A stretch of DNA of 64,000 nucleotides, taken from the NCBI GenBank assembly GCA_904420045.1, contig CAJFTY010000060.1, positions 1-64,000 of the forward strand. The letters are read 5' to 3'. Both the position numbers and the translations under genes were made by a program. The notes under the pieces were generated by a model. That model searched no databases. It saw only the letters and a list, made by a program, of their open reading frames with translations, and was not told the DNA's origin. Positions 1-64,000 of the stretch are shown here, one piece after another; position 1 is the stretch's first letter, and each line of letters opens with the position of its first letter. The DNA is from Candidatus Metaruminococcus caecorum. Its GTDB lineage: Bacteria > Bacillota > Clostridia > Oscillospirales > Ruminococcaceae.

Positions 1-1910
<1,910 letters not shown>

Positions 1911-1934
1911 GAACCACGCTTTTAACAGCGTAAA

Positions 1935-1966
1935 AACTCCCCTGGCAAAGGCCAGGGGAGTTTTTT
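1935..1966 (+). terminator. Rho-independent terminator after ppdK
   Basis: A 10-bp G/C-rich stem (CTCCCCTGGC / GCCAGGGGAG) with a 4-base loop is followed directly by TTTTTT, 26 bases past the ppdK stop. Confidence 0.92.
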
Positions 1967-2102
1967 GTCTACACGGCTTATTAGCAATTCGGTTTTGAAT
2001 GAAATAAAGGGATTTAACCCTGTATCGGGCCAAGACAACTGGAAAGCCCTTGAAAGGAGAGAAAAAAGCCTGTTATCTCCGCCGCTCGCGGCCGCCCGAC
2101 GG

Positions 2103-2131
2103 TTGACGGAAGACCGCCTTTATGGTATCAT
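2103..2131 (+). promoter_or_regulatory. SigmaA-type promoter with long leader to the CNNM gene
   Basis: TTGACG and TATCAT are separated by 17 bases. The predicted start near 2138 leaves a leader of about 310 bases before the ATG at 2448. The leader contains a possible mini-ORF (2168-2245) and hairpins at 2263-2330, such as GGGGA/TCCCC and TTTCGC/GCGAAA. No known riboswitch was recognised in it. Confidence 0.6.
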
Positions 2132-2167
2132 AATGCCATCTTTTTAATCGTAAGGAGACTGAATTTC

Positions 2168-2245
2168 GTGGACGACACCCCTGAACCTGGGCCGTTCTCC
2201 AAACAATTGCTATTTCGCATCATCTGCGCAAGATTAATTCGATAG
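2168..2245 (+). CDS. Possible 25-residue leader peptide
   Basis: A GTG codon 10 bases after AAGGAG opens a 25-residue frame that begins DDTPEPGPFSKQLLFRIICA and ends in a basic RLIR tail. It lies just downstream of a good promoter and ahead of the CNNM membrane protein gene. It could be a leader peptide or chance. No family is recognised, and the gene is too short for coding statistics. Confidence 0.3.
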   Translation: MDDTPEPGPFSKQLLFRIICARLIR

Positions 2246-2447
2246 ACATTGGGAAAATTTCTGTGGGGATGCCGTCCCCTGTTTCGCTGTGCGAAACCAC
2301 AGGTTTTACCGCCGTCAAAGGCGAATCCCCATTGCCTGTCGCTTTGGTTCTTGCGCTTTTTTGCGTCCTTTATGAGTGCTCTGCCAAGCCGTCCGCATAT
2401 GTTTCAAACCAATGTCCAATACAAAGAAATGAGGATTTATCAAGATT

Positions 2448-3773
2448 ATGAGTGTTTTACCCAGTATTCTGCTGCTGATCGTGCTGATCGGCGTCAACGC
2501 TTTTTTTGCCATGAGCGAAATCGCCATTATCTCCGCCAACGCCACCAAGATGAAAAATCTGGCGGATGAGGGGAACAAAAAGGCCGCCCTGCTTTTAAAA
2601 ATTACCGATGCACCGTCGGACTTTCTGGCTACGATTCAGGTAGGGGTCACCCTGTCGGGATTCCTGGCCTCCGCGGTGGCGGCGGATAAATTTGCCAACA
2701 TGCTCACCGCAAAACTCACGTTTATCCCCATCCCCCTGTCGGTGCTCAGCGGCATCGTGCTGGTGGTAATCACGCTGGTGCTGTCCTACTTCACCCTGAT
2801 CTTCGGAGAACTGGTCCCCAAGCGGATCGCCATGAAATATTCGGATAAAATGTCCCTGGCGGTGGTGAACATCATCTGGGGCGTGTACAAAGTATGTCGC
2901 CCGTTTATCATCCTGCTGTCCGCCAGTACAAACCTGGTGCTGCGCTTGTTCGGCATCGGCAGCCAGAACGAGGAAGAAAAAGTCACCGAAGAAGAAATCC
3001 TGATGATGGTGGAGTCCGGCGGTCAGGCCGGTACCATCCGTCAGGACGAAACCGAGATGATAAAAAATATTTTCGAATTTGACGACCGCCGGGTCTCGGA
3101 TGTGATGACCCACCGCACCGACCTGGTTGCCATTGAGGAGAACGCCACGCCTCAGGAGCTCAAAGACCTGCTCCGGGAAGAACGCTATTCCAGGCTTCCG
3201 GTCTATCTGGACGATTTGGACAACATCACCGGCATGATTAGCGTGCGGGATGTTTTGCTGTGCGACGACCTGCCCGACACCATCAAGCCCTTTGTCAAAC
3301 CTGTGCTGTACGTTCCCTCCACCGTGCGGTGCAGCGCGCTTCTCAACCAGTTTAAAGAGCAGCGCGCCCACCTGGCCGTGGTGGTGGACGAATACGGCGG
3401 AACCGAAGGCCTGGTCACCATCGACGATCTGCTGGAGGCCATCGTGGGCGAACTGGAGGATGAAGAGGACGAGGAGGAAAACCGGGTCACCCTGACCGAG
3501 GACGGCGCCTATCTGTTGGACGCCGATCTGTCGGTGGAGGATGCCGAAGCGATCTTCGGCTCCCCCATTTTTATCGGGGAAACCGATTATGAAACCATCA
3601 ACGGTTTTGTCTGCGGCGAACTGGACCGGATTCCCAAGGTGGGTGAAGAATTGTGCCTGGGCGAAGGCGCATACCGCCTGCGGGTGCAGGAGGCAAACTC
3701 CCGCCAGGTTCTTTTGGTTCGCATTGAAAAATTGCCCGAACCGAATCCTCAAAAGGAACAAGATCCCCAATAA
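2448..3773 (+). CDS. CNNM/CorC-type hemolysin-family membrane protein with CBS pair
   Basis: 441 residues with the standard layout of the HlyC/CorC (CNNM) family. An N-terminal transmembrane DUF21/CNNM domain covers about residues 1-185. A Bateman pair of CBS domains covers about 205-325 (DVMTHRTDLVAIEENAT ... AVVVDEYGGTEGLVTIDDLL). A C-terminal CorC_HlyC domain covers about 345-425. Family members are linked to Mg2+/Co2+ transport or efflux in the cytoplasmic membrane; the name hemolysin is historical. The start is preceded by a weak GAGG 13 bases upstream. The gene is monocistronic, with a long leader upstream and a terminator directly after the stop. The substrate ion cannot be read from the sequence. 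Confidence 0.9.
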   Translation: MSVLPSILLLIVLIGVNAFFAMSEIAIISANATKMKNLADEGNKKAALLLKITDAPSDFLATIQVGVTLSGFLASAVAADKFANMLTAKLTFIPIPLSVLSGIVLVVITLVLSYFTLIFGELVPKRIAMKYSDKMSLAVVNIIWGVYKVCRPFIILLSASTNLVLRLFGIGSQNEEEKVTEEEILMMVESGGQAGTIRQDETEMIKNIFEFDDRRVSDVMTHRTDLVAIEENATPQELKDLLREERYSRLPVYLDDLDNITGMISVRDVLLCDDLPDTIKPFVKPVLYVPSTVRCSALLNQFKEQRAHLAVVVDEYGGTEGLVTIDDLLEAIVGELEDEEDEEENRVTLTEDGAYLLDADLSVEDAEAIFGSPIFIGETDYETINGFVCGELDRIPKVGEELCLGEGAYRLRVQEANSRQVLLVRIEKLPEPNPQKEQDPQ

Positions 3774-3776
3774 CAT

Positions 3777-3816
3777 AAAACCCGCCGGATTACAATTGAA
3801 ATCCGGCGGGTTTTAT
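3777..3816 (+). terminator. Bidirectional terminator after the CNNM gene
   Basis: Stem CCCGCCGGAT / ATCCGGCGGG is flanked by AAAA on the left and TTTT on the right. It can end transcription from the CNNM gene and also from the minus-strand XRE gene. Confidence 0.88.
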
Positions 3817-3908
3817 GTTACGATGATACATGTGATTCACACGCGTTTTGCAACAAGTTTTTAAAAAAAGAAGGACCGCTTCATACGCGATCCTTGTTGA
3901 AAAAACTG

Positions 3909-4136
3909 TTATTCCCAGGTCAGCAATTCTGACGGCGAGCGTTTGAGCGCCTTGGACAGTGAAAACAGAATATCCATGGAAAAGGAGCTTCCGTCTCCCG
4001 CCGTTTCGATTTTGCTTAAATATCCACGGGAAATGCCCGCTCTGTCGGCTAAGACTTGCTGAGACCAGCCCATTTGCTTGCGGCACTGACGAATCTTTTT
4101 TGCAAGCATTTTGAATTCTTCTTGATTTCCTCTCAT
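3909..4136 (-). CDS. Small XRE-family helix-turn-helix regulator
   Basis: A 75-residue single-domain protein. The Xre/Cro HTH runs from about residue 12 to 68 (KKIRQCRKQMGWSQQVLADR, then GISRGYLSKIE). I start at ATG 4136, which has AAGGG 9 bases upstream; the track's TTG start adds two residues and has no better site. There is no extra sensor domain, so it probably acts as a dimeric repressor of unknown target. The upstream strand reads toward a region with TATAAT near 4165, and no partner toxin gene is visible. It lies alone between two convergent transcription ends. Confidence 0.8.
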   Translation of the reverse strand: MRGNQEEFKMLAKKIRQCRKQMGWSQQVLADRAGISRGYLSKIETAGDGSSFSMDILFSLSKALKRSPSELLTWE

Positions 4137-4308
4137 CGTCAACCACCCTTTTTCTTTTAATTATAGAAGCCGATTGACGAATATTTTGTCGTATTCTGTC
4201 GTTTATCACAGCAAAATCTTGAATATTTTGTTAATTATAGGTTGTTTTAGGCGATTTTGCGCTATATAAGAGCGTTATCGGAAGAATGCTTCCTGTTTCG
4301 TTCTTTTT

Positions 4309-5475
4309 CTACGCAATACTATCGTATACTCCAATTATGCTTCCATTTTTCCAATAAGTGCGGGGAACGCGTTTTCCGATCAGACAAACGGTTTCATAGG
4401 GAATGGTCCCAACGCCCTGAGCCAGTTCCTCCACCGGGAGGAATCCATCCCCGTCCCGGCCGAATACTGTGACGATATCCCCTGTTCGCGTTTCGGGGAT
4501 GCCGGTGACATCCACAATCATCTGATCCATGCAGACGTTGCCCAACACCCGGGCCCGCCGGCCGTGGATCAGCACCTCGCCCTTGTTGGACAGAAGCCTT
4601 GGATACCCATCTGCATAACCGATGGGTATGGTGGCCACCCGCATTGGCTGTTCCGCCACAAAGGTGCGGGAATAGCTGATCGCTGTGCCCTTTTCCACAG
4701 TTTTGACCATGGCGACGGTGGATTTTAACTCCATAACCGGCTTTAAAGGGAGTGTTGTCCCCATTTCATTCGAAGGCGCGATCCCGTACAGGATGATGCC
4801 CGGCCGGGCTAGATCGTACGAAAGCTCGGGATAGTCCATGATACCCGCGCTGTTTTGCAGGTGAAGTATCAAATTGGGAAACGCCTGTTTAAACACCTCT
4901 GCTGCTTGGTCAAACCGCTTGATTTGAAGCCGGGTGTATGCTCTGGCCTCCTCCCCGTCGCAGTCCGCATGGGAAAAGTGAGAAAAAAGCCCGGTGGGCA
5001 AAAGGCCCCGGCATTCTTGAAGCTCCCGGACCGCTTCCTGGCAGGACTCCGCTGCAAAACCAATGCGGCCCATGCCGGTGTCCAGCTTGACGTGCACGTT
5101 CACCTGTACACCGCTCTCCAACGCCGCCGCGTTTAAAGCCTGGGCATATTCCGGCGAAAAAACCGCCTGGGTAATGTTGTGCGCTTCCAGATCCTTCCCG
5201 TGCTGTACAGGCGTCATCCCCAAGATCAGAATATCCCCTGTAATGCCAGCCCGGCGCAGGGACAGCGCCTCCTCCAGGTTGGACACCCCGAACCAGCAAA
5301 GCCCCATGTTTTGCAGCTCTCTTGCCACAAAGGCGTCGCCGTGACCATAGGCGTCCGCTTTGACAATGCCCATCATCTGGGTAGAAGGGTGAAGCCTGTT
5401 GCGGATGATCTCCACATTTTCCCGCAGATGATCCAGATTAATCTGTGCCCAGGTTCTTTTTAAAAAATCATTCAC
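4309..5475 (-). CDS. alr: Alanine racemase
   Basis: 388 residues, the usual family length. It is a PLP enzyme converting L-Ala to D-Ala for peptidoglycan; in spore formers it also removes D-Ala germinant. The N-terminal barrel carries VKADAYGHGD, with the PLP lysine at position 39 as in characterised enzymes. The C-terminal domain has GNVCMDQMIVDVT, holding the conserved Met-Asp region, and GYADGYPR. I start at GTG 5475, which has GAGG 8 bases upstream; the 585-residue track ORF adds about 200 residues that look like antisense of the divergent DUF1273 gene. The neighbour at 5614 is divergent. Identity is secure. Confidence 0.96.
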   Translation of the reverse strand: MNDFLKRTWAQINLDHLRENVEIIRNRLHPSTQMMGIVKADAYGHGDAFVARELQNMGLCWFGVSNLEEALSLRRAGITGDILILGMTPVQHGKDLEAHNITQAVFSPEYAQALNAAALESGVQVNVHVKLDTGMGRIGFAAESCQEAVRELQECRGLLPTGLFSHFSHADCDGEEARAYTRLQIKRFDQAAEVFKQAFPNLILHLQNSAGIMDYPELSYDLARPGIILYGIAPSNEMGTTLPLKPVMELKSTVAMVKTVEKGTAISYSRTFVAEQPMRVATIPIGYADGYPRLLSNKGEVLIHGRRARVLGNVCMDQMIVDVTGIPETRTGDIVTVFGRDGDGFLPVEELAQGVGTIPYETVCLIGKRVPRTYWKNGSIIGVYDSIA

Positions 5476-5613
5476 AATTGTTTCCTCACATTCTCGATCT
5501 TGTTGCGATGGTGCAAATAATTTTTGTATACAGATAACAACGCCGGCTTGCTGAAATTCCCGTTTTACAAAAGCGAAACCGCGTCTGCCGGCCAAAGAAA
5601 AAGGAGATTTGCC

Positions 5614-6141
5614 ATGGCCACCGAATACACCGCCTGTTTTACCGGCCACCGCCCGGAAAAACTCGTTTCTTATGGCACGGATCGGCTGGACGCCGTTTCC
5701 TCCGTCAAAAAGCAACTTTATCAGATGATTGTGCAAGCGGTGGAACAAGGCTATACGCATTTTTACAGTGGAATGGCCCGAGGCGTGGATCTTTACGCTG
5801 CCCAAACCGTGCTGTATCTGAAGCGGCAGTATCCCCGCCTGACGCTCACTGGCGTGATCCCCTTTTCGGGCCATCATCAGGATTGGAGCATTGCCTGGCA
5901 GCAGTGCTTTCAGGTGGTGCTGGCCCAATGCGACCAGGTGGAAACCTTGAGCAGTCAGTACTTTCCCGGCTGCTACCAACAGCGCAACGAGTACATGGTG
6001 GACCGGTCGGGGCTGGTCATCGCCGTGTGGAACGGGCGCAGAAGCGGAACTGCCAATACCCTGCAATACGCCCGTTTGACCGGAAAAGAAATCCGCTGTA
6101 CGCGAATTGATCCAGCCGGCGGCTGCCCTGGGCGGAGATAA
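5614..6141 (+). CDS. DUF1273 / YpsA-like SLOG-family protein
   Basis: 175 residues starting at ATG 5614 with AAAAGGAG 8 bases upstream. CFTGHRPEKL at residues 8-17, GMARGVDLYAA near 55 and NEYMVDRSGLVIAVWNG near 130 match the DUF1273/YpsA branch of the SLOG (Rossmann-like, nucleotide-ligand-binding) superfamily. YpsA in Bacillus is linked to cell-division control, but the ligand is not known. The gene is transcribed divergently from alr and ends at its own terminator. The family call is firm; the molecular role is open. Confidence 0.85.
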   Translation: MATEYTACFTGHRPEKLVSYGTDRLDAVSSVKKQLYQMIVQAVEQGYTHFYSGMARGVDLYAAQTVLYLKRQYPRLTLTGVIPFSGHHQDWSIAWQQCFQVVLAQCDQVETLSSQYFPGCYQQRNEYMVDRSGLVIAVWNGRRSGTANTLQYARLTGKEIRCTRIDPAGGCPGRR

Positions 6142-6170
6142 AGGCGCAACCCTGTTTTGGTTGCGCCTTT
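6141..6170 (+). terminator. Terminator after the DUF1273 gene
   Basis: AAGGCGCAACC and GGTTGCGCCTT form an 11-bp stem with a short loop, directly at the stop codon. Confidence 0.85.
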
Positions 6171-6216
6171 CATGATCGTTTGCGTTCCGGCCGGTGACAG
6201 CTTTCCGGCCAAACCG

Positions 6217-6402
6217 CTATTTTTTGCGCTTTTTCCCCGTCCTGGTGGTCAGCAAAACAATTCCCACCACATTGGCCAAAATGGAAACCACAATCAGGAC
6301 AAAACCCAGTCCGGATTCCGCAAACAGCATCAGACAAAGACTGACGATCAATAAAAGAATTCCCGCGGCCAGCAAGACCGCTCCCGCTATTTTCAAACCC
6401 AT
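6217..6402 (-). CDS. Small two-helix membrane protein
   Basis: 61 residues from ATG 6402 (AAAGGTG about 10 bases upstream). Two hydrophobic segments, IAGAVLLAAGILLLIVSLCL and GFVLIVVSILANVVGIVLL, are joined by a short polar turn, and the tail is very basic (TRTGKKRKK), suggesting a cytoplasmic C-terminus. No family is recognised. The track starts of 84 and 92 residues add sequence without membrane character. It is convergent with the DUF1273 gene. Confidence 0.5.
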   Translation of the reverse strand: MGLKIAGAVLLAAGILLLIVSLCLMLFAESGLGFVLIVVSILANVVGIVLLTTRTGKKRKK

Positions 6403-6495
6403 TCCACACGCACCTTTCACACACCGTTTCTTATAATATACTATACTTTCCGGCGGATTACAACCGGTTTTCCCGGATTTTTCCCCCAATATCAC

Positions 6496-6787
6496 GCAAA
6501 ACCGATCCCGAATTTTAATCGAAATCCCGACGGAATCTCCTCATATTTATTACGTTTTGTAATAATCCTTTTCATTATACAGACTTTCAACCTTTTCCAC
6601 ATGGTTTTCAACACTTCCGGTTGAAAACGTGGAAAAAACAAACACCCTTACCGCTTCTCGACTGCCTGAGGCAAATACCGAACCGCTTTTTTCTCACATC
6701 AGAAAAAGACAAAAAAAATTGACGAGCTAACTGCTCGCCACAAAATAAGGTAAGTATGGAGTTAATTATAAAGGAGGGGGGATTGAC
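6496..6787. other. Gene-free AT-rich stretch with a 17-bp bulged inverted repeat
   Basis: No credible ORF. At 6593-6636, TTTTCCAC-atg-GTTTTCAAC pairs perfectly with GTTGAAAAC-GTGGAAAA around a 7-base loop. TTTTCCACA is one base from a DnaA box. A second short hairpin (CGAGC/GCTCG) lies near 6725, followed by TAAAGGAGGGGGG at about 6770. No SRP RNA, which lies next to tadA in Bacillus, was found here. Confidence 0.5.
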
Positions 6788-6847
6788 ATGGAAACAAATC
6801 TGTTTCCATGTTTTCATTTTATCATCCCACTTTCCTTGATTTGTTAA
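6788..6847 (+). CDS. Possible 19-residue hydrophobic peptide overlapping a palindrome
   Basis: The frame METNLFPCFHFIIPLSLIC starts 6 to 8 bases after a very strong AGGAGGGG. Its first codons lie in a perfect 10-bp palindrome, CATGGAAACA-aatc-TGTTTCCATG (6787-6810), followed by TTTTCATTTT, which could sequester the start or act as a weak terminator. Size, hydrophobicity and a hairpin over the start recall type I toxin genes, but no antisense RNA promoter was identified and no family is recognised. Confidence 0.3.
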   Translation: METNLFPCFHFIIPLSLIC

Positions 6848-6854
6848 ATAAATG

Positions 6855-7376
6855 TTAATTTTCGCAGAAAGTTCTTATATCCCGCATCTTTTTTCTCTCC
6901 TCCCGCAAGCGGGAAAAGAAATCGCTGAGCAGCCCGGCGCATTGATCCTCCAGCACACCGCCGAACAGCTGGGGGCGGTGATTAAACGGAAGGGCAAACA
7001 AATCGGTCACCGACCCCGCGCATCCGGCCTTGGGATCGTATGCCCCAAAATACACAGTTTGAATCCGGGCGTTGATAATGGCGCCGCTGCACATGGGACA
7101 GGGTTCCAACGTCACGTACAGATCGCACTGGTGGAGACGCCATCCTCCCAGCCTGCGGCAGGCGTCCTCAATCGCGGCAATTTCCGCATGAGCGGTGGCC
7201 AGCTTCCCCGTTTCCCGGGTGTTGTAGCCCGTACCCACCACCTGGCCGTTTCGCACCACCACGGCGCCGATGGGAACTTCACCCAACTCCTCCGCCAAAT
7301 GGGCTTGGCGGATCGCTTCCAGCATAAACTGCTCCTGATACCCTTCCGGCAGCGGCTTATGCTCGGTCTGGGTCAT
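6855..7376 (-). CDS. tadA: tRNA-adenosine deaminase (A34 to inosine)
   Basis: 173 residues of the zinc cytidine/deoxycytidylate deaminase fold. HAEIAAI holds the zinc His and catalytic Glu, and PCPMCSGAI holds the two zinc Cys. GEVPIGAVVV at the N-terminus is typical of TadA. It deaminates the wobble adenosine of tRNA-Arg(ACG). The ATG overlaps the stop of the upstream CPBP protease gene (ATGA), so the two are translationally coupled. No clear T-tract terminator follows; the palindrome at 6787-6810 is the nearest hairpin. Confidence 0.94.
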   Translation of the reverse strand: MTQTEHKPLPEGYQEQFMLEAIRQAHLAEELGEVPIGAVVVRNGQVVGTGYNTRETGKLATAHAEIAAIEDACRRLGGWRLHQCDLYVTLEPCPMCSGAIINARIQTVYFGAYDPKAGCAGSVTDLFALPFNHRPQLFGGVLEDQCAGLLSDFFSRLREERKKMRDIRTFCEN

Positions 7377-8671
7377 CCCAGCACCTCAAAGTTGATCGCG
7401 ATGGTCACCACATAGTAAATCGCCGCGATCAGGAAGCCCGCGCTGAGCAGCGCGGTTTTCACCCGGGCCCCCACCGAAAGAGCCCCGTCGGGGTTAATCA
7501 ACCGGAACGCGTGTTTATCCCGCACGGCAAACACCACCACACCGATGATACCACCCAATAAAAACGCGGCGCTGATGATGAGGTTGACAAGCTCCCCTGT
7601 CTGCTGAGAAAATCCCGCCAACACAAGCGGGAGCAGCGTGGCAAGCACGTTGTTGAGTAAGTGCAGCAGGATTCCCGTCCACAGGGAACCGGTGCGCAGG
7701 ATGAAATAGCCCATGACCATGGCCAGCAAAAAGGCGTTGACCGCCTGTACAAAATTCCCGTGCACCAGCGCAAACAGCAGAGAAGAGACAAGCAGCGCCA
7801 CCGTGTCTCCGTACCGGCGCAGGGAGGTCATGATTACTCCGCGAAACAAAAGCTCCTCCAAAAAGGCGGGAACCACCGTCATGCAAAGGGTAAACACCAA
7901 AAACGCGGCGGTGTCCCCCTCGGGAGCCGTGAAGTCCGGCGTCACCGGTGACAGCCGGAACCGGCTCAAAAACTGTTCCAGAAGTCCGATTAATCCGCTG
8001 GACACCACCGTGACCCCTAAAAAGATCGGGACGGACAAAAGCGCCGGCTCGGCTTTGGGCACCTGAAACAGCCGCTTCATAGAAAACGGCCGACGCAAGG
8101 CCAAAAACAAAAGCACAATACAGGTCAGCAGGCAGAGGATGTAAATCGTATTGTTAAAAATGGATGCCATCAACTGGGTGGTAGCTACCGTCCTGCCCTG
8201 CTGCGCATCATAGTAGATCTGATCGGTAAACAGGTGGAACAAAAACGTCATGGGCAGCACCAGCAGGCCGGACAGCACCGAAAACAGCACGGCGGTCAAC
8301 GACACCGCGGTCACCGTTTGTTTAATGGAGCGTTTTTCCTTCATGTCAGGCCGTTCTTCCACAAAGCCCAGGCCCTGCATATAGGCATATCCGGTCTGCG
8401 GCGGGGGCGTCCATCCCGGAGGGACCCCAGGCTGCGCGTTTTGCTGGGCATAGGGATCCCACCCATAGGGCTGCTGAGGGCCGCCCATTGGAGCACCGCC
8501 GCCTGCATTCCAGGTGTTTGACCCGGATGCACCGGTCTGAAAACCCGGAGGGACATCCTCCGTATTCTGATTGGGCTGACGGTAAATCCAGTCGTTACCG
8601 GAGGAATGCTCCCGCTGGGGGTTCTGTTGTCCCCCCTTGTACCCGTAGCCGTTTTCAGGATATTCGTTCAT
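7373..8671 (-). CDS. CPBP-family intramembrane glutamic-type protease with Pro/Gln-rich N-tail
   Basis: 432 residues from ATG 8671 (GGAAAGGG about 9 bases upstream); the track's 501-residue start lacks a site. The first ~120 residues are a soluble, Pro/Gly/Gln-rich cytoplasmic tail. About eight membrane segments follow. The CPBP (Abi/CAAX-like) signature is present: EELLFRG near residue 265 and a later HGNFVQAVNAF. Family members cleave membrane substrates or prenylated peptides, or serve in bacteriocin self-immunity. It is cotranscribed with tadA, an association that says little about its substrate. Confidence 0.85.
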   Translation of the reverse strand: MNEYPENGYGYKGGQQNPQREHSSGNDWIYRQPNQNTEDVPPGFQTGASGSNTWNAGGGAPMGGPQQPYGWDPYAQQNAQPGVPPGWTPPPQTGYAYMQGLGFVEERPDMKEKRSIKQTVTAVSLTAVLFSVLSGLLVLPMTFLFHLFTDQIYYDAQQGRTVATTQLMASIFNNTIYILCLLTCIVLLFLALRRPFSMKRLFQVPKAEPALLSVPIFLGVTVVSSGLIGLLEQFLSRFRLSPVTPDFTAPEGDTAAFLVFTLCMTVVPAFLEELLFRGVIMTSLRRYGDTVALLVSSLLFALVHGNFVQAVNAFLLAMVMGYFILRTGSLWTGILLHLLNNVLATLLPLVLAGFSQQTGELVNLIISAAFLLGGIIGVVVFAVRDKHAFRLINPDGALSVGARVKTALLSAGFLIAAIYYVVTIAINFEVLG

Positions 8672-8821
8672 CCAACCAAACCCTTTCCACACACCAAAAT
8701 CTAGCTCCAGGACGTTCACGCCCGAACCTATACAAAAAGCCATCCGCGTCCCCTTTTTTTCGAAAAAGACTGGGCAGCACGCCCGGTCATAAAAAGGAGC
8801 CTGCTTTTTCACTCTGCGGAT

Positions 8822-8850
8822 ATTATAGCATCTCCCCAAATGTGAATCAA
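8822..8850 (-). promoter_or_regulatory. SigmaA-type promoter for CPBP-tadA
   Basis: Read on the minus strand, TTGATT and TATAAT are 17 bases apart, about 150 bases before the CPBP start. Confidence 0.75.
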
Positions 8851-8928
8851 TATCATTTTTGGTGGTTTTCTTTAGCAAACTGTAAAGATTACAGGCTTTC
8901 TCCCTTTAAAACATGCGGAACAAGACAA

Positions 8929-9070
8929 GGCCGCCGGTTTCCCGGCGGCCTCAGACTGTGAACAACCCAATGTAAACAAGATAAAAATTGCAAAACCGGC
9001 AACAAAGGTGCAACGCCTTTTCAAGCCGTATGGTTTTGCCGACGACAAATCCCATGACGATGGGATTTGT
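8929..9070. repeat. Intergenic hairpins between fucO-like gene and CPBP promoter
   Basis: The 8851-9176 spacer holds no gene. It contains perfect hairpins GGCCGCCGG-tttc-CCGGCGGCC (8929-8950) and ACAAATCCCAT-gacg-ATGGGATTTGT (9045-9070). GTTTCCCGGCGGCCT recurs near 9100. Their short ttt/tttc loops resemble the hairpin modules found elsewhere in this window. Confidence 0.6.
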
Positions 9071-9116
9071 GGGGAAATGTTGGAAGAGGGGGTTTCCCGG
9101 CGGCCTCCATGCCGCA

Positions 9117-9150
9117 AAACGCGCCCCGGGAAACCGTTCCCCGGGGCGCG
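9117..9150 (-). terminator. Terminator of the iron alcohol dehydrogenase gene
   Basis: GCGCCCCGGGAA / TTCCCCGGGGCGC forms a 12-bp stem about 27 bases past the stop on the minus strand, followed by TTTT. Confidence 0.75.
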
Positions 9151-9176
9151 CAAATTCAGCTTTATACAGAAAAAAG

Positions 9177-10325
9177 TTACAACAGCGAACGGTACAGCGC
9201 CGCGATTTCTTCCACGCTGGTCTCCCGCGGATTGCCGGGGCGGCAGGCGTCATCGTAGGCAGACTGGGACAAAAACGCCACGTCCTCCTCTTTGACGATG
9301 GCCTTTAAGTCGGAGGGGATTCCCACGTCCGCAGCCAGTTTGCGCACCGCGTCCACCGCGGCTTTGCGGTATTCCTCCTGGGACATGGCCTCGGTTCCCT
9401 CCACACCCATGGCCGCCGCGATATCCCGGTATTTTTCACCGGTGCAGGGGGCGTTGTACTCCATGACGGTGGGCAGCAAAATTGCGTTGGCCACACCGTG
9501 GGGCGTGTCGTACACTGCACCCAGAGGATGGGCCATCGAATGGACGATCCCCAGTCCCACGTTGGAAAAGCCCATACCGGCCACATACTGCCCCAGCGCC
9601 ATGCCTTCTCTTCCTTCAGGAGTGTTGTCCACCGCGCCCCGCAGGTGGTTGGAGATGATCTCAATGGCCTTGAGATGGAACATATCCGACAGCGCCCATG
9701 CGCCCTGGGTAATGTACCCTTCAATGGCGTGGGTCAAAGCGTCCATTCCGGTGGCGGCGGTCAGCCCCTTAGGCATCGAGCTCATCATGTCAGGGTCCAC
9801 CACGGCCACCACGGGAATATCGTGCACGTCCACGCAGACCATCTTTCGCTTTTTTTCCTCGTCGGTGATCACGTAGTTGATGGTGACCTCCGCCGCGGTG
9901 CCCGCCGTAGTGGGCACTGCCAGAATCGGAACGGATTTATTTTTGGTAGGCGCTACACCTTCCAGGCTTCGGACGTCGGCAAACTCCGGATTGGCGATGA
10001 TAATGCCGATGGCCTTGGCGGTGTCGATGGACGATCCGCCGCCGATGGCGACAATGCAGTCCGCTTTTGCCTCCTGATACGCCGCCACGCCCGCCTGCAC
10101 GTTGGCAATGGTGGGATTCGCCTTGATGCCGTCGTACACCGCGTAGGGGATGGACGCGCCCTCCAGCACGTCGGTCACCTTTTGGGTGACGCCGAATTTA
10201 ATCAGATCCGGGTCGGAGCAGACAAACGCTTTTTGGAGCCCTCTGCCCTTGATTTCGTCCGCGATGCTTAAAATCGCGCCCGCCCCGTGATAAGAAGTTT
10301 CATTTAATACAAACCGGTTTGCCAT
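9177..10325 (-). CDS. fucO: Iron-containing alcohol dehydrogenase, lactaldehyde reductase-like
   Basis: 382 residues, a full-length group III Fe-dependent dehydrogenase. The nucleotide loop GGGSSIDTAKA lies near residue 97, and the metal ligands fall in GMDALTHAIEGY and HSMAHPLGAVYDTPHG. Across its length it most resembles FucO, which reduces L-lactaldehyde to 1,2-propanediol with NADH, but the family is broad and 1,3-propanediol or other alcohols are possible. No fucose or rhamnose genes lie nearby. It is monocistronic with its own promoter and terminator. The symbol reflects closest resemblance, not proof. Confidence 0.85.
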   Translation of the reverse strand: MANRFVLNETSYHGAGAILSIADEIKGRGLQKAFVCSDPDLIKFGVTQKVTDVLEGASIPYAVYDGIKANPTIANVQAGVAAYQEAKADCIVAIGGGSSIDTAKAIGIIIANPEFADVRSLEGVAPTKNKSVPILAVPTTAGTAAEVTINYVITDEEKKRKMVCVDVHDIPVVAVVDPDMMSSMPKGLTAATGMDALTHAIEGYITQGAWALSDMFHLKAIEIISNHLRGAVDNTPEGREGMALGQYVAGMGFSNVGLGIVHSMAHPLGAVYDTPHGVANAILLPTVMEYNAPCTGEKYRDIAAAMGVEGTEAMSQEEYRKAAVDAVRKLAADVGIPSDLKAIVKEEDVAFLSQSAYDDACRPGNPRETSVEEIAALYRSLL

Positions 10326-10393
10326 AGTACTTCCTCCTTTTAATTGAAAAACGTGTTTCCCGTTCTTTATTAAACACCGAAGTCTTTATCTTC

Positions 10394-10422
10394 ATCTTAA
10401 AATACTGCAAAATTTTTGTCAA
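10394..10422 (-). promoter_or_regulatory. Promoter of the alcohol dehydrogenase gene
   Basis: On the minus strand, consensus TTGACA and TAAGAT are separated by 17 bases in AT-rich DNA, about 70 bases before the ATG. The rest of the 10326-10711 spacer holds only this and the divergent promoter below. Confidence 0.78.
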
Positions 10423-10575
10423 TCTCATCCGGATAAACTGTGAATTTTCACAACTTTTGACCAGTCTTTTTCGGCAATAGTTCCATTTATAAAAAATAGG
10501 TTTCGGCATTTTACCCGTTTGTTCCCGCACTTTTTTAGATCCGGGCTGCACTTGAACCGACCGTGCAAAAAAACA

Positions 10576-10603
10576 TGGACATTTCCTTTCTCCATGCTAT
10601 AAT
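10576..10603 (+). promoter_or_regulatory. Promoter of the Gfo/Idh/MocA gene
   Basis: TGGACA and a perfect TATAAT are 16 bases apart, about 105 bases before the start. A short GGCCGGCC/GCGGCCGC-rich hairpin lies in the leader. Confidence 0.65.
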
Positions 10604-10711
10604 GAAGGAAAAAGTGCGGCCGGCCTCTAAAGCGGCCGCGGCAAAGAAATAAAACACAGCGCTCCCATTTCAGAAGTTTAAAAGGGAGCCCGTCCGGAAA
10701 GGAAGATTTTT

Positions 10712-11680
10712 ATGCTCAACGCCGCCTTGATCGGCGCCTGGCACGTTCATTTTGGCCAGCACGCCGACGAATTCGCCTCCCGAAACGACTGCCGCATCTC
10801 GGCCCTGTGGGATGACGATCCCGTCCGGGGAAAGACATGCGCCGCCAAATACGGCTGTGATTTTGAGCCGGACTATGACGCGGTTCTGGCCCGCCCCGAC
10901 GTGGACGCGGTCATCGTCAACTCCGCCACCAACCAGCACACCGAGCTGCTGCTAAAGGCCGCCCGGGCGGGCAAGCACATCTTTACCGAAAAGGTGCTCT
11001 GCCTGACGGTGGAGGACGCCCTGGCTTTAAAAAAGGCGGTGGAACAATCCGGCGTCAAATTCTGCATCGCGTTTTTCTGGCGCTCTCACGGGGATATGCA
11101 GACCGTCAAGTCCCTGCTGGAGCAGGGCGCGCTGGGCGAAGTCACCTACGCGCGGATGCGCAACCCCCACGACGGCGCCATCGCAGGATGGCTTCCCGAG
11201 CATTTTTACGATCCTGTCCAGTGCGGCGGCGGAGCGATGATCGATCTGGGCACCCATCCTATGTACCTGCTGGCCTGGCTGCTGGGGATGCCCAAAGCGG
11301 TTTCCTCGGTGTTTACCTCGGTTACCGGCCATGCGGTGGAGGACAACGCCGTATCGGTGCTGGAGTATGAAAACGGCGCCATCGCGGTGAGCGAAACCTC
11401 CTTTGTGGCCTGTCAGGGCCCTGCGTCCTTAGAAATCTGCGGCACCAAGGGCAGCCTCTGCCTGGGCGGCGCCCACGGCGGCCTGGTGGTCAACACCGGC
11501 GAAGGCTGGAAGGCTCCCGAAATCCCCGCCGACCAGAAAATCCCCATGGATTTCTGGGTGGACGGCATTCTCACCGGCAGCGAGATCCCCTACGGCATCG
11601 ACGACGCGGTGAACCTGACCCTTTTGATGGACGCGGCCTACCGCTCCCACCGGGAGGGAAAAAAGGCGTTTTTGAAATAA
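10712..11680 (+). CDS. Gfo/Idh/MocA-family NAD(P)-dependent oxidoreductase
   Basis: 322 residues, typical length. The N-terminal Rossmann domain (about 1-120) includes AVIVNSATNQHTELLLKAAR and a catalytic-region FTEKVL (the EKP-like lysine motif). The C-terminal alpha/beta domain contains GGGAMIDLGTHPMYLLAWL, whose His is the usual catalytic acid/base. Such enzymes oxidise sugars, inositols or their derivatives; the substrate cannot be told. RBS AAAGGAAG. It stands alone with its own promoter and a strong terminator, and borders the phage-like cassette. Confidence 0.88.
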   Translation: MLNAALIGAWHVHFGQHADEFASRNDCRISALWDDDPVRGKTCAAKYGCDFEPDYDAVLARPDVDAVIVNSATNQHTELLLKAARAGKHIFTEKVLCLTVEDALALKKAVEQSGVKFCIAFFWRSHGDMQTVKSLLEQGALGEVTYARMRNPHDGAIAGWLPEHFYDPVQCGGGAMIDLGTHPMYLLAWLLGMPKAVSSVFTSVTGHAVEDNAVSVLEYENGAIAVSETSFVACQGPASLEICGTKGSLCLGGAHGGLVVNTGEGWKAPEIPADQKIPMDFWVDGILTGSEIPYGIDDAVNLTLLMDAAYRSHREGKKAFLK

Positions 11681-11686
11681 CGCATA

Positions 11687-11724
11687 AAAGCCCGGCCCGC
11701 TCTGTACAGAGCGGGCCGGGCTTT
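11687..11724. terminator. Bidirectional terminator between oxidoreductase and phage-like cassette
   Basis: A very long perfect stem (AAAGCCCGGCCCGCTCTGT with its complement) is followed by CTTTCTTTTC on the plus strand and preceded by A-rich DNA. It ends the plus-strand oxidoreductase and probably the minus-strand phage-like operon. Confidence 0.88.
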
Positions 11725-11778
11725 CTTTTCCCACAGGAAAACGACACCGTTAAAAAAACGCTGCTGAAACAGGGACAC

Positions 11779-12744
11779 TTAAAAAAAGTACTGCAAACAG
11801 GCTTTAATGTTGGTGTATGTCCCGTCCTCCCCGGCGTGGAGGTGCACGTAATAGGCCCTGAATTCCAGGTCTTCGCTCCCCTGCGCCTCGGGAAATTTCA
11901 CCACGCTCCCGATTTCCATATCCCGAATTCCCGGAAGCACTGCCTCCAGGGTTTGGGAATGGATATTGGAGCGGCTGAGGGTTTCTTTTCCGTATTGAGA
12001 CAGGTTTTGGTACCACCGTTCGCTGGGGAACAGATACCGTTCCCGGCGCACATTTTCCAGCAGCGCGACGCCGTTGTCCGTGGAGTAACTGAAATCCTCA
12101 TCCTCGGTTTCATAGCTGTTTTTTAAATACACCCGGGACAGCATTTCCCCCCGGTTGCGGTGAAACGTCAGGGAGGAATACCGCAGCCCGTCCGAACGCA
12201 AGTTGGATACCCAGAACACATCCTGAACCTCCGACGCGGTGTCCTTTAAATATCCGTCCCGGGTCACACAAAGGGGCCGCCGGTAGCTTTGACGGCAGTA
12301 CAAGTCCACAACGTCCCAGCAGGACATGCCTTTTTCCACCACCAAATAGTTCTGCTCCTTGTCGGAACTAAACCGGATGCCGCGGACGCCGTAGGGCTCG
12401 GCAAACTGCTGGAACACCGTTTGTGGCGTGAGCTTAAAATAGACGCCGGGCTTGGGCTGGTTGTCCGCCATTCCGGCGCTTAAACCCCGGCACCGCAGCA
12501 GCCGGCGCATTCCCTGATTCGTCTGAAGAAATGACTGCACGTCCACCTTACCCTCAAAGATGATCCTTCCGTCCAGGTGGATAAACACCTCCTGATACAC
12601 CCGGCCGGGCTTGGCAAACGCCGCCTCCAGCTCCAGGGAATCGCAGGGCTCGTACCGATCAAAGATCAGATCCAGCCGGGTGACCGGGGCAATCTCCTCC
12701 CACATGGATTCGCCGGTTCTTTTTCCATATACGCGTATGGTCAT
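11779..12744 (-). CDS. Phage hub/baseplate-like protein (XkdQ/gpD-like)
   Basis: 321 residues; last gene of the minus-strand phage-like cassette. The sequence has the look of tail hub proteins (PBSX XkdQ, Mu gp44/P2 gpD class): an N-terminal beta-rich region with YEPCDSLELEAAF, a middle region (SSDKEQNYLVVEKGMSCWDV) and a DTASEVQDVFW strand pattern. It lies where xkdQ lies in PBSX, after the small protein at 12757. No spike, wedge, fibre or lysis genes follow; a terminator does. The family call is by resemblance and position, so moderate. Confidence 0.6.
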   Translation of the reverse strand: MTIRVYGKRTGESMWEEIAPVTRLDLIFDRYEPCDSLELEAAFAKPGRVYQEVFIHLDGRIIFEGKVDVQSFLQTNQGMRRLLRCRGLSAGMADNQPKPGVYFKLTPQTVFQQFAEPYGVRGIRFSSDKEQNYLVVEKGMSCWDVVDLYCRQSYRRPLCVTRDGYLKDTASEVQDVFWVSNLRSDGLRYSSLTFHRNRGEMLSRVYLKNSYETEDEDFSYSTDNGVALLENVRRERYLFPSERWYQNLSQYGKETLSRSNIHSQTLEAVLPGIRDMEIGSVVKFPEAQGSEDLEFRAYYVHLHAGEDGTYTNIKACLQYFF

Positions 12745-12756
12745 GGCGTCCTCCCG

Positions 12757-13107
12757 TCAGCTTTCCAAATCTTCCACAAACTCAAAGGCAAAGGTCAGCG
12801 TGTCCGGATCCGGTTGTCCGGTGACCGCCAGACGGGTGCACCACGCCGGGAACCCGGCAAGTCCCGCCACCGTAAGCTGCGCTTTGTCCGCGGTGAGAAA
12901 ATCCGCCTTGAGCGCTTCGTACTGCCCGGACAGATCGTCCCCATACAGCATCCCGGTGCCGGTCACCACCCGGGGGCCAAGGCCCATATCCTCAAACAGT
13001 TCCCCACCGTTTGGGAGCGGCGTGCGGATGTGGGCCCGCCTGTGCTCAATGGTAAACGAGGCGGGGTTGACCGGAAAGCTTTTCCCCCCGTATGCAAACA
13101 CGCTCAT
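12757..13107 (-). CDS. Small tail/baseplate-like protein
   Basis: 116 residues. It overlaps the upstream gene by ATGA and precedes the hub gene by 12 bases. Position corresponds to PBSX xkdP or P2 gpU-like proteins, which link tube and hub. No LysM domain is visible, although XkdP has one. Contains FTIEHRRAHIRTPLPNGGEL and a Glu-rich end (FEFVEDLES). Function is inferred from order only. Confidence 0.5.
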   Translation of the reverse strand: MSVFAYGGKSFPVNPASFTIEHRRAHIRTPLPNGGELFEDMGLGPRVVTGTGMLYGDDLSGQYEALKADFLTADKAQLTVAGLAGFPAWCTRLAVTGQPDPDTLTFAFEFVEDLES

Positions 13108-13391
13108 ACCCCGCCCCCATTCTCCGCCATGCGGGTTGCCGCCCGCAAAAGATCGGAAAACGGCAGCCGCCTGAGCGCGTCGTATCCCGATTCAAAGGCC
13201 CTTACCCCGTTTTGATATAGGCATATGGAGCACCAGGTTCCCACCTGGCTGAGCGTCTGGGCCAGCGGGGAGTCCCCCGCGTCCTTGGGGCGGATATTCT
13301 GTTCCAAGAGGGCCGCCTGAAGGCAGAACTCCTTTTTGGAAAATCCCGCGCGCACCTCATAGGCCCCGCTGGATAATACGAGCTGTTTCAT
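13104..13391 (-). CDS. Small tail-assembly-chaperone-like protein
   Basis: 95 residues, mostly helical, with SGYDALRRLPFSDLLRAATR near the end. It sits between the tube-like gene and the tail gene, where phages encode the tape-measure chaperone (XkdN/gpG class). Start ATG overlaps the previous stop (ATGA), and its own stop overlaps the next start. No slippery sequence or second chaperone frame was seen. No tape-measure gene follows, which makes this role puzzling. Confidence 0.45.
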   Translation of the reverse strand: MKQLVLSSGAYEVRAGFSKKEFCLQAALLEQNIRPKDAGDSPLAQTLSQVGTWCSICLYQNGVRAFESGYDALRRLPFSDLLRAATRMAENGGGV

Positions 13392-13786
13392 TTCGATTCG
13401 CTTTCCTCCGTTCTGTCCCCGGCGGTCAGTTCCATGACGTTGTACCAGACGCCGTCGGGCTCGACGGTCTGCTTGAGCTCGGTCCACCGGCACCCGGAAT
13501 AAACAACGCCGCGCCCATCTTGCCGGACCGTCAGGGAAAAGTCCCACAGTTCGAACAAGTCCGGCTGCACAAACGGACCGGCCGGCCGGTACTGGAAAAG
13601 GCTCAGCCGGTACCGGGGCTTTCCCAGCAGCGTCTGCCGCCCTTTCCCGGCCTGGGGGGCGAACTGCTCCGCCTCCCGTTGTTCTCGCCGGGCCTGTACG
13701 GTGAGCTTTTGCACAAATCCAGCCGGCTTGCCGCCGATCAAAATTTCAATTTCGTTTCCGGCGCTTGCCGGCAGAAGTTCTTTCAT
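13388..13786 (-). CDS. Tail-tube-like phage protein (XkdM-like)
   Basis: 132 residues from ATG 13786 with GGAGGAG upstream. Pattern EIEILIGGKPAGFVQKLTVQ at the start and YSGCRWTELKQTVEPDG at the end resembles contractile-tail tube proteins (XkdM, T4 gp19 fold): a beta-barrel opening, long middle loop and closing strands. No sheath gene (xkdK) precedes it; the neck-like gene does. It overlaps the downstream gene by ATGA. Confidence 0.55.
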   Translation of the reverse strand: MKELLPASAGNEIEILIGGKPAGFVQKLTVQARREQREAEQFAPQAGKGRQTLLGKPRYRLSLFQYRPAGPFVQPDLFELWDFSLTVRQDGRGVVYSGCRWTELKQTVEPDGVWYNVMELTAGDRTEESESK

Positions 13787-14238
13787 GATTCTCCTCCGGT
13801 TCCCTGGTTTTTCAGCACCGCTTTCAGCACGGCGGCGGCCGTAAGCTTGACGCCTCCGGTGTCCGGATCGTCGGACAGCTCGCTGCACTCCACAGACGAA
13901 AAAGCAAACCCGCTGTCAAACGCCAGAAAGGATAGGAGCTCCCCCGCCAGCTCCTGCAGCCTGCCGCCGCCCTGATCCGGCCCGGCGTACAGGGTATACG
14001 CCACCGTAATGGTCAGCGCCCGGCCGGACAGGGTCGCGCCGTCCCCGCCGCACCCCAGCAAATCCCCAGGATCACAGGACGACATCGCCGCTTTTTGGAC
14101 CCCGATCTGGATTTCCGGCGCGTCCAGCGGGAGAATTTCCCTCGCCGGAAATTCAGCCCCCACCCGGCATCCTGCAAAGGCGGGGGCGTTTTTCAGTTCC
14201 TCCGCCAGAGCGGCGGTTAACTGTTCAAACGTTGTCAT
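13783..14238 (-). CDS. Tail completion/neck-like phage protein
   Basis: 151 residues. Begins FEQLTAALAEELKNAPAFAG and has an alternating beta pattern (EIQIGVQKAA, ALTITVAYTLY, GVKLTAAAVL) typical of tail-terminator/neck proteins that cap the tube or join it to the connector. Lies between the head-closure-like and tube-like genes, the expected place (XkdJ or gp neck slot). The start overlaps the upstream gene's end. Call by position and general fold impression. Confidence 0.5.
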   Translation of the reverse strand: MTTFEQLTAALAEELKNAPAFAGCRVGAEFPAREILPLDAPEIQIGVQKAAMSSCDPGDLLGCGGDGATLSGRALTITVAYTLYAGPDQGGGRLQELAGELLSFLAFDSGFAFSSVECSELSDDPDTGGVKLTAAAVLKAVLKNQGTGGES

Positions 14239-14560
14239 CGGTTCCCTCCGTCCTCTTCATCAGCGCCCGCACATACAAACGCTTCCCCGCCAGGCGCATT
14301 TCTTCGCAGCGCAGAACCCGGTAAATCTTTTTGCCCCGGCAGATTATGTCCCCCGGCGCGGGGCCGGGTTCCCCCAGGTACTGAAACCGCCCCCGCCGGG
14401 TGATCCCCCTGGCCCCCGCGGCGCGCTCCGGCGCGTCCGCGTTGTCCTTGACGGTGGTGAGGATTCCGTGCACCGTCCAGGAGTTTTGTTCCCCCCGCTT
14501 GCAGCAGAGGGTTTCCCCATACCGGCGCAAAAACTGCTCCAGCGCGCGGATTATCCACAT
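14225..14560 (-). CDS. Head-closure-like phage connector protein
   Basis: 111 residues with a small beta-barrel look: RRGRFQYLGEPGPAPGD then RGKKIYRVLRCEEMRLAGKR. This pattern (a field-dependent DIICRGKKIY strand) resembles SPP1 gp16/HK97 gp7 head-closure or stopper proteins. It overlaps the upstream adaptor's stop and the downstream neck-like start. Position XkdI-like. Confidence 0.5.
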   Translation of the reverse strand: MWIIRALEQFLRRYGETLCCKRGEQNSWTVHGILTTVKDNADAPERAAGARGITRRGRFQYLGEPGPAPGDIICRGKKIYRVLRCEEMRLAGKRLYVRALMKRTEGTDDNV

Positions 14561-14934
14561 AGGGTCACCGCCTGACGGAAGAGAAATCCCGAATCGGTCA
14601 GATAAGGGGCTAAAGCCAGTAGGGATTCCTCTTTGAGCGCCTTTGCCCGCTCAAGGCGGGAGCTTCCGTCCTCGGGGGTGGCCGTCACCTCTCCTGCCTT
14701 TACAGCGGGCTCGGGGGCCGTCGTTGTCAGATAGCGGCAGGCCGCCATGGCCGCGCAGGCCCAGGTCAGGATTTCCCCCGGCTGTGCGCCGGGCCTAAGC
14801 CTCGCTTCCAGCTGCCGGATGCAGGCGTCGATCAGCGGAAGCTGAATGGCCGCCTGCTCCGGGCAAAGCCCGGTCATCTGCCCAAACAGGGCCGTCACGC
14901 TGTTTCTCTCCAACGCGTTTTCCTCCCTTGTCAT
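14551..14934 (-). CDS. Head-tail adaptor-like phage protein
   Basis: 127 residues from ATG 14934, entirely helical with LPLIDACIRQLEARL, a GEILTWACAAMAACRY helix and RLERAKALKEESLLALAPYL. Adaptors (gp6/gp15 class, XkdH slot) dock on the portal. The ribosome site is weak, so a later start is possible; the 159-residue track ORF starts inside the capsid gene and is unlikely. Function by position. Confidence 0.5.
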   Translation of the reverse strand: MTREENALERNSVTALFGQMTGLCPEQAAIQLPLIDACIRQLEARLRPGAQPGEILTWACAAMAACRYLTTTAPEPAVKAGEVTATPEDGSSRLERAKALKEESLLALAPYLTDSGFLFRQAVTLCG

Positions 14935-14986
14935 GATCGGCGGAGAAGGGCTTTGCGCCCTTTCTCCGCATATTTCTGAATCCGTG

Positions 14987-15997
14987 TTACACCTTGAGCA
15001 CCTTGGCCGCGTCCCCGAAGATCTTCGCAAAGCCTGTGATGGAGGTAATCGCGCTGCGCTCCATCTGCCGGTCGATCAGCTTGTCGTGCTCGATCATCAC
15101 ATCCCCGGCGGACACCATCTCCAGCGCGCACCGGCGGTCTAAGCCGATGATCTTGCCGGCGGGCACGCAGCTGGAACGGATCAGCGTGGCCCCCACCGGG
15201 GTCACCAGCTTGCCGGTGCCGTGGAAGGTAAGCCCTGCCGCCGCGTCCTTAAACTCGTCCAAATTGAGCAGCTTGCCCATCACGTCGGGGGCGGCGATCA
15301 TGGTGTTGAGCTCGTACCGGTCGAAGGAATTCCACAGCTTGACAATGTCCCCGTAGGTCACTGTGCCGGGGGTTTCCACCGAAATTTCATCGGCCGGGCC
15401 AAGGTTTCCGTCGCCGTTTACTAAAACGTTCACCGCATCCTTCATCTGGGAACGGGCAATGTACGCGCCGATCTGCTTGAGAGTGACGGTAAACAGATCC
15501 AGCCGCTGGAACCGGATGGCCTCGTAGGACGCCACCAGCATTCTGCCCCGTTTGACCAGCTTTACAAAATTTTCCTGCAGGGTGATTTTGGTTGTGGGGA
15601 TCGCAGCGCCCTCCGCCACGGTTTTCAGCTCCTTGTCCTCCTCGGAGGGGGTGGAGCAGATGCTGCGGTAATCCAGGCCGTTGATCATCGTTCTGGTGGC
15701 GACGATCTCGTTTAGACAATTCGCTTCCTCCATGCCTTGGCGAACCGCCCGGGCCACATACTCCGGGAACAGCGCAGCGGAATCCGCAGTGGTGAAAAAT
15801 TTTTCCACCACGTCTGACGCCGCGCCGGACACCTTGATGTCAAACCGCTTGAGCTGCCGCTGAAACGCGTCCAGATCCGCCAGTTCGGTGTTTTTGTACG
15901 CCGCGCTGGGGTCCAGCGCCTCCAGCGCCTGGGTAAAAGTTTTTCCCGCCAAATTGTAGAGGCTCTTGTCAATCTTGATTGATTCGTACTGTGCCAT
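14987..15997 (-). CDS. Phage major capsid protein (HK97-like fold)
   Basis: 336 residues from ATG 15997 (AAAGGA 8 bases upstream, better than the upstream ATG at zero spacing). Features of HK97-type capsids: a helical N-arm (1-100), EYVARAVRQGMEE, RGRMLVASYEAIRFQRLDLF spine region, and A-domain PDVMGKLLNLDEFKDAAAG. The C-terminal P/A part ends in GFAKIFGDAAKVLKV. A separate decoration-like gene precedes it. It lies in the expected slot after protease (PBSX XkdG). The ORF is intact and full length, which argues that it is maintained. Confidence 0.8.
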   Translation of the reverse strand: MAQYESIKIDKSLYNLAGKTFTQALEALDPSAAYKNTELADLDAFQRQLKRFDIKVSGAASDVVEKFFTTADSAALFPEYVARAVRQGMEEANCLNEIVATRTMINGLDYRSICSTPSEEDKELKTVAEGAAIPTTKITLQENFVKLVKRGRMLVASYEAIRFQRLDLFTVTLKQIGAYIARSQMKDAVNVLVNGDGNLGPADEISVETPGTVTYGDIVKLWNSFDRYELNTMIAAPDVMGKLLNLDEFKDAAAGLTFHGTGKLVTPVGATLIRSSCVPAGKIIGLDRRCALEMVSAGDVMIEHDKLIDRQMERSAITSITGFAKIFGDAAKVLKV

Positions 15998-16056
15998 AGG
16001 TCGCATCCTTTCTTCTTTCTTTTTCTTCCCCGATCCATCCGGGAGCTTTCTGCTTT

Positions 16057-16416
16057 TTACAGCAGGATGGTGACGGCCTTGGTTTGGGTGTCCACCGCCA
16101 TGGTCAGCCGCTTGATCCCGTCGGCGCTGACCTGCACGGCCTTGTCGCTGCCGGCGGTAAAGCCGTTGTAGCCCACCGTGGGCGCAGAATCCCCGGTGTA
16201 GGGCAGGGTGATCGCCCCCCGGATCTGCACGCCTGCGTAACCGCCGTTGCGGCTGACGCACACCCCGGCAAAGTGTTCCTTCGCCGCGGATTTTTTGACC
16301 TCGCCGCTGGCGGACAGGGTCACCACGTCTCCCACCGCGGGAAGGGTGTCCTCCTCCCCTGCTTTGCAGGCAAACGTGGCCACCGTGCGGCCGATTCCTT
16401 CAAAACCTACGTTCAT
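16057..16416 (-). CDS. Capsid decoration-like small protein (DUF2190-like)
   Basis: 119 residues from ATG 16416 with GGGAGGAAG 6 bases upstream. Beta-rich, Gly-rich: EEDTLPAVGDVVTLSASGEV, then HFAGVCVSRNGGYAGVQIRG and VGYNGFTAGSDKAVQVS. This resembles DUF2190/head-decoration proteins that bind the capsid surface and commonly sit just before the capsid gene. Spacing to capsid 59 bases. Confidence 0.6.
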   Translation of the reverse strand: MNVGFEGIGRTVATFACKAGEEDTLPAVGDVVTLSASGEVKKSAAKEHFAGVCVSRNGGYAGVQIRGAITLPYTGDSAPTVGYNGFTAGSDKAVQVSADGIKRLTMAVDTQTKAVTILL

Positions 16417-16436
16417 GTTTTCTTCCTCCCATGTTG

Positions 16437-17420
16437 TTAAATTTGAAACGGGGCGTTGCGGGCCTCGTTTTCGTTTTGTTCCTCCGGCAGCAACTGACAG
16501 GTTTCCCTGCCGTCGAGCTTTTTGGAAAACGCCTTGCACATCTGGTCCAGCTCCTCTGCGTCCATCCCCTGTACCGCGCTTTGCAGCACGCCGGCTGGGA
16601 TTCCGCAGTCCGCCAGATATCCCAACCGCACCGCGTCCTGTCTTAGGCGGCCAAGATACGCTTCTCCCGCCCGGGCGTTTTTCTCAAGCTCCCGGATCAG
16701 CGCGGAAAGCTCTCCCGCCTCCGGGCCGGTCAGATAGGCGGCGCCTTTTTCCACCGCCGCCAAAACCTCCTCCCGGCTGCGGGGAGGAAGAACGCCTTCC
16801 CGCTCCCGGTAGGATTTGACCACCCCCGCGCCCACCTGGGCGGGAACGGCCACAAACGACCACTCGTAGGCGTCGGTAGGCTCGTCCAGTTCCACGCAGC
16901 ATTTCACCTCGCCGTAGGTCTCCCCCGGGCGGTGGCCGCAGGGGTCGTGACGGGGATCCTTGCCGCACACCGAGCAGGCGGATTTGGCCACTGCACAGCC
17001 CACGCTGACCTCCTTTTTGATGCCGCCGTCGATCTCCAAAATCAAATCGGCGTTGGCCTTGGTGCGCACCATATACGCCCGGGCCTTTAAGCGGCGGTAG
17101 GGCTCCCCTGCACAGGTCGTCCGCTCCGGGTCCTCCTCCACGGCCGTCTCAAAGATGCGGGCAGTCTGGTTGTGCCCCTTGGGGTTGTGGTCAAAAATCC
17201 CCGTCTTGCCCACAAACAGCCCGCTGAGGGTATGAAGCGCCCTGGTGGTAAAACGCTCCCCGTCCCGGTCGATCTCATTGTCACACAGCACCACCGGGAA
17301 CACGTACACCTCCTGTGCCGTCAGCTTCCGGCGGGTAAACTTGTTGATGGTTTCCATGTCCTGTTCCGTGGGAATTCCTTCCCCTGGAACCCCCTTTTTC
17401 TGGATGGTTGATTCCAGCAT
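16437..17420 (-). CDS. Phage prohead protease (XkdF-like)
   Basis: 327 residues from ATG 17420 (GGAGAG upstream). The N-terminal ~190 residues look like an XkdF-type serine protease: FPVVLCDNEIDRDGERFTT, FDHNPKGHNQTARIF and SVGCAVAKSACSVCGKDPRH, with an unusual Cys/His cluster (CSVCGKDPRHDPCGH) that could bind zinc. The C-terminal part (about 230-310) is helical and charged, like a scaffold segment. Such proteins trim the capsid during maturation. Sits between portal and decoration protein. Confidence 0.65.
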   Translation of the reverse strand: MLESTIQKKGVPGEGIPTEQDMETINKFTRRKLTAQEVYVFPVVLCDNEIDRDGERFTTRALHTLSGLFVGKTGIFDHNPKGHNQTARIFETAVEEDPERTTCAGEPYRRLKARAYMVRTKANADLILEIDGGIKKEVSVGCAVAKSACSVCGKDPRHDPCGHRPGETYGEVKCCVELDEPTDAYEWSFVAVPAQVGAGVVKSYREREGVLPPRSREEVLAAVEKGAAYLTGPEAGELSALIRELEKNARAGEAYLGRLRQDAVRLGYLADCGIPAGVLQSAVQGMDAEELDQMCKAFSKKLDGRETCQLLPEEQNENEARNAPFQI

Positions 17421-17437
17421 GTCTCTCTCCTTCCCCG

Positions 17438-18583
17438 TCAGCCGTTCTGGCGCTCCAGCTGTTCGGCCTGGGCGTTGTACAGTCTGGCCTTGGCGCTTTC
17501 CACCTCGTCCTGGAGGTTGATGGTATTCCATTTGACCACCGGCTCGCAGGGGCAGCCCCGCAGCCGCAGAAACGTCCGGCAGACCCGCATCAGCACCGGG
17601 GTGAGCAGCCTGCGGTAGTATTCCAGCTCACTGGTCAAAATGTCCGCCTGCTGCTTGCTCATCCGCTCGGTGGTGGACCAGTTGAGCCCCAGCAGGAACG
17701 GCGGAATCGACAGCTTGGCGATGATCTGCTCCAGCATCTGGCGCACCGGAACCTGGGTGTCCAAAATCTGGTTGTCCGCCCCGATCACCTTGATGTCCAC
17801 ATCCCCCACCGACACAAAATCCCGCACCTGGCCCCGGCCGCCCGCGCTCATGCCCTGGGACCATTCCCGGGCGATCTGCTGAGCCCGCTCCTTGGCGTAG
17901 GCCCGATCCATATCGCTTCCCGGCTTGTAGGTCACCGCGAACCGGACGTTGCCCACCCGGTCGAAGTTTTTGCCGGTGGCGTCAAAAATCTTGAGCAAAA
18001 TAGAGGTGACAAACGGCAGGCTTTTGAGCACCGACTCCCCCTTGATCCCGGAGGGAGGGGGACTCAGCGCCGTGAACATCACAAGCTGGGGCATTTTCAC
18101 CGGCTGAAGCTCGGCTCCCCGGCGCACGCACACCTGGGCGTCAAAGGGCGTCTTTCCCGCCCGGACCTGAAGCCCGGACAGGGAGGCGTTGTAAAGTCCC
18201 GCCACTGCCCGGCGGTCTTTGGACAGCACGATCTCTCCCACGGCGTTTCCGTAGGTGAGCAGGCTGTCCAGGTATTCCCCCAGAAAGGTTTCCAGCCCCC
18301 GGCCGCCCGCGCCCACCTTCACCTCCCGGCAAAAGCGTTCCAGCTCCCGCTGGCTGGCGGGGTCGCCGCACTCCACCCGAAAGCCGCCAGCCAGCCGGAC
18401 GATCTTGGTCAAAGCGGCGTCTACTAATGGCACCGCCTCCCGAATGGCCTCATAGAGCTTCGCATCCCCGCCCGACAGGGGCGTGTACCCGCTGACCGGC
18501 CAGAAGGGATGGGAAGCCTCCCGCCCCGTCTGCACCGCCGCGGCCGCCGGCTCCGGTTTTTGTTTTGTTTTCAGAAGTCCCAA
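17438..18583 (-). CDS. Phage portal protein
   Basis: 381 residues, PBSX/SPP1-like portal class. EAVPLVDAALTKIVRLAGGF near residue 50, LLTYGNAVGEIVL near 115, SIPPFLLGLNWSTTERMSKQ and LEYYRRLLTPVLMRVCRTFL near 300 are typical of portal stem and wing segments. It forms the dodecameric DNA gate on the capsid vertex. It overlaps the terminase gene's end by 13 bases, and the protease gene begins 17 bases after it. Confidence 0.85.
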   Translation of the reverse strand: MGLLKTKQKPEPAAAAVQTGREASHPFWPVSGYTPLSGGDAKLYEAIREAVPLVDAALTKIVRLAGGFRVECGDPASQRELERFCREVKVGAGGRGLETFLGEYLDSLLTYGNAVGEIVLSKDRRAVAGLYNASLSGLQVRAGKTPFDAQVCVRRGAELQPVKMPQLVMFTALSPPPSGIKGESVLKSLPFVTSILLKIFDATGKNFDRVGNVRFAVTYKPGSDMDRAYAKERAQQIAREWSQGMSAGGRGQVRDFVSVGDVDIKVIGADNQILDTQVPVRQMLEQIIAKLSIPPFLLGLNWSTTERMSKQQADILTSELEYYRRLLTPVLMRVCRTFLRLRGCPCEPVVKWNTINLQDEVESAKARLYNAQAEQLERQNG

Positions 18584-19854
18584 TGGGTTCCCTCCTTTTG
18601 GCTTCTTGACGCGGAAAGGACAAAAAATCCGTCGTCCTCAGGGGCGGCCAGCACCGTGCTAACAAAATACCGAATGTCGTCCATGGCGTGGTCGTTCTGT
18701 TTTTTGGGCGTGTCCCCCGCCGCCCGCTCATCCCAGCAGTACAGGGAAAATTCCCGCAATGTGTCCTTGCAGGAGGGGGAGAACAAAAGCCTCCCCTCTT
18801 TCAGTGCGTCCGACACCCGTCGGATGCCGGACACCACGTCGTTTTTCGCCGGGATCACCCGAAACCGCCCGTGGCGGCGGATGCACTCGATGAAGCTGGC
18901 GGCGGAGGGGTCGACGATCACCGCCGTCACCGGAAGTCCGCCCGCCAGCTCCTCCAGAGCCCGGTAGTGCTCCTCGTCGGTGCGGCTTTCCCCCTTTTCC
19001 CGGGCGTCGTAGTAGTACTCCCGCAGGCGGTGCCAGCTCCCGCCGCACCGGCCCCAAAGCCCCGCCGAGGTGGGGTTTAACGTCCCATAATCGCAGGACA
19101 GGTAGTACTGCTCGCACCGCTCGGGCGGGTGGGCCACGTGTCTCGCTTCGCTAAACATGGGATAAATCCGCCCCGAGGCCGCCACCCATTTTCCCAGCAC
19201 GAACCGGTCGTAAAACGCCCCTTCGTACAGGGATTCATACCGCTTTCGGATCGCCGGGGAAAGCGAAGGGTTGTCCTCCATGGTAAAGTGCAGGTACAGG
19301 GCGTTTTTCTCCCGGGCCTTTTGGATCCACTCCCGGTAAAACCAGTGGCGGGGGTGCTCGGGGTTGCAGTTAAACCAAAATTTCGAGCCCGCCACGCTGC
19401 ACCGGGCCAGGGCCTGTTCCACAAAGCTGCGGGGCATCAGCGCCACCTCGTCAAACAGCACCCCCGCCAGAGTCGCCCCCTGGATCAGCGCGGCGGAGGA
19501 CTCGTCCTTTCCCCCAAACAGGTACAGGGTGTTGCAGTGCTTTCCCCGCCGGATCTGAAGCAGGTTTTTGCTCACCTGCTCCCGGCAGGTAAACCCCAGC
19601 TCCTCAAGCCTTGCGGTCAGCGGGCGCACCACGTTGCGCCGCAAAGAGGTCACCGTCTTGCCGCACAAAGCGAAGGACTCCCCTTTAAACCGGGAGAACG
19701 CCCACAGCACAAAGGACAGGGACATGCACAGGGTCTTTCCGCTTCGCACCGCGCCGTCGCAGATGATCGCATCCCGATCCCGGTCGGGGCTGCCCGGCGT
19801 CCACCAGGTCATCACCCGCCGCTGCTTGTGGGAAAACGCCGCGATCTCAGTCAT
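18571..19854 (-). CDS. Phage terminase large subunit (PBSX family)
   Basis: 427 residues from ATG 19854, whose codon overlaps the end of the small subunit gene. Walker A GAVRSGKTLCMSLSF at about residue 37, Walker B GVLFDEVALM, motif FWFNCNPEHPRHWFY, and nuclease-domain acids in SCDYGTLNPTSAGLWG and VIVDPSAASF. It is the ATP motor and headful/packaging nuclease. All motifs are intact. Matches the TerL class of PBSX-like elements. Confidence 0.9.
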   Translation of the reverse strand: MTEIAAFSHKQRRVMTWWTPGSPDRDRDAIICDGAVRSGKTLCMSLSFVLWAFSRFKGESFALCGKTVTSLRRNVVRPLTARLEELGFTCREQVSKNLLQIRRGKHCNTLYLFGGKDESSAALIQGATLAGVLFDEVALMPRSFVEQALARCSVAGSKFWFNCNPEHPRHWFYREWIQKAREKNALYLHFTMEDNPSLSPAIRKRYESLYEGAFYDRFVLGKWVAASGRIYPMFSEARHVAHPPERCEQYYLSCDYGTLNPTSAGLWGRCGGSWHRLREYYYDAREKGESRTDEEHYRALEELAGGLPVTAVIVDPSAASFIECIRRHGRFRVIPAKNDVVSGIRRVSDALKEGRLLFSPSCKDTLREFSLYCWDERAAGDTPKKQNDHAMDDIRYFVSTVLAAPEDDGFFVLSASRSQKEGTHWDF

Positions 19855-20341
19855 GGGCATCCTCCCCGCGGGCGGATGGGCCGGCATTTTCCAGGGCCTT
19901 ATACAGCGCGGCGAGGCCGTCGTTCCCCTGGGCGCCGTCCTCCAGCTCCAGCAGTTTTTCCAGCGCCTTCATCCGGTCGAAGAACTTCATCTCCATGCCG
20001 CCGTCTTTGGTCTTTTTGACCTCCGACAGCATGAACAGATCCAGCGCCTGCACCTGCGCCTCCTCCAGGTCGGGGTAAAACAGCAAAAGGCGTAGGCAGT
20101 CCCCCACCGGGGAAAACGCCAGCCGCCTAAGCCCCGCCAGGGCCGCCCTCTCCTCCGGATGACCGCCCAGCCGGCGAAGCTTCGCCAGATGCCGGCGCAC
20201 CCGGGGCGTTCCCAACAGCCGCAGGCCCTCGGCCTCCGCCTCCTCCGGGGAAAAGCCCGCCCGCAGGGCGGCCTCCCGGGGATTTTGGATTTGCAGATAG
20301 CACCGGCAGAACAAATCCTGCCGGTCGGTGAGTTTTTCCAA
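19847..20341 (-). CDS. Phage terminase small subunit
   Basis: 164 residues. LTDRQDLFCRCYLQIQNPRE then AALRAGFSPEEAEAEGLRLL is the helix-turn-helix of the TerS family, which recognises DNA for packaging. The C-terminal half carries a helical oligomerisation region and EVKKTKDGGMEMKFFDRMKA. Start is TTG at 20341, with AGGAGG about 12 bases upstream. It is the first gene of the 12-gene cassette; no sigmaA promoter is evident in front of it, and the strong alaS promoter faces the other way 120 bases upstream. Confidence 0.8.
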   Translation of the reverse strand: MEKLTDRQDLFCRCYLQIQNPREAALRAGFSPEEAEAEGLRLLGTPRVRRHLAKLRRLGGHPEERAALAGLRRLAFSPVGDCLRLLLFYPDLEEAQVQALDLFMLSEVKKTKDGGMEMKFFDRMKALEKLLELEDGAQGNDGLAALYKALENAGPSARGEDAHD

Positions 20342-20462
20342 AGCGTTTCATCTCCTCCTTTGTCCTTTCCACCCATCCCCCGTTTGCCGGGAAAAGTTGC
20401 ATGGGCCGGTACAACAGCCGTAAAAAAATCTTTTTTGCACCTGTGAACAAAGGGAAAACTTG

Positions 20463-20491
20463 TTGACAAACCGTGAATGCAACCGTATAAT
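20463..20491 (+). promoter_or_regulatory. Consensus promoter of the T-box-alaS transcript
   Basis: Perfect TTGACA and TATAAT with 17-base spacing. Transcription is expected near 20498. Confidence 0.93.
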
Positions 20492-20497
20492 AAAAAT

Positions 20498-20795
20498 ATA
20501 TATAAAAAGCTGTGAAGAGAAAAACCAGCCTGGACAATCCGGCTTTCGCCGTCTTGTTCCGCGCAGCCCGCAAGAGAGGAAAGCCGTTTTGCTGCAAGGC
20601 TTTCGCTGTGCGTCCGGCCGGGGGCCGTCTTGGAGCTTCGGGGGGAACTTTTTTAACCTCCGGCGTTTCCCGCGTTAAGGGAATTGAGGGGCCGGCGTTT
20701 CACAACGTGAAAAGCGCTTGGCAATTTGGGTGGTACCACGGAATCAAAAGTCTTCGTCCCATATCGGCGAGGGCTTTTACTATTTTTTGCCGGAT
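20498..20795 (+). promoter_or_regulatory. T-box leader controlling alaS
   Basis: A ~290-base structured leader. The conserved T-box core, TTTGGGTGGTACCACG, lies at 20725-20740 and pairs with the tRNA acceptor end. It is followed by a terminator: AAAAGTCTTCGTC (20746) pairs with GGCGAGGGCTTTT (20766) using G-U pairs, then TATTTTTT. The expected reader is uncharged tRNA-Ala. I could not place the specifier codon with certainty within stem I. Confidence 0.93.
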
Positions 20796-20824
20796 TTCCC
20801 GGCAGTCTTTTAGGAGAGATGAAG

Positions 20825-23479
20825 ATGGAATGGACAGGGTTAAACGAATTGCGGGAGCAGTTTCTGTCGTTTTTTGAAAGCAAGGGCCACACCCGGCTCC
20901 CCAGCTATCCGCTGGTGCCGCAAAACGACAACAGCCTGCTGCTCATCAACTCCGGCATGGCGCCGATGAAAAAATTCTTTTTGGGGCAGGAAACCCCGCC
21001 CAACAAACGGGTGACCACCTGCCAGAAGTGCATCCGCACCCCGGATATCGAGCAGGTGGGCAAAACCTCCCGCCACGGCACCTTCTTTGAAATGCTTGGA
21101 AACTTCTCCTTTGGGGATTATTTCAAAGTAGAGGCCACCGCCTGGGCGTGGGAATTTATCACCCAGGTGCTGAAAATGCCCACCGACAAGCTTTGGATCT
21201 CCATCTACGAGGACGATGACGAGGCGTTTGACATCTGGACTCAGAAGGTGGGCATCCCACCCGAACGCATTGTCCGCCTGGGCAAAGAGGATAACTTCTG
21301 GGAGCACGGCTCCGGCCCCTGCGGCCCCTGCTCGGAGATTTACTTCGACCGGGGCGAGGAACACGGCTGCGGCAGCCCCGACTGCAAGGTGGGCTGCGAC
21401 TGCGACCGGTTTATGGAGTTCTGGAACCTGGTGTTCTCCCAGTTTGACAGCGACGGCAACGGCCACTACGAGCGGATGGACCACCCCAACATCGACACCG
21501 GCATGGGGCTGGAGCGTCTGGCCTGCATTTTGCAGGGGGTGGACAACCTGTTCGAGGTGGACACCGTCCAGAACATCATGAAGCACATCTCCAAAATCGC
21601 GGGCGTCACCTATAAAGAGGATCCGAAAACCGACGTGTCCCTGCGGGTGGTCACCGACCACATCCGCTCCACCGTGTTTATGGTGGGCGACGGAGTGCTG
21701 CCCTCCAACGAGGGCCGGGGCTACGTGCTGCGCCGGCTTTTGCGCCGGGCCGCCCGCCACGGCCGCCTGCTGGGAATCGGAAAGCCCTTCCTGTACCAGG
21801 TGGTGGACACCGTTGTGCAGGAAAACGAAAAGGCGTACCCCGAGCTCCGGGAAAAACAGGACTACATCAAAAAGGTCATCCGGGTGGAGGAAGAAAGCTT
21901 CGCGAAAACCATCGACAAGGGCATGGAGCTGTTAAACCAGCTCATCGACAAGATCGACCGTCCCGACTTTGACGGCGGCCGGGTGCTGTCCGGCGAGCAG
22001 GCTTTCAAGCTGTACGACACCTTCGGCTTTCCCATCGACCTGACCCGGGAGATCATCGGCGAGCGCTCCATCCAGGTGGACGAGGATGAGTTCATGCGCC
22101 TGATGGAACAGCAGCGCACCCGGGCCCGCCAGGCCCGCTTAAAGGGCGAGCAGTCCTCCTGGTCGGACGATTCCATCGCCTTTTTGCCCGACACCCCCAC
22201 TGAGTTTGTGGGCTACGATCAACTGGAGTGCGAAACCAAAATCCTCGCCCTGATTGTGGACGGGGAGGAACGCCAAACGGTAAACGAGGGTGAGACCGCC
22301 ACCATTGTGCTGGAAAAGACCCCCTTCTACGCGGAAAGCGGCGGACAGGTGGCAGACAACGGCGTGATCGTATCCGGCTCCCACCGCATTCAGGTGATGG
22401 ACTGCCAGAAAACCGCTTCCAAACACTACCTGCACACCGGCACAGTGACTGCGGGGAGCTTTGCGGTGGGGCAAGCTGTCACCGCCCGGGCGGACGAGAT
22501 GATCCGCCAGGCCGTCATGCGCAGCCACAGCTGCGCCCACCTGCTCCAAGCGGCCCTGCGCAGCGTGCTGGGCGACCATGTGCACCAGGCGGGCCAGCTG
22601 GTGGAGGCCGACCGCTTCCGGTTCGACTTTTCCCACTTTAACCCCATGACGAACGAAGAACTCGCCGAGGTGGAACTCCAGGTCAACCGGGCCATCCTGT
22701 CCGCCCTGCCGGTCCGCGTGTTCGAAACCGACATCGACTCCGCCCGGAAGATGGGCGCCATGGCCCTGTTCGGGGAAAAATATGGCGATATCGTCCGCGT
22801 GGTGGATATGGACGGCTACTCCATCGAGTTGTGCGGCGGCACCCATCTGACCAATACCGCCCAGGTGGGATTGTTTAAAATTACCAGCGAGTCCTCGGCG
22901 GCGGCGGGCGTGCGCCGGATCGAGGCTGTCACCGGCATGCGGGTGCTGACCCTGATCAAGGACGCCAACCAGACGATCCGTCACGCGGCGGAGGCCCTGA
23001 AGGTCTCGAACGCCCAAGAACTGGTGGGCCGCTGCGGCTCCCTGATGGCGGAGCTCAAGGAAAAGGACAAGGAAATTGACCGGCTGACCCAGAAGATCGC
23101 GGACACCCAACTGGAAAACATGTTTGAAAACGCCCAGGCGGTGAACGATGTTCCGGTCATCAGCGCGGTGTTAAACGGCGCCAAAACCGACGGCCTGCGG
23201 GCCATCGGCGACAAGATCCGGGAGCGGGAGCCCAAAATGATTGCGGTGCTGGCCAGCATCCGGGACGGCAAGGGAACCCTGCTGGCGGTCTGCGGCAAGG
23301 AAGCCATTGCCAAGGGCGCCCACGCGGGCAACATCGTGCGGGAGATCGCGGCTTTGGCCGGCGGCAAGGGCGGCGGACGTCCTGAAAGCGCCATGGCCGG
23401 CGTGCCCGAAATTTTCAAGATCGACGAGGCGCTGGCCCAGCTCCCCTCGGTGGTACAAAAAATGGTGGGGGACAACTAA
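20825..23479 (+). CDS. alaS: Alanyl-tRNA synthetase
   Basis: 884 residues, normal length. Start ATG 20825 lies 8 bases after AGGAG; the in-frame ATG six bases earlier is too close. Class II catalytic core from LFFESKGHTRLPSYP to about 440; editing domain with RSHSCAHLLQAALR (HxxxH zinc) and CGGTHLTNTAQVGLF; C-terminal DHHA1 domain with GKGGGRPESAMAG. It charges tRNA-Ala and clears mischarged Ser/Gly. It is regulated by the T-box upstream and is followed by the HIT gene 37 bases later in the same direction. Confidence 0.97.
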   Translation: MEWTGLNELREQFLSFFESKGHTRLPSYPLVPQNDNSLLLINSGMAPMKKFFLGQETPPNKRVTTCQKCIRTPDIEQVGKTSRHGTFFEMLGNFSFGDYFKVEATAWAWEFITQVLKMPTDKLWISIYEDDDEAFDIWTQKVGIPPERIVRLGKEDNFWEHGSGPCGPCSEIYFDRGEEHGCGSPDCKVGCDCDRFMEFWNLVFSQFDSDGNGHYERMDHPNIDTGMGLERLACILQGVDNLFEVDTVQNIMKHISKIAGVTYKEDPKTDVSLRVVTDHIRSTVFMVGDGVLPSNEGRGYVLRRLLRRAARHGRLLGIGKPFLYQVVDTVVQENEKAYPELREKQDYIKKVIRVEEESFAKTIDKGMELLNQLIDKIDRPDFDGGRVLSGEQAFKLYDTFGFPIDLTREIIGERSIQVDEDEFMRLMEQQRTRARQARLKGEQSSWSDDSIAFLPDTPTEFVGYDQLECETKILALIVDGEERQTVNEGETATIVLEKTPFYAESGGQVADNGVIVSGSHRIQVMDCQKTASKHYLHTGTVTAGSFAVGQAVTARADEMIRQAVMRSHSCAHLLQAALRSVLGDHVHQAGQLVEADRFRFDFSHFNPMTNEELAEVELQVNRAILSALPVRVFETDIDSARKMGAMALFGEKYGDIVRVVDMDGYSIELCGGTHLTNTAQVGLFKITSESSAAAGVRRIEAVTGMRVLTLIKDANQTIRHAAEALKVSNAQELVGRCGSLMAELKEKDKEIDRLTQKIADTQLENMFENAQAVNDVPVISAVLNGAKTDGLRAIGDKIREREPKMIAVLASIRDGKGTLLAVCGKEAIAKGAHAGNIVREIAALAGGKGGGRPESAMAGVPEIFKIDEALAQLPSVVQKMVGDN

Positions 23480-23516
23480 GGTTTTCCCCGCTCTGTGAGA
23501 AAAGGAGGTTCCATCC

Positions 23517-23855
23517 ATGGACTGCTTGTTCTGCAAAATCGCGGCGCATTCCATTCCCTCGGCCATCCTGTACGAGGACGACCAGGTCTGCGCCTTCAAA
23601 GACATCGACCCCCAGGCGCCCACCCATTTTTTGGTGGTGCCTAAAGCCCACATCCAAAGCGTGGACGAAATCACCAGCCAAAACAGCGGTGTAATCGCCC
23701 ATATCTACGAAGTGATCGCAATGCTCTGCAAAGAGCAGGGCCTTACCGGCGGATACCGAGTGGTCACCAACTGCGGGGCGGACGGCGGCCAGACCGTCGG
23801 ACACCTGCACTTCCACGTACTGGGCGGCAGAAGCCTGGCCTGGCCTCCCGGCTGA
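23517..23855 (+). CDS. HIT-family (Hint-like) nucleotide hydrolase
   Basis: 112 residues, complete. DCLFCKIAAHSIPS at the N-terminus has the usual CxxC pair. TVGHLHFHVLGG carries the His triad. Hint-type enzymes hydrolyse AMP-lysine or aminoacyl-adenylate-like phosphoramidates. Placement next to alaS is common in clostridia and fits a role in clearing aminoacyl-AMP, but that is inference. RBS AAAGGAGG. Confidence 0.93.
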   Translation: MDCLFCKIAAHSIPSAILYEDDQVCAFKDIDPQAPTHFLVVPKAHIQSVDEITSQNSGVIAHIYEVIAMLCKEQGLTGGYRVVTNCGADGGQTVGHLHFHVLGGRSLAWPPG

Positions 23856-23938
23856 TTGGAGAGCCTTGGCAATTCGACACAATCAACCAGCGGTTGTTCC
23901 CAGACAAAGACAATGGGATCGGGGATGGACAAAGCGCC

Positions 23939-26146
23939 ATGCGGATGTTTGGCATCGTGGGTTTCACCTATGTGACAGGGCTCATCGCCGCGTCGTTTCT
24001 CGGCTTGTATCCAAGCCTTGTAATGGCGGGGGCTTTCCTGTTTGCGCTTATTTTGATCCTGCTTTTTGTCAAAGGGCAACATCGCGTCCATTATGCCGCA
24101 GCCGCGCTCGCCGCAGCCGCGCTCGCCGCAGTTGCGGCATTCGGCGTTTTCTCCCTGAACGACGTTCAGACCAGGCGGCAGGAGGTCTTAAACGGCCTAA
24201 CCTGTACGGTGGAGGGTGTCATCGTCTCCAAGGCCGAAACCCAGACCGGAAAATACCGGTACCAAGTTAAAACCACCCGCATCGACTGTTCCGGGCGGGA
24301 GGATCTGCCCCAGTCGGTTGTCCTGTCGGTGACGCCTCCGGCGGACCAGACCTATGAGCTCCACCAGACAGTGCGGTTTACCGACACCCTGCAAACCCAG
24401 TTCTCCACTCTGAACCCCTTCGGCCGGCCGGTTTTGTCCATCCGGGGAATCAAGGGCGGCCTGCTCACCGTCACCGGGTTCCAGGATTCCCTGGGCGCTA
24501 AGATGGACGCGCTCAAAGCCCGCATGCAGGCCGCTGCTTCCCCCTATCTGGACGAGAACACCGCCCGGATTCTGGAGGGCGTGACCTTTGGCGGCACCGA
24601 CGGCTTTCCCCGGGAGCTGACTTTGACCTTCCGCCAGGGCGGGATCCTCCATGTGTTCTCAGTCTCGGGCTTTCATCTGGCGGTGCTGGCCCAGGCGGTG
24701 ATGAGTTTGCTCAGCGCCCTTCGGATCAACAAAAAGGCCGCTTCCCTTGTCACTGTGGGATTTACAGTGTTTTTCATGATGCTGGTGGGCTTTCGCTACG
24801 CGGTGATCCGGGCGGGGGTGATGACCATCCTGCGGTACCTGGCTCCCTTGTTCGGCCGGGAGGCGGATTCCCTCAACTCCTTAGGGTTCGCGGCGCTGCT
24901 CGTCGCGCTGATCGATCCGGCTTCGGTGTACGATACGGGGTTTCTGTTGTCCTTTTCCGCCACCCTGGGCATCCTTTTGTGTGCAAGCCGGATCAAAAGC
25001 TTCCTCACCCTGCGTCTGCGGCTCAAACGCCGATTCTGGATCGGATGCGCCTCCCTATTGGCGGTGAGCGTAAGCGCCACGCTGTTCACCCTACCAGTGA
25101 TGATTCTCACCTTCGACGAGCTGTCCCTGGTGGGGCTTTTGGCAAACGTCCTGCTCACTCCCCTGTTTTTCGTGCTTTTGTGCGGCGGTTTTCTGTTTTA
25201 CTTAATCTGTATGATCCCCTTTTTGTCATTTCTCTGTCCGTTTTTTGGGAGCGTGCTGACCGTCTGTGTCAATCTGGTTGTAAAAAGCCTGTCGCTGCTC
25301 GTCAAACTCCCCTACTCCACCCTGCCGTTGGGGTACGATTTTATCCCTTTGTGGCTGGCATGCACCGGTGTGATCCTCGGGGCAGGCGTTCTGCTTACCC
25401 GCCGGAAGGTGCGGGTCACCGCCCTTTGCATCACGGCTTCCCTCCTCCTGTTGTTTTCGGGTGTGATTTCTTCACTGGCGTGTAACCATAATGTTATTGA
25501 AGTCGACGTGATAACCAGTTATAATGGTACATGTGTTTTGGTGCGGGACCGTTCCACCGCGTCGGTGGTGATTGTAAAGGGGGACCGGTACCTGTTTTCC
25601 TCCTTAAGCCGGGAGCTTTTCGGCAAAGGTGTCAAACGCCTGACCACCCTAGCGGTGTTGGAGGATTCCGCCTCCGCGTCCGGCTGCGGAGCGGACATCG
25701 TCTCCTCCTTTCCCACGGGCCAGGCGGTGTTCCCGGAGGAATCGGTGAGCATGATGTCCCTTGCCGCCGCATGCCGGCGGACTGGTACGCTTACAGCCTC
25801 CACCCGGCGGATGGACCTGACGGTCAGCCCCCGGATCACCCTGTCCATCGACCCCGATCCTCAAACAGGGGAAGCCGGCGCGGTTGTGCAAACGCCCTTT
25901 ACCCGCCTGGGAATCGGGGCGGATTATGACGCTTTGACCCGTCTGGAAGCCGCCTGTCAACTAGACGCCGGGATCACCTGCGGCGGCGGGGAACTGGATT
26001 TACATGCTTTGTCCGCGCCGGTGCTCATAAACGCCCTGCCGGAGCAGCTTCACCTATACACCGACAAACAATACTGCGCCCCCGGCCAGCAGAGCATCGT
26101 CCGCCTGCTGATCCGGGACGCTTCACTCACTCTGAAACCCCAATGA
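23939..26146 (+). CDS. comEC: ComEC/Rec2-family DNA-uptake channel with degenerate C-terminal domain
   Basis: 735 residues from ATG 23939 (GGGGATG upstream; the track's TTG start adds 15). Two N-terminal helices, an OB-like periplasmic segment (about 80-190), then the polytopic Competence domain, with GVTFGGTDGFPRELTLTFRQ and ILHVFSVSGFHLAVLAQAV. Many ComEC proteins end in a ~260-residue metallo-beta-lactamase nuclease domain with HxHxDH. Here the ~220-residue tail (CNHNVIEVDVITSYNGTCVL onward) keeps the general outline but no HxHxDH is visible, so it is probably catalytically dead. It would transport one DNA strand across the membrane. Confidence 0.86.
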   Translation: MRMFGIVGFTYVTGLIAASFLGLYPSLVMAGAFLFALILILLFVKGQHRVHYAAAALAAAALAAVAAFGVFSLNDVQTRRQEVLNGLTCTVEGVIVSKAETQTGKYRYQVKTTRIDCSGREDLPQSVVLSVTPPADQTYELHQTVRFTDTLQTQFSTLNPFGRPVLSIRGIKGGLLTVTGFQDSLGAKMDALKARMQAAASPYLDENTARILEGVTFGGTDGFPRELTLTFRQGGILHVFSVSGFHLAVLAQAVMSLLSALRINKKAASLVTVGFTVFFMMLVGFRYAVIRAGVMTILRYLAPLFGREADSLNSLGFAALLVALIDPASVYDTGFLLSFSATLGILLCASRIKSFLTLRLRLKRRFWIGCASLLAVSVSATLFTLPVMILTFDELSLVGLLANVLLTPLFFVLLCGGFLFYLICMIPFLSFLCPFFGSVLTVCVNLVVKSLSLLVKLPYSTLPLGYDFIPLWLACTGVILGAGVLLTRRKVRVTALCITASLLLLFSGVISSLACNHNVIEVDVITSYNGTCVLVRDRSTASVVIVKGDRYLFSSLSRELFGKGVKRLTTLAVLEDSASASGCGADIVSSFPTGQAVFPEESVSMMSLAAACRRTGTLTASTRRMDLTVSPRITLSIDPDPQTGEAGAVVQTPFTRLGIGADYDALTRLEAACQLDAGITCGGGELDLHALSAPVLINALPEQLHLYTDKQYCAPGQQSIVRLLIRDASLTLKPQ

Positions 26147-26162
26147 GAAAGGAGGCTTTCCC

Positions 26163-27200
26163 TTGCCGGAACTCACCGATGTTGCACTGATGAAAAACAT
26201 CCGCCAGGGCCAGATTGACCCGGTGTACTTTTTTTACGGGAAGGAGCTTTTGCTCCTGCAAAAAGCCCTGTCCGCCCTGATAAAAAAGGTTGTTTCCCCG
26301 GGGATGGAAAGCTTTAACCTGCAAAAATTCGACTCGGACAAAACCACCGTGGAGGAGATTGAAAACGCGGCGGAGGCCCTTCCGGTCATGGCCCAGCGCA
26401 AATGCGTGGTGGTGCAGAACCTCAATGTGGAAAAGCTGGCCGCCGCCCAAAGCGACAAGCTCAAAGCCCTGTTGAAAGACCCGCCTCCCGCCACCGTGCT
26501 GGTCTTTGTGGTCACCGCCTTTGAGGTAAACCCCAAAAACGCCAAGGTCAAGGCGTTTAGCACGGCGGTCTCCAAGGTGGGCAGCGTGGTGGATTTCTCC
26601 CTGAAGGACAAGTCCACCCTGGTCAAAGCCCTGTGCGAGCACGCGGCCAAGCGGGGGGCGTCCCTTTCCCCTGCCAATGCCTCCCGGCTGATCGAGCGGT
26701 GCGGCCAGTCTCTGACCTCGCTGTACAACGAGGTGGACAAGCTGTGCGACTTTGCGGGGGAAGGAAGCGAGATCACCGCCGCCCACATCGACCAAAGCGT
26801 GGTGCAGACGGTGGATTCCTCCGCCTTCGATCTGGCAAAAGCGGTGCTTCGGGGCCAAAGCGACCGGGCGCTATCCCTGCTGGGGGAGCTTTTTTACCAA
26901 AAGATCGAGCCAGTGGTGATCCTAGGCGCCTTAAACATGTCGATGATCGACCTGTACCGGGCCAAAACCGCCGCAGCGGCGGGCAAAAAATCCCCGGAGA
27001 TCCTGGCGGATTTTGGCTATAAAAAGAATGTGGAGTTTCGGGTGCGAAACGCCTTGAACGACTCCTCCAAGATGTCCATGAGCCACCTGCGCGCCTGCAT
27101 CCAGGCGCTGTACCAAACTGACGCCGCCCTAAAGTCCACTGGGGCGGACGGACGGATTTTGCTGGAAGAACTGGTGGTCGCCATGCTGGCGGCGCGGTAG
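26163..27200 (+). CDS. holA: DNA polymerase III delta subunit (clamp loader)
   Basis: 345 residues starting at TTG 26163 behind AAAGGAGG. FFYGKELLLLQKALSALIKK near the N-terminus and KCVVVQNLNVEKLA follow the AAA+-like HolA pattern without a working P-loop, as in other delta subunits. The C-terminal collar domain has KAVLRGQSDRALSLLGELF. It opens the beta clamp in the loader complex. Follows comEC by 16 bases, the usual clostridial order. Confidence 0.9.
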   Translation: MPELTDVALMKNIRQGQIDPVYFFYGKELLLLQKALSALIKKVVSPGMESFNLQKFDSDKTTVEEIENAAEALPVMAQRKCVVVQNLNVEKLAAAQSDKLKALLKDPPPATVLVFVVTAFEVNPKNAKVKAFSTAVSKVGSVVDFSLKDKSTLVKALCEHAAKRGASLSPANASRLIERCGQSLTSLYNEVDKLCDFAGEGSEITAAHIDQSVVQTVDSSAFDLAKAVLRGQSDRALSLLGELFYQKIEPVVILGALNMSMIDLYRAKTAAAAGKKSPEILADFGYKKNVEFRVRNALNDSSKMSMSHLRACIQALYQTDAALKSTGADGRILLEELVVAMLAAR

Positions 27201-27238
27201 CGCCCCGAAAAACCAAACCGGAAAGGGGGCTTTCGCCC

Positions 27239-27820
27239 ATGCTCCGCCTGACCCAGGCCGTCGTCGTGGAGGGAAAATACGATCAAATCAAGCTTAGCGC
27301 CCTGCTGGACGCCACCATTATCCCGGTGGGGGGCTTTCGGATCTACAAGGACACCGAGACCCTGGAGCTCATCCGCCTGCTGGCTAGAACCTGCGGGATC
27401 ATCATCGCCACCGATTCGGACGCCGCGGGCTTTCAGATCCGGAACTTTCTCAAATCCGCCGTCACCCAAGGGGATATCCGGCACGTGTACCTGCCGGATG
27501 TGTACGGAAAGGAGCGGCGAAAGCCCACCCCCTCCAAGGAGGGGAAACTGGGGCTGGAAGGGATGCCCGAGCCGCTTTTGCTCGATCTGTTCCAAAAGGC
27601 GGGCGCGGACGTCTCTTCCGCCGGCAAACGGCGCACGCCTATCTCCAAGCTCGACCTGTACGAGGACGGGCTGTCCGGCGGGCCGGACAGCCGCCAAAAG
27701 CGGCTTCGGCTTTTAAAGGAGCTTCATCTCCCCGAACACCTGAGCACGGGGGCCATGCTCCCGGTTCTCAATTCCCTGCTCACCTATGACGCATATAAGA
27801 CGCTGATCGCAAATCTTTAA
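27239..27820 (+). CDS. rnmV: Ribonuclease M5-like TOPRIM protein
   Basis: 193 residues. TOPRIM motifs: VVVEGKYDQIKLS at the start with catalytic Glu, and IIIATDSDAAGFQIRNFL with the DxD acids. A C-terminal DUF4093 region follows. RNase M5 matures the 5' and 3' ends of 5S rRNA precursor. Start ATG with AAAGGGGG upstream; it lies 38 bases behind holA. Confidence 0.87.
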   Translation: MLRLTQAVVVEGKYDQIKLSALLDATIIPVGGFRIYKDTETLELIRLLARTCGIIIATDSDAAGFQIRNFLKSAVTQGDIRHVYLPDVYGKERRKPTPSKEGKLGLEGMPEPLLLDLFQKAGADVSSAGKRRTPISKLDLYEDGLSGGPDSRQKRLRLLKELHLPEHLSTGAMLPVLNSLLTYDAYKTLIANL

Positions 27821-27845
27821 TTCTCGAAAGGACGGAACGACTCCC

Positions 27846-29249
27846 ATGGTTTTTTCAAGCCTAACCTTCCTCTACGTCTTTTTGCCGGTTGTGTTCCTGC
27901 TGTACTTTATCCTTCCGAAAAAGGCGAAAAACATCGTGCTGCTGCTCTCGGGCCTTTTGTTCTACGCCTGGGGCGAACCGGTTTACGTGCTGCTTTTGAT
28001 CCTCACTGCCAGCGTGGACTACACCGCCGGGCGGCTTCTGGACAAATACGACGACCGTCCCAAACTGCGGGCCTCGTTTTTGATCGGCGCTTTGGTGATC
28101 AATCTGGGGCTGCTGGCGGTGTTCAAGTACACCTCGTTTTTTGTGGTCAACGCAAACGGCCTGTTCGGGCTCAATATCAACGATCCCAAGCTGCCGCTGC
28201 CCATCGGTATCTCGTTTTACACCTTCCAAAGCTTAAGCTACACCCTGGATATGTACATGCGCAAAATCAAAGTGCAAAAAAACTATCTGAGCTACCTGAC
28301 CTACGTCACCCTGTTCCCCCAGATCGTGGCGGGCCCCATTGTGCGGTATTCGGATGTGGCAAACGAGATTGACGAGCGTAAAACCACCGTTTCCCTGGCG
28401 GGCGAGGGCGTGGGCCAGTTTGTCCGGGGCTTGGGGAAAAAGGTGCTCTTAGCCAACAACATCGGCGCGCTGTGGACTCTTGTCAAGGGAATCCCCGCGG
28501 ACGAGCTTCCCATGATGACCGCATGGCTGGGCATTCTGGCGTTTACCTTCCAGATCTATTTCGACTTCTCGGGATACTCCGACATGGCCTGCGGCCTGGG
28601 CAAGGTTATGGGTTTCCACTTCCCGGAAAACTTCAACTACCCCTACCTGTCCAAGAGCATTTCAGAGTTCTGGCGGCGGTGGCACATCACCCTGGGAAGC
28701 TGGTTTAAAAGCTATGTGTATATTCCCCTGGGCGGCAACCGGGGCGGAACCGCCAAGACCCTGCGCAACCTGCTGGTGGTGTGGTTTTTGACCGGGCTTT
28801 GGCACGGCGCCAGCTGGAACTTCATCCTGTGGGGTGTTTACTATGGCGTCATCATCATCTGCGAAAAGCTGTTTTTGATGAAATTTCTGGATAAACTCCC
28901 ATCCTTTATACGAATTGTATATTCTTTCTTTCTGGTGGTCATGGGCTGGGTGCTGTTTGACATCGACGGCCTGGGCGCGGCAGGAAATTTCTACAAGGCC
29001 CTGTTCGGCTTTGGCAAAGGCGGGCTAATGGACGGAAATTCCCTGTATCTGTTGAGCACCTACGCGCTGATCTTTGTGCTGTGCATCCTGGGCAGCACGG
29101 ACTACCCCAAAAAGCTTGCCAACAAACTGATCCACAAGTTTAAATACGCCTGCTATCTGGCGCCCGCCTACGAGCTGGGGCTGATGCTTGTGTGCACGGC
29201 GTTTTTGGTCAACGCCACCTACAATCCGTTTTTGTACTTCCGCTTTTAG
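27846..29249 (+). CDS. MBOAT-family O-acyltransferase (AlgI/DltB-like)
   Basis: 467 residues with about 11 membrane helices. Typical landmarks: PIGISFYTFQSLSYTLDMYM, ISEFWRRWHITLGSWFKSYV and the catalytic-His segment LTGLWHGASWNFILWGVYYG. Proteins of this group pass acetyl or other acyl groups across the membrane to a polysaccharide or teichoic acid. The next gene encodes an extracellular AlgX/AlgJ-like partner (DHHW family), so the pair likely O-acetylates an envelope polymer; which one is unknown. Confidence 0.92.
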   Translation: MVFSSLTFLYVFLPVVFLLYFILPKKAKNIVLLLSGLLFYAWGEPVYVLLLILTASVDYTAGRLLDKYDDRPKLRASFLIGALVINLGLLAVFKYTSFFVVNANGLFGLNINDPKLPLPIGISFYTFQSLSYTLDMYMRKIKVQKNYLSYLTYVTLFPQIVAGPIVRYSDVANEIDERKTTVSLAGEGVGQFVRGLGKKVLLANNIGALWTLVKGIPADELPMMTAWLGILAFTFQIYFDFSGYSDMACGLGKVMGFHFPENFNYPYLSKSISEFWRRWHITLGSWFKSYVYIPLGGNRGGTAKTLRNLLVVWFLTGLWHGASWNFILWGVYYGVIIICEKLFLMKFLDKLPSFIRIVYSFFLVVMGWVLFDIDGLGAAGNFYKALFGFGKGGLMDGNSLYLLSTYALIFVLCILGSTDYPKKLANKLIHKFKYACYLAPAYELGLMLVCTAFLVNATYNPFLYFRF

Positions 29250-29299
29250 GGAACGTCTCACGGCTTTTGCGCCGCGCTGGAAAGGAATGATTCTGACAC

Positions 29300-30430
29300 A
29301 TGAACGCAAAAAAACTTTCGGTGATCCTGTTTTTTGTCCTGTTGTTTTTGCTTCCCATCCTTACCTTTGTGCTCCCGAAAAAGACCTTCTCCGAGAGCGA
29401 AAACCGGGTGCTGACCACCATGCCCGCGCCCACCCTGGACAACATCACAGACAAAAAATTCATGAATGGGTTTGAGGGATATTTTTCCGACCACTTTGTC
29501 CTGCGGGATCAGTGGATCGCCGCAAAAACCCAGGTGGAGCTCGCTGCTGGGAAAAAAGAAATCGGCGGCGTGTTTCTGACCAAAGACCGGATGATGGAGG
29601 ATGTATCCAAGCCGGATCAGACTCTGGTTGACAAAAACCTGGCCGCCATCAAAACCTACGCCGACCGCCACAGCTCCGTCAGCGTACTGCTGGCTCCCAC
29701 CTCCGCGGAGATTTATAAGGACGAGCTTCCTCCCAACGCCCCCGTGCTGGATCAAAGCGCGTGGATCGCTTCCGCCTATGAAAAGCTGGGGGCAAACGCT
29801 CATCCCATCGACGCTGTAAGCGCCCTGCACAAGGCGAAAAACAAAGAAATCTACTACCGCACCGACCACCACTGGACCAGCCTGGGGGCGTTTACCGCCT
29901 ACCAGGCGTCGGGGGACGTCCTGGGCTTTACTCCCCTTTCCGCCAGCGCCTTTGAGGTGGAGCGGGCCTCCGACCAATTTTTGGGAACGCTTTACTCCAA
30001 AACCCTGTACAATGGAATCGGCAAGGATTCCATTGACCTGTACCATTATCAGGACGACAACGCCGTTTCGGAGGTCGTAGTCAACGCGGGTTCCAAAAAA
30101 AGCTCCTACCAAAGCATCTATTTCCGGGACTTTCTGGACAAAAAGGATAAATACTCAGTGTTTTTAGGCTCCAACCAGCCGGTGGTCACCGTTAAAACCG
30201 GCAACAAAAACGGCAAAAAGCTGCTGATCTTCAAAGACTCCTACGCCCACTGCTACGCCCAGTTTTTAATTCCCCACTACGAGGAGATCGCCCTGGTGGA
30301 CCTGCGGTATATCAACGGCTCCTACGAAAAATACCTGGAGAGCTCCGACTACGATCAGACGTTGTTTTTGTACAACGTCAGCACCTTTACCACCGACAAC
30401 AGCATCCAAAAATTAGCTCTGGCCCAGTAG
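29300..30430 (+). CDS. DHHW-family protein, extracellular partner of the MBOAT acyltransferase
   Basis: 376 residues. One N-terminal membrane anchor (LSVILFFVLLFLLPILTFVL), then an exported SGNH/AlgX-like domain with the defining YYRTDHHWTSLGAFTAYQ near residue 190 and IFKDSYAHCYAQFL near 310, whose Asp-Ser order fits the SGNH fold. It probably takes the acyl group exported by the upstream protein and places it on the polymer. Same operon, 50-base gap. Confidence 0.9.
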   Translation: MNAKKLSVILFFVLLFLLPILTFVLPKKTFSESENRVLTTMPAPTLDNITDKKFMNGFEGYFSDHFVLRDQWIAAKTQVELAAGKKEIGGVFLTKDRMMEDVSKPDQTLVDKNLAAIKTYADRHSSVSVLLAPTSAEIYKDELPPNAPVLDQSAWIASAYEKLGANAHPIDAVSALHKAKNKEIYYRTDHHWTSLGAFTAYQASGDVLGFTPLSASAFEVERASDQFLGTLYSKTLYNGIGKDSIDLYHYQDDNAVSEVVVNAGSKKSSYQSIYFRDFLDKKDKYSVFLGSNQPVVTVKTGNKNGKKLLIFKDSYAHCYAQFLIPHYEEIALVDLRYINGSYEKYLESSDYDQTLFLYNVSTFTTDNSIQKLALAQ

Positions 30431-30514
30431 CCTGTTCTTCGGCATTGCAAAAATAAAAAAGAGTGCGGCCGCCCCAAACGTCCGACCGCGGATGATAGAA
30501 AGGATGGACGATTC

Positions 30515-31585
30515 ATGAAAACCCCTTTAAAACTTTGCCTGGCCGCCCTGAGCGCCGCTCTGCTCCTGACGGGATGCAGTTCGGTCAGCCCTGACGAGAG
30601 CTCCTCCGGCGGTACGGCGCCGGTATCTTCGGCGGCACAGCAGCCGGTGAGCTCCGCCTCCCCCCAGGGGAACTTTAACCCCCTGACCGGGGAGCACAAT
30701 CTCCCCGACGCCGCCGTGGGCAAACGTCCGGTGTCGATCATGGTCAGCAACATCAAAAAGGCGCTGCCCCAGTACGGGCTCTCCAAAGCGGACATCTGCT
30801 ACGAGGTGCTGGCCGAGGGCGGCATCACCCGAATTATGGCGGTGTTTTCGGACTATCAGAGCATTCCAACCGTTGGACCGGTGCGCTCGGTGCGGGATTA
30901 TTTTGTGGATCTTGCCTCCCCTCACAACACCATCTTCGCCCACTTCGGCGGAAGCCCCAAGGGATATGAGGTCATCAAGAGCCGGGACATCGACAACATC
31001 GACGGCATCACCCTGTTGTCCGCCTTCCAGCAGGACAAGCAGCTGGCCGCCAGCAAAGGGCGGGAACACAGCTTTTTCATGACGGCCTCCACCCTGAAAA
31101 AAGGCCTGGACAAAAAGAAGTACACCACCTCGGGAGAAACTCCTGCGGCATTCAAATTTGCGGACTCCCCCGCAAACGCCACCATGGGGAGCGAAACCGC
31201 CGGCACCATCAAGGTGCCCTACTCGGGCTACTGCACCGCCACCTTTGACTACGACGCCGCCACCGGCAAATACAAAAAAGGGGAGTTCGGCGCTAAGCAC
31301 ATGGATGCGGGCGCAGGCAAACAAATCGCCGTGCAGAATGTGATCGTGGTCAAAACCAGCTGCACCCCTGTTCCCGGCGATAAGAGCGGGCGGATCCAGG
31401 TGGCGCTTTCCTCCGGCAGCGGCTATTACTTCACCGGCGGCAAAGCCACCCCCATCAACTGGAAAAAAGGGAGCGATCAAAAGCCCTTTGTGTTCACCGA
31501 CAAGTCCGGCAACGAGATCAGCGTCGCCCCCGGCCAGACCTGGGTCAGCGTGGTGAGCTCCGGCAACACGGTGAGCTACTCGTAA
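30515..31585 (+). CDS. DUF3048-domain lipoprotein (YerB-like)
   Basis: 356 residues. Signal peptide with lipobox LLTGCSS (Cys about residue 21), then a Ser-rich spacer to about residue 55. The DUF3048 core starts FNPLTGEHNLPDAAVGKRPV and includes VGPVRSVRDYFVDLASPHNT and FAHFGGSPKGYEVIK. Function of DUF3048 is unknown; B. subtilis YerB is a lipoprotein of this group. It follows the DHHW gene by 84 bases and ends at a terminator. Confidence 0.9.
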   Translation: MKTPLKLCLAALSAALLLTGCSSVSPDESSSGGTAPVSSAAQQPVSSASPQGNFNPLTGEHNLPDAAVGKRPVSIMVSNIKKALPQYGLSKADICYEVLAEGGITRIMAVFSDYQSIPTVGPVRSVRDYFVDLASPHNTIFAHFGGSPKGYEVIKSRDIDNIDGITLLSAFQQDKQLAASKGREHSFFMTASTLKKGLDKKKYTTSGETPAAFKFADSPANATMGSETAGTIKVPYSGYCTATFDYDAATGKYKKGEFGAKHMDAGAGKQIAVQNVIVVKTSCTPVPGDKSGRIQVALSSGSGYYFTGGKATPINWKKGSDQKPFVFTDKSGNEISVAPGQTWVSVVSSGNTVSYS

Positions 31586-31599
31586 AGCGCAGTTTTAAA

Positions 31600-31635
31600 A
31601 GCAGGGCGGAGATATTTTCTCCGCCCTGCTTTTTG
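31600..31635 (+). terminator. Terminator after the DUF3048 gene
   Basis: AGCAGGGCGGA / TCCGCCCTGCT with TTTTT directly after. Confidence 0.9.
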
Positions 31636-32310
31636 CGGGTTCTCGCACCGGCGGGCGGGATTCTTGCGGGGTTCCCGGCGGCTTTAGCCGCCTGCCCGCT
31701 ATCATTCCTTTGTCGCGTTCCGCCGCGACAGCACGGAGCAACCTTTTTGCGGGGTTCCGTCCCCGCGCGACGGGTTAGCCTTTTGCTCCGCCAAAAGACT
31801 AACAACAAAAGGCGGCGTAAGGGAGAAGTTTCTCCCTTACGTATCCTTCTCACAGTTGCAGACTCGGTGGGCTGACAAAGGCAGGGAGGCTTTGTCATAA
31901 GCTCTTGCTCGGTGTAAACAATTTGTGTTAGCGTCCAGGTACAGCGCTTGTAGCTTATGGCTGCGTGTAAATAATGAAAAAAGGCCCACCCAATTCCCCC
32001 AAAAAAGGTAGGAACACTGGTAGGGGGATAGGCAACTAAAGTTGCCAGAGAAACCCGACTGATTTCGATTGGTGCAAAAGCCTTGCCGCAGTTTCTGCGG
32101 CAATTTCCCCATCATAAGCGAAGCTTTTTGCTGGCTGATTGTAGCGCAGCGGAAATCAGGCTTCCCCCTTTGATCGCCTTTTTATCCAACCTTTTATGTG
32201 GCTTTAGCCACATTGTGACGACAAAAAGGTTGGGCGTCACGCGGGGCGCAACCCTACGAAAAACCTTACATCCATTCGGGCGTAAATTCAGCACTTTATA
32301 AAATTCTCTG
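31636..32310. repeat. Gene-free island of densely packed hairpins
   Basis: About 675 bases with no credible ORF. It holds many separate inverted repeats: GGCGGC-ttta-GCCGCC (31678), TGTCGCG-ttccgc-CGCGACA (31713), GCGGGG-ttccgt-CCCCGC (31750), GTAAGGGAGAA-gt-TTCTCCCTTAC (31817-31840), TGCCGCAG-ttt-CTGCGGCA (near 32090) and the element at 32186-32233. Dense structure with short ttt/ttta loops suggests repeat-derived DNA. No known RNA gene was recognised. Confidence 0.6.
32186..32240. repeat. Three-way-junction-like repeat with possible pseudoknot
   Basis: CCAACCTTTT (32186) pairs with AAAAGGTTGG (32224). Inside lies ATGTGGCT-tt-AGCCACAT. The remaining GTGACG (32215) can pair with CGTCAC (32235) outside the closing stem, a pseudoknot. 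The architecture parallels the elements near 48.2 and 53.0 kb. Confidence 0.55.
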
Positions 32311-32342
32311 CTAAAATAAAGAAAAAAAGGAGGTGTTCCTCT

Positions 32343-32531
32343 ATGGAACAAAAGCAAGATACCTGTGAAAACTGCAAACACTTTCGGCAACACTATATAA
32401 AAGAGGAGGAAGGCGACTCCCGTATCATCATTCAAAAAATCCACGCCGGCCACTGTGCAAAGCCCCGGCTTCGCAGCAAATCCCCCCTGGATACGGCCTG
32501 CGAACGTTTTGAGGAAAAAGATCCCCAATAA
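32343..32531 (+). CDS. Small Cys/His-rich protein, possibly zinc-binding
   Basis: 62 residues with excellent AAAGGAGG 9 bases before ATG. Four Cys: CENCKHFRQHY near residue 8, GHCAKP near 37 and ACERF near 53. The CxxC-Cys-Cys spacing suggests a small metal-binding fold like other uncharacterised CxxCxxF proteins of clostridia. Its stop is four bases from the convergent TVP38 gene's end. Function unknown. Confidence 0.7.
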   Translation: MEQKQDTCENCKHFRQHYIKEEEGDSRIIIQKIHAGHCAKPRLRSKSPLDTACERFEEKDPQ

Positions 32532-32534
32532 AAT

Positions 32535-33275
32535 TCAGCTTTGGGGTTCCTCCTCGGACTGTGCCTGTTCTCTTTTTTGATCCATGCGCCGTGTGACGAT
32601 CCGGTACACGATCATCCCCACAATTCCCACGGCGCCGAACACGCCGAACAGCACCGCCGTGCTCACCACATTGCCTTTCATCAGGTTAGCGCCGCCGATG
32701 GTGGTCACCAAAATGGAGGGAATCCGCCCAATGGAGGAAATCACAAAAAAACGAGAGGGCTTGATGGGCGTTAGCGCCGCCAGATAGGTGAACACGTCCT
32801 TGGGCAGCCCGGGGATAAAGTACAAAATAAACGTGATGAACTCCAGCCGTTTGGCGTTTTCCAGGAACTTGAACTTTTTAATATGCTTTTGTTGAATAAA
32901 GGCCTCCACAAAGGGTTCCCCGTACCGCCGTACCAGCGAGAAAAGCAAAAACGTTCCGATTAGCACCCCCAGGGAGCACACGGCGAACCCCCAAAAGCCG
33001 CCGTAGCACATCCCAGCGGCCAGCTCGATGGGGTCGGCGGGAATCACGGCGAAAAACACCTGGAGCACCTGGATCAGCAGCAGAACCACAACCCCCGGCG
33101 CGCCAAAGGATTTGACAAAATCCCGAAACTGAACAATGTTGCTTGGATCGTTAATCAGTTGTTTGAAGTAAGGCGCATACCGGATACCCAGATAGGCCGC
33201 CAGCCCCAGCATGGCCGCAACCAGTCCCATCTTGACCGCAAGCACCAGCTTTGCTTTGCCCGTTCGTTTTCCCAT
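32535..33275 (-). CDS. TVP38/TMEM64 (DedA-like VTT domain) membrane protein
   Basis: 246 residues, six or so helices. The VTT/SNARE-associated domain includes PADPIELAAGMCYGGFWGFA then GVLIGTFLLFSLVRRYGEPF and PGLPKDVFTYLAALTPIKPS. Bacterial relatives are implicated in lipid or undecaprenyl-phosphate flipping and in small-molecule resistance. The C-terminal tail is basic then acidic. It stands alone on the minus strand. Confidence 0.88.
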   Translation of the reverse strand: MGKRTGKAKLVLAVKMGLVAAMLGLAAYLGIRYAPYFKQLINDPSNIVQFRDFVKSFGAPGVVVLLLIQVLQVFFAVIPADPIELAAGMCYGGFWGFAVCSLGVLIGTFLLFSLVRRYGEPFVEAFIQQKHIKKFKFLENAKRLEFITFILYFIPGLPKDVFTYLAALTPIKPSRFFVISSIGRIPSILVTTIGGANLMKGNVVSTAVLFGVFGAVGIVGMIVYRIVTRRMDQKREQAQSEEEPQS

Positions 33276-33390
33276 CCGTTCCCCTTCTCTGCTCCCTGGA
33301 TTTAAATGCGTTGCCCCCGTTTTTCAAAGGGATACGCAGTCAACCTGTCTGTTCCCTTTCAGTGTAATGGCCATTCCCATAAAAGTCAAT

Positions 33391-33422
33391 GAAAAAACGC
33401 GGGAGCTTGTTCACTCCCGCGC
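33391..33422 (-). terminator. Terminator of the SpoIIQ-like gene
   Basis: CGCGGGAG-tgaacaag-CTCCCGCG followed by TTTTTT, read on the minus strand just past the stop. Confidence 0.85.
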
Positions 33423-33442
33423 CCTTTTTTATTGTATGCCTG

Positions 33443-34207
33443 TTACTGCTTTTTAATGACCGAGAAGGGGTCCACCCACTTGTCGTCTTTTTTCAGGCCG
33501 AAGTGCAGGTGCTGTTCCTCGGCAATCTCGCACTGAGCGGTGTCCCCGATGCTGCCGATCACGGTTCCCACCGACACTTCCTGGCCTTTTTTCACGTTCA
33601 CGGTGGTGTTCAGGCTGCAATAGTATCCCACATAGCCGTTTTTATGGTCAATGGTCACCATTACACCCCAAAGAGGATCCTCTTTGATCTCCAGCACAGT
33701 GCCGTCCGCACAGGATTTGACGGGCGTTCCGTTTTTGCCCTTGATGTCGATGCCGTCATGGGTTCTCCAGTCCCCCATGGTCTTGCTTTTAACCAATTCG
33801 TTTTTGGAAAACTCATTGATGATGTCTCCGCTCAGCGGCATTGCATAGGTGTTTGGCACAGAAGCCTGTGATCCGGTCCGACTGCTTGTACTGTTTGAAG
33901 AGGCGGATTTGCTGGACGAGGAAGTACCCGCAGACCCCGATCCGGGCCGCGACGACTGGGAGCCGGAGGTCACGGGCACCCCGCTTTGGTTTTGATTGGC
34001 GTCCTGGGTGGGAAAGCCCCACTCGTTGGCCGATGACTGGGAGGACAGGTCCATGGTATCGCCTCCATGGAGATTGTCCATGGTGCGATTTACGGCGAAA
34101 AAAGTTGCAGTCCCCACCGCCACAATGCTTATGGCTAAAGCGATGTAAAAGCCTTTTCCTGAAAAGACCTTTTCCGCTTTGGATTTTCCAAAATGGTTGT
34201 TTTTCAT
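33443..34207 (-). CDS. spoIIQ: SpoIIQ-like LytM/M23 endopeptidase
   Basis: 254 residues from ATG 34207; the first ATG at 34219 touches the AAAGGA and is less likely. One N-terminal membrane anchor (YIALAISIVAVGTATFFAV), a Ser/Gly-rich spacer to about residue 130, then a LytM domain with HDGIDIKG (zinc His and Asp) and EEQHLHFGLKK (HxH). The active-site set is intact, as in C. difficile SpoIIQ and unlike B. subtilis SpoIIQ. SpoIIQ forms the forespore half of the engulfment channel with SpoIIIAH. Adjacent spmAB supports a sporulation role, though a vegetative M23 enzyme cannot be excluded. Confidence 0.8.
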   Translation of the reverse strand: MKNNHFGKSKAEKVFSGKGFYIALAISIVAVGTATFFAVNRTMDNLHGGDTMDLSSQSSANEWGFPTQDANQNQSGVPVTSGSQSSRPGSGSAGTSSSSKSASSNSTSSRTGSQASVPNTYAMPLSGDIINEFSKNELVKSKTMGDWRTHDGIDIKGKNGTPVKSCADGTVLEIKEDPLWGVMVTIDHKNGYVGYYCSLNTTVNVKKGQEVSVGTVIGSIGDTAQCEIAEEQHLHFGLKKDDKWVDPFSVIKKQ

Positions 34208-34402
34208 AGTTGTGACCATTCCTTTCCATGTTATACGTCCCGGCGCATAACTTGTGTAATCACGATGGCGTGTCCGCCTGATACTGATAGTCTTGCCCGG
34301 TTATCCTAGGTTTATGCCATCCGGTTTCGAAACTTTTTCGCCGTTTTTTTGTTTTGTTTTTGTTATTTTGTTCCGTTTTGTTTAAAAAATTAAAGCACGC
34401 AC

Positions 34403-34447
34403 AAAACGTCCCCACAGGGCGGTATGACCGCCCTGTGGGGACGTTTT
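34403..34447 (-). terminator. Terminator of spmAB
   Basis: A 20-bp stem (AAAACGTCCCCACAGGGCGG with its complement) with a 5-base loop, 20 bases past the spmB stop. Confidence 0.85.
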
Positions 34448-34467
34448 GATTTTTAAAGTAAGAATTG

Positions 34468-34986
34468 TTAAAACAGCAGGCGCACGGCGACACCGCTCAT
34501 AACGAACCCCACAAAATCCGCAATCAGCGCACAGAAAACCGTATACCGGGTGCGCTTGACGTCCACGGAACCATAGTACACCGCCACCGCGTAAAAAGTC
34601 GTTTCGGTGGAGCCCTGCATCACCGCGGCCATCCGGCCAATGGAGCTGTCCGGCCCGTAGGCGGTTAGGATGGTCTCAAAGATCGCCAGCGCTCCGCTGC
34701 CGGAGATCGGCCGCAGCAGCGCCAGAGGAACCAGCTCCCCCGGCATTCCCAAAGCGCCGGACAGGGGCGACAGGGCGTGGGTGAGCACATCCAGCGCGCC
34801 GGAGGCTTTGAACATCCCCACGGCGGTCATCAGACCGATCAGCGCGGGCAGGATCTTCACCGCGGAGCTTAACCCCTCCTTGGCCCCGGAAATGAACTCG
34901 TCAAACACGCTCACCCCACGCACAGCGGCGAACAGCAGGATTCCCCCAAGGATCACAGGGACAAAAAAACTCGTTACTGCCTGCAC
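34468..34986 (-). CDS. spmB: Spore maturation protein B
   Basis: 172 residues starting at GTG 34986 (GAGGGGG 7 bases upstream), close to the 178 of B. subtilis SpmB. Multi-helix nucleoside-transporter/gate fold: LPALIGLMTAVGMFKASGAL and PLALLRPISGSGALAIFETI then MQGSTETTFYAVAVYYGSVD. Needed for spore core dehydration. Overlaps the spmA end by 13 bases. The 402-residue track ORF runs on upstream in the wrong frame over spmA. Confidence 0.92.
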   Translation of the reverse strand: MQAVTSFFVPVILGGILLFAAVRGVSVFDEFISGAKEGLSSAVKILPALIGLMTAVGMFKASGALDVLTHALSPLSGALGMPGELVPLALLRPISGSGALAIFETILTAYGPDSSIGRMAAVMQGSTETTFYAVAVYYGSVDVKRTRYTVFCALIADFVGFVMSGVAVRLLF

Positions 34987-35594
34987 GGCTTCGCCCCCTC
35001 TTTGGGAGGATATGCCTGCGGTTTTGTCAGCCGCTGACAGATCTTCACCGCGATCAGCCCGCAGGACAGGGAGATCACTGACGTGAGCAAAATCGCAGGC
35101 ATAATATCCAGCGGGGAAACGCTGCCGTGCTTGAATCGAAGGGTGGCGATGGTGGTGGGGATCAGCTGGATCGAGGCGGTGTTGAGCACCACAAACAGGA
35201 TCATGTGGCTGGAAGCCACTGGGCTGTGCCCGTTTTGCTCCGAAAGCTCCTTCATCGCCCGGATTCCCAAGGGCGTGGCGGCGTTGCCCAGCCCCAGCAG
35301 GTTGGCGGTGATGTTCATGGAGATGGATTTCAGCACCGGCGCATCCTTGGGAATCCCCTTGAATAAAAATCCCAGCAGCGGAGAAAACAGCCTGGCCAGC
35401 GCCTTGGTGATCCCCGCCTTGTCGGCCACGTTCATGATCCCGCTCCACAGGCACATAGCTCCGGTCAGGGAGAGCACCAGCTCCACCGCCCCGGCGCAGG
35501 AACTGATAGCGGCATTGCTCACCTGAGGCATTCTTCCATTGAGGGCGCCGAACACCACCGACAGCGCGATCATCCCGCAAAAAATCCACTTCAT
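34974..35594 (-). CDS. spmA: Spore maturation protein A
   Basis: 206 residues. LVLSLTGAMCLWSGIMNVAD and NITANLLGLGNAATPLGIRA are SpmA hallmarks. Integral membrane partner of SpmB in spore core dehydration and heat resistance. Start ATG 35594 with GGAAAG about 8 bases before. Coupled with spmB. Confidence 0.94.
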   Translation of the reverse strand: MKWIFCGMIALSVVFGALNGRMPQVSNAAISSCAGAVELVLSLTGAMCLWSGIMNVADKAGITKALARLFSPLLGFLFKGIPKDAPVLKSISMNITANLLGLGNAATPLGIRAMKELSEQNGHSPVASSHMILFVVLNTASIQLIPTTIATLRFKHGSVSPLDIMPAILLTSVISLSCGLIAVKICQRLTKPQAYPPKEGAKPCRQ

Positions 35595-35769
35595 GCCCGC
35601 TTCTTTCCTTTCCGTTGCGGCTGCGGGAACGCATTTCCCCTATGTAAAGCACACCGCGTTTTTCATAGCATTCCATCTTTCATACGGTACACTATATTCC
35701 AAAACAGCCGATTCATTTCCAGTTTTTAGAAAATGAATCGGTTTTCATCCATTTTTTCTCACAAACAAT

Positions 35770-35798
35770 TTGACAAAAACTCCCATTTATAGTATGAT
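35770..35798 (+). promoter_or_regulatory. Promoter of the AbrB-like gene
   Basis: Consensus TTGACA, 17-base spacer, TATGAT; transcription expected near 35805, inside the tandem repeat listed next. Confidence 0.85.
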
Positions 35799-35801
35799 TA
35801 T

Positions 35802-35821
35802 AGAAGAATTCAGAAGAATTC
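35802..35821 (+). promoter_or_regulatory. Tandem 10-bp direct repeat at the abrB-like start site
   Basis: AGAAGAATTC occurs twice head to tail exactly at the predicted transcription start. Its position makes an autoregulatory or repressor operator likely. Confidence 0.55.
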
Positions 35822-35871
35822 GACAAACATTGTGGGATTGGTTTGTAGATTATGGATTAGGAGGAAGCACT

Positions 35872-36120
35872 ATGAAATCGACGGGAATTGTGCGGCAGGT
35901 CGACAACTTGGGACGGGTTGTGCTGCCGGTTGAACTGCGCAGGCATTTCGACATCAATGTAAAAGATTCACTGGAAATCTATGTAGACGATGAGCATATT
36001 ATCCTGAAAAAATATGCTCCTTCCTGTATCTTTTGCAACAACGCCACGGACACCACCTATTTTAAAGGGAAAATTGTGTGCGCCGATTGTATCAAAGAAC
36101 TGGAAGAAAAACAAAAATAA
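35872..36120 (+). CDS. AbrB/SpoVT-type transition-state regulator with C-terminal zinc-ribbon
   Basis: 82 residues from ATG 35872 (AGGAGG upstream). The swapped-hairpin DNA-binding domain (1-50) closely follows B. subtilis AbrB: MKSTGIVRQVDNLGRVVLPV and LEIYVDDEHIILKKY. The C-terminal part differs: instead of the AbrB dimer domain it has CIFCNN and VCADCIKE, a four-Cys zinc-ribbon-like knuckle. It probably controls transition-state or sporulation genes. Strong own promoter, operator-like repeat and terminator. Confidence 0.88.
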   Translation: MKSTGIVRQVDNLGRVVLPVELRRHFDINVKDSLEIYVDDEHIILKKYAPSCIFCNNATDTTYFKGKIVCADCIKELEEKQK

Positions 36121-36133
36121 CCTGCCACAAGCC

Positions 36134-36179
36134 AAAAAGCGCCCCGGAAAAGGATTGCTCTTTTCCGGGGCGCTTTTTT
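36134..36179 (+). terminator. Terminator of the AbrB-like gene
   Basis: AAAAGCGCCCCGGAAAAG / CTTTTCCGGGGCGCTTTT followed by TT; 18-bp stem. Confidence 0.92.
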
Positions 36180-36233
36180 GTATTTTCATTCGCGCAGCAG
36201 CGACCTTACCTCAAATTTGCGCGTATCATGTCA

Positions 36234-36268
36234 AAAAAGCAGGCGTTGTTTTACAACGCCTGCTTTTT
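36234..36268. terminator. Bidirectional terminator-like hairpin beyond serA
   Basis: AAAAAGCAGGCGTTGT / ACAACGCCTGCTTTTT with a 3-base loop, 54 bases past the serA stop on the minus strand. It resembles the closing hairpins of the repeat family, with TTTTTCAATCAC at its end also seen at 37571. Confidence 0.8.
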
Positions 36269-36276
36269 CAATCACT

Positions 36277-36320
36277 TACACCATACGTTCTTTATGGACT
36301 TTGGGACCCCAAAAGTCCTA
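36277..36320. repeat. serA-end repeat hairpin module
   Basis: CCATACGTTCTTTATGGACT followed by TTgggaccccAAAAGTCC and TATTTATAA, which runs into the serA stop codon. GGACTTT pairs with AAAGTCC. The same CCATACGTTCTTTATGGACT occurs at 48206, and CTATTTATAA also abuts the atpE stop. Confidence 0.7.
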
Positions 36321-36321
36321 T

Positions 36322-37488
36322 TTATAAGCTCCACACACGGATTATGCCGTCCGCAGCATTTAACTTGTCAATGGCCTCCTGGGAAACTGGCGCCGACACG
36401 TCCAGCATGGTGTACGCATAGTCCTTTTTGGACTGGTTAATCATGCTCTCAATATTGACGCCGTTGTCCGACATCGCCGTGGTGATCTGGGACACCATAG
36501 AAGGCATGTTCTTGTGGATGATGCACAGCCGGTTCTGGGTAGCGCGGGGCATAGAGGCCGCCGGCATGTTCACCGAGTTCTTGATGTTGCCATTTTCCAG
36601 AAAATCAATGACCTCCTGGGCAGCCATAAACGCGCAGTTATCCTCGCTTTCAGGGGTGGATGCGCCCAGATGAGGCAGCGCCACCACGCCGGGAGCACCG
36701 ATCATATCGTCGGTGGCAAAGTCGGTGACATAAGCACTCAGCTTGCCCTCTTCCAGCGCTTTGAGCACATCGGCGGGCACCGCCAGATCGCCCCGGGCGA
36801 AGTTTAAGATCCGCACGCCGGTTTTCATAGTGGCGATGGACTCAGAATTAATCATCCCCTTGGTCTCGGGGGTGGCGGGTACGTGAACCGTGATGTAGTC
36901 GCAGGATTCAAAAATCTCCTTTAAGCTGGTGGCATGTTTGACGTTGTGGGACAAATCCCACGCAGCATTGACCGACAGATAGGGGTCGTAACCGTACACC
37001 GTCATCCCCAGGTGAGAAGCGGCGTTGGCCACCAAAACGCCAATGGCGCCCAGGCCGATGACGCCCAGCTTTTTGCCGGAGATTTCCGGCCCTACAAACT
37101 GGCTTTTTCCTTTTTCCACCAGCTTGCTGACCTCGTCGCCCTTGCCCTTAAGGGTTTTCATCCAGTCCAGAGCCGGAGCAATTTTCCGAGAGGAAATCAA
37201 AAGGCCCAGCAGAACCAGTTCCTTCACGGCGTTGGCGTTGGCTCCGGGGGTGTTAAACACAACGATTCCCTGTTCGGCGCATTTGTCGCAGGGAATGTTG
37301 TTGACGCCTGCGCCCGCCCGGGCGATGGCCTTTAAGCTTTTGGGAAACTCCATTTCGTGCATGGAAGCAGAGCGCACCAAAATTGCATCGGGATTTTCAA
37401 TCTCGTCCCCGCAGGTGTATTTGTCCCGGCTGAACTGATCCAGCCCCGCGGGAGAAATTTTGTTAAGGGTTTTGATCTGAAACATCAT
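36322..37488 (-). CDS. serA: D-3-phosphoglycerate dehydrogenase with ACT domain
   Basis: 388 residues. NAD-binding GVIGLGAIGVLVANAA near 140, catalytic Arg/Glu/His region with FARGDLAVPADVL and LPHLGASTPESEDNC. A C-terminal ACT domain (about 320-388) has MLDVSAPVSQEAIDKLNAAD. It oxidises 3-phosphoglycerate in serine synthesis; the ACT domain likely gives feedback by serine. serC lies upstream, 215 bases away on the same strand, with a terminator-like hairpin between. Confidence 0.95.
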   Translation of the reverse strand: MMFQIKTLNKISPAGLDQFSRDKYTCGDEIENPDAILVRSASMHEMEFPKSLKAIARAGAGVNNIPCDKCAEQGIVVFNTPGANANAVKELVLLGLLISSRKIAPALDWMKTLKGKGDEVSKLVEKGKSQFVGPEISGKKLGVIGLGAIGVLVANAASHLGMTVYGYDPYLSVNAAWDLSHNVKHATSLKEIFESCDYITVHVPATPETKGMINSESIATMKTGVRILNFARGDLAVPADVLKALEEGKLSAYVTDFATDDMIGAPGVVALPHLGASTPESEDNCAFMAAQEVIDFLENGNIKNSVNMPAASMPRATQNRLCIIHKNMPSMVSQITTAMSDNGVNIESMINQSKKDYAYTMLDVSAPVSQEAIDKLNAADGIIRVWSL

Positions 37489-37548
37489 CGGTTCCTCCTC
37501 ATTTCATTTAAACGGCGGGAGCGTCCCGCACATGATCTCATCAAGGGC

Positions 37549-37575
37549 AAAACCGGCGACTGGTGCGCCGGTTTT
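37549..37575 (-). promoter_or_regulatory. Hairpin between serC and serA, possible attenuator
   Basis: AAAACCGGCG / CGCCGGTTTT, loop 7, about 60 bases before the serA start. It could end part of serC transcription or be a repeat module; the following TTTTCAATCAC matches the sequence after the serA terminator hairpin. Confidence 0.5.
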
Positions 37576-37703
37576 CAATCACAGGGTAATCGTTGGAGTT
37601 TTGATCCGAAAATCTGAAGATGCTGGCATGAAACGATGAAACGGCCGTTCATCCTGTCCGAACGTAAAAATACGTTCTTCACAGATGTCTGGATCCCCAA
37701 ATC

Positions 37704-38789
37704 CTATTTGTTGTCGGCTTCAAATTCCTTCATGAACTCCACCAGGGCCTTGACTCCTTCGGTGGGCATGGCGTTGTAAATCGAAGCGCGCATACCGCCT
37801 ACGGAACGGTGGCCTTTGATGTTGACAAAGCCTTTTTTACCGGCTTCGGCTACAAATTTCTTATCCAGTTCCTCGTTGCCGGTGACAAAGGGGATGTTCA
37901 TCAGCGAACGGCTGTCTTTTTCCACCGTGCCTTTGAACAACTGGGACTGATCCAAAAAGTCGTACAGCACTGCAGCTTTTTCCTCGTTGATCTTTTTCAT
38001 GTTCTCCAAGCCGCCGATATCGTTTTTCAGCCACTCCAGCACCAGTTTGCAGATGTAGATCGCATAGGTGGGCGGCGTGTTGTACATGCTGCCCGCGTCG
38101 GCGTGGGTCTGGTAGTTAAACATGGTGGGGGTGATATCCCGGGCGTTTCCGATCAAATCCTCCCGGATGATTACCACGGTAAGGCCCGCGGGGCCCATGT
38201 TTTTCTGAGCGCCGGCGTACAGCATGCCAAACTTGGACACATCGATGGGCTCGGACAGGATGCAGGAGCTCACGTCCGCCACCAGCGGAACGTTGCCCGT
38301 CTCGGGAAGGGTGGGGAACTTGGTTCCGTAGATGGTGTTGTTTAAGCAGATATGGAAGTAATCCGCATCCTTGTCAAACGCTGCGGGATCCAGCTCGGGA
38401 ATATAGGAAAAGGTCTTGTCGGCGGAAGAAGCCACCACGTTGGCGGTTCCGTAGCGGGAAGCTTCCTGATAGGCTTTTTTTGCCCACTGGCCGGTGATGA
38501 CAAAATCAGCCTTGCCGGAACGGTTCATCAGGTTTAAGGGAATCATCGCGAACTGAGAAGACGCGCCTCCCTGTAAGAACAGCACTTTGTAATTGTCGGG
38601 AATGTTCATGACTTCCCGCAGAAGCGCCTCGCATCCAGTGATAATTTCCTCATACACCTTGCTGCGGTGGGACATTTCCATCACAGACTGGCCGCTGCCG
38701 TTGTAATCCAGCATTTCGTCCGCCGCTTTTTTCAGTACGGACTCGGGCAACGTGGAAGGGCCCGCGCTAAAGTTATACACTCTTGCCAT
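37704..38789 (-). CDS. serC: Phosphoserine aminotransferase
   Basis: 361 residues, complete. PLP lysine in LYAGAQKNMGPAGLTVV near 195; substrate loop FSAGPSTLPESVL at the N-terminus; HRSVGGMRASIYNAMP near the end. Converts 3-phosphohydroxypyruvate to phosphoserine with glutamate. First gene of serC-serA, with a good promoter and a 23-base operator-like palindrome. No phosphoserine phosphatase gene is in the window; the DUF1015 gene at 53.4 kb may relate to the pathway. Confidence 0.96.
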   Translation of the reverse strand: MARVYNFSAGPSTLPESVLKKAADEMLDYNGSGQSVMEMSHRSKVYEEIITGCEALLREVMNIPDNYKVLFLQGGASSQFAMIPLNLMNRSGKADFVITGQWAKKAYQEASRYGTANVVASSADKTFSYIPELDPAAFDKDADYFHICLNNTIYGTKFPTLPETGNVPLVADVSSCILSEPIDVSKFGMLYAGAQKNMGPAGLTVVIIREDLIGNARDITPTMFNYQTHADAGSMYNTPPTYAIYICKLVLEWLKNDIGGLENMKKINEEKAAVLYDFLDQSQLFKGTVEKDSRSLMNIPFVTGNEELDKKFVAEAGKKGFVNIKGHRSVGGMRASIYNAMPTEGVKALVEFMKEFEADNK

Positions 38790-38879
38790 GGTCGTTCAGT
38801 CCTTTCCGGCTGATTTCCCGTTCTATTCCGGGCAGCCGCTGCATAATTTCATGATTCCGCCCCAGATCAGACAGAACCG

Positions 38880-38902
38880 TTTTGTGTAATACATACACAA
38901 AA
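38880..38902 (-). promoter_or_regulatory. Operator-like palindrome at the serC start site
   Basis: TTTTGTGTA-ataca-TACACAAAA, perfect 9-bp arms, placed about 7 to 30 bases downstream of the predicted start of serC transcription, a usual place for a repressor. A second nested repeat GTAATACA...TGTATTAC overlaps it. Confidence 0.6.
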
Positions 38903-38915
38903 TTGTATTACTTTT

Positions 38916-38944
38916 ATTCTATATTTTTCTGGAATAATAGTCAA
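38916..38944 (-). promoter_or_regulatory. Promoter of serC
   Basis: On the minus strand TTGACT and TAGAAT with 17 bases between, about 125 bases before the start. Bases 38945-39129 hold no other feature I can support. Confidence 0.75.
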
Positions 38945-39129
38945 TGGATTTTTGGAAAATCCCGGCTAATTTCCAAAAAATTTTGGGTAAAGTTTGACAA
39001 AACAACCGAAAACCAGCAACAATGTTGTTTTTTGCCTTGGTTGTACACATTTCATGGCATGCTCTGCCGGATCCTGCCGCGTTCGACAACGGCCAGCCAA
39101 AAGGGCCTATATTTTCACCCGTAACCATG

Positions 39130-39158
39130 TTGTCATTTTTCACAAAATACGATATAAT
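39130..39158 (+). promoter_or_regulatory. Promoter of the signal-peptidase/sigma operon
   Basis: TTGTCA, 17 bases, TATAAT. A perfect 15-bp odd palindrome, TCACAGA-a-TCTGTGA (39192-39206), lies about 30 bases downstream of the expected start and could be an operator; its right half reads GTGACAA, the complement of the TTGTCAC found in the two promoters at 41.5 and 42.1 kb. Confidence 0.72.
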
Positions 39159-39316
39159 AAAAAACATTCCAAGCATCGCGGATACAAAAGTTCACAGAAT
39201 CTGTGACAATCCGCGGGGCGCATCTGTTTCTTGCTTTGTTTGCAGAAAATAGGACCTTAATCGTTCTGTGAAAAACCGTCGCATGCGGGCTTTTCGATCC
39301 TTTCGGTGAATGTATT

Positions 39317-40018
39317 ATGACGATCAAACGAGTTGTTTCCCATATCTGTTTTATAATGCTTTTGTCCCTGACGGCTCTATGCCTGCTGTTGACGGCCGGT
39401 TTTTCCTGGATTGCCGCCGCCGGGAATGAACAAACGGGCACCATTTCAGCGTTTGGATACCGTATTTATCTGAATGACGACAGCAGTATGGCGCCGGCGG
39501 TAAAAAACCATTCCTTTATTCTTGCCAAGCAGGTAGATCCCGCTTCGGTGGAAAACTGGTCGGTGATTACCTACACCGTTCGGGAGCCCGGCGGTCGGCT
39601 CGCCACTCAGACCAAACGGGTCATGGACGTTTCTCCCAATCAGGAAGGGGAACTGGTGTTTACCTTTAAAGGGGACAACGAAGAGAGCCTGTACTTTATC
39701 CGGCAAAGCGAAATGGTCGCCCTGTCTGAATCGGTGTTTTCCTCTTCCCTGCTGGGACGGTGCCTGTTGTTTTTCTACCGCAACCGAACGGTTTGCCTCG
39801 TTGTTTTTTATCTTTTGTTGGGCCTGCTGTTGGCAGGGTGCCTCCTATTGCTTATCCTGCGGGGAAGAAAACGTTATGCGGCGCTGGGAGAGGTAAAAAC
39901 CAACGGTCTTTCCGCCCTGTCGTTGGAGGAGCTCGTTTCTCTTGAGCAGGACGTGGTATTTGAAAAAAGCTCCCATCCACAGGAAGACCCCCACCAGCAG
40001 GATCCGCTGACCGTGTAG
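39317..40018 (+). CDS. Signal peptidase I-like membrane protein
   Basis: 233 residues. N-terminal membrane segment (LSLTALCLLLTAGFSWIAAA), an extracytoplasmic S26-like domain with NDDSSMAPAVKNHSFILAKQ (SxM serine box) and QTKRVMDVSP (the KR box, suggesting a Ser/Lys dyad), then a second membrane segment and a ~50-residue acidic cytoplasmic tail. The type I topology with a C-terminal anchor resembles SipW/archaeal-style peptidases, although those usually use His. It is 44 bases before the sigma factor gene and probably cotranscribed. Confidence 0.75.
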   Translation: MTIKRVVSHICFIMLLSLTALCLLLTAGFSWIAAAGNEQTGTISAFGYRIYLNDDSSMAPAVKNHSFILAKQVDPASVENWSVITYTVREPGGRLATQTKRVMDVSPNQEGELVFTFKGDNEESLYFIRQSEMVALSESVFSSSLLGRCLLFFYRNRTVCLVVFYLLLGLLLAGCLLLLILRGRKRYAALGEVKTNGLSALSLEELVSLEQDVVFEKSSHPQEDPHQQDPLTV

Positions 40019-40062
40019 CGGAATTTGACTCCAAGATTACCAGCAATGAGGGATGACTTAGT

Positions 40063-40677
40063 ATGCTTGCCTTTTATATGAGCATGATCGATACACCGGA
40101 CGAACAAAATAAATTCCGGCAGATCTATGAAGAATACAAAGGCCTGATGTTTGTCGTCGCTAACCAAATTCTTCACGACGATTCGCTCTCTGAAGATGCA
40201 GTTCACACCGCATTCACCCGAATTCTTCCAAATCTTAATAAAATTGAGGATGTATTTTGTCACAAAACAAAAGGATATGTGATTATAGTAGTAGAGAATG
40301 TGGCAAAGCAGATGTACAACCGGCGAAAAAAAGAATCGCTTACATCCTTTGACGATTTGGAATATGAACTTTCCAGCGAAGAACAGGCGCAGCCCGATCA
40401 GGCTATAATCGGCCGGATGAGTTTGGAAAGCATTGTCAAACAGATCAAAGCGTTGCCGGACATCTATCGGGATGTCATGCTGCTGAAGTACCTCCACGAT
40501 TTCTCGGATAAAGAAATTTCCCGCGTTTTAAAAGTGACCCAGCCCACTGTGCGAAAACGGCTGGAACGCGGAAAGGCCAAACTGATTTCTTTATTAGCAA
40601 AGGAGGAAGCGTCCGATGAACAATCAACCAACCACCGTCCCAGCAAAGCTTATTCAGGCGCTGGAATGCTATCATGA
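40063..40677 (+). CDS. ECF-like sigma-70 family RNA polymerase sigma factor
   Basis: 204 residues. Region 2 (about 15-85): FRQIYEEYKGLMFVVANQIL, then LSEDAVHTAFTRILPNL and a YVIIVVENVAKQMYNRRKKE. Region 4 (about 125-180): IKALPDIYRDVMLLKYLHDF then SDKEISRVLKVTQPTVRKRL. No region 1 or 3. The 3' end overlaps the next gene by 62 bases in another frame, unusually deep coupling. It likely directs transcription of envelope-related genes under control of the DUF4367 protein. Confidence 0.9.
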   Translation: MLAFYMSMIDTPDEQNKFRQIYEEYKGLMFVVANQILHDDSLSEDAVHTAFTRILPNLNKIEDVFCHKTKGYVIIVVENVAKQMYNRRKKESLTSFDDLEYELSSEEQAQPDQAIIGRMSLESIVKQIKALPDIYRDVMLLKYLHDFSDKEISRVLKVTQPTVRKRLERGKAKLISLLAKEEASDEQSTNHRPSKAYSGAGMLS

Positions 40678-41401
40678 AGAATGGGTTTCTTCTTTCCCTT
40701 CAAAAGAAGAAGCCGAGCAGTCCCACCAGTTTTCCAAAAGCTTTGAACGGCAGATGAAGCATCTGAGTCATCACCCGCCCAAATCCGGGATTATGCTGTT
40801 CAATACCTGGGGGAAACGCGTGGCCTGTCTTGTCGTCGCCGCATCGGTCACAGTGGCCGCCGCTCTGTTCGGCGTCAAGGCGTTTCGTGATCCCAAAGTC
40901 AATTTTACCATACAAACCAATCCCCATTATTCCAATGTCTTGTTCGATAAAAACACCCTCTCTTCTGGCGAAAAGGAGAAATTATACATCCAGCAGTACT
41001 ATATCCCCTCCGACATTCCGAATGGCTATAAAAAGACCATCGACACGCAGAGCTACTCGGACGCGACGATGGAGTGGAAAAACGATGAAGGTAAAACCAT
41101 TAGTTTTAATCAGATGCTCAACACCTCTGGGCTGAGCGCCTTAGTCCTCGATACAGAAGGCGCAGACAAAATTGACCAGGTGAAAATCGGGGATGTCATC
41201 GGTCTGTATTTTTATAGCAAAGATCGCGGGCATGTATGGTGGTGTACCGGACCGTATATTTTTTCCGTGTCCACCCCCGGAACCAAAGACGAAACCCTGG
41301 AAGTGGCCAAGTCCTTAAAAGAAGGAAAAAAGGTCACTTCCAATCCTTATGATGCTCCGCCTATCTATGACGCCTCTCCCGGACCGGATGATGACGATTA
41401 A
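40616..41401 (+). CDS. DUF4367-type membrane protein, candidate anti-sigma factor
   Basis: 261 residues from ATG 40616, with AGGAGG 7 bases upstream inside the sigma gene. A cytoplasmic ~70-residue N-terminus, one membrane helix (VACLVVAASVTVAAALFGV) and an extracellular domain of about 165 residues (YYIPSDIPNGYKKTIDTQSY, IGDVIGLYFYSKDRGHVWWC) matching DUF4367 proteins, which commonly partner ECF sigmas in clostridia. The acidic tail (GPDDDD) is unusual. No zinc HxxxCxxC anti-sigma motif is present, so the binding mode is unclear. Confidence 0.8.
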   Translation: MNNQPTTVPAKLIQALECYHEEWVSSFPSKEEAEQSHQFSKSFERQMKHLSHHPPKSGIMLFNTWGKRVACLVVAASVTVAAALFGVKAFRDPKVNFTIQTNPHYSNVLFDKNTLSSGEKEKLYIQQYYIPSDIPNGYKKTIDTQSYSDATMEWKNDEGKTISFNQMLNTSGLSALVLDTEGADKIDQVKIGDVIGLYFYSKDRGHVWWCTGPYIFSVSTPGTKDETLEVAKSLKEGKKVTSNPYDAPPIYDASPGPDDDD

Positions 41402-41435
41402 AACCGTCGCCTTATATTAGGCGACGGTTTTTGCT
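41401..41435 (+). terminator. Terminator of the sigma operon
   Basis: AAAACCGTCGCCT / AGGCGACGGTTTT with TTTG, starting at the last base of the anti-sigma stop. Confidence 0.9.
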
Positions 41436-41498
41436 TTTTCGCGTGAAACGCGTTCCCCCAAAGAACATACTTGTATAAATATACAAAATCAATCCTTT

Positions 41499-41531
41499 TT
41501 TGTCACAAAATGGGTTTTGAAACAATTATAG
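41499..41531 (+). promoter_or_regulatory. Shared-type promoter element before the secreted protein
   Basis: TTTGTCACAAAA, 15 bases, TTATAG. The same two boxes with the same spacing recur at 42130-42162. The TTGTCA to TTATAG distance is 20, too long for plain sigmaA, so an alternative sigma or an activator site (TTTGT-C-ACAAA is an odd palindrome) is likely. Confidence 0.6.
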
Positions 41532-41585
41532 AAATGGATGTGAAAGTCCGTCCAACCCAATTACTGACAGAAAGGAACGATTCAA

Positions 41586-42020
41586 ATGTTGAAAAAAGTT
41601 TTTGCTGTGCTGATGTGCGGCGTTATGCTGCTGTCGGCTTCCCTGTCTGTGGGCGCGTCTGCGCCCGAACAAACTACCCCTGTGCTGGAGGACGTTCAGC
41701 CGCGCTTAAACTACATTTCATCCGCCACATCCAATCTATCTTTTTCCGGCCACATGGCGACCTGTACGGCGGAATTAAAAGGCATTGCCGGCAAAACCAC
41801 CGCTGTGTGGATTACCATGAAGTTACAGAAAAAAACGCTTTGGTGGTGGAGCGACGTGAACTCCTGGATCAAATACTTTGACACACAAGACGCACGATAC
41901 AGTCTTGTCTATCCTGTAGATGGCGGAGGAACCTACCGGCTGGTCAGCGAATTCACTGCCAAAAGCGGATCGGCTGAGGAGACCATCACCGTAACCAGCG
42001 CGGAAAAGACAATTAGCTAA
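41586..42020 (+). CDS. Secreted small beta-rich protein (DUF6147-like)
   Basis: 144 residues. Sec signal peptide LKKVFAVLMCGVMLLSASLS ending about residue 25 (VGASA). The mature part has ISSATSNLSFSGHMATCTAE and GTYRLVSEFTAKSGSAEETI, the strand pattern of small secreted proteins annotated as DUF6147 in clostridia. WWWSDVNSWI in the middle is notably Trp rich. RBS AAAGGAA. Transcribed from a promoter shared in sequence with the RNA downstream; it may be a target of the adjacent sigma. Function unknown. Confidence 0.72.
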   Translation: MLKKVFAVLMCGVMLLSASLSVGASAPEQTTPVLEDVQPRLNYISSATSNLSFSGHMATCTAELKGIAGKTTAVWITMKLQKKTLWWWSDVNSWIKYFDTQDARYSLVYPVDGGGTYRLVSEFTAKSGSAEETITVTSAEKTIS

Positions 42021-42129
42021 CATCTGCACGATTAAACAAATTGATTTCCTGTCGACGATGACGCCAAAATTTGTATTGAATGCACAGAAAATTCATAATT
42101 TCTTGCATATTTCGACAAAGTTTTAAAAC

Positions 42130-42162
42130 TTTGTCACAAAACCGCATCAAATCCGATTATAG
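42130..42162 (+). promoter_or_regulatory. Second copy of the shared-type promoter, driving the ncRNA candidate
   Basis: TTTGTCACAAAA, 15 bases, TTATAG, as at 41499. Spacer sequences differ, so the two boxes appear selectively kept. Expected start near 42168. Confidence 0.6.
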
Positions 42163-42167
42163 TGTGT

Positions 42168-42376
42168 AACAGAGCATTCAGCAAAATAGAAAAAAAGCTG
42201 CACTCTGTCGGCTAAAAAGGTTGTATGTCCTGGGACGCGGGGGATTTATTCAAAGGGGTATAAAAAGAAAGTTTTGGATTGTCATGGTCTCAAATACAGA
42301 ATATGGACAAACCGTCCAGTCCGCAAAACAAGGAAAGTCTGGAGTAAGAAAAGCGTCCCCTACAACCTTTTTTCAT
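42168..42376 (+). ncRNA. Candidate structured non-coding RNA
   Basis: About 205 bases between promoter and U-tract. A 5' hairpin pairs ACAGAG (42169) with CTCTGT (42203), and CAGC with GCTG inside. A long-range stem pairs AAAAAGGTTGTA (42214) with TACAACCTTTTT (42361), continued by GGGACGC (42232) with GCGTCCC (42353). Inside, GTTTTG+GATTG (42271) pairs with CAGTC+CAAAAC (42317) around a 2-base bulge, capped by GGAC/GTCC. The 3' arm ends in TTTTTT, as in an intrinsic terminator. No Rfam family was recognised by eye. A 33-codon frame at 42284 lacks a well-placed RBS. Confidence 0.6.
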
Positions 42377-42385
42377 TTCCTCTAA

Positions 42386-42540
42386 GCGATCACCGCAAGG
42401 TTTGCCCCCTTGCAGCGATCTACAAACCAACCTGGCCAAAACGGAGTTTTTCCGTTCTGGCCGCAATTCTCACCACAAGGGAGCCGAAGCCTCTACACGT
42501 TCAGGGTTCGGCTCCCTTTGTGATTTTTTCCTGTTCGTCC
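42386..42540 (+). repeat. Three tandem strong hairpins ending in a terminator
   Basis: GATCACCGCAAGG / CCTTGCAGCGATC (42388-42420), GGCCAaAACGGA / TCCGTTcTGGCC (near 42434-42462), and CACAAGGGAGCCGAA / TTCGGCTCCCTTTGTG followed by ATTTTTT (42474-42538). The last is a good plus-strand terminator. The first two look like palindromic units of unknown role. Confidence 0.65.
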
Positions 42541-42552
42541 CGTGCTTAGAGC

Positions 42553-42592
42553 AAAATCCCCGGTTTGCATTCATGCAAACCGGGGATTTTTA
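42553..42592 (-). terminator. Terminator of the atp operon
   Basis: Perfect 18-bp stem AAAATCCCCGGTTTGCAT with complement, T-tract on the minus strand, about 20 bases beyond atpC. Confidence 0.9.
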
Positions 42593-42612
42593 GCGAGTGC
42601 CCTTCGGCCGCT

Positions 42613-43011
42613 TTACGCTCCAGTCACCCGGAGCCGCGTGAGCGCCCGTTTGAGCTTTGCCTGAGCCAAATCAAACTCTTTGCCGCTTGTGTAGACAGCC
42701 ATCTGCTCTCTGGCCTGCTGCTCGGCCCGGCGGGCACGTTCCACGTCGATTTCGTCCGCCCATTCACAGGCAGAAGCCAAAACCGTCACCTTGTTGTCGT
42801 GAACCTTCAGAACGCCCCCGTGGACCGCACCCCGGCGGAAGCTTCCCTGTCGTTTTACTTTCATCGGGCCGCTTATAAGCGCGGCGATATAATCCGCGTG
42901 GCCCGCCAGAATCCCCACGTCGCCTTCGGTGGTGCGAAACACCGCATGCTCCGCCGGGCCTTCGAAAAACGCCCCGTCCGGCGTGAGGATGGTCAGCACA
43001 AATTCCGCCAT
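42613..43011 (-). CDS. atpC: ATP synthase epsilon subunit
   Basis: 132 residues. Beta sandwich with TILTPDGAFFEGPAEHAVFR and TEGDVGILAGHADYIAALIS, then a C-terminal helical hairpin with RARRAEQQAREQM. Central-stalk subunit that couples and inhibits ATPase. Last gene of the operon, 12 bases after atpD. Confidence 0.93.
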   Translation of the reverse strand: MAEFVLTILTPDGAFFEGPAEHAVFRTTEGDVGILAGHADYIAALISGPMKVKRQGSFRRGAVHGGVLKVHDNKVTVLASACEWADEIDVERARRAEQQAREQMAVYTSGKEFDLAQAKLKRALTRLRVTGA

Positions 43012-43023
43012 AACAAGGCCCCC

Positions 43024-44490
<1,467 letters not shown>

Positions 44491-45357
44491 TTATTCTCCC
44501 CGGCTGGCGTTTGCGCCCGCCACAATCTCGGTGATCTCCTGGGTGATGGCGGACTGCCGGGCCCGGTTGTAGTGCAGGGAGAGCGTTTCGATCATCTCCT
44601 TGGCGTTGTCGTTGGCGGACTCCATGGCGGTGCGGCGGGCTCCCTGCTCCGAGGCGAAGGACTCGCACGCCGCCCCAAACAAAATTCCCTTGACGTATTC
44701 GGGGATCACCGCGTCGAACACCGCCCCAGGGGAGGGATCGTAGATTGTCAGTTCCCCCGGGCCTTCCTCGCCGTCCTGGGCGCCGGCCAGCGGCAGCAGC
44801 TTTTGAAGCGTGGGCTTCTGGTGCAGGCTGTTGAGAAACCGGGTGTACACCACATACACCTCGTCCGCCTCCCCGTCGGTGTAGTACTGCAGCGCCAGCG
44901 AAGCCAGCTCGTCCAAGTCCGAAGCAGTCTGCACCCCGGCGATCTCCGGCAGGGTGTGCAAAAGCCGGGGCGCGCCGGGGCCGCGGCCCTCTTTGGAGTA
45001 TTCCTCCACCGCCTTGCGCCCAACGGCGAACACCAGGGCATTTTTCCCCTCCATGGCCTGCCGCGCCAATTTGAACGCGCCGCTGTTGTAGCCTCCGGCA
45101 AGGCCCCGGTCGCCTGCCATGACGATAAACAGGCTGTGCTTTACCGGGCGCTGCCGCAGGTAGACCGAATCGTTCCCCTTCGCGCCGATGGAGTTCATCA
45201 GCGCCGCCATTCCCTCGAAATAGGGGCGGGAACGCTCCACCCGCTCCTTGGCCCTGCGCAGTTTGGAGGAGGCCACCAGCTCCATAGCTTTGGTGATCTG
45301 CATGGTGCTGCGCACACTTTTGATCCGCTGTTTAATGCCCTTCATGCCGCCGGCCAT
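44491..45357 (-). CDS. atpG: ATP synthase gamma subunit
   Basis: 288 residues. N-terminal helix IKQRIKSVRSTMQITKAMEL and C-terminal helix SFASEQGARRTAMESANDNA then AKEMIETLSLHYNRARQSAI form the rotor coiled coil. Middle Rossmann-like domain has VMAGDRGLAGGYN. Lies between atpA and atpD. Confidence 0.97.
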   Translation of the reverse strand: MAGGMKGIKQRIKSVRSTMQITKAMELVASSKLRRAKERVERSRPYFEGMAALMNSIGAKGNDSVYLRQRPVKHSLFIVMAGDRGLAGGYNSGAFKLARQAMEGKNALVFAVGRKAVEEYSKEGRGPGAPRLLHTLPEIAGVQTASDLDELASLALQYYTDGEADEVYVVYTRFLNSLHQKPTLQKLLPLAGAQDGEEGPGELTIYDPSPGAVFDAVIPEYVKGILFGAACESFASEQGARRTAMESANDNAKEMIETLSLHYNRARQSAITQEITEIVAGANASRGE

Positions 45358-45370
45358 TGCTCCGCCTCCC

Positions 45371-46885
45371 TTAGTTTGCCTTTAAAAACCGCTCTGCCGC
45401 CTCGAGCAAGGCTGTTTCCAACTGCTGACGAACGTCGTCGGACAGCTTGCCTGTATCCAGAATCGCCTTGGGGATCTCCGGATGCGCTTGCCCAATAAAT
45501 TCGAACAGATCCTGCTCAAACGCCTGGATTTGATCCAGAGGAATATCCTTTAAAAAGCCATTTACCACCGCGTAGATGATAATAACCTGGTACTCCACCG
45601 GGACTGGGGAGTTTTTGTCCTGCTTTAAAACTTCCACGATCCGCTCGCCCTGGGCAAGCCGTTCTTTGGTGTCCGCGTCCAGGTCGGAGCCGAACTGGGA
45701 AAACGCCTGGAGTTCCCGGAACTGGGAATACAACAGCTTTAAGCTCCCCGCCACCTGTTTCATGGCCTTAATCTGGGCGTTTCCTCCCACCCGAGACACC
45801 GAGATGCCCGGGTTGACCGCCGGACGCACGCCGGCCCGGAACAGCTCGGTTTCCAAAAAGATCTGTCCGTCGGTGATGGAGATTACGTTGGTGGGGATAT
45901 ACGCAGACACGTCCCCGTCCTGGGTCTCGATGATGGGCAGGGCAGTCAAGGAACCGCCGCCGCTTTCCTTGTTTAAATTCGCCGCCCGCTCCAACAGCCG
46001 GGAATGGAGGTAAAACACATCGCCGGGGTACGCCTCCCGTCCCGGGGGGCGCTTTAACAGCAGCGACAGCGCACGGTAGGCCACCGCGTGCTTGGACAGG
46101 TCGTCGTAAACGCACAAAACGTCTTTTCCCTGCTCCATAAAGTACTCGCCCATGGCGCAGCCGGAATAGGGCGCGATGTATTGCAAAGGAGCCAGCTCCG
46201 ACGCGGAGGCGGACACCACAATGGTGTACTCCAAAGCGCCGTTTTTCTCCAGGGTGTCCACCACCTGGGCCACCGTGGACTGCTTCTGCCCGATGGCCAC
46301 ATAGACGCAGATCACTCCCTGCCCCTTTTGATTGACAATGGTGTCCAACGCGATGGCGGTCTTTCCCGTTTGACGGTCGCCGATAATCAGCTCCCGCTGG
46401 CCCCGGCCGATGGGGATCATCGAGTCGATGGCCTTGATGCCGGTCTGCAAAGGCCGGTTCACCGACTGGCGGGCGATGATGCCCGGCGCGGGGGATTCAA
46501 TGGGCCGGGTTTCATTGGTCAGCGCCTCTCCCTTGCCGTCGATGGGCTGCCCCAGGGCGTTCACCACCCGTCCCAGCAGGGCCTCCCCCACCGGGACGGA
46601 CACCAGCCGCCCGGTGCGGGATACCGCGTCCCCTTCTTTGATGTCGGTGTCCGGCCCCAGCATAACCGCGCCCACAAATTCCTGTTCCAAGTTTAAGGCC
46701 ATGCCGTACACCCCGCCGGGGAATTCCAAAAGCTCCCCGGCCATACAGCGGTCAAGCCCATAAATGCGGGCAATGCCGTCGCCCACCGTCACAACGCTCC
46801 CCACGTCGGACAGTTCGATTTTGTGCTCAAATTCCCGGATCTGCTGTTTAATTAAACTGCCGATCTCCTGCGGACGCAGTTCCAT
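45371..46885 (-). CDS. atpA: ATP synthase alpha subunit
   Basis: 504 residues. P-loop [15 protein letters not shown] near 170; the Arg-finger region is in [20 protein letters not shown]; the N-terminus has [20 protein letters not shown]. Regulatory F1 subunit. Full length, no anomalies. Confidence 0.98.
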
Positions 46886-46932
46886 AGCGTTTGTTCCATC
46901 CTTTCCTTTTGAGGGTGCGGGGCAGCCCCTTG

Positions 46933-47478
46933 TTAAGCTGGGAGCTCATCCACTGCTTTTTTCAGTGTTGCAAGCTCCCCTTTGACGGTGGCGTCGATCC
47001 GGGAGCCCTCCATCTCAATCAGCAGTCCGCCGATCACCCCAGGCTCCACCCGGCAGTCAAGCTCCACTCGCTTACCGGTTTTTTTCTCCAACGCTGCGGC
47101 CAGCCGGACGCGCTGTTCTTCCTCCAGGGGAACCGCCGTCGTCGCCGTTATGTTTAGTATATTTTTATATTGATTATACAATTCGGAGTAATAATCTGTA
47201 ATTTCCATCGCCAACAAAACCCGGCGGTTTTGGATCAGAAGCTTTAAAAACCCCAGGGTGTCGGGGGAAAGCGCCTGTCCGAACGCCGCGCCCGCCAGCT
47301 CCTGCCGCTGCCGGGCGGACACCGCTGGGGAATCCAGCAGTACGGCGTATTCCGGGAATTCCTGGAAGGTCTGCCGAAGGAACATAAGCTCCCGGAGCGT
47401 CCTCTCCTGGGAGCCGGATTCCTCCGCGATTTCAAACAGCGACCGGGCGTACAGCCGCTGCGGGGATTCGCTGTTCAT
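46933..47478 (-). CDS. atpH: ATP synthase delta subunit
   Basis: 181 residues; [20 protein letters not shown], then the C-terminal [20 protein letters not shown], the family signature. Peripheral-stalk cap of F1. 7 bases behind atpF. Confidence 0.94.
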
Positions 47479-47485
47479 AGGCCGG

Positions 47486-48007
47486 TCACTCCTTTTCCAG
47501 ATCGCCGATCACATCGTCCAGCAGTTGCCGGTGGTCGTCGGGCGAAAGTTCCTTCTGAAGGATTTTTTCCGCCGCCGCAAAGGCCACGCCGCTGATTTCC
47601 TGCTTCATTTTGCTTCTGGCCTGTTTTTCCTCAGTCTCAATGCGCTCTTCGGCTTTTTGGACGATGTGGGCGGCGTTTTGTTTGGCCTCGGCCACAATTT
47701 CCTCCGAACGGGACTGGGCCCGGCGGGAGGCCTCCTGCATCAGGGCGTTCGCTTCCTGCTTTGCATTTGCCATCTGGGCTTCGTACTGCGCCTTAGTCTG
47801 CTGGGCAGCCGCCTCAGCCTCGCCGGCGCGTCGGTAGGTGTCCTCCACCTCCTGCCGGCGTTTATTGAGCATCTCTTTCACCGGCTTGTACAGAAAGTGC
47901 TTGAGGATCAGACACAGGATCAGCAGGTTGACAATGGTCAGGATATCCGTCCAGACATTGACGCTGATAAACGGCTCGGTTGCCGCTTCTAATACGATCC
48001 AGCTCAC
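47486..48007 (-). CDS. atpF: ATP synthase b subunit
   Basis: 173 residues. N-terminal membrane helix (WTDILTIVNLLILCLILKHF), then a long charged coiled coil (RRQEVEDTYRRAGEAEAAAQ). Stator subunit. It is separated from atpE by 339 bases of hairpin repeats, unusual in this operon. Confidence 0.95.
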   Translation of the reverse strand: MSWIVLEAATEPFISVNVWTDILTIVNLLILCLILKHFLYKPVKEMLNKRRQEVEDTYRRAGEAEAAAQQTKAQYEAQMANAKQEANALMQEASRRAQSRSEEIVAEAKQNAAHIVQKAEERIETEEKQARSKMKQEISGVAFAAAEKILQKELSPDDHRQLLDDVIGDLEKE

Positions 48008-48041
48008 GCAAAAAGCCTCCTAACGGTTGCAGATCTCAAGT

Positions 48042-48115
48042 AGTAGCGCCGCTTTGCGGCAGTTGGTATGTTGTCTCATCAGCAATTTTCCCAATGGACT
48101 TTCGACCCGAAAGTC
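48042..48115. repeat. Degenerate copy of the three-way-junction repeat plus 3' hairpin
   Basis: CGCCGC-ttt-GCGGC arm, weakened second arm GGTATgttGTCTC, right end CAGCAATTTTC, then CCAATG and hairpin GGACTTTC-gaccc-GAAAGTCC. The left closing arm is not recognisable. Confidence 0.6.
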
Positions 48116-48137
48116 CTATGCACCGAGCGTAGGCAAT

Positions 48138-48240
48138 GAAAATTCTGGCGCCGCTTTGCGGCGGTTGACACGTTGTGTCAACAAGAATTTTCCAAGAACG
48201 TATTCCATACGTTCTTTATGGACTTTTGGACCCGAAAGTA
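48138..48240. repeat. Three-way-junction repeat (copy B) plus module
   Basis: Closing stem GAAAATTC (48138) / GAATTTTC (48185) encloses CGCCGC-ttt-GCGGCG and TTGACAC-gtt-GTGTCAA. Downstream module CCATACGTTCTTTATGGACT and TTTGG-accc-GAAAG matches that at serA's end. Confidence 0.75.
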
Positions 48241-48262
48241 TAACCTGCTTGCTTCCCCCTAT

Positions 48263-48345
48263 GAAAATTGCGGTTTTGCGAAGCAAAAGATGAGACGTTG
48301 TCTCATCAGCAATTTTCCCAATGAACTTTCCGCGGGAAAGTTCTA
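48263..48345. repeat. Three-way-junction repeat (copy C) abutting the atpE stop
   Basis: Closing stem GAAAATTGC (48263) / GCAATTTTC (48309) encloses TTTTGC-gaa-GCAAAA and GATGAGAC-gtt-GTCTCATC. Then CCAATG and hairpin GAACTTTC-cgcg-GAAAGTTC, then TATTTATAA at the atpE stop. About 79 bases match the copy at 53159 with one mismatch. Confidence 0.82.
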
Positions 48346-48346
48346 T

Positions 48347-49363
<1,017 letters not shown>

Positions 49364-49377
<14 letters not shown>

Positions 49378-49753
49378 AACTTTTCCCCTCCTTTCCAAAG
49401 ATTCCGCAGGCCATCAGCGACAACCTGGGCGCCAGCATGGGCGCAGCCACCGCCAGAGGATGCAGATACGGCGCCGCAAACCCCAGCGTCAGCACTAAGG
49501 CGGTCAGCGCATACCGGATCAGATACTGCACCCTCATGTAGGAACTCGCCTTGTTCGGAGGCCGGTACACCGCCTTGACCACGGCGATTGCCAGCATCCG
49601 GAAATTGAGCAGCGTGTAAACGGTGCCCAAAATCAGCCCCAGCACCCACTCATAGGTAAACGCGCCCAACGGCAGCGCAATCAGCGTAGCCAGCAGGTCG
49701 ATCACTCCCGTCCCTGCCGCCACCTGTTTCATCTCCCGTTTAAACAGCGCCAT
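49364..49753 (-). CDS. atpI: ATP synthase I-type small membrane protein
   Basis: 129 residues from ATG 49753 (GGAGAAG upstream). Four membrane segments (GVIDLLATLIALPLGAFTYE, VLGLILGTVYTLLNFRMLAI and two C-terminal ones). First gene of the operon; AtpI/ATP-synt_I proteins assist c-ring assembly. The longer track start (49897) is GC-rich and improbable. Spacer 49754-50037 upstream shows no convincing promoter. Confidence 0.8.
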
Positions 49754-50037
49754 GATCCGGCTTCTCCTTTCGTCCGTCCTGCCACCGGGTCTGTTTGAGC
49801 GCCCCCGGCAACCCCATCTGTGAGCATGTCCCTCAGCCGCCCAAATTTGGCGTATGCCGGACCGCTTTGCGCCTCCTGATGAAAAGCTGCACGGCAAGGA
49901 TCACCGAACCGCCGCAATCCCTGCTTTTTCCACGGTTCGCACTTCCCGCGCGGAATTCACAAGCGCTGTTTCCTATTAACAAGATAACCCAAAGGCAGGC
50001 GTTTATGTGCGATCCGAAAAAGCCCGCCAGAAAATCG

Positions 50038-51267
50038 TCAGCGGTCAAAGCCGCCCCGCTCGATAAAAAATTCCCGGATCGCTACGGCGCATCCCGCCAG
50101 ATAAATCATTTTTTTGGAGATCACGCTTTCTTTGACCATGTCCTCCAAACGGTAGTGGGCCAGATGCGCCATCCGGGCCTTTACATACTCCAAAAACGCC
50201 TTGTTCAGGCAGATGTCTCCAAAAAAGACCACCTTTTCCGGATCGAACAGGGTAATCATATGGTTGACCGCAATGGCAAAATACTCCGCCCCGTTTTTAA
50301 AAATCTCCGCGACCGGCTTGTCCGCAAACTGCAGCGAGACATTCTGCACCAGCACGCCCACATTGTCCGGATTTCCCCCAGTGGCTTCAAACAGCGCGGG
50401 GGTTTGCTCTTTTGAGTACACCTGCCGCACCTTGCCAAGCAGTGCCGGACGGGAGATCTCCGTCACCGTACAGCCCACCCGGCCGCAGCTGCACTCCTTT
50501 CCACCGGGATTGACGATCATATGCCCAAACCGGGCCGCCCGGTTGTTGGTGCCGGAATAAATCCGGTTTTGCAGCACCACCGCCGCGTCGATTTCGTCCC
50601 CATACCGGATAAACACCATATTCCGGGGCTTGACCTGCTCCTTAAAATCAAAATCAATTTCCGCCAGCGCCAGGGCGCGAACGGTTTCATGCACCGTCAC
50701 CGGCATGCCCACCGCCTGTTCCAGTTCTTTTTTCAGCCCGGTCAGATCGGGAACATAATGCTCCACTGCCACCTGCATGCGGGCATACTCACTTTCAGAT
50801 ACGCCCACCCCTACGCCCAGAATATCTGAATCGTCCAGGCAGTTGTTCGCCTTTGCCCCTGCGATCATCTCGCGGATCTTATGCACTGCCTGCGGGCGCT
50901 TGTCCTGAGGATCCAACGTGTAAAACTGCTTGTCCAGCACTTCTCCGTTGATGTTGGACAGCCCGATGCTGATGCACCCGGCGTCCACCACCACGCCAAA
51001 GGCGAATTTGTAGTTGCTGTTAATATCCAGTAAAATTTTTTTGCGGCCTCGGGCGGCCTTTTGTCCCAAAAGGTTCATCTCACCCTTTTCATAGATCACG
51101 CCCTGCTCAATCATCTCGTTCGTGATAATGGTCACCGCCGCCCGGGTCAGCTCCAGCGCAGCCGAAATATCAATTCGGGAGGTGGGCCCTTTTTGGCGCA
51201 GCAGCTTTAAAATCTGCATTCGGTTGCGCCGTTTCAAGTCCAATTTGCTAATTCCGAATTGATCCAT
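50038..51267 (-). CDS. ROK-family transcriptional regulator
   Basis: 409 residues from ATG 51267 (AAGGAG upstream). N-terminal winged HTH (RMQILKLLRQKGPTSRIDIS), then a ROK sugar-kinase-like domain with a zinc-type motif NPGGKECSCGRVGCTVTEIS. Resembles NagC/Mlc/XylR repressors, which sense sugars or sugar phosphates. No sugar genes lie near; its target may be itself. An operator-like repeat lies upstream. Confidence 0.88.
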   Translation of the reverse strand: MDQFGISKLDLKRRNRMQILKLLRQKGPTSRIDISAALELTRAAVTIITNEMIEQGVIYEKGEMNLLGQKAARGRKKILLDINSNYKFAFGVVVDAGCISIGLSNINGEVLDKQFYTLDPQDKRPQAVHKIREMIAGAKANNCLDDSDILGVGVGVSESEYARMQVAVEHYVPDLTGLKKELEQAVGMPVTVHETVRALALAEIDFDFKEQVKPRNMVFIRYGDEIDAAVVLQNRIYSGTNNRAARFGHMIVNPGGKECSCGRVGCTVTEISRPALLGKVRQVYSKEQTPALFEATGGNPDNVGVLVQNVSLQFADKPVAEIFKNGAEYFAIAVNHMITLFDPEKVVFFGDICLNKAFLEYVKARMAHLAHYRLEDMVKESVISKKMIYLAGCAVAIREFFIERGGFDR

Positions 51268-51352
51268 TTCGACTACTCCTTTTATCATGATCCGATGCCA
51301 GAAATATCCTGTGATTACCTTCAGTGTACTAAAATTAATTCGTCAATACAAT

Positions 51353-51383
51353 GAACAATTTGTTAATATGTGTAAATTTGTTC
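51353..51383 (-). promoter_or_regulatory. Operator-like inverted repeat before the ROK gene
   Basis: GAACAATTTGTT on the plus strand and AAATTTGTTC about 9 bases later form near-perfect AT-rich arms, 86 bases before the ROK start, like NagC/Mlc sites. Confidence 0.5.
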
Positions 51384-51385
51384 TT

Positions 51386-51976
51386 CTATTCGTTGCTTTT
51401 TTGTGTATAAAGAATTGGCTGAATCTGCCGGCCCTCCAAAGCGGCTTCCACCGTCGGGGCAATTTGAGAAAAATCCGCCACGATGGAAGTAGGCTTTTTC
51501 TCACAGTTGTCCTGATTCATAGGCACAAAATAGTAGTTTTTCATATTGAGCAGCGCGCCGATATTTTTTGCGCTGCCCGCCAGCGCATCGTTGGTGGAGA
51601 CTGCTAAAACCACCGGCCGGGAGTTCCTGAGATGGGATTTGACCGCCATGGTCACCGGGGTGTCCACAATTGAGGCGGCCAGTTTTGCCAAAGTATTCCC
51701 GGTGCAGGGCGCCACCACCAGCGCGTCGAACATCCGCTTGGGGCCAATGGGCTCCGCCTGCTGAATGGTGTGGATCACACTTTTTCCACAGATGCTTTCA
51801 ATCTGCGCAATAAAGTCCTCCGCCTTGCCAAATCGTGTGTCCAGGTTGTAGGCGTTGTAGGACAGAATGGGGTACAAGTCGTATCCCTGTTGAGTTAGCT
51901 GCTCCATCTGGCGGATGACCGTGCTGAAGGTGCAAAACGATCCGCACAGGGCAAACCCTAATGTTGTCGGTTTCAT
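51386..51976 (-). CDS. dpaB: Dipicolinate synthase subunit B
   Basis: 196 residues, flavoprotein-like fold of the DpaB/SpoVFB family: FALCGSFCTFSTVIRQMEQL at the start, LVVAPCTGNTLAKLAASIVD in the middle. With DpaA it makes dipicolinic acid in the mother cell. One base separates it from dpaA. Confidence 0.93.
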   Translation of the reverse strand: MKPTTLGFALCGSFCTFSTVIRQMEQLTQQGYDLYPILSYNAYNLDTRFGKAEDFIAQIESICGKSVIHTIQQAEPIGPKRMFDALVVAPCTGNTLAKLAASIVDTPVTMAVKSHLRNSRPVVLAVSTNDALAGSAKNIGALLNMKNYYFVPMNQDNCEKKPTSIVADFSQIAPTVEAALEGRQIQPILYTQKSNE

Positions 51977-51977
51977 A

Positions 51978-52856
51978 TTATTCGCTTCCCCTTTCCTGAA
52001 TCATGTTGCGTATCGTGTTGCAGATGATTTCTCCTGCGGTTACAGGCGCCACTTTTCCGGGAAGCGACAGCGCCCAAATCGCCTTGACGCCCAGCTCTTT
52101 TGCCATGGTAAAATCCACTCCGCCCGGCTTGGAGGCTAGGTCAATCAGCAGACTTCCCTTTTTCATCGCCCGCAGGACAGAACGGTCAAACAGCATGGCA
52201 GGCACGGTGTTGAGCACCAGGTCGTACTGTCCTACCACGCTGGGAAGCTCCCGGATGGGAACCGCCTTGCAGCCGTACACCTGAATCCAGGCCAGGTCCC
52301 CATATTTTCGGGCAGAAACGGAAACCTCCATCCCCAACCCGCTCAGCGCCCGAATCAGTGCCTTAGAAATACGCCCAAACCCGGTGATCAGACATTTTTG
52401 TCCGTACAGAGTGGTGGGCATTTCCTCCATGGCGATCTGAATGGCGCCCTCCGCGGTGGGAACAGCGTTTAATACCGCCAGTTCCTCCCGCTCCATGTAG
52501 TCGATCAGTTCCAGTCCCTGCAAATGGCACATGGCGGCCAGGGATTTTCCTGCCTTGCCGGCAAATATCACGGTGTCAGGGCTTGCGGCCTCCAGGACAT
52601 CCTGAAGCCGGGTATGTTTATGTGAAAGAGGCATGTTTACATGTTCAGAATCATTGCTTGCGGGAATGGGAAACACAATGTAGTCGGGCGGTCCGCCCAG
52701 CTCGCACACAGACTCAATGGGAATCACCCGGTCGTCGAGCTCCACATCGTTGTCAAATCCCAAAGCGTAGACGGTGTATTCCCGGGCCAGATGCCCGGCT
52801 ACAAACGCCTGACGCAGATCTCCTCCCGCAACCAAAAAGGTCTTATCGCTCTTCAT
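51978..52856 (-). CDS. dpaA: Dipicolinate synthase subunit A
   Basis: 292 residues from ATG 52856 (GGGGGA upstream). Rossmann domains of the SpoVFA family: TFLVAGGDLRQAFVAGHLAR, LITGFGRISKALIRALSGLG and LIDLASKPGGVDFTMAKELG. The product supplies Ca-DPA to the spore core. No sigmaK promoter could be assigned in the repeat-rich upstream region. The longer 356-residue track start runs into repeats. Confidence 0.93.
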   Translation of the reverse strand: MKSDKTFLVAGGDLRQAFVAGHLAREYTVYALGFDNDVELDDRVIPIESVCELGGPPDYIVFPIPASNDSEHVNMPLSHKHTRLQDVLEAASPDTVIFAGKAGKSLAAMCHLQGLELIDYMEREELAVLNAVPTAEGAIQIAMEEMPTTLYGQKCLITGFGRISKALIRALSGLGMEVSVSARKYGDLAWIQVYGCKAVPIRELPSVVGQYDLVLNTVPAMLFDRSVLRAMKKGSLLIDLASKPGGVDFTMAKELGVKAIWALSLPGKVAPVTAGEIICNTIRNMIQERGSE

Positions 52857-53000
52857 AAGAAGTCCCCCATCGGTTGTAATAGAATTTGTCATGTATAAAA
52901 TCCAACCTTTTCCCGGACGTTTGCCCGGGCCTCCGGCCGGATGATGGTTTCTTATTTTCCTGTTTACGAAAAACGAGCTTGTGCCGCAGCGCCCGCTCGT

Positions 53001-53054
53001 AAAAGGATGGCGCCGCTTGTGCGGCGGACGGCGTTTCACGCCATCCATCCTTTT
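53001..53054. repeat. Three-way-junction repeat (copy D)
   Basis: AAAAGGATGG (53001) / CCATCCTTTT (53045) encloses CGCCGC-ttgt-GCGGCG and GGCGT-ttc-ACGCC. Closing stem resembles that at 32186 (AAAAGGTTGG). Confidence 0.72.
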
Positions 53055-53067
53055 TGTACCTTTCCAC

Positions 53068-53141
53068 GGGAAATCGCTTTACCGCGCCCCGGTGCTGAAA
53101 AATACCTGCCGGTACGGCGGGGATTTTTCCAATGGATTTTC
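53068..53141. repeat. Repeat copy E (GAAAAAT...ATTTTTC)
   Basis: About 72 bases including ACCGCGCCCCGGT and GAAAAAT-acctGCCGgtaCGGCgggg-ATTTTTC, then CCAATGGATTTT. Nearly identical to 53230-53303. Confidence 0.78.
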
Positions 53142-53158
53142 ATTCAGCTTCCCCATAT

Positions 53159-53235
53159 GAAAATTGCGGTTTTGCGAAGCAAAAGATGAGACGTTGTCTC
53201 ATCAGCAATTTTACCAATGAACTTTCCGCGGGAAA
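53159..53235. repeat. Three-way-junction repeat (copy F)
   Basis: Same as copy C at 48263: GAAAATTGC...GCAATTTT enclosing TTTTGC-gaa-GCAAAA and GATGAGAC-gtt-GTCTCATC, followed by CCAATGAACTTTCCGCGGGA. One mismatch in about 79 bases. Confidence 0.82.
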
Positions 53236-53325
53236 TAGCTTCACCGCGCCTCGGTGCTGAAAAATACCTGCCGGTACGGCGGGGATTTTTCCAATGGATT
53301 TTTTGAACCAAAAAATCCTATATCA
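53230..53325. repeat. Repeat copy G plus hairpin module
   Basis: Second copy of 53068-53141, followed by hairpin GGATTTTTT-gaacc-AAAAAATCC and TATA. The rest of the spacer (52857-53000 and 53326-53365) has GC-rich short inverted repeats but no gene. Confidence 0.76.
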
Positions 53326-53370
53326 TCCTATGGCGTCCACGCCGGGTGGGTTCCACCTTTTTCGAAACGG

Positions 53371-53414
53371 CAAACGCCCCTCAAAGCCGGGTATTCCCGG
53401 CCCTGAGGGGCGTT
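53371..53414 (-). terminator. Terminator-like hairpin of the DUF1015 gene
   Basis: AAACGCCCCTCA / TGAGGGGCGTTT with an inner CCGGG/CCCGG stem, about 25 bases past the stop. Confidence 0.75.
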
Positions 53415-53436
53415 TACACATTTTATTTTTTGCTTG

Positions 53437-54702
53437 TTACCGGATTCGTCTTGACTCCAGATAGTACCGCTTGTCCCATGCATGCCCCATAGAAAAGGTC
53501 TTTCTGGGCAGTGCACCGTCCAAAATCACTGTGGGAAACAGCTGGGATTTCTCCATATTGGGGAGCAAAAAGCCCACGTTACTCGGCTGTTCCGACAGCT
53601 CCCGAACCACTTGCTCTCCATGGATATAATCCACTTTTCCGCCGTTGTCCCGCAGATACTCGTCCAAAAACGCCTGCAAAGATCCCACCGCCAGATTGGA
53701 GCAGGGATTTTTGATCCACAGCTCCTGCTCCCTTCCCTGCCGAAGCACCGTGATCTTTTGTCCGTTGCAGGGAGTTTCCGAAAGCAGAAAATACTCCGCC
53801 AGACGTTTCATCATGTTATCCGGGTCCGCGCCGAATACCACCCGGTGGATCGGCTCGAATTCCAGCGCCGGGTCGTGGATATTTACAAGCTCCACCAGGG
53901 CGTACCGGGCGGGATGTACGGCCGCCTGCTCAGGCGAGAGTACCGCCTTCAGGTTTTCGTAGCAGGCTTTGGCGGTGGCCAGCGAATGGTTGCCATCGCC
54001 CACCGCAAACAGCAGCGCCCCTTTTCCGGCCACCTGGTATTTTTCTTCGAATACCTCCTGGTCGGCCAGGGTTGTTAAGGCCTCCTGCACTCCGCCGGCC
54101 CTGTCTTTGGGAACCTGCCAGCCCCGAATGCTCCCTCCGTTTTCCATCAGCGCAAAATCGTAGACCTGCTTTAGCTCCCCCGTCTGGGCTCCCAGCGGCT
54201 CAATCACCGTGCGGGCCTGGTCATCCACCAGCAGCATGATGTGAGGAAGCTCCAGCGCGGCGTTTTCCCGCACCCTGACCCTGGGAGGAATTCGCTCCAA
54301 AACCGTCCCCTCGGTGGCCCGGATCAACGACTGGGAACCCCGGGCGTAATCGTACTGTTCCAGATCCACCGCACCTACCAGGCCCTTGCGCACCTGTTTG
54401 TCCGCCAGGGTGCGCTCCACATAAAGAAAGCTGTCGCAAAGCACTTGCAGCAGATCTTCCTGCAAATACTTCTCCATCGTTTGATTGATCGTTTGGATGC
54501 GCCCGGGAAGATCTTCTCCCTCCAGATATACCTCCGGCAGGGTGATGTGCAGGGTGGAGGGCGCCTCACCGACCTGTTCTTCCACCCGGTGCCAGTAGTC
54601 CGGCTCCGAGGTGTACTGGTCGCAGGCGACCACGCTCCACTTGGTCATATCCACATTCTTGGGGAGCAAAATATCCGCAGTGCAAAATACAGCTTTATCC
54701 AT
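53437..54702 (-). CDS. DUF1015-family protein (possible serine-kinase relative)
   Basis: 421 residues. CTADILLPKNVDMTKWSVVA, DQYTSEPDYWHRVEE, LFAVGDGNHSLATAKACYEN and LALVELVNIHDPALEF-like segments mark DUF1015. An archaeal member (SerK) phosphorylates free serine with ADP, and clostridial members often sit next to serC-serA, so a role in serine or phosphoserine metabolism is plausible. Here it stands alone, 15 kb from serC-serA. Confidence 0.85.
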   Translation of the reverse strand: MDKAVFCTADILLPKNVDMTKWSVVACDQYTSEPDYWHRVEEQVGEAPSTLHITLPEVYLEGEDLPGRIQTINQTMEKYLQEDLLQVLCDSFLYVERTLADKQVRKGLVGAVDLEQYDYARGSQSLIRATEGTVLERIPPRVRVRENAALELPHIMLLVDDQARTVIEPLGAQTGELKQVYDFALMENGGSIRGWQVPKDRAGGVQEALTTLADQEVFEEKYQVAGKGALLFAVGDGNHSLATAKACYENLKAVLSPEQAAVHPARYALVELVNIHDPALEFEPIHRVVFGADPDNMMKRLAEYFLLSETPCNGQKITVLRQGREQELWIKNPCSNLAVGSLQAFLDEYLRDNGGKVDYIHGEQVVRELSEQPSNVGFLLPNMEKSQLFPTVILDGALPRKTFSMGHAWDKRYYLESRRIR

Positions 54703-54742
54703 ATTCGATCCCTTTCTTTCTCAATCCTTCATCGTTGCTTTT

Positions 54743-54771
54743 AGTATACCGGATATCCGCCGGGATTACAA
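54743..54771 (-). promoter_or_regulatory. Promoter of the DUF1015 gene
   Basis: Minus strand TTGTAA, 17 bases, TATACT, about 40 bases before the ATG. Confidence 0.7.
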
Positions 54772-54865
54772 GGTTTGACACAGTCTCTTTCCCCTCCATT
54801 AGATTGCGCGTATTTTGCGTGTAATCGTATGTGGAAGAACCAAGAATGATGTTGCCTGCAAAAGA

Positions 54866-54890
54866 AAAAAGCGTCCGCTTTGCAGACGCT
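54866..54890 (-). terminator. Terminator of the ribbon-helix-helix gene
   Basis: AGCGTC-tgcaaagc-GGACGCT-like stem followed by TTTTTTC on the minus strand, starting at the stop codon. Confidence 0.8.
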
Positions 54891-55097
54891 TTACTTTTTG
54901 CTGATCTCTTTAAATTTTCCGATGTCTTCCGGCGTAATCGGGCCGTTGATGCTTTCAAACTCCTGAATGCACCGGCGGATCAGGTGAATAATCTGTCCTT
55001 TTCCGCTTCTGGTCTCGGCTCCAGCAATGTAAAAAAGCTTGTCGTAAGTCTCTTCATCAATTTTAAAACTGATATTTTTCTCTCCCGGATTTGTCAA
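54891..55097 (-). CDS. Small ribbon-helix-helix (Arc/MetJ-like) protein
   Basis: 68 residues. KNISFKIDEETYDKLFYIAG is a beta strand then helix as in Arc-type RHH domains, followed by GQIIHLIRRCIQEFESING. Probably a dimeric DNA-binding regulator. No toxin partner lies nearby. Weak ribosome site; start ATG 55097 taken from the track. Confidence 0.65.
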   Translation of the reverse strand: MTNPGEKNISFKIDEETYDKLFYIAGAETRSGKGQIIHLIRRCIQEFESINGPITPEDIGKFKEISKK

Positions 55098-55254
55098 ATT
55101 CGCACGCCCCCCAAATGATAAATTAATTTGATCATATAGGAAGTTTGCGCTGTAATTTGCACATTACACGTCGTTGACATGTTGAAAATTTTGCCAAGCC
55201 TATAAAATTCCCGAAACAGGGCAACCATCCGTCGGCTCTGTCGGATGGAGAAAC

Positions 55255-55289
55255 GAAAAAAGGACCGCATGTTTGTGCGGTCCTTTTTA
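55255..55289 (-). terminator. Terminator of the PrsA/SurA-like gene
   Basis: AAAAAGGACCGCA / TGCGGTCCTTTTT, 13 bp, at 14 bases from the stop. Confidence 0.9.
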
Positions 55290-55302
55290 TGATCCGTTGC
55301 AA

Positions 55303-56469
55303 TTAATAGGCAGCCGTGCTGGACACTTTCGGATCTGCCACCTTTTTGGGCTTATAGCGGGAAACCGACGCCTCGTTGGTCTCCACCTTCAACTCCTTGC
55401 CCCATCCGTCGATCAGGCCCTGGAAGTCCTCCGTCTTGTAGGTAAACAGTACGCTTTTGCGGGACTGGTCGAAGATTTCCTTGTCCTCTTCCACATCAAA
55501 CCGCTGGAGCACAGCGTAGTAGCTGGTATCCTCCACAAAAACCGGGTCGCCCCCCGCCTTGGCGTTAAATACAGCCGTGGTAAATTTTTCCGGATAGGAG
55601 GTGTTGTCCTTTTCTACCTGCATGATATTCGGGTCGATGCTGGAGGACGACGTGCTGGCGGACGATGCGCCCGACGCAGAACTGGAAGCGTTGCTGCCGA
55701 CCGCACTGGAAGTATCGGAAGCGGACGAGCTTCCCCCGGAGGTGGTAGAAGAGGTTCCGGAGGACGACGCGGAAGTGGTGCTCTCTTCTTTATACTCCGC
55801 GATGATTTTGTCGATATCCTCGCCCTTTTTGATCCGGTCCAGATATTTTTCCGCTTTGGTCTTGAGCTCTTTTTTCTGCTCGTCGCTCAGGCTTGCGCCG
55901 GTGGTGGTGTTTTGCAGGGGCAGGACCACCGCTTTTACATGGGCGTAGTTTTCCTTGTAGTACTTCATCAGCTCGGTGTCGCTGACTTCCTGAAGGCCGC
56001 CCTTATCGTAATATTTGTCAAACAGCAAAGAGGATTTATAGCTGTTTTCCATCACCTTGGCAAACGACGCCTTGCCCGCCCCGTTGGGCTCGTAGTAGTT
56101 GGATGTGCTGGCCCAGTAGGTTTCCACATTGCTGTTGATCTGCTCCTTGTCCTCGTCGGTGAGTTTAAGACCCAGACGGTCAAATTCTTTTTCCACCGCC
56201 GCGTACTGGAGGCTCATTTTTTTCGCGTAGTCCTTCACCCACTCCTGGGCGTCTTTGTTTTCAATCTTCTGGCTCCACAGGTCTTTGGAGGTGTCCTCCA
56301 CCTTCTGGGAAGCCTCCTGCTTTCCGTTGACCAAAAAGGTCAGGTACATGCCGGAGGTGATTTCCACACCGTCGATTTTATAGACCCAGGAAGTATCCTT
56401 ACATGCTGCCAGCGTCAGGCACAGGCATGCGGCCACAGCGCCTGCGGCAGCTCGTTTTAAAATTGACAT
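55303..56469 (-). CDS. PrsA/SurA-like lipoprotein foldase with Ser-rich insert
   Basis: 388 residues from ATG 56469 (AAGGAGG upstream). Signal peptide with lipobox LTLAACKD (Cys about 23). SurA-N-like helical domain to about 200, including TDEDKEQINSNVETYWASTS. A PPIase-like region is split by a ~60-residue Ser/Ala/Thr/Gly-only stretch (residues about 220-280), then DPVFVEDTSYYAVLQRFDVE. It likely folds exported proteins at the outer face of the membrane. Parvulin residues are too diverged to claim activity. Confidence 0.78.
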   Translation of the reverse strand: MSILKRAAAGAVAACLCLTLAACKDTSWVYKIDGVEITSGMYLTFLVNGKQEASQKVEDTSKDLWSQKIENKDAQEWVKDYAKKMSLQYAAVEKEFDRLGLKLTDEDKEQINSNVETYWASTSNYYEPNGAGKASFAKVMENSYKSSLLFDKYYDKGGLQEVSDTELMKYYKENYAHVKAVVLPLQNTTTGASLSDEQKKELKTKAEKYLDRIKKGEDIDKIIAEYKEESTTSASSSGTSSTTSGGSSSASDTSSAVGSNASSSASGASSASTSSSSIDPNIMQVEKDNTSYPEKFTTAVFNAKAGGDPVFVEDTSYYAVLQRFDVEEDKEIFDQSRKSVLFTYKTEDFQGLIDGWGKELKVETNEASVSRYKPKKVADPKVSSTAAY

Positions 56470-56523
56470 TGTACGTCCTCCTTCGGGAAGATTCCCTACT
56501 CCGAAATTTTCAAATGTAAGATT

Positions 56524-56552
56524 AGTATACATGCAAATGGACGAATTGTCCA
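56524..56552 (-). promoter_or_regulatory. Promoter of the PrsA/SurA-like gene
   Basis: Minus strand TGGACA, 17 bases, TATACT, about 55 bases before the ATG. Confidence 0.72.
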
Positions 56553-56600
56553 GTATTCGCCGCCTGTTTTCCGCAATTTTTTGGTTTTTTCACCGATTGT

Positions 56601-59600
56601 TCATTCCTTGGCGAAGGGAACCGGAATGGTCTGCAAAACCCCCAGCACCTCCCGGGTAGCGTCCAGGGCGGTCTGCCCTTTTTTCAGGCGCACGCCCAAA
56701 TAAGGCGTCCCGCTGGCGCTGACGGTCAGCCGCTTGCCCAAAGCCTGAGCCATCTGGCCCGCCAGCTCCATGTTCAGCGTTTTGGGGGTGAGCGCCAGCG
56801 TATCCCCTTTCTGGGTGATTTCAGTAAAGCCGTGAGCTGCCGCCGTGTTGCGCAAAAGCGCCACGTCGATGAGCCCTTTCACCGAGGCCGGAGGCTCCCC
56901 GAACCGGTCGATCAGCTCGTCGGTCAGATCCAAACTGTCCTCCACAGTGCGCACCGAGGCGATCTTGCGGTACACGTCGATGCGCTGGGACAGGTTTTCA
57001 ATGTACCGCTCGGGGATGTGGGCCTCCATTTGTAAATCCACCAGACACTCCTCAGCGTTCGGCTTTGGGGCGTCCCCCCGCTGCTCGCGGATGGCGTCCG
57101 AAAGCAGGCGCAGGTACATGTCGTAGCCCACCGCCTCCATGTGGCCGTGCTGCCGGGCGCCCAAGATGCTGCCTGCGCCCCGGATCTCCAGATCCCGCAT
57201 GGCGATGCGGAACCCCGAGCCGAACTTCGTAAACTCCCGGATGGCGGAAAGGCGTTTTTCCGCGATCTCGGTCAGGGCTTTCCCCCGCTGGAAGGTGAAG
57301 TACGCAAACGCTCTGCGGTTGCTGCGCCCCACCCGCCCTCTGAGCTGGTAAAGCTGGGAAAGCCCCATGCGGTCGGCGTTTTCAATAATCAGGGTGTTGA
57401 CGTTGGCCACATCCACTCCGGTTTCGATCAGGGTGGTGCACACCAGAATGTCGATTTCGTGTTCGATGAGCTGCCGCCAGATATCGGACAGCTCATCTTC
57501 GCTCATCCGGCCGTGGGCGATGCCGATCTTCGCGTCGGGAATGGCCTGGGCGATCTTAGAGGCGCACAGGTCGATGCTCTCGATCCGGTTGTGGATGTAA
57601 TAGGCCTGGCCGCCCCGCCTCAGTTCCCGGCGCAGGGCGTCCATCAAGACCCCGTGATCGTATTCCAGCACGTAGGTCTGCACCGGATACCGGTCGTGGG
57701 GGGCCTCCTCGATCACCGACATGTCCCGGATACCCGACATGGCCATATTGAGCGTCCGGGGAATGGGGGTGGCCGATAGGGTGAGCATGTCGATCCCCCG
57801 GAACATCTCTTTAAACTTTTCCTTGTGGGCTACTCCGAACCGCTGTTCCTCGTCCACGATGGCAAGGCCCAGGTCTTTAAACTCCACGTCGCTCTGCACC
57901 AGCCGGTGAGTGCCCACCACGATGTCCACCGTCCCGGCCTTTAATTCCTTAAGAATCTGTTTTTGCTGCTTGGGGGTGCGGAAGCGAGACAACAGCTCCA
58001 CGTTGACGGGAAAGCCCTCCATCCGCTTGAGAATATTCTGGTAGTGCTGCCAGGCCAAAATGGTGGTGGGACACAAAATGGCGCACTGCTTGCCGTCCAG
58101 CACGCATTTAAACGCCCCCCGCAGGGCCACCTCGGTTTTGCCGAAGCCCACGTCCCCGCACAAAAGCCGGTCCATCGGCCGGTCTTGTTCCATGTCCTCC
58201 TTGATTTCCTCGATACAGCGGAGCTGGTCGTCGGTCTCCTCGTAGGGGAAGTGTTCCTCAAACTCCTTCTGCCAGTCGTTGTCCTGAGAAAAAGCGTACC
58301 CCTTGGTCTGCATCCGCTCGGCGTAGAGCTTGATGAGCTCGTCCGCCATCTCCGCCACGGCCTTTTTGACCCGGCTGCGGGTTTTCTGCCACTCGCCGCT
58401 GTTTAAGCGGTTTAACTTCACATGGCTGTCGTCCTGAGGCCCGATGTATTTGGACACCAGATCCAGTTGGGTGACAGGCACATACAGCGTGTCCGCCCCG
58501 GCGTACTTGATTTTGATGTAATCCTTGACGATCCCGTGAAGGTCCAGCTTATTGATCCCGTCGAACACGCCGATGCCGTGTGCCACATGGACCACCAAAT
58601 CCCCCACGTTTAAATCGGACAGGCTTTTGATTTCCTCGCCCTTGCGCTTTGATTTCCTCCGCTTGACGTTGAGGGTCTTGGAGTTTGTAATCAGCGAAAA
58701 CTTCACGTCGGGGTACTCAAACCCCGCGGACAGGTTCCCTTCCAGCACGAACACCTTGCGGTACACAATCCCTTTGACGTCCTTGACGTAGTCCGCGGGG
58801 ATGTTTTGCCGCCTTAAATCCAGCGCCAGGGTCGAGGCCGCCTTGGCCGTCCCCGCCAGCACCGCGCAGCAGTATCCCTGGCTTAACAGGGAGGTCAAAT
58901 CCTCGCACAAAAGCTTTACCTCCCCCGACCAGCCGGAGTTCTGCAAAGCGGTGACGTTTAAAAGCGTCTTGATGGAAAGCTCCGGGGAGGTGCGGGCGAA
59001 CGCCTCCAGGTACACCACGTCCCCCTCCGCCTCCATTCGGTGGTGAAAATCGGGGAAGGTCAGGCAGAACTGGGAAAGAGGCTCGCACAGCTCCCCCTCC
59101 TCCAGCAGGATCTTGATGTCCTCATAGTGCTGCCACAGGTAGTTTTTCGCCCGCTCCTTGACGTTGATAAACTCGCTGACAAACGTGAGCGGGGAATCGA
59201 AATAGTCCAGCAGGCAGGCGGGGCGGGCATACGCCACCGGCAAAAATTTGTCCAAGGCGTTTAGTTCCATTCCAGCGTCCAGGCGCTCCAAATCCTTTTG
59301 GAGCCGCTCTTTGGCCTGCGCCGCCGCCTTGCCCCGCCCAAGTTTTGCGATGACTTGCCGAATGGCGTCCCGCAGCGCGTCGGGGGAATCGAACAGCACC
59401 TCGCAGGCGGGGGTGATCTTCATCCGGTCTAAGGGCGCTGTGCGCCGCTGGGTGTCCAGATCGAAATAGCACATGGAGTCGATTTCGTCTCCCCACAGCT
59501 CCAGCCGGACAGGGGAGGTCTCCTGAGGCGGGAAAAAGTCCAGAATACCGCCCCGGACGGAAAACTGGGACACCCCTTCCACCTGGGGGCGGCGCACATA

Positions 59601-60083
59601 CCCCGCCGCCAGTAGCCGGGCGGCCAGATTCTCCAGATCCACCGGCCGGTCGGTGCGGATCTCATAGCTGCGGCGGGCGAGCTCCTCCGGGGGGATGGTC
59701 CGCTGCAGCGCCGCGTCCACCGTGGTCACCACAATCCCGCAGGCGCGGTTCATCACCCGGGAAAGCACCCCCAGCCGGATCTGCTCGTATTCCCGGGAGA
59801 CGGTTTCCATTTCCCGCAGGGTGAAGTCCCGCGCAGGATAAAAATACGCTGCGTCCTCCCCCAGCATGGCGTTGACGTCCTCGGCCAGCCGCCGGGCGGT
59901 GAGCTCGTCGTCGGCGATCACCAAAGCGGGCCGGCGGTCCCGGGCATAAGCGCCCGCGATCACATGGGCCTTGTGAATGGAGGAAAGCCCCACCATCATG
60001 CAGGGGGTTTTGCCCTGATCCAGGGCGTTTAGCAGTTCCCCGAAGGGGGAAAGCTCGTGAAATACGCTTTCATACAGTTTCAA
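56601..60083 (-). CDS. mfd: Transcription-repair coupling factor
   Basis: 1160 residues, full length. UvrB-like N-terminal module with FSVRGGILDFFPPQETSPVR; RNAP-interacting domain GDLVVHVAHGIGVFDGINKL near 500; SF2 helicase with LLCGDVGFGKTEVALRGAFK, DEEQRFGVAHKEKF and TLSATPIPRTLNMAMSGIRD; RGRVGRSNRRAFAYF; C-terminal UvrA-binding inhibitor domain. Removes stalled RNAP at lesions and recruits UvrA. pth lies just upstream (29 bases), a common Firmicute order. Confidence 0.98.
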   Translation of the reverse strand: MKLYESVFHELSPFGELLNALDQGKTPCMMVGLSSIHKAHVIAGAYARDRRPALVIADDELTARRLAEDVNAMLGEDAAYFYPARDFTLREMETVSREYEQIRLGVLSRVMNRACGIVVTTVDAALQRTIPPEELARRSYEIRTDRPVDLENLAARLLAAGYVRRPQVEGVSQFSVRGGILDFFPPQETSPVRLELWGDEIDSMCYFDLDTQRRTAPLDRMKITPACEVLFDSPDALRDAIRQVIAKLGRGKAAAQAKERLQKDLERLDAGMELNALDKFLPVAYARPACLLDYFDSPLTFVSEFINVKERAKNYLWQHYEDIKILLEEGELCEPLSQFCLTFPDFHHRMEAEGDVVYLEAFARTSPELSIKTLLNVTALQNSGWSGEVKLLCEDLTSLLSQGYCCAVLAGTAKAASTLALDLRRQNIPADYVKDVKGIVYRKVFVLEGNLSAGFEYPDVKFSLITNSKTLNVKRRKSKRKGEEIKSLSDLNVGDLVVHVAHGIGVFDGINKLDLHGIVKDYIKIKYAGADTLYVPVTQLDLVSKYIGPQDDSHVKLNRLNSGEWQKTRSRVKKAVAEMADELIKLYAERMQTKGYAFSQDNDWQKEFEEHFPYEETDDQLRCIEEIKEDMEQDRPMDRLLCGDVGFGKTEVALRGAFKCVLDGKQCAILCPTTILAWQHYQNILKRMEGFPVNVELLSRFRTPKQQKQILKELKAGTVDIVVGTHRLVQSDVEFKDLGLAIVDEEQRFGVAHKEKFKEMFRGIDMLTLSATPIPRTLNMAMSGIRDMSVIEEAPHDRYPVQTYVLEYDHGVLMDALRRELRRGGQAYYIHNRIESIDLCASKIAQAIPDAKIGIAHGRMSEDELSDIWRQLIEHEIDILVCTTLIETGVDVANVNTLIIENADRMGLSQLYQLRGRVGRSNRRAFAYFTFQRGKALTEIAEKRLSAIREFTKFGSGFRIAMRDLEIRGAGSILGARQHGHMEAVGYDMYLRLLSDAIREQRGDAPKPNAEECLVDLQMEAHIPERYIENLSQRIDVYRKIASVRTVEDSLDLTDELIDRFGEPPASVKGLIDVALLRNTAAAHGFTEITQKGDTLALTPKTLNMELAGQMAQALGKRLTVSASGTPYLGVRLKKGQTALDATREVLGVLQTIPVPFAKE

Positions 60084-60112
60084 AGGGGCGCATCCTTTCT
60101 ATATCGTGTGGG

Positions 60113-60736
60113 TCAGCCGTTATAGCGGCTCATGGCCTGGTCGATCTGCCCGGAGACCATCAGCTCCACCGCGGCAGCAGCGTTGTCAAAGGCGGTGTTC
60201 ATCTGCTCCAGTTCCTTGTCGGTAAATTTTGAGAGCACCCAGGCCGCCAGGTCGTAATCCGGCCGGGGCTTTTTGCCCACGCCGATTTTTACCCGGGGGA
60301 ACTGGTCGGAGCCGGTCAAATAGAGGATGCTCTTGATTCCGTTGTGCCCCCCGTCGCTGCCCTTGCGGCGAATCCGCAGATGGGACGGCTCCAGCGAGAT
60401 GTCGTCAAACACCACGATCACCCGTTCGATGGGGATCTTATAGAAGTTCATGGCCTCCACCACCGCTTCGCCGGAATTGTTCATGTAGGTGGAGGGCTTC
60501 ATCAGCAGGCAGCGTTTATCCCCCAGCATCACGTCCCCGCACAGGGATTTAAACTTGAGCCGGTCGATTTTGACCCCGTGTTTTTCCGCCAGCCGGTCCA
60601 AGGCCAGAAACCCCGCGTTGTGGCGGGTGCATTCGTACTGGACACCGGGATTTCCCAGGCCTGCGATCAGGTACTCCACCGGTCCGGACACGCCGGCGGG
60701 TGAATTTTTTTTCAGCTTGTCAAACATACGGAACAT
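60113..60736 (-). CDS. pth: Peptidyl-tRNA hydrolase
   Basis: 207 residues with an extra ~20 N-terminal residues. GLGNPGVQYECTRHNAGFLA holds the catalytic His; LLMKPSTYMNNSGEAV and RIRRKGSDGGHNGIKSI are the conserved blocks. Recycles peptidyl-tRNA. RBS AAAGGA about 11 bases before ATG 60736; a start at the internal Met-Phe is possible. Confidence 0.96.
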   Translation of the reverse strand: MFRMFDKLKKNSPAGVSGPVEYLIAGLGNPGVQYECTRHNAGFLALDRLAEKHGVKIDRLKFKSLCGDVMLGDKRCLLMKPSTYMNNSGEAVVEAMNFYKIPIERVIVVFDDISLEPSHLRIRRKGSDGGHNGIKSILYLTGSDQFPRVKIGVGKKPRPDYDLAAWVLSKFTDKELEQMNTAFDNAAAAVELMVSGQIDQAMSRYNG

Positions 60737-60800
60737 CCGGGCAACATCCTTTGCGTTTTATTCTGGATTAGTTTGTAAATTTTTTCGTTTTTCCACAGCA

Positions 60801-60836
60801 GAACAAGGGGTAGAATCACTCTACCCCGTCCTGTGC
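60801..60836 (-). terminator. Hairpin between the small Cys protein and pth
   Basis: GGGGTAGA / TCTACCCC inside CACAG / CTGTG; no direct T-tract, so perhaps a weak terminator or processing site. Confidence 0.5.
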
Positions 60837-60883
60837 CATATTGTATTATTGTACATGTGGCCCGGCTGGTTGTCAATAAATCC

Positions 60884-61060
60884 TCAGACGTTCTGCTCCT
60901 GATAACGGCGATTCTGGCAGCCGCCCAGCTCGGTCTCGCACTTGTTTTTATGCAGGCACCGTTCGGTGATCCTGCCGTCGTTGTGACGGGAAAGCTCCAC
61001 GGAAACATTGTGCTCCACCCGCGGGCAGTAGCGTTCAATAATGGATCGATAGGTGACCAT
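60884..61060 (-). CDS. Small conserved-looking Cys protein
   Basis: 58 residues from ATG 61060, with AGGAG 9 bases upstream. Four Cys: ERYCPRVEHNVSVE, ITERCLHKNKCETE and GGCQNRR. The spacing C-x22-CxxxxxC-x6-C hints at a small zinc finger. It lies upstream of pth-mfd on the same strand. No known family; the track's longer start adds nine residues. Confidence 0.6.
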   Translation of the reverse strand: MVTYRSIIERYCPRVEHNVSVELSRHNDGRITERCLHKNKCETELGGCQNRRYQEQNV

Positions 61061-61159
61061 TTTTCCATTCTCCTGTCTCTCCGCCAAACGATGAGCGGCC
61101 GTCTTGTCCCTCTTGCGTCCATGCGCCGGTCAAACACAGGGCGCCAGTCATAAACGGAC

Positions 61160-61200
61160 GCGGCAAAAAACAGCGGGGCGGAGGTTCCGCTGTTTTTTTA
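61160..61200. terminator. Orphan bidirectional terminator
   Basis: AAAAAACAGCGG / CCGCTGTTTTTT, 12 bp, lying between two divergent genes so that no annotated gene ends at it. Beside it GCGTCC...GGACGC with inner GCGCC...GGCGC (61120-61165) forms a second fold. The rest of 61061-61360 has no gene I can support. Confidence 0.7.
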
Positions 61201-61360
61201 GCGAATGCTTCCGCTCCTCCCAAACAGAAAGGAACGGACAGGTATCACTAGTATATTCCTGCGGAGATAAAAATAAACCCGAATTTACGTGGTAAAAATG
61301 ATTAAAAACAAGAATATTTGGCCAGAATTTCATCATAAAATATGCCAAGGGGTGTAAGCT

Positions 61361-61669
61361 ATGGAACTCGCACTGAAAACCCTGCCAAAGCCGTTCGCCA
61401 TGCTCAAAAGCCGTGTCATGAAGGAAAAGGCCGTGGAGCAGGACCCGTTGATTTTTGAAATGAATGAAGTCCGCCAAAAAATTCAGGGCTGCCAAAACCA
61501 GTTCGACGCGTCGGACGACGATGACCTGATCGACTCGTATATCTTTGAGCTGGAATCCCTGCAGGCCCGGTACCGGTATCTAATCAAGCAGGCCAAAAAG
61601 AAAAACCTCTGCTGCGAGGTGGCGAGTCAGATGAGACTGGAAAGGATGGAACGCCAATGGGATAGATGA
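61361..61669 (+). CDS. DUF2508 (YaaL-like) protein
   Basis: 102 residues. NEVRQKIQGCQNQFDASDDD then DLIDSYIFELESLQARYRYL matches the helical DUF2508/YaaL family, found before bofA in Bacillus. RBS AAGGGG. Its end lies 7 bases from the bofA start. Function unknown. Confidence 0.82.
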   Translation: MELALKTLPKPFAMLKSRVMKEKAVEQDPLIFEMNEVRQKIQGCQNQFDASDDDDLIDSYIFELESLQARYRYLIKQAKKKNLCCEVASQMRLERMERQWDR

Positions 61670-61676
61670 AATCGTC

Positions 61677-61922
61677 ATGCTGCTGTGCTGCATCGCGGCC
61701 GCGGTGTTTATGTTCGTGTTTTACGCACGGACCCGAAAGCCGGTGAAAAACGCGCTGATCGGCATGGGCTCCGGCGCACTGTCCCTGGGGGCGGCAAAAC
61801 TGCTGTCCATGGGCCTTGGGTTCGGATTCACCATAAATGTATTCACCTGCTTTGTCTCGGTGATTCTCGGAATACCCGGCGTAATATCAATGGTTGTTTT
61901 AAACCTGTTGTTTAAAGTGTAG
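61677..61922 (+). CDS. bofA: Pro-sigmaK processing inhibitor BofA-like protein
   Basis: 81 residues. Two membrane segments and the C-terminal signature GFTINVFTCFVSVILGIPGV, typical of BofA, which holds SpoIVFB inactive until engulfment is complete. ATG 61677 has no good ribosome site; translation is probably coupled to DUF2508. The DUF2508-bofA order as in B. subtilis supports the call. Confidence 0.88.
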   Translation: MLLCCIAAAVFMFVFYARTRKPVKNALIGMGSGALSLGAAKLLSMGLGFGFTINVFTCFVSVILGIPGVISMVVLNLLFKV

Positions 61923-61926
61923 CAAA

Positions 61927-61971
61927 ACAAAAAACGCCTGTGACCATTCAAAGGGTCACAGGCGTTTTTTG
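61927..61971. terminator. Bidirectional terminator after bofA
   Basis: AAAAAACGCCTGTGACC / GGTCACAGGCGTTTTTT; also serves the convergent kinase gene. Confidence 0.92.
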
Positions 61972-61987
61972 TCGTGAATAAAATCCT

Positions 61988-62962
61988 TTAGGAAAGCGTT
62001 TCTAAGCCCAGCAGCGTATCAATTGCAAACCAATGCTCCGTCAGCCAGACGATTTCCTCCCGGTAGCGAGTCGCCTTACAGGGAGCCATGGCAAAATAGT
62101 CCGGCTGGATCCACCAGGGGGCCTCGATGCACCAGGTAATCCGCAACGCGTCGGCGATATCCTGCATGGCCAGCGGAAGATGCCGGGTATATCCTTCTAT
62201 AAACGCGAAGACTTTGTCACGGTTCAGTTGTTCTCCCTCCAGGGCAAAGGACAGCACCACCCTGCCCACATCGTGCCAGGTAAAGCTGTAACAGCACCGG
62301 TCAAAGTCGATCACTGCGGTCACGCCGTTTTCATCAAATAAAAGATTGTCCGGGGTCAAATCCTCGTGGGCGATCCCCTTGGGCAGCCGGCGGAAAAACG
62401 CCTCTGATAGCCGGTTTAAAACCAGCCCCTGCGCCAGCAACGCACGCCGGTAGTCCGGTAAACTGTCCAAAGCGAGCGCACATCTGCGGGTATGGTATTG
62501 CTCCCACAAAGCATCCAGCACCTGCCCTTCCTGGATCGGATAACCCTTTGCCCCAGTGGCGGACAGTTTGGAAAATGCCTGGCGCATCCGGGCGCAGAGA
62601 CTGCCCAGACTGTGCATCTGCTCCAGGGAGATCAAGCCTGCGGGCAGGTTTTTCCCCCTTACAAACTCCATCACCGTGTAGGAGGTCCCGCCCCAGCGGC
62701 GAACGGCCCGCCCCCCGCTGAGAAAGACGCGTGGACACGGGATGCCGTCCACTTGCAAAAGGATCTGCCGGCGCAATGCCGCCTCGATCTGTTCCAACTG
62801 ACGGGGGCCAAACCGCTGGGGGCTAAATTGTTTGATCAGCAGCTCCCCATGATCCGTCTCCGCTCTCCACAACCGGTTGAGCCATCCGCCGTCTACGGGC
62901 TCCATGGTTTTTACGTGAATCCCGTAGCCGGCTTCAAGATCGTTTGCAAGTTCCCCGTTCAC
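61988..62962 (-). CDS. APH-family phosphotransferase (CotS-like)
   Basis: 324 residues from GTG 62962 (AAAGGAG upstream). Kinase-like fold with EFVRGKNLPAG hinge, catalytic HEDLTPDNLLFDE and VIDFDRCCYSFTWHDVGRVV (metal Asp). Relatives include spore coat protein CotS and choline or sugar kinases. In a spore former a coat role is possible, but the substrate is not readable. The next gene upstream (methyltransferase) is 25 bases away. Confidence 0.8.
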   Translation of the reverse strand: MNGELANDLEAGYGIHVKTMEPVDGGWLNRLWRAETDHGELLIKQFSPQRFGPRQLEQIEAALRRQILLQVDGIPCPRVFLSGGRAVRRWGGTSYTVMEFVRGKNLPAGLISLEQMHSLGSLCARMRQAFSKLSATGAKGYPIQEGQVLDALWEQYHTRRCALALDSLPDYRRALLAQGLVLNRLSEAFFRRLPKGIAHEDLTPDNLLFDENGVTAVIDFDRCCYSFTWHDVGRVVLSFALEGEQLNRDKVFAFIEGYTRHLPLAMQDIADALRITWCIEAPWWIQPDYFAMAPCKATRYREEIVWLTEHWFAIDTLLGLETLS

Positions 62963-62987
62963 GGCGAATTCTCCTTTCCTGTCCGCC

Positions 62988-63677
62988 TTAACGCTTACGC
63001 AGGCGCACAATCATGATAATGGGCGTCGAGCGTCCCGGAAACGGGACCTCGTGAAATCCGTCCAGGACAAATCCCGCCTCAAACGCGGCGTTCAGAACAT
63101 CCTGGATGGAGCGGTGATAGTAGTTTTGCAGGACAGGCTGTCCTTCGATGGCCTCTCCGCGATCAATGCAGCTGGTAAAATAATCTCCGTTCGGATAAGT
63201 AAAGCAGGGGTGGTGGGCGGCGAACACAAACACCCCGTTTTCCCGCAACAAGGTGAACACGGCCTGAAACAGGGGCTCAATGTCGTTCATATCCATGATC
63301 GCCATATTGCTCACCGCCTTGTCAAAAGGTTCCCCCTGTCCCAGGGCCAGCACCGCCCGGCGGTCCGCGGCGTCGCAGACGTAAAACGCCACCCGGTCCA
63401 AATAGCCGACCCGGCGTTTTTTCGCCAACGCGATCATCGCCGGGCTGTAGTCAAAGGCCACCACCCGCGCGCCCTGTTCGGCCAGCCGGGCGGAAAAATT
63501 TCCGTTGCCGCAGGCGATATCCAACACCCGTTCCCCCGGATGAACGTCCAGAAACTGCTCTGTCCCAGGGCGTACCAGGTCCCGGTGGAAGTAGTTGCTT
63601 TCGTCCCCCATATAGTCGTCCCAAAACGAGGCGTTCGCCTCCCAGGCGAAAAGTCCGTTGTCCTCAAAACGAGTCAT
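62988..63677 (-). CDS. Class I SAM-dependent methyltransferase
   Basis: 229 residues. Motif I ERVLDIACGNGNFSARLAEQ, motif II VVAFDYSPAMIALA, and AVSNMAIMDMNDIEPLFQAV. Methyltransf_25-like small-molecule enzyme; substrate unknown. RBS GGAGATGAGG. Probably cotranscribed with the kinase downstream. Confidence 0.86.
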   Translation of the reverse strand: MTRFEDNGLFAWEANASFWDDYMGDESNYFHRDLVRPGTEQFLDVHPGERVLDIACGNGNFSARLAEQGARVVAFDYSPAMIALAKKRRVGYLDRVAFYVCDAADRRAVLALGQGEPFDKAVSNMAIMDMNDIEPLFQAVFTLLRENGVFVFAAHHPCFTYPNGDYFTSCIDRGEAIEGQPVLQNYYHRSIQDVLNAAFEAGFVLDGFHEVPFPGRSTPIIMIVRLRKR

Positions 63678-63901
63678 GTCCTCATCTCCAGATTTTTAAA
63701 TGTTATAAAAGTGTTCCTTCTGCCATAAAGCGAACCGGCAGAATCGGTTCTACTGGCGGCAAAAGGACGCAAAGCGAATCAGCCGCCATGGCCAACAGAG
63801 GGCAAAATCGATCCCTGTAGCTATTCTACCATGACCTTCCCCCGTTTTCCATCGGGCGGTGCGGAAAATCTTACGAATTACAATCTTTTTAAAGAACAGG
63901 G
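63678..63901. other. Intergenic region upstream of the methyltransferase
   Basis: No ORF or RNA recognised. It must hold the minus-strand promoter for the methyltransferase-kinase pair; candidates (TAGAAT near 63825) are weak. Confidence 0.4.
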
Positions 63902-63931
63902 TTGAATTGCGCCGTTTTCATGCGATATAAT
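63902..63931 (+). promoter_or_regulatory. Promoter reading out of the window
   Basis: TTGAAT, 18 bases, TATAAT, with transcription expected near 63938. The gene or leader it serves lies beyond the window. Confidence 0.7.
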
Positions 63932-64000
63932 AACACTGCCATTTGTTTTTACAAAGAATCAGCCGGAACAAGGCTGCGGTTCCCGCCGGGGGATTAAAAA

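Follow-up and report, generated by a model that had tools for sequence, protein, structure and literature searches.

Gene content and organization of the cassette

Within the window, i.e., the entire 64,000-nucleotide stretch analyzed, positions 11779 to 20341 are occupied by a cassette of 13 minus-strand open reading frames (ORFs), which direct reading found to be intact and free of internal stops; neighboring ORFs mostly overlap or almost abut one another (Table 1). An earlier note on this DNA had described the same intact, coupled set on this strand and at these coordinates but counted 12 ORFs, whereas its own list comprises 13. Because more than 100 loci show the same gene order, a chance order is excluded. 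The small and large terminase, portal, decoration, and capsid assignments of that note were supported by profile matches to PF and PHROG families, and the Walker A, Walker B, and nuclease acidic residues of TerL were invariant in an alignment with 34 relatives. For the capsid, no solved structure was close enough to fix the triangulation number, the only match (9m66) being weak. A conserved virion protein does lie where a protease had been proposed, but protease activity is suggested solely by its position. The g13 protein was matched weakly by sequence searches, and its kinship with the Mu gp44 family emerged from the AlphaFold model. The predicted folds thus agree with the hub-like and tube-like proteins listed earlier, whereas the three connectors and the chaperone-like protein are placed by position only.

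Table 1. Features of the cassette and its borders; homolog counts were taken over 148 fetched stretches
Feature	Position	Strand	Evidence
Terminase small subunit (TerS)	19847..20341	-	PF03592 1.6e-14, model positions 1-127 of 141; full Terminase_2 domain including N-terminal half
Terminase large subunit (TerL)	18571..19887 (start possibly 19854)	-	PF03237 4e-18; phrog_2 1e-47
Portal protein	17438..18583	-	PF04860 2e-10; phrog_30703 1.5e-145
Conserved head/virion protein, protease position	16437..17426	-	phrog_16951 1e-103 (function unnamed); homologs in 123/148
Decoration-type virion structural protein	16057..16416	-	phrog_4588 5e-16
Major capsid protein	14987..16006	-	PF25209 9.5e-16; phrog_3922 3e-104
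g7, head-tail connector by position	14551..14934	-	No library matches; conserved in 120/148
g8, connector/head closure	14225..14560	-	Position; homologs in 69/148
g9, neck/tail terminator; final gene of head-only cassettes	13783..14238	-	Position; homologs in 79/148
g10, tail-tube-fold protein	13388..13786	-	phrog_27038 4e-7; AlphaFold2 pLDDT 85; Foldseek tail tube/terminator proteins 4e-6 to 1e-3
g11, small ORF, chaperone position	13104..13391	-	Position only; homologs in 14/148
g12, small tail/hub-adaptor-like protein	12757..13107	-	Weak: phrog_184 0.001, DNA_circ_N 0.034
g13, central baseplate hub, Mu gp44 type	11779..12744	-	AlphaFold2 pLDDT 93.5; Foldseek 3cdd 8e-20 (TM 0.78), 1wru 1e-18
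Terminator-like perfect symmetric hairpin	~11685..11724		Read from sequence; between cassette and convergent oxidoreductase gene
Divergent terS-alaS intergenic region	20342..20725	-	Presumed cassette promoter

As the earlier note had stated, the interval from the oxidoreductase gene to alaS contains, by ORF reading and family searches, no genes for sheath, tape measure, lysis, or integration, and the cassette ends at a terminator-like hairpin. Specifically, ORFs and profile searches gave no integrase, primase/replicase, or regulator within the cassette, and lysis genes were not found between it and its flanking genes in the window. The proposed particle with little or no tail is in accordance with this inventory, in which a neck, a tube-fold protein, and a hub occur but sheath and tape measure do not. 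Upstream of alaS, the motif GGTGGTACC is present; no Rfam T-box match was obtained at the gathering score.

Distribution among genomes

Within the family, 127 of 299 genomes (62 of 126 genera) carry the cassette as an intact single copy, as do 43 of 295 genomes of the order, spanning six families. It is likewise intact and single-copy in 53 of the 55 good genomes of one genus, presumably Ruminococcus, since the capsid of a member matches that of Ruminococcus flavefaciens RUG12238 with 100% identity over 317 residues. The portal is missing from more than half of the family genomes, so that many lineages can do without the cassette. Cultured carriers include Anaerotruncus massiliensis AT3, with the contractile type, and a Ruminococcus isolate with the neck-plus-hub type. 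The synteny with alaS that had been suggested for checking was seen in the window and one congener and not elsewhere in the family; alaS adjacency was therefore rejected as a family-wide mark.

Capsids of named phages reach at most 28% identity, whereas relatives of the portal occur in at least 360 IMG/VR proviral stretches, all uncharacterized fragments, and five unverified GenBank scaffolds of fecal "Bacteriophage sp." carry the capsid with 56 to 63% identity. The entry MT835508, filed as a phage, is a piece of bacterial chromosome that carries rplQ, rpoA, and rpsD. It is plausible that the MT83xxxx scaffolds stem from virus-like particles (VLPs) of a virome of Mexican children (PMC8361208).

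Inheritance and selection

The cassette and AlaS phylogenies of 30 genomes were correlated (r = 0.735; 0 of 5,000 permutations) and had 15 of 27 splits in common, compared with approximately 0.2 by chance, a figure taken from an earlier run of this comparison; mean identity was 0.54 for the cassette versus 0.567 for AlaS. Two well-supported cassette splits conflict with AlaS, so that some horizontal transfer is possible. The dN/dS check proposed earlier gave cassette values of mostly 0.05 to 0.15 in close pairs of relatives, tail-less types included, and the hub of the window type is under constraint as well; within the window's genus, g8 to g10 change faster (dN/dS 0.40 to 0.58, with synonymous sites near saturation). 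The claim that base composition matches the host needs amending: the GC content of the cassette (0.617) exceeds that of the window (0.561) but tracks that of the flanks (r = 0.954, 103 loci). Flanking genes are common to 27 of 41 close pairs, and no att-like direct repeats flanking or spanning the element were found. In genomes of 0.7 to 0.9 Mb, the portal, protease-capsid, terminase, and hub genes occupy separate loci, all with open frames, which is not how a mobile phage works. Lone portals in these reduced genomes had been considered as isolated relics, a notion that was discarded because the remaining genes were located at other loci.

Missing lysis, integration, and replication genes, together with the faster change of g8 to g10, are what an ordinary prophage remnant in decay might display. 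Against this stand frames that are intact over hundreds of genomes, low dN/dS, a host-like phylogeny, and genus-wide presence, and decay is extremely improbable. The same observations, with single-copy occurrence, GC amelioration, the retention of scattered genes in reduced genomes, and the lack of flanking att-like repeats, uphold the earlier reading of a domesticated element that is kept by selection; neither strain-specific presence with att sites nor widespread frameshifts in relatives, both of which would have spoken against it, were encountered. Of the missing tail genes, whose presence elsewhere in the chromosome would likewise have counted against it, the hub was sought in head-only relatives and was absent there.

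Capsid-forming satellites are built with their own head and packaging genes, and a cf-PICI-like satellite or its remnant, borrowing tails from co-resident phages, would account for the retention of these genes while tails shrink or vanish. However, the integrase, the primase/replicase and regulator genes, and the att sites of such satellites are all missing from the cassette and its flanks, inheritance is vertical at a site common to close relatives, and genes scattered as in the reduced genomes cannot be mobilized in the manner of a satellite. We regard this origin as quite unlikely.

Graded reduction of the tail

The relatives form a series that runs from contractile cassettes without a tape measure, through tube only (the window) and neck plus hub, to head and neck only. 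Some keep a contractile tail, with sheath, tube, and baseplate J in PBSX/Mu order, and 26 cassettes contain no recognized tail gene; losses of sheath and hub recur across the tree. In the head-only types, g9 has a C-terminal extension, which might plug the portal. A tape measure hidden between the tube gene and g12 was ruled out for want of room, the largest interval being 1001 bp even in the contractile type.

The contractile relatives, one pair of which has strongly constrained tail genes (g10 dN/dS 0.015), would suit a PBSX-like killing particle, i.e., a tailocin with a DNA-filled head that is kept for killing competitors. Sheath and baseplate are, however, missing in the window and in most relatives, the 26 cassettes without a recognized tail gene are nonetheless under selection, and even the contractile type cannot accommodate a tape measure; such a function is very unlikely.

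Head and terminase remain constrained despite the repeated loss of the tail, and the hub gene, the sole tail gene sought genome-wide, was absent in 19 of 19 head-only genomes. Head-only relatives could not inject DNA alone and therefore fit a classical gene transfer agent (GTA) poorly. The constraint despite tail loss, the missing hub, and by adjacency only a ComEC-like DNA uptake gene just beyond alaS in the window favor a head-only particle with an injection-free role, its DNA being packed and shed for competence uptake, protected, or put to some other use. On the other hand, tail genes of divergent or foreign origin could lie elsewhere and make the particle complete, the genome-wide search having covered the hub alone, and the window type retains a constrained hub; we consider such a role unlikely. 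A possible, if doubtful, history is that an ancient domesticated contractile-tailed phage, spread order-wide, was repeatedly stripped to an eight- or nine-gene capsid-packaging core that selection maintains, in which case encapsidation rather than injection would be conserved and packaged DNA would perhaps be shed for other uptake.

Relation to known systems

PBSX of Bacillus subtilis is a defective, chromosomal element that packages host DNA. Its xkd genes and the cassette share the order terminase, portal, capsid, connectors, (sheath), tube, small ORFs, hub, and (W, J). They differ in that the window lacks fibers, J, and downstream lysis genes (from the cassette to the flanking genes) in addition to sheath and tape measure, and in that the vertical spread of the cassette is far wider; the type A relatives possess sheath and J but, unlike PBSX, have neither a tape measure nor room for one. 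With phage Mu, the cassette shares the gp44 fold of the hub, whereas other Mu functions were not recognized in it. RcGTA and CcGTA are, like the cassette, ancient domesticated head-packaging clusters that are inherited vertically under purifying selection. Compared by description, they differ in their alphaproteobacterial hosts, in a TerS without DNA-binding domain, and in a complete tail (PMC11841831).

FpGTA I and II of Faecalibacterium prausnitzii were described as GTA-like in 2026 (PMC12946183). As in the cassette, gut Ruminococcaceae are the hosts, and a TerS-TerL-portal-capsid operon without replication genes lies on the chromosome. The candidate FpGTA operon differs by a 590-residue P22-type portal (PF16510 1e-30), an internal virion protein (phrog_511), and a TerL of phrog_979. 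In the genus taken to be Faecalibacterium, the window-type portal had no match, the capsid had none among the genomes listed for that genus, and TerL matches reached only 1e-4 to 1e-6. Identity of FpGTA I with the cassette was rejected in view of the P22-type portal and undetectable kinship of portal and capsid; FpGTA appears to be unrelated, given our presumptive assignment of the Faecalibacterium genus and operon. As markers of that genus, the 16S probe Fprau645, in the sequence that we take it to have, matched three genera and was abandoned, as safe assignment was impossible, and what we take to be the MAM protein sequence matched in one genus only, with approximately 53% identity.

Proposed function and significance

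The cassette has long resided in the chromosome and is under purifying selection; its capsid and packaging motor are complete, and its tail is reduced or absent. Judged from its genes alone, it is probably a host-domesticated, vertically inherited DNA-packaging particle of the GTA-like kind. A host signal would cause a few cells to build small capsids, which TerL would fill by headful with whatever DNA is present, in the absence of a replicating viral genome that it could favor; the particles would exit via cell lysis, with lysis genes supplied from elsewhere. In the window type, the particle would bear at most a stub of neck, tube-fold protein, and Mu gp44-type hub, lacking sheath and tape measure, and its cargo would be host DNA, possibly a few kilobases only.

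Two GTA hallmarks are present, namely, a phage-derived head and packaging cluster without replication or integration genes, and vertical transmission through the host lineage under purifying selection. According to a review, the DNA-binding domain is missing from TerS in every known GTA (PMC11841831). The TerS of the window, in contrast, aligns to Terminase_2 from position 1 and has kept its N-terminal half, which counts against a GTA; this half was lost in only about 20 of 124 relatives (alignment start at position 31 or later of a 143-position TerS model).

Outside the Alphaproteobacteria, few GTA-like systems are known, the only named ones of Gram-positive bacteria being PBSX and FpGTA (PMC12946183). 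The cassette family seems to be undescribed in the literature, and, if the GTA-like reading is right, would be a third, unrelated Gram-positive GTA-like system, present in nearly all members of a genus that abounds in gut and rumen and found in six families sampled from the order. The stepwise loss of the tail among its relatives amounts to a natural experiment. In Ruminococcus callidus, packaging of host DNA in 4.6-kb fragments was described with the gene cluster unreported (PMC12946183); the cassette is a candidate for this activity, as a possible match only.

Gene content of the cassette

The cassette comprises 13 ORFs, one more than counted in the earlier note, each without an internal stop, which run from TerS to the hub gene and end before a symmetric hairpin read in the sequence 3' of the hub ORF. 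TerS, TerL, portal, capsid, and decoration proteins were named by Pfam and PHROGs matches; for the product encoded where a protease is expected, the match was to a conserved, unnamed PHROGs family. The hub (g13) gave a weak match by sequence search; its predicted model (pLDDT of 93.5) matched the Mu gp44 family (E = 8e-20). The g10 product has a tail-tube fold (structure match, E ~4e-6), and the identities of g7 to g9 (connectors/neck) and g11 (chaperone) were assigned by position. As previously claimed, tape measure, sheath, lysis, and integration genes are absent from the cassette, as are replication genes; the claim that its base composition matches the host needs correction, the cassette being somewhat GC-richer than the window (0.617 versus 0.561).

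Positions of the cassette and of neighboring features in the window
Feature	Position	Strand	Observation
Cassette	11779-20341	minus	TerS to hub
T-box-like GGTGGTACC motif	~20726-20760	plus	Upstream of alaS
AlaS	20801-23479		PHROG phrog_28604 match, E = 3e-227
ComEC-like DNA-uptake gene	23894-26146		Directly past alaS and the HIT-family gene that follows it, close to the cassette; label given from sequence by eye

The T-box-like region had no Rfam match at the gathering score. The phrog_28604 match suggests that an alaS-bearing chromosome was swept into the viral collection. The GenBank "Bacteriophage sp." scaffold MT835508.1 (L179), with rplQ, rpoA, and rpsD beside a head-only cassette, is a bacterial chromosome. 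At locus L032 of a congener, the ComEC-like homolog adjoins alaS, an observation of adjacency only.

Probable graded loss of tail genes

Tail classes were scored over 114 loci, a few duplicates included. Sheath, tube, hub, and baseplate genes are present in the contractile class (22 loci), with matches for the sheath to phrog_279 (3e-13) and PF17482 and for J to PF04865 (6e-41). Eleven loci have a baseplate without a sheath, 14 are window-like or lack a recognized tube, 41 retain neck plus hub, and 26 are head-only, their last gene being g8 or g9; in the head-only loci inspected, housekeeping genes follow. None of the 114 loci has room for a tape measure (tube-to-g12 interval of at most 1001 bp, median 606), and the same holds for IMG/VR relatives. 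A hub profile search of whole genomes matched none of 19 head-only genomes, although a diverged tail could escape it. In a FastTree tree of 108 loci, which is unrooted and has some low deep supports, a single branch separates the neck-plus-hub type from the other loci; the distribution of the sheath requires 5 changes and that of the hub 6. We read the tail reduction as probable repeated loss from a contractile ancestor, with the direction on this unrooted tree inferred from tail-operon complexity.

Many head-only cassettes (L072 to L074, L076, L082, L085, and others) carry a C-terminal extension of g9 of ~130 residues. Most neck-plus-hub cassettes, e.g., L043, L045, and L063, have the order portal-capsid-protease, not portal-protease-capsid.

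Distribution, inheritance, and selection

The portal query matched 127 of 299 genomes and 62 of 126 genera of the family, probably GTDB Ruminococcaceae; a few matches were split by contig ends. Widespread frameshifts in relatives, which the earlier note had set against its reading, were not encountered: the portal matches listed have no internal stops, and in the one genus scanned for the capsid (below) only the capsids of two genomes (G630 and G680), found in pieces, are perhaps frameshifted. The capsid occurs, always as a single copy, in six families of the order (43 of 295 genomes). In one genus, 92 of 100 genomes carry it, including 53 of the 55 good genomes; in a few it is in pieces, some of them at contig ends. 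This genus is probably Ruminococcus, because one of its capsids matches that of Ruminococcus flavefaciens RUG12238 at 100% identity over 317 residues. At least 582 TerL relatives turned up among named genomes, and the 80 listed all belong to Clostridia or to unplaced Bacillota. At locus L165 (G240:C42), a TerL near that of the cassette (E = 7e-146) lies in a different neighborhood without other cassette genes, perhaps in a true prophage.

The cassette is old and vertically inherited. Across 30 genomes, identities of TerL, portal, and capsid combined correlate with those of AlaS (r = 0.735; 0 of 5000 permutations as high), with means of 0.54 and 0.567, respectively, and 0.59 for TerL alone. The cassette and AlaS trees share 15 of 27 splits (label shuffling in an earlier run of this comparison: mean 0.2, maximum 3); two well-supported cassette splits contradict AlaS. 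GC content of cassette and flanks correlates at r = 0.954 over 103 loci (range 0.26 to 0.70), and of 41 pairs whose TerL proteins are at least 0.80 identical, 27 have flanking genes in common. The alaS neighbor itself is common only to the window and the congener G084; the proposed synteny held only within the genus.

The cassette is under selection. Whole-cassette dN/dS in close pairs is mostly 0.05 to 0.15 (0.20 in one pair), consistent with the upkeep by selection proposed earlier, and is usually lowest for the capsid gene. In the window genus, a single diverged pair with synonymous sites near saturation gave 0.13 to 0.28 for head and packaging genes, 0.30 for g7, 0.40 to 0.58 for g8 to g10, and 0.26 for the hub. 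Tube protein identity is 0.51 in contractile types (TerL identity 0.58 to 0.66) versus 0.24, from only 7 pairs, in window-like types. Together with the g8 to g10 values, this indicates that the tail remnant is less constrained after sheath loss, its frame still open.

In three genomes of 0.7 to 0.9 Mb (G068, G088, and G162), the cassette genes are split over separate loci with all frames open: the portal gene stands alone amid housekeeping genes, protease-capsid and TerS-TerL form second and third loci, and the hub lies at another (near TerL in G068). Their TerS lacks ~50 N-terminal residues. Such an arrangement is impossible for a mobile phage or satellite and possible for host genes.

Relation to gene transfer agents and proposed function

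GTA-like packaging has been shown in gut Ruminococcaceae, including FpGTA of Faecalibacterium, with 40-nm capsids, ~9 kb of DNA, and an operon I separate from an operon with baseplate and lysis genes (2026; PMC12946183). In the genus with the MAM-like protein, which is probably Faecalibacterium, the family portal search found no window-type portal and the named genomes contain no window-type capsid; unlike the cassette, the candidate FpGTA operon there has a P22-type portal, and its TerL is only remotely similar. These sequence comparisons indicate that the cassette is a different element, and its identity with FpGTA was rejected. A literature search covering open-licence papers found no paper describing the cassette. 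According to a review, all known GTA TerS proteins lack a DNA-binding domain, and GTA particles hold 4 to 14 kb (PMC11841831); the window TerS does not fit the first of these statements.

The ATPase and nuclease residues of TerL are invariant among the relatives aligned, and motor, portal, and capsid are conserved. The cassette would be expressed in few cells and package whatever DNA is present by a headful mechanism, and its particles would leave through lysis driven by genes elsewhere. DNA delivery by the tail stub of the window lineage is doubtful, and unaided delivery by head-only lineages is implausible. As far as the packaging step, its mode of action most likely resembles that of a GTA, and we claim no GTA membership beyond that step. 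In Ruminococcus callidus, 4.6-kb packaged fragments were reported without a named gene cluster (PMC12946183); the cassette is a candidate source of this packaging, because the genus that is probably Ruminococcus almost always carries it.
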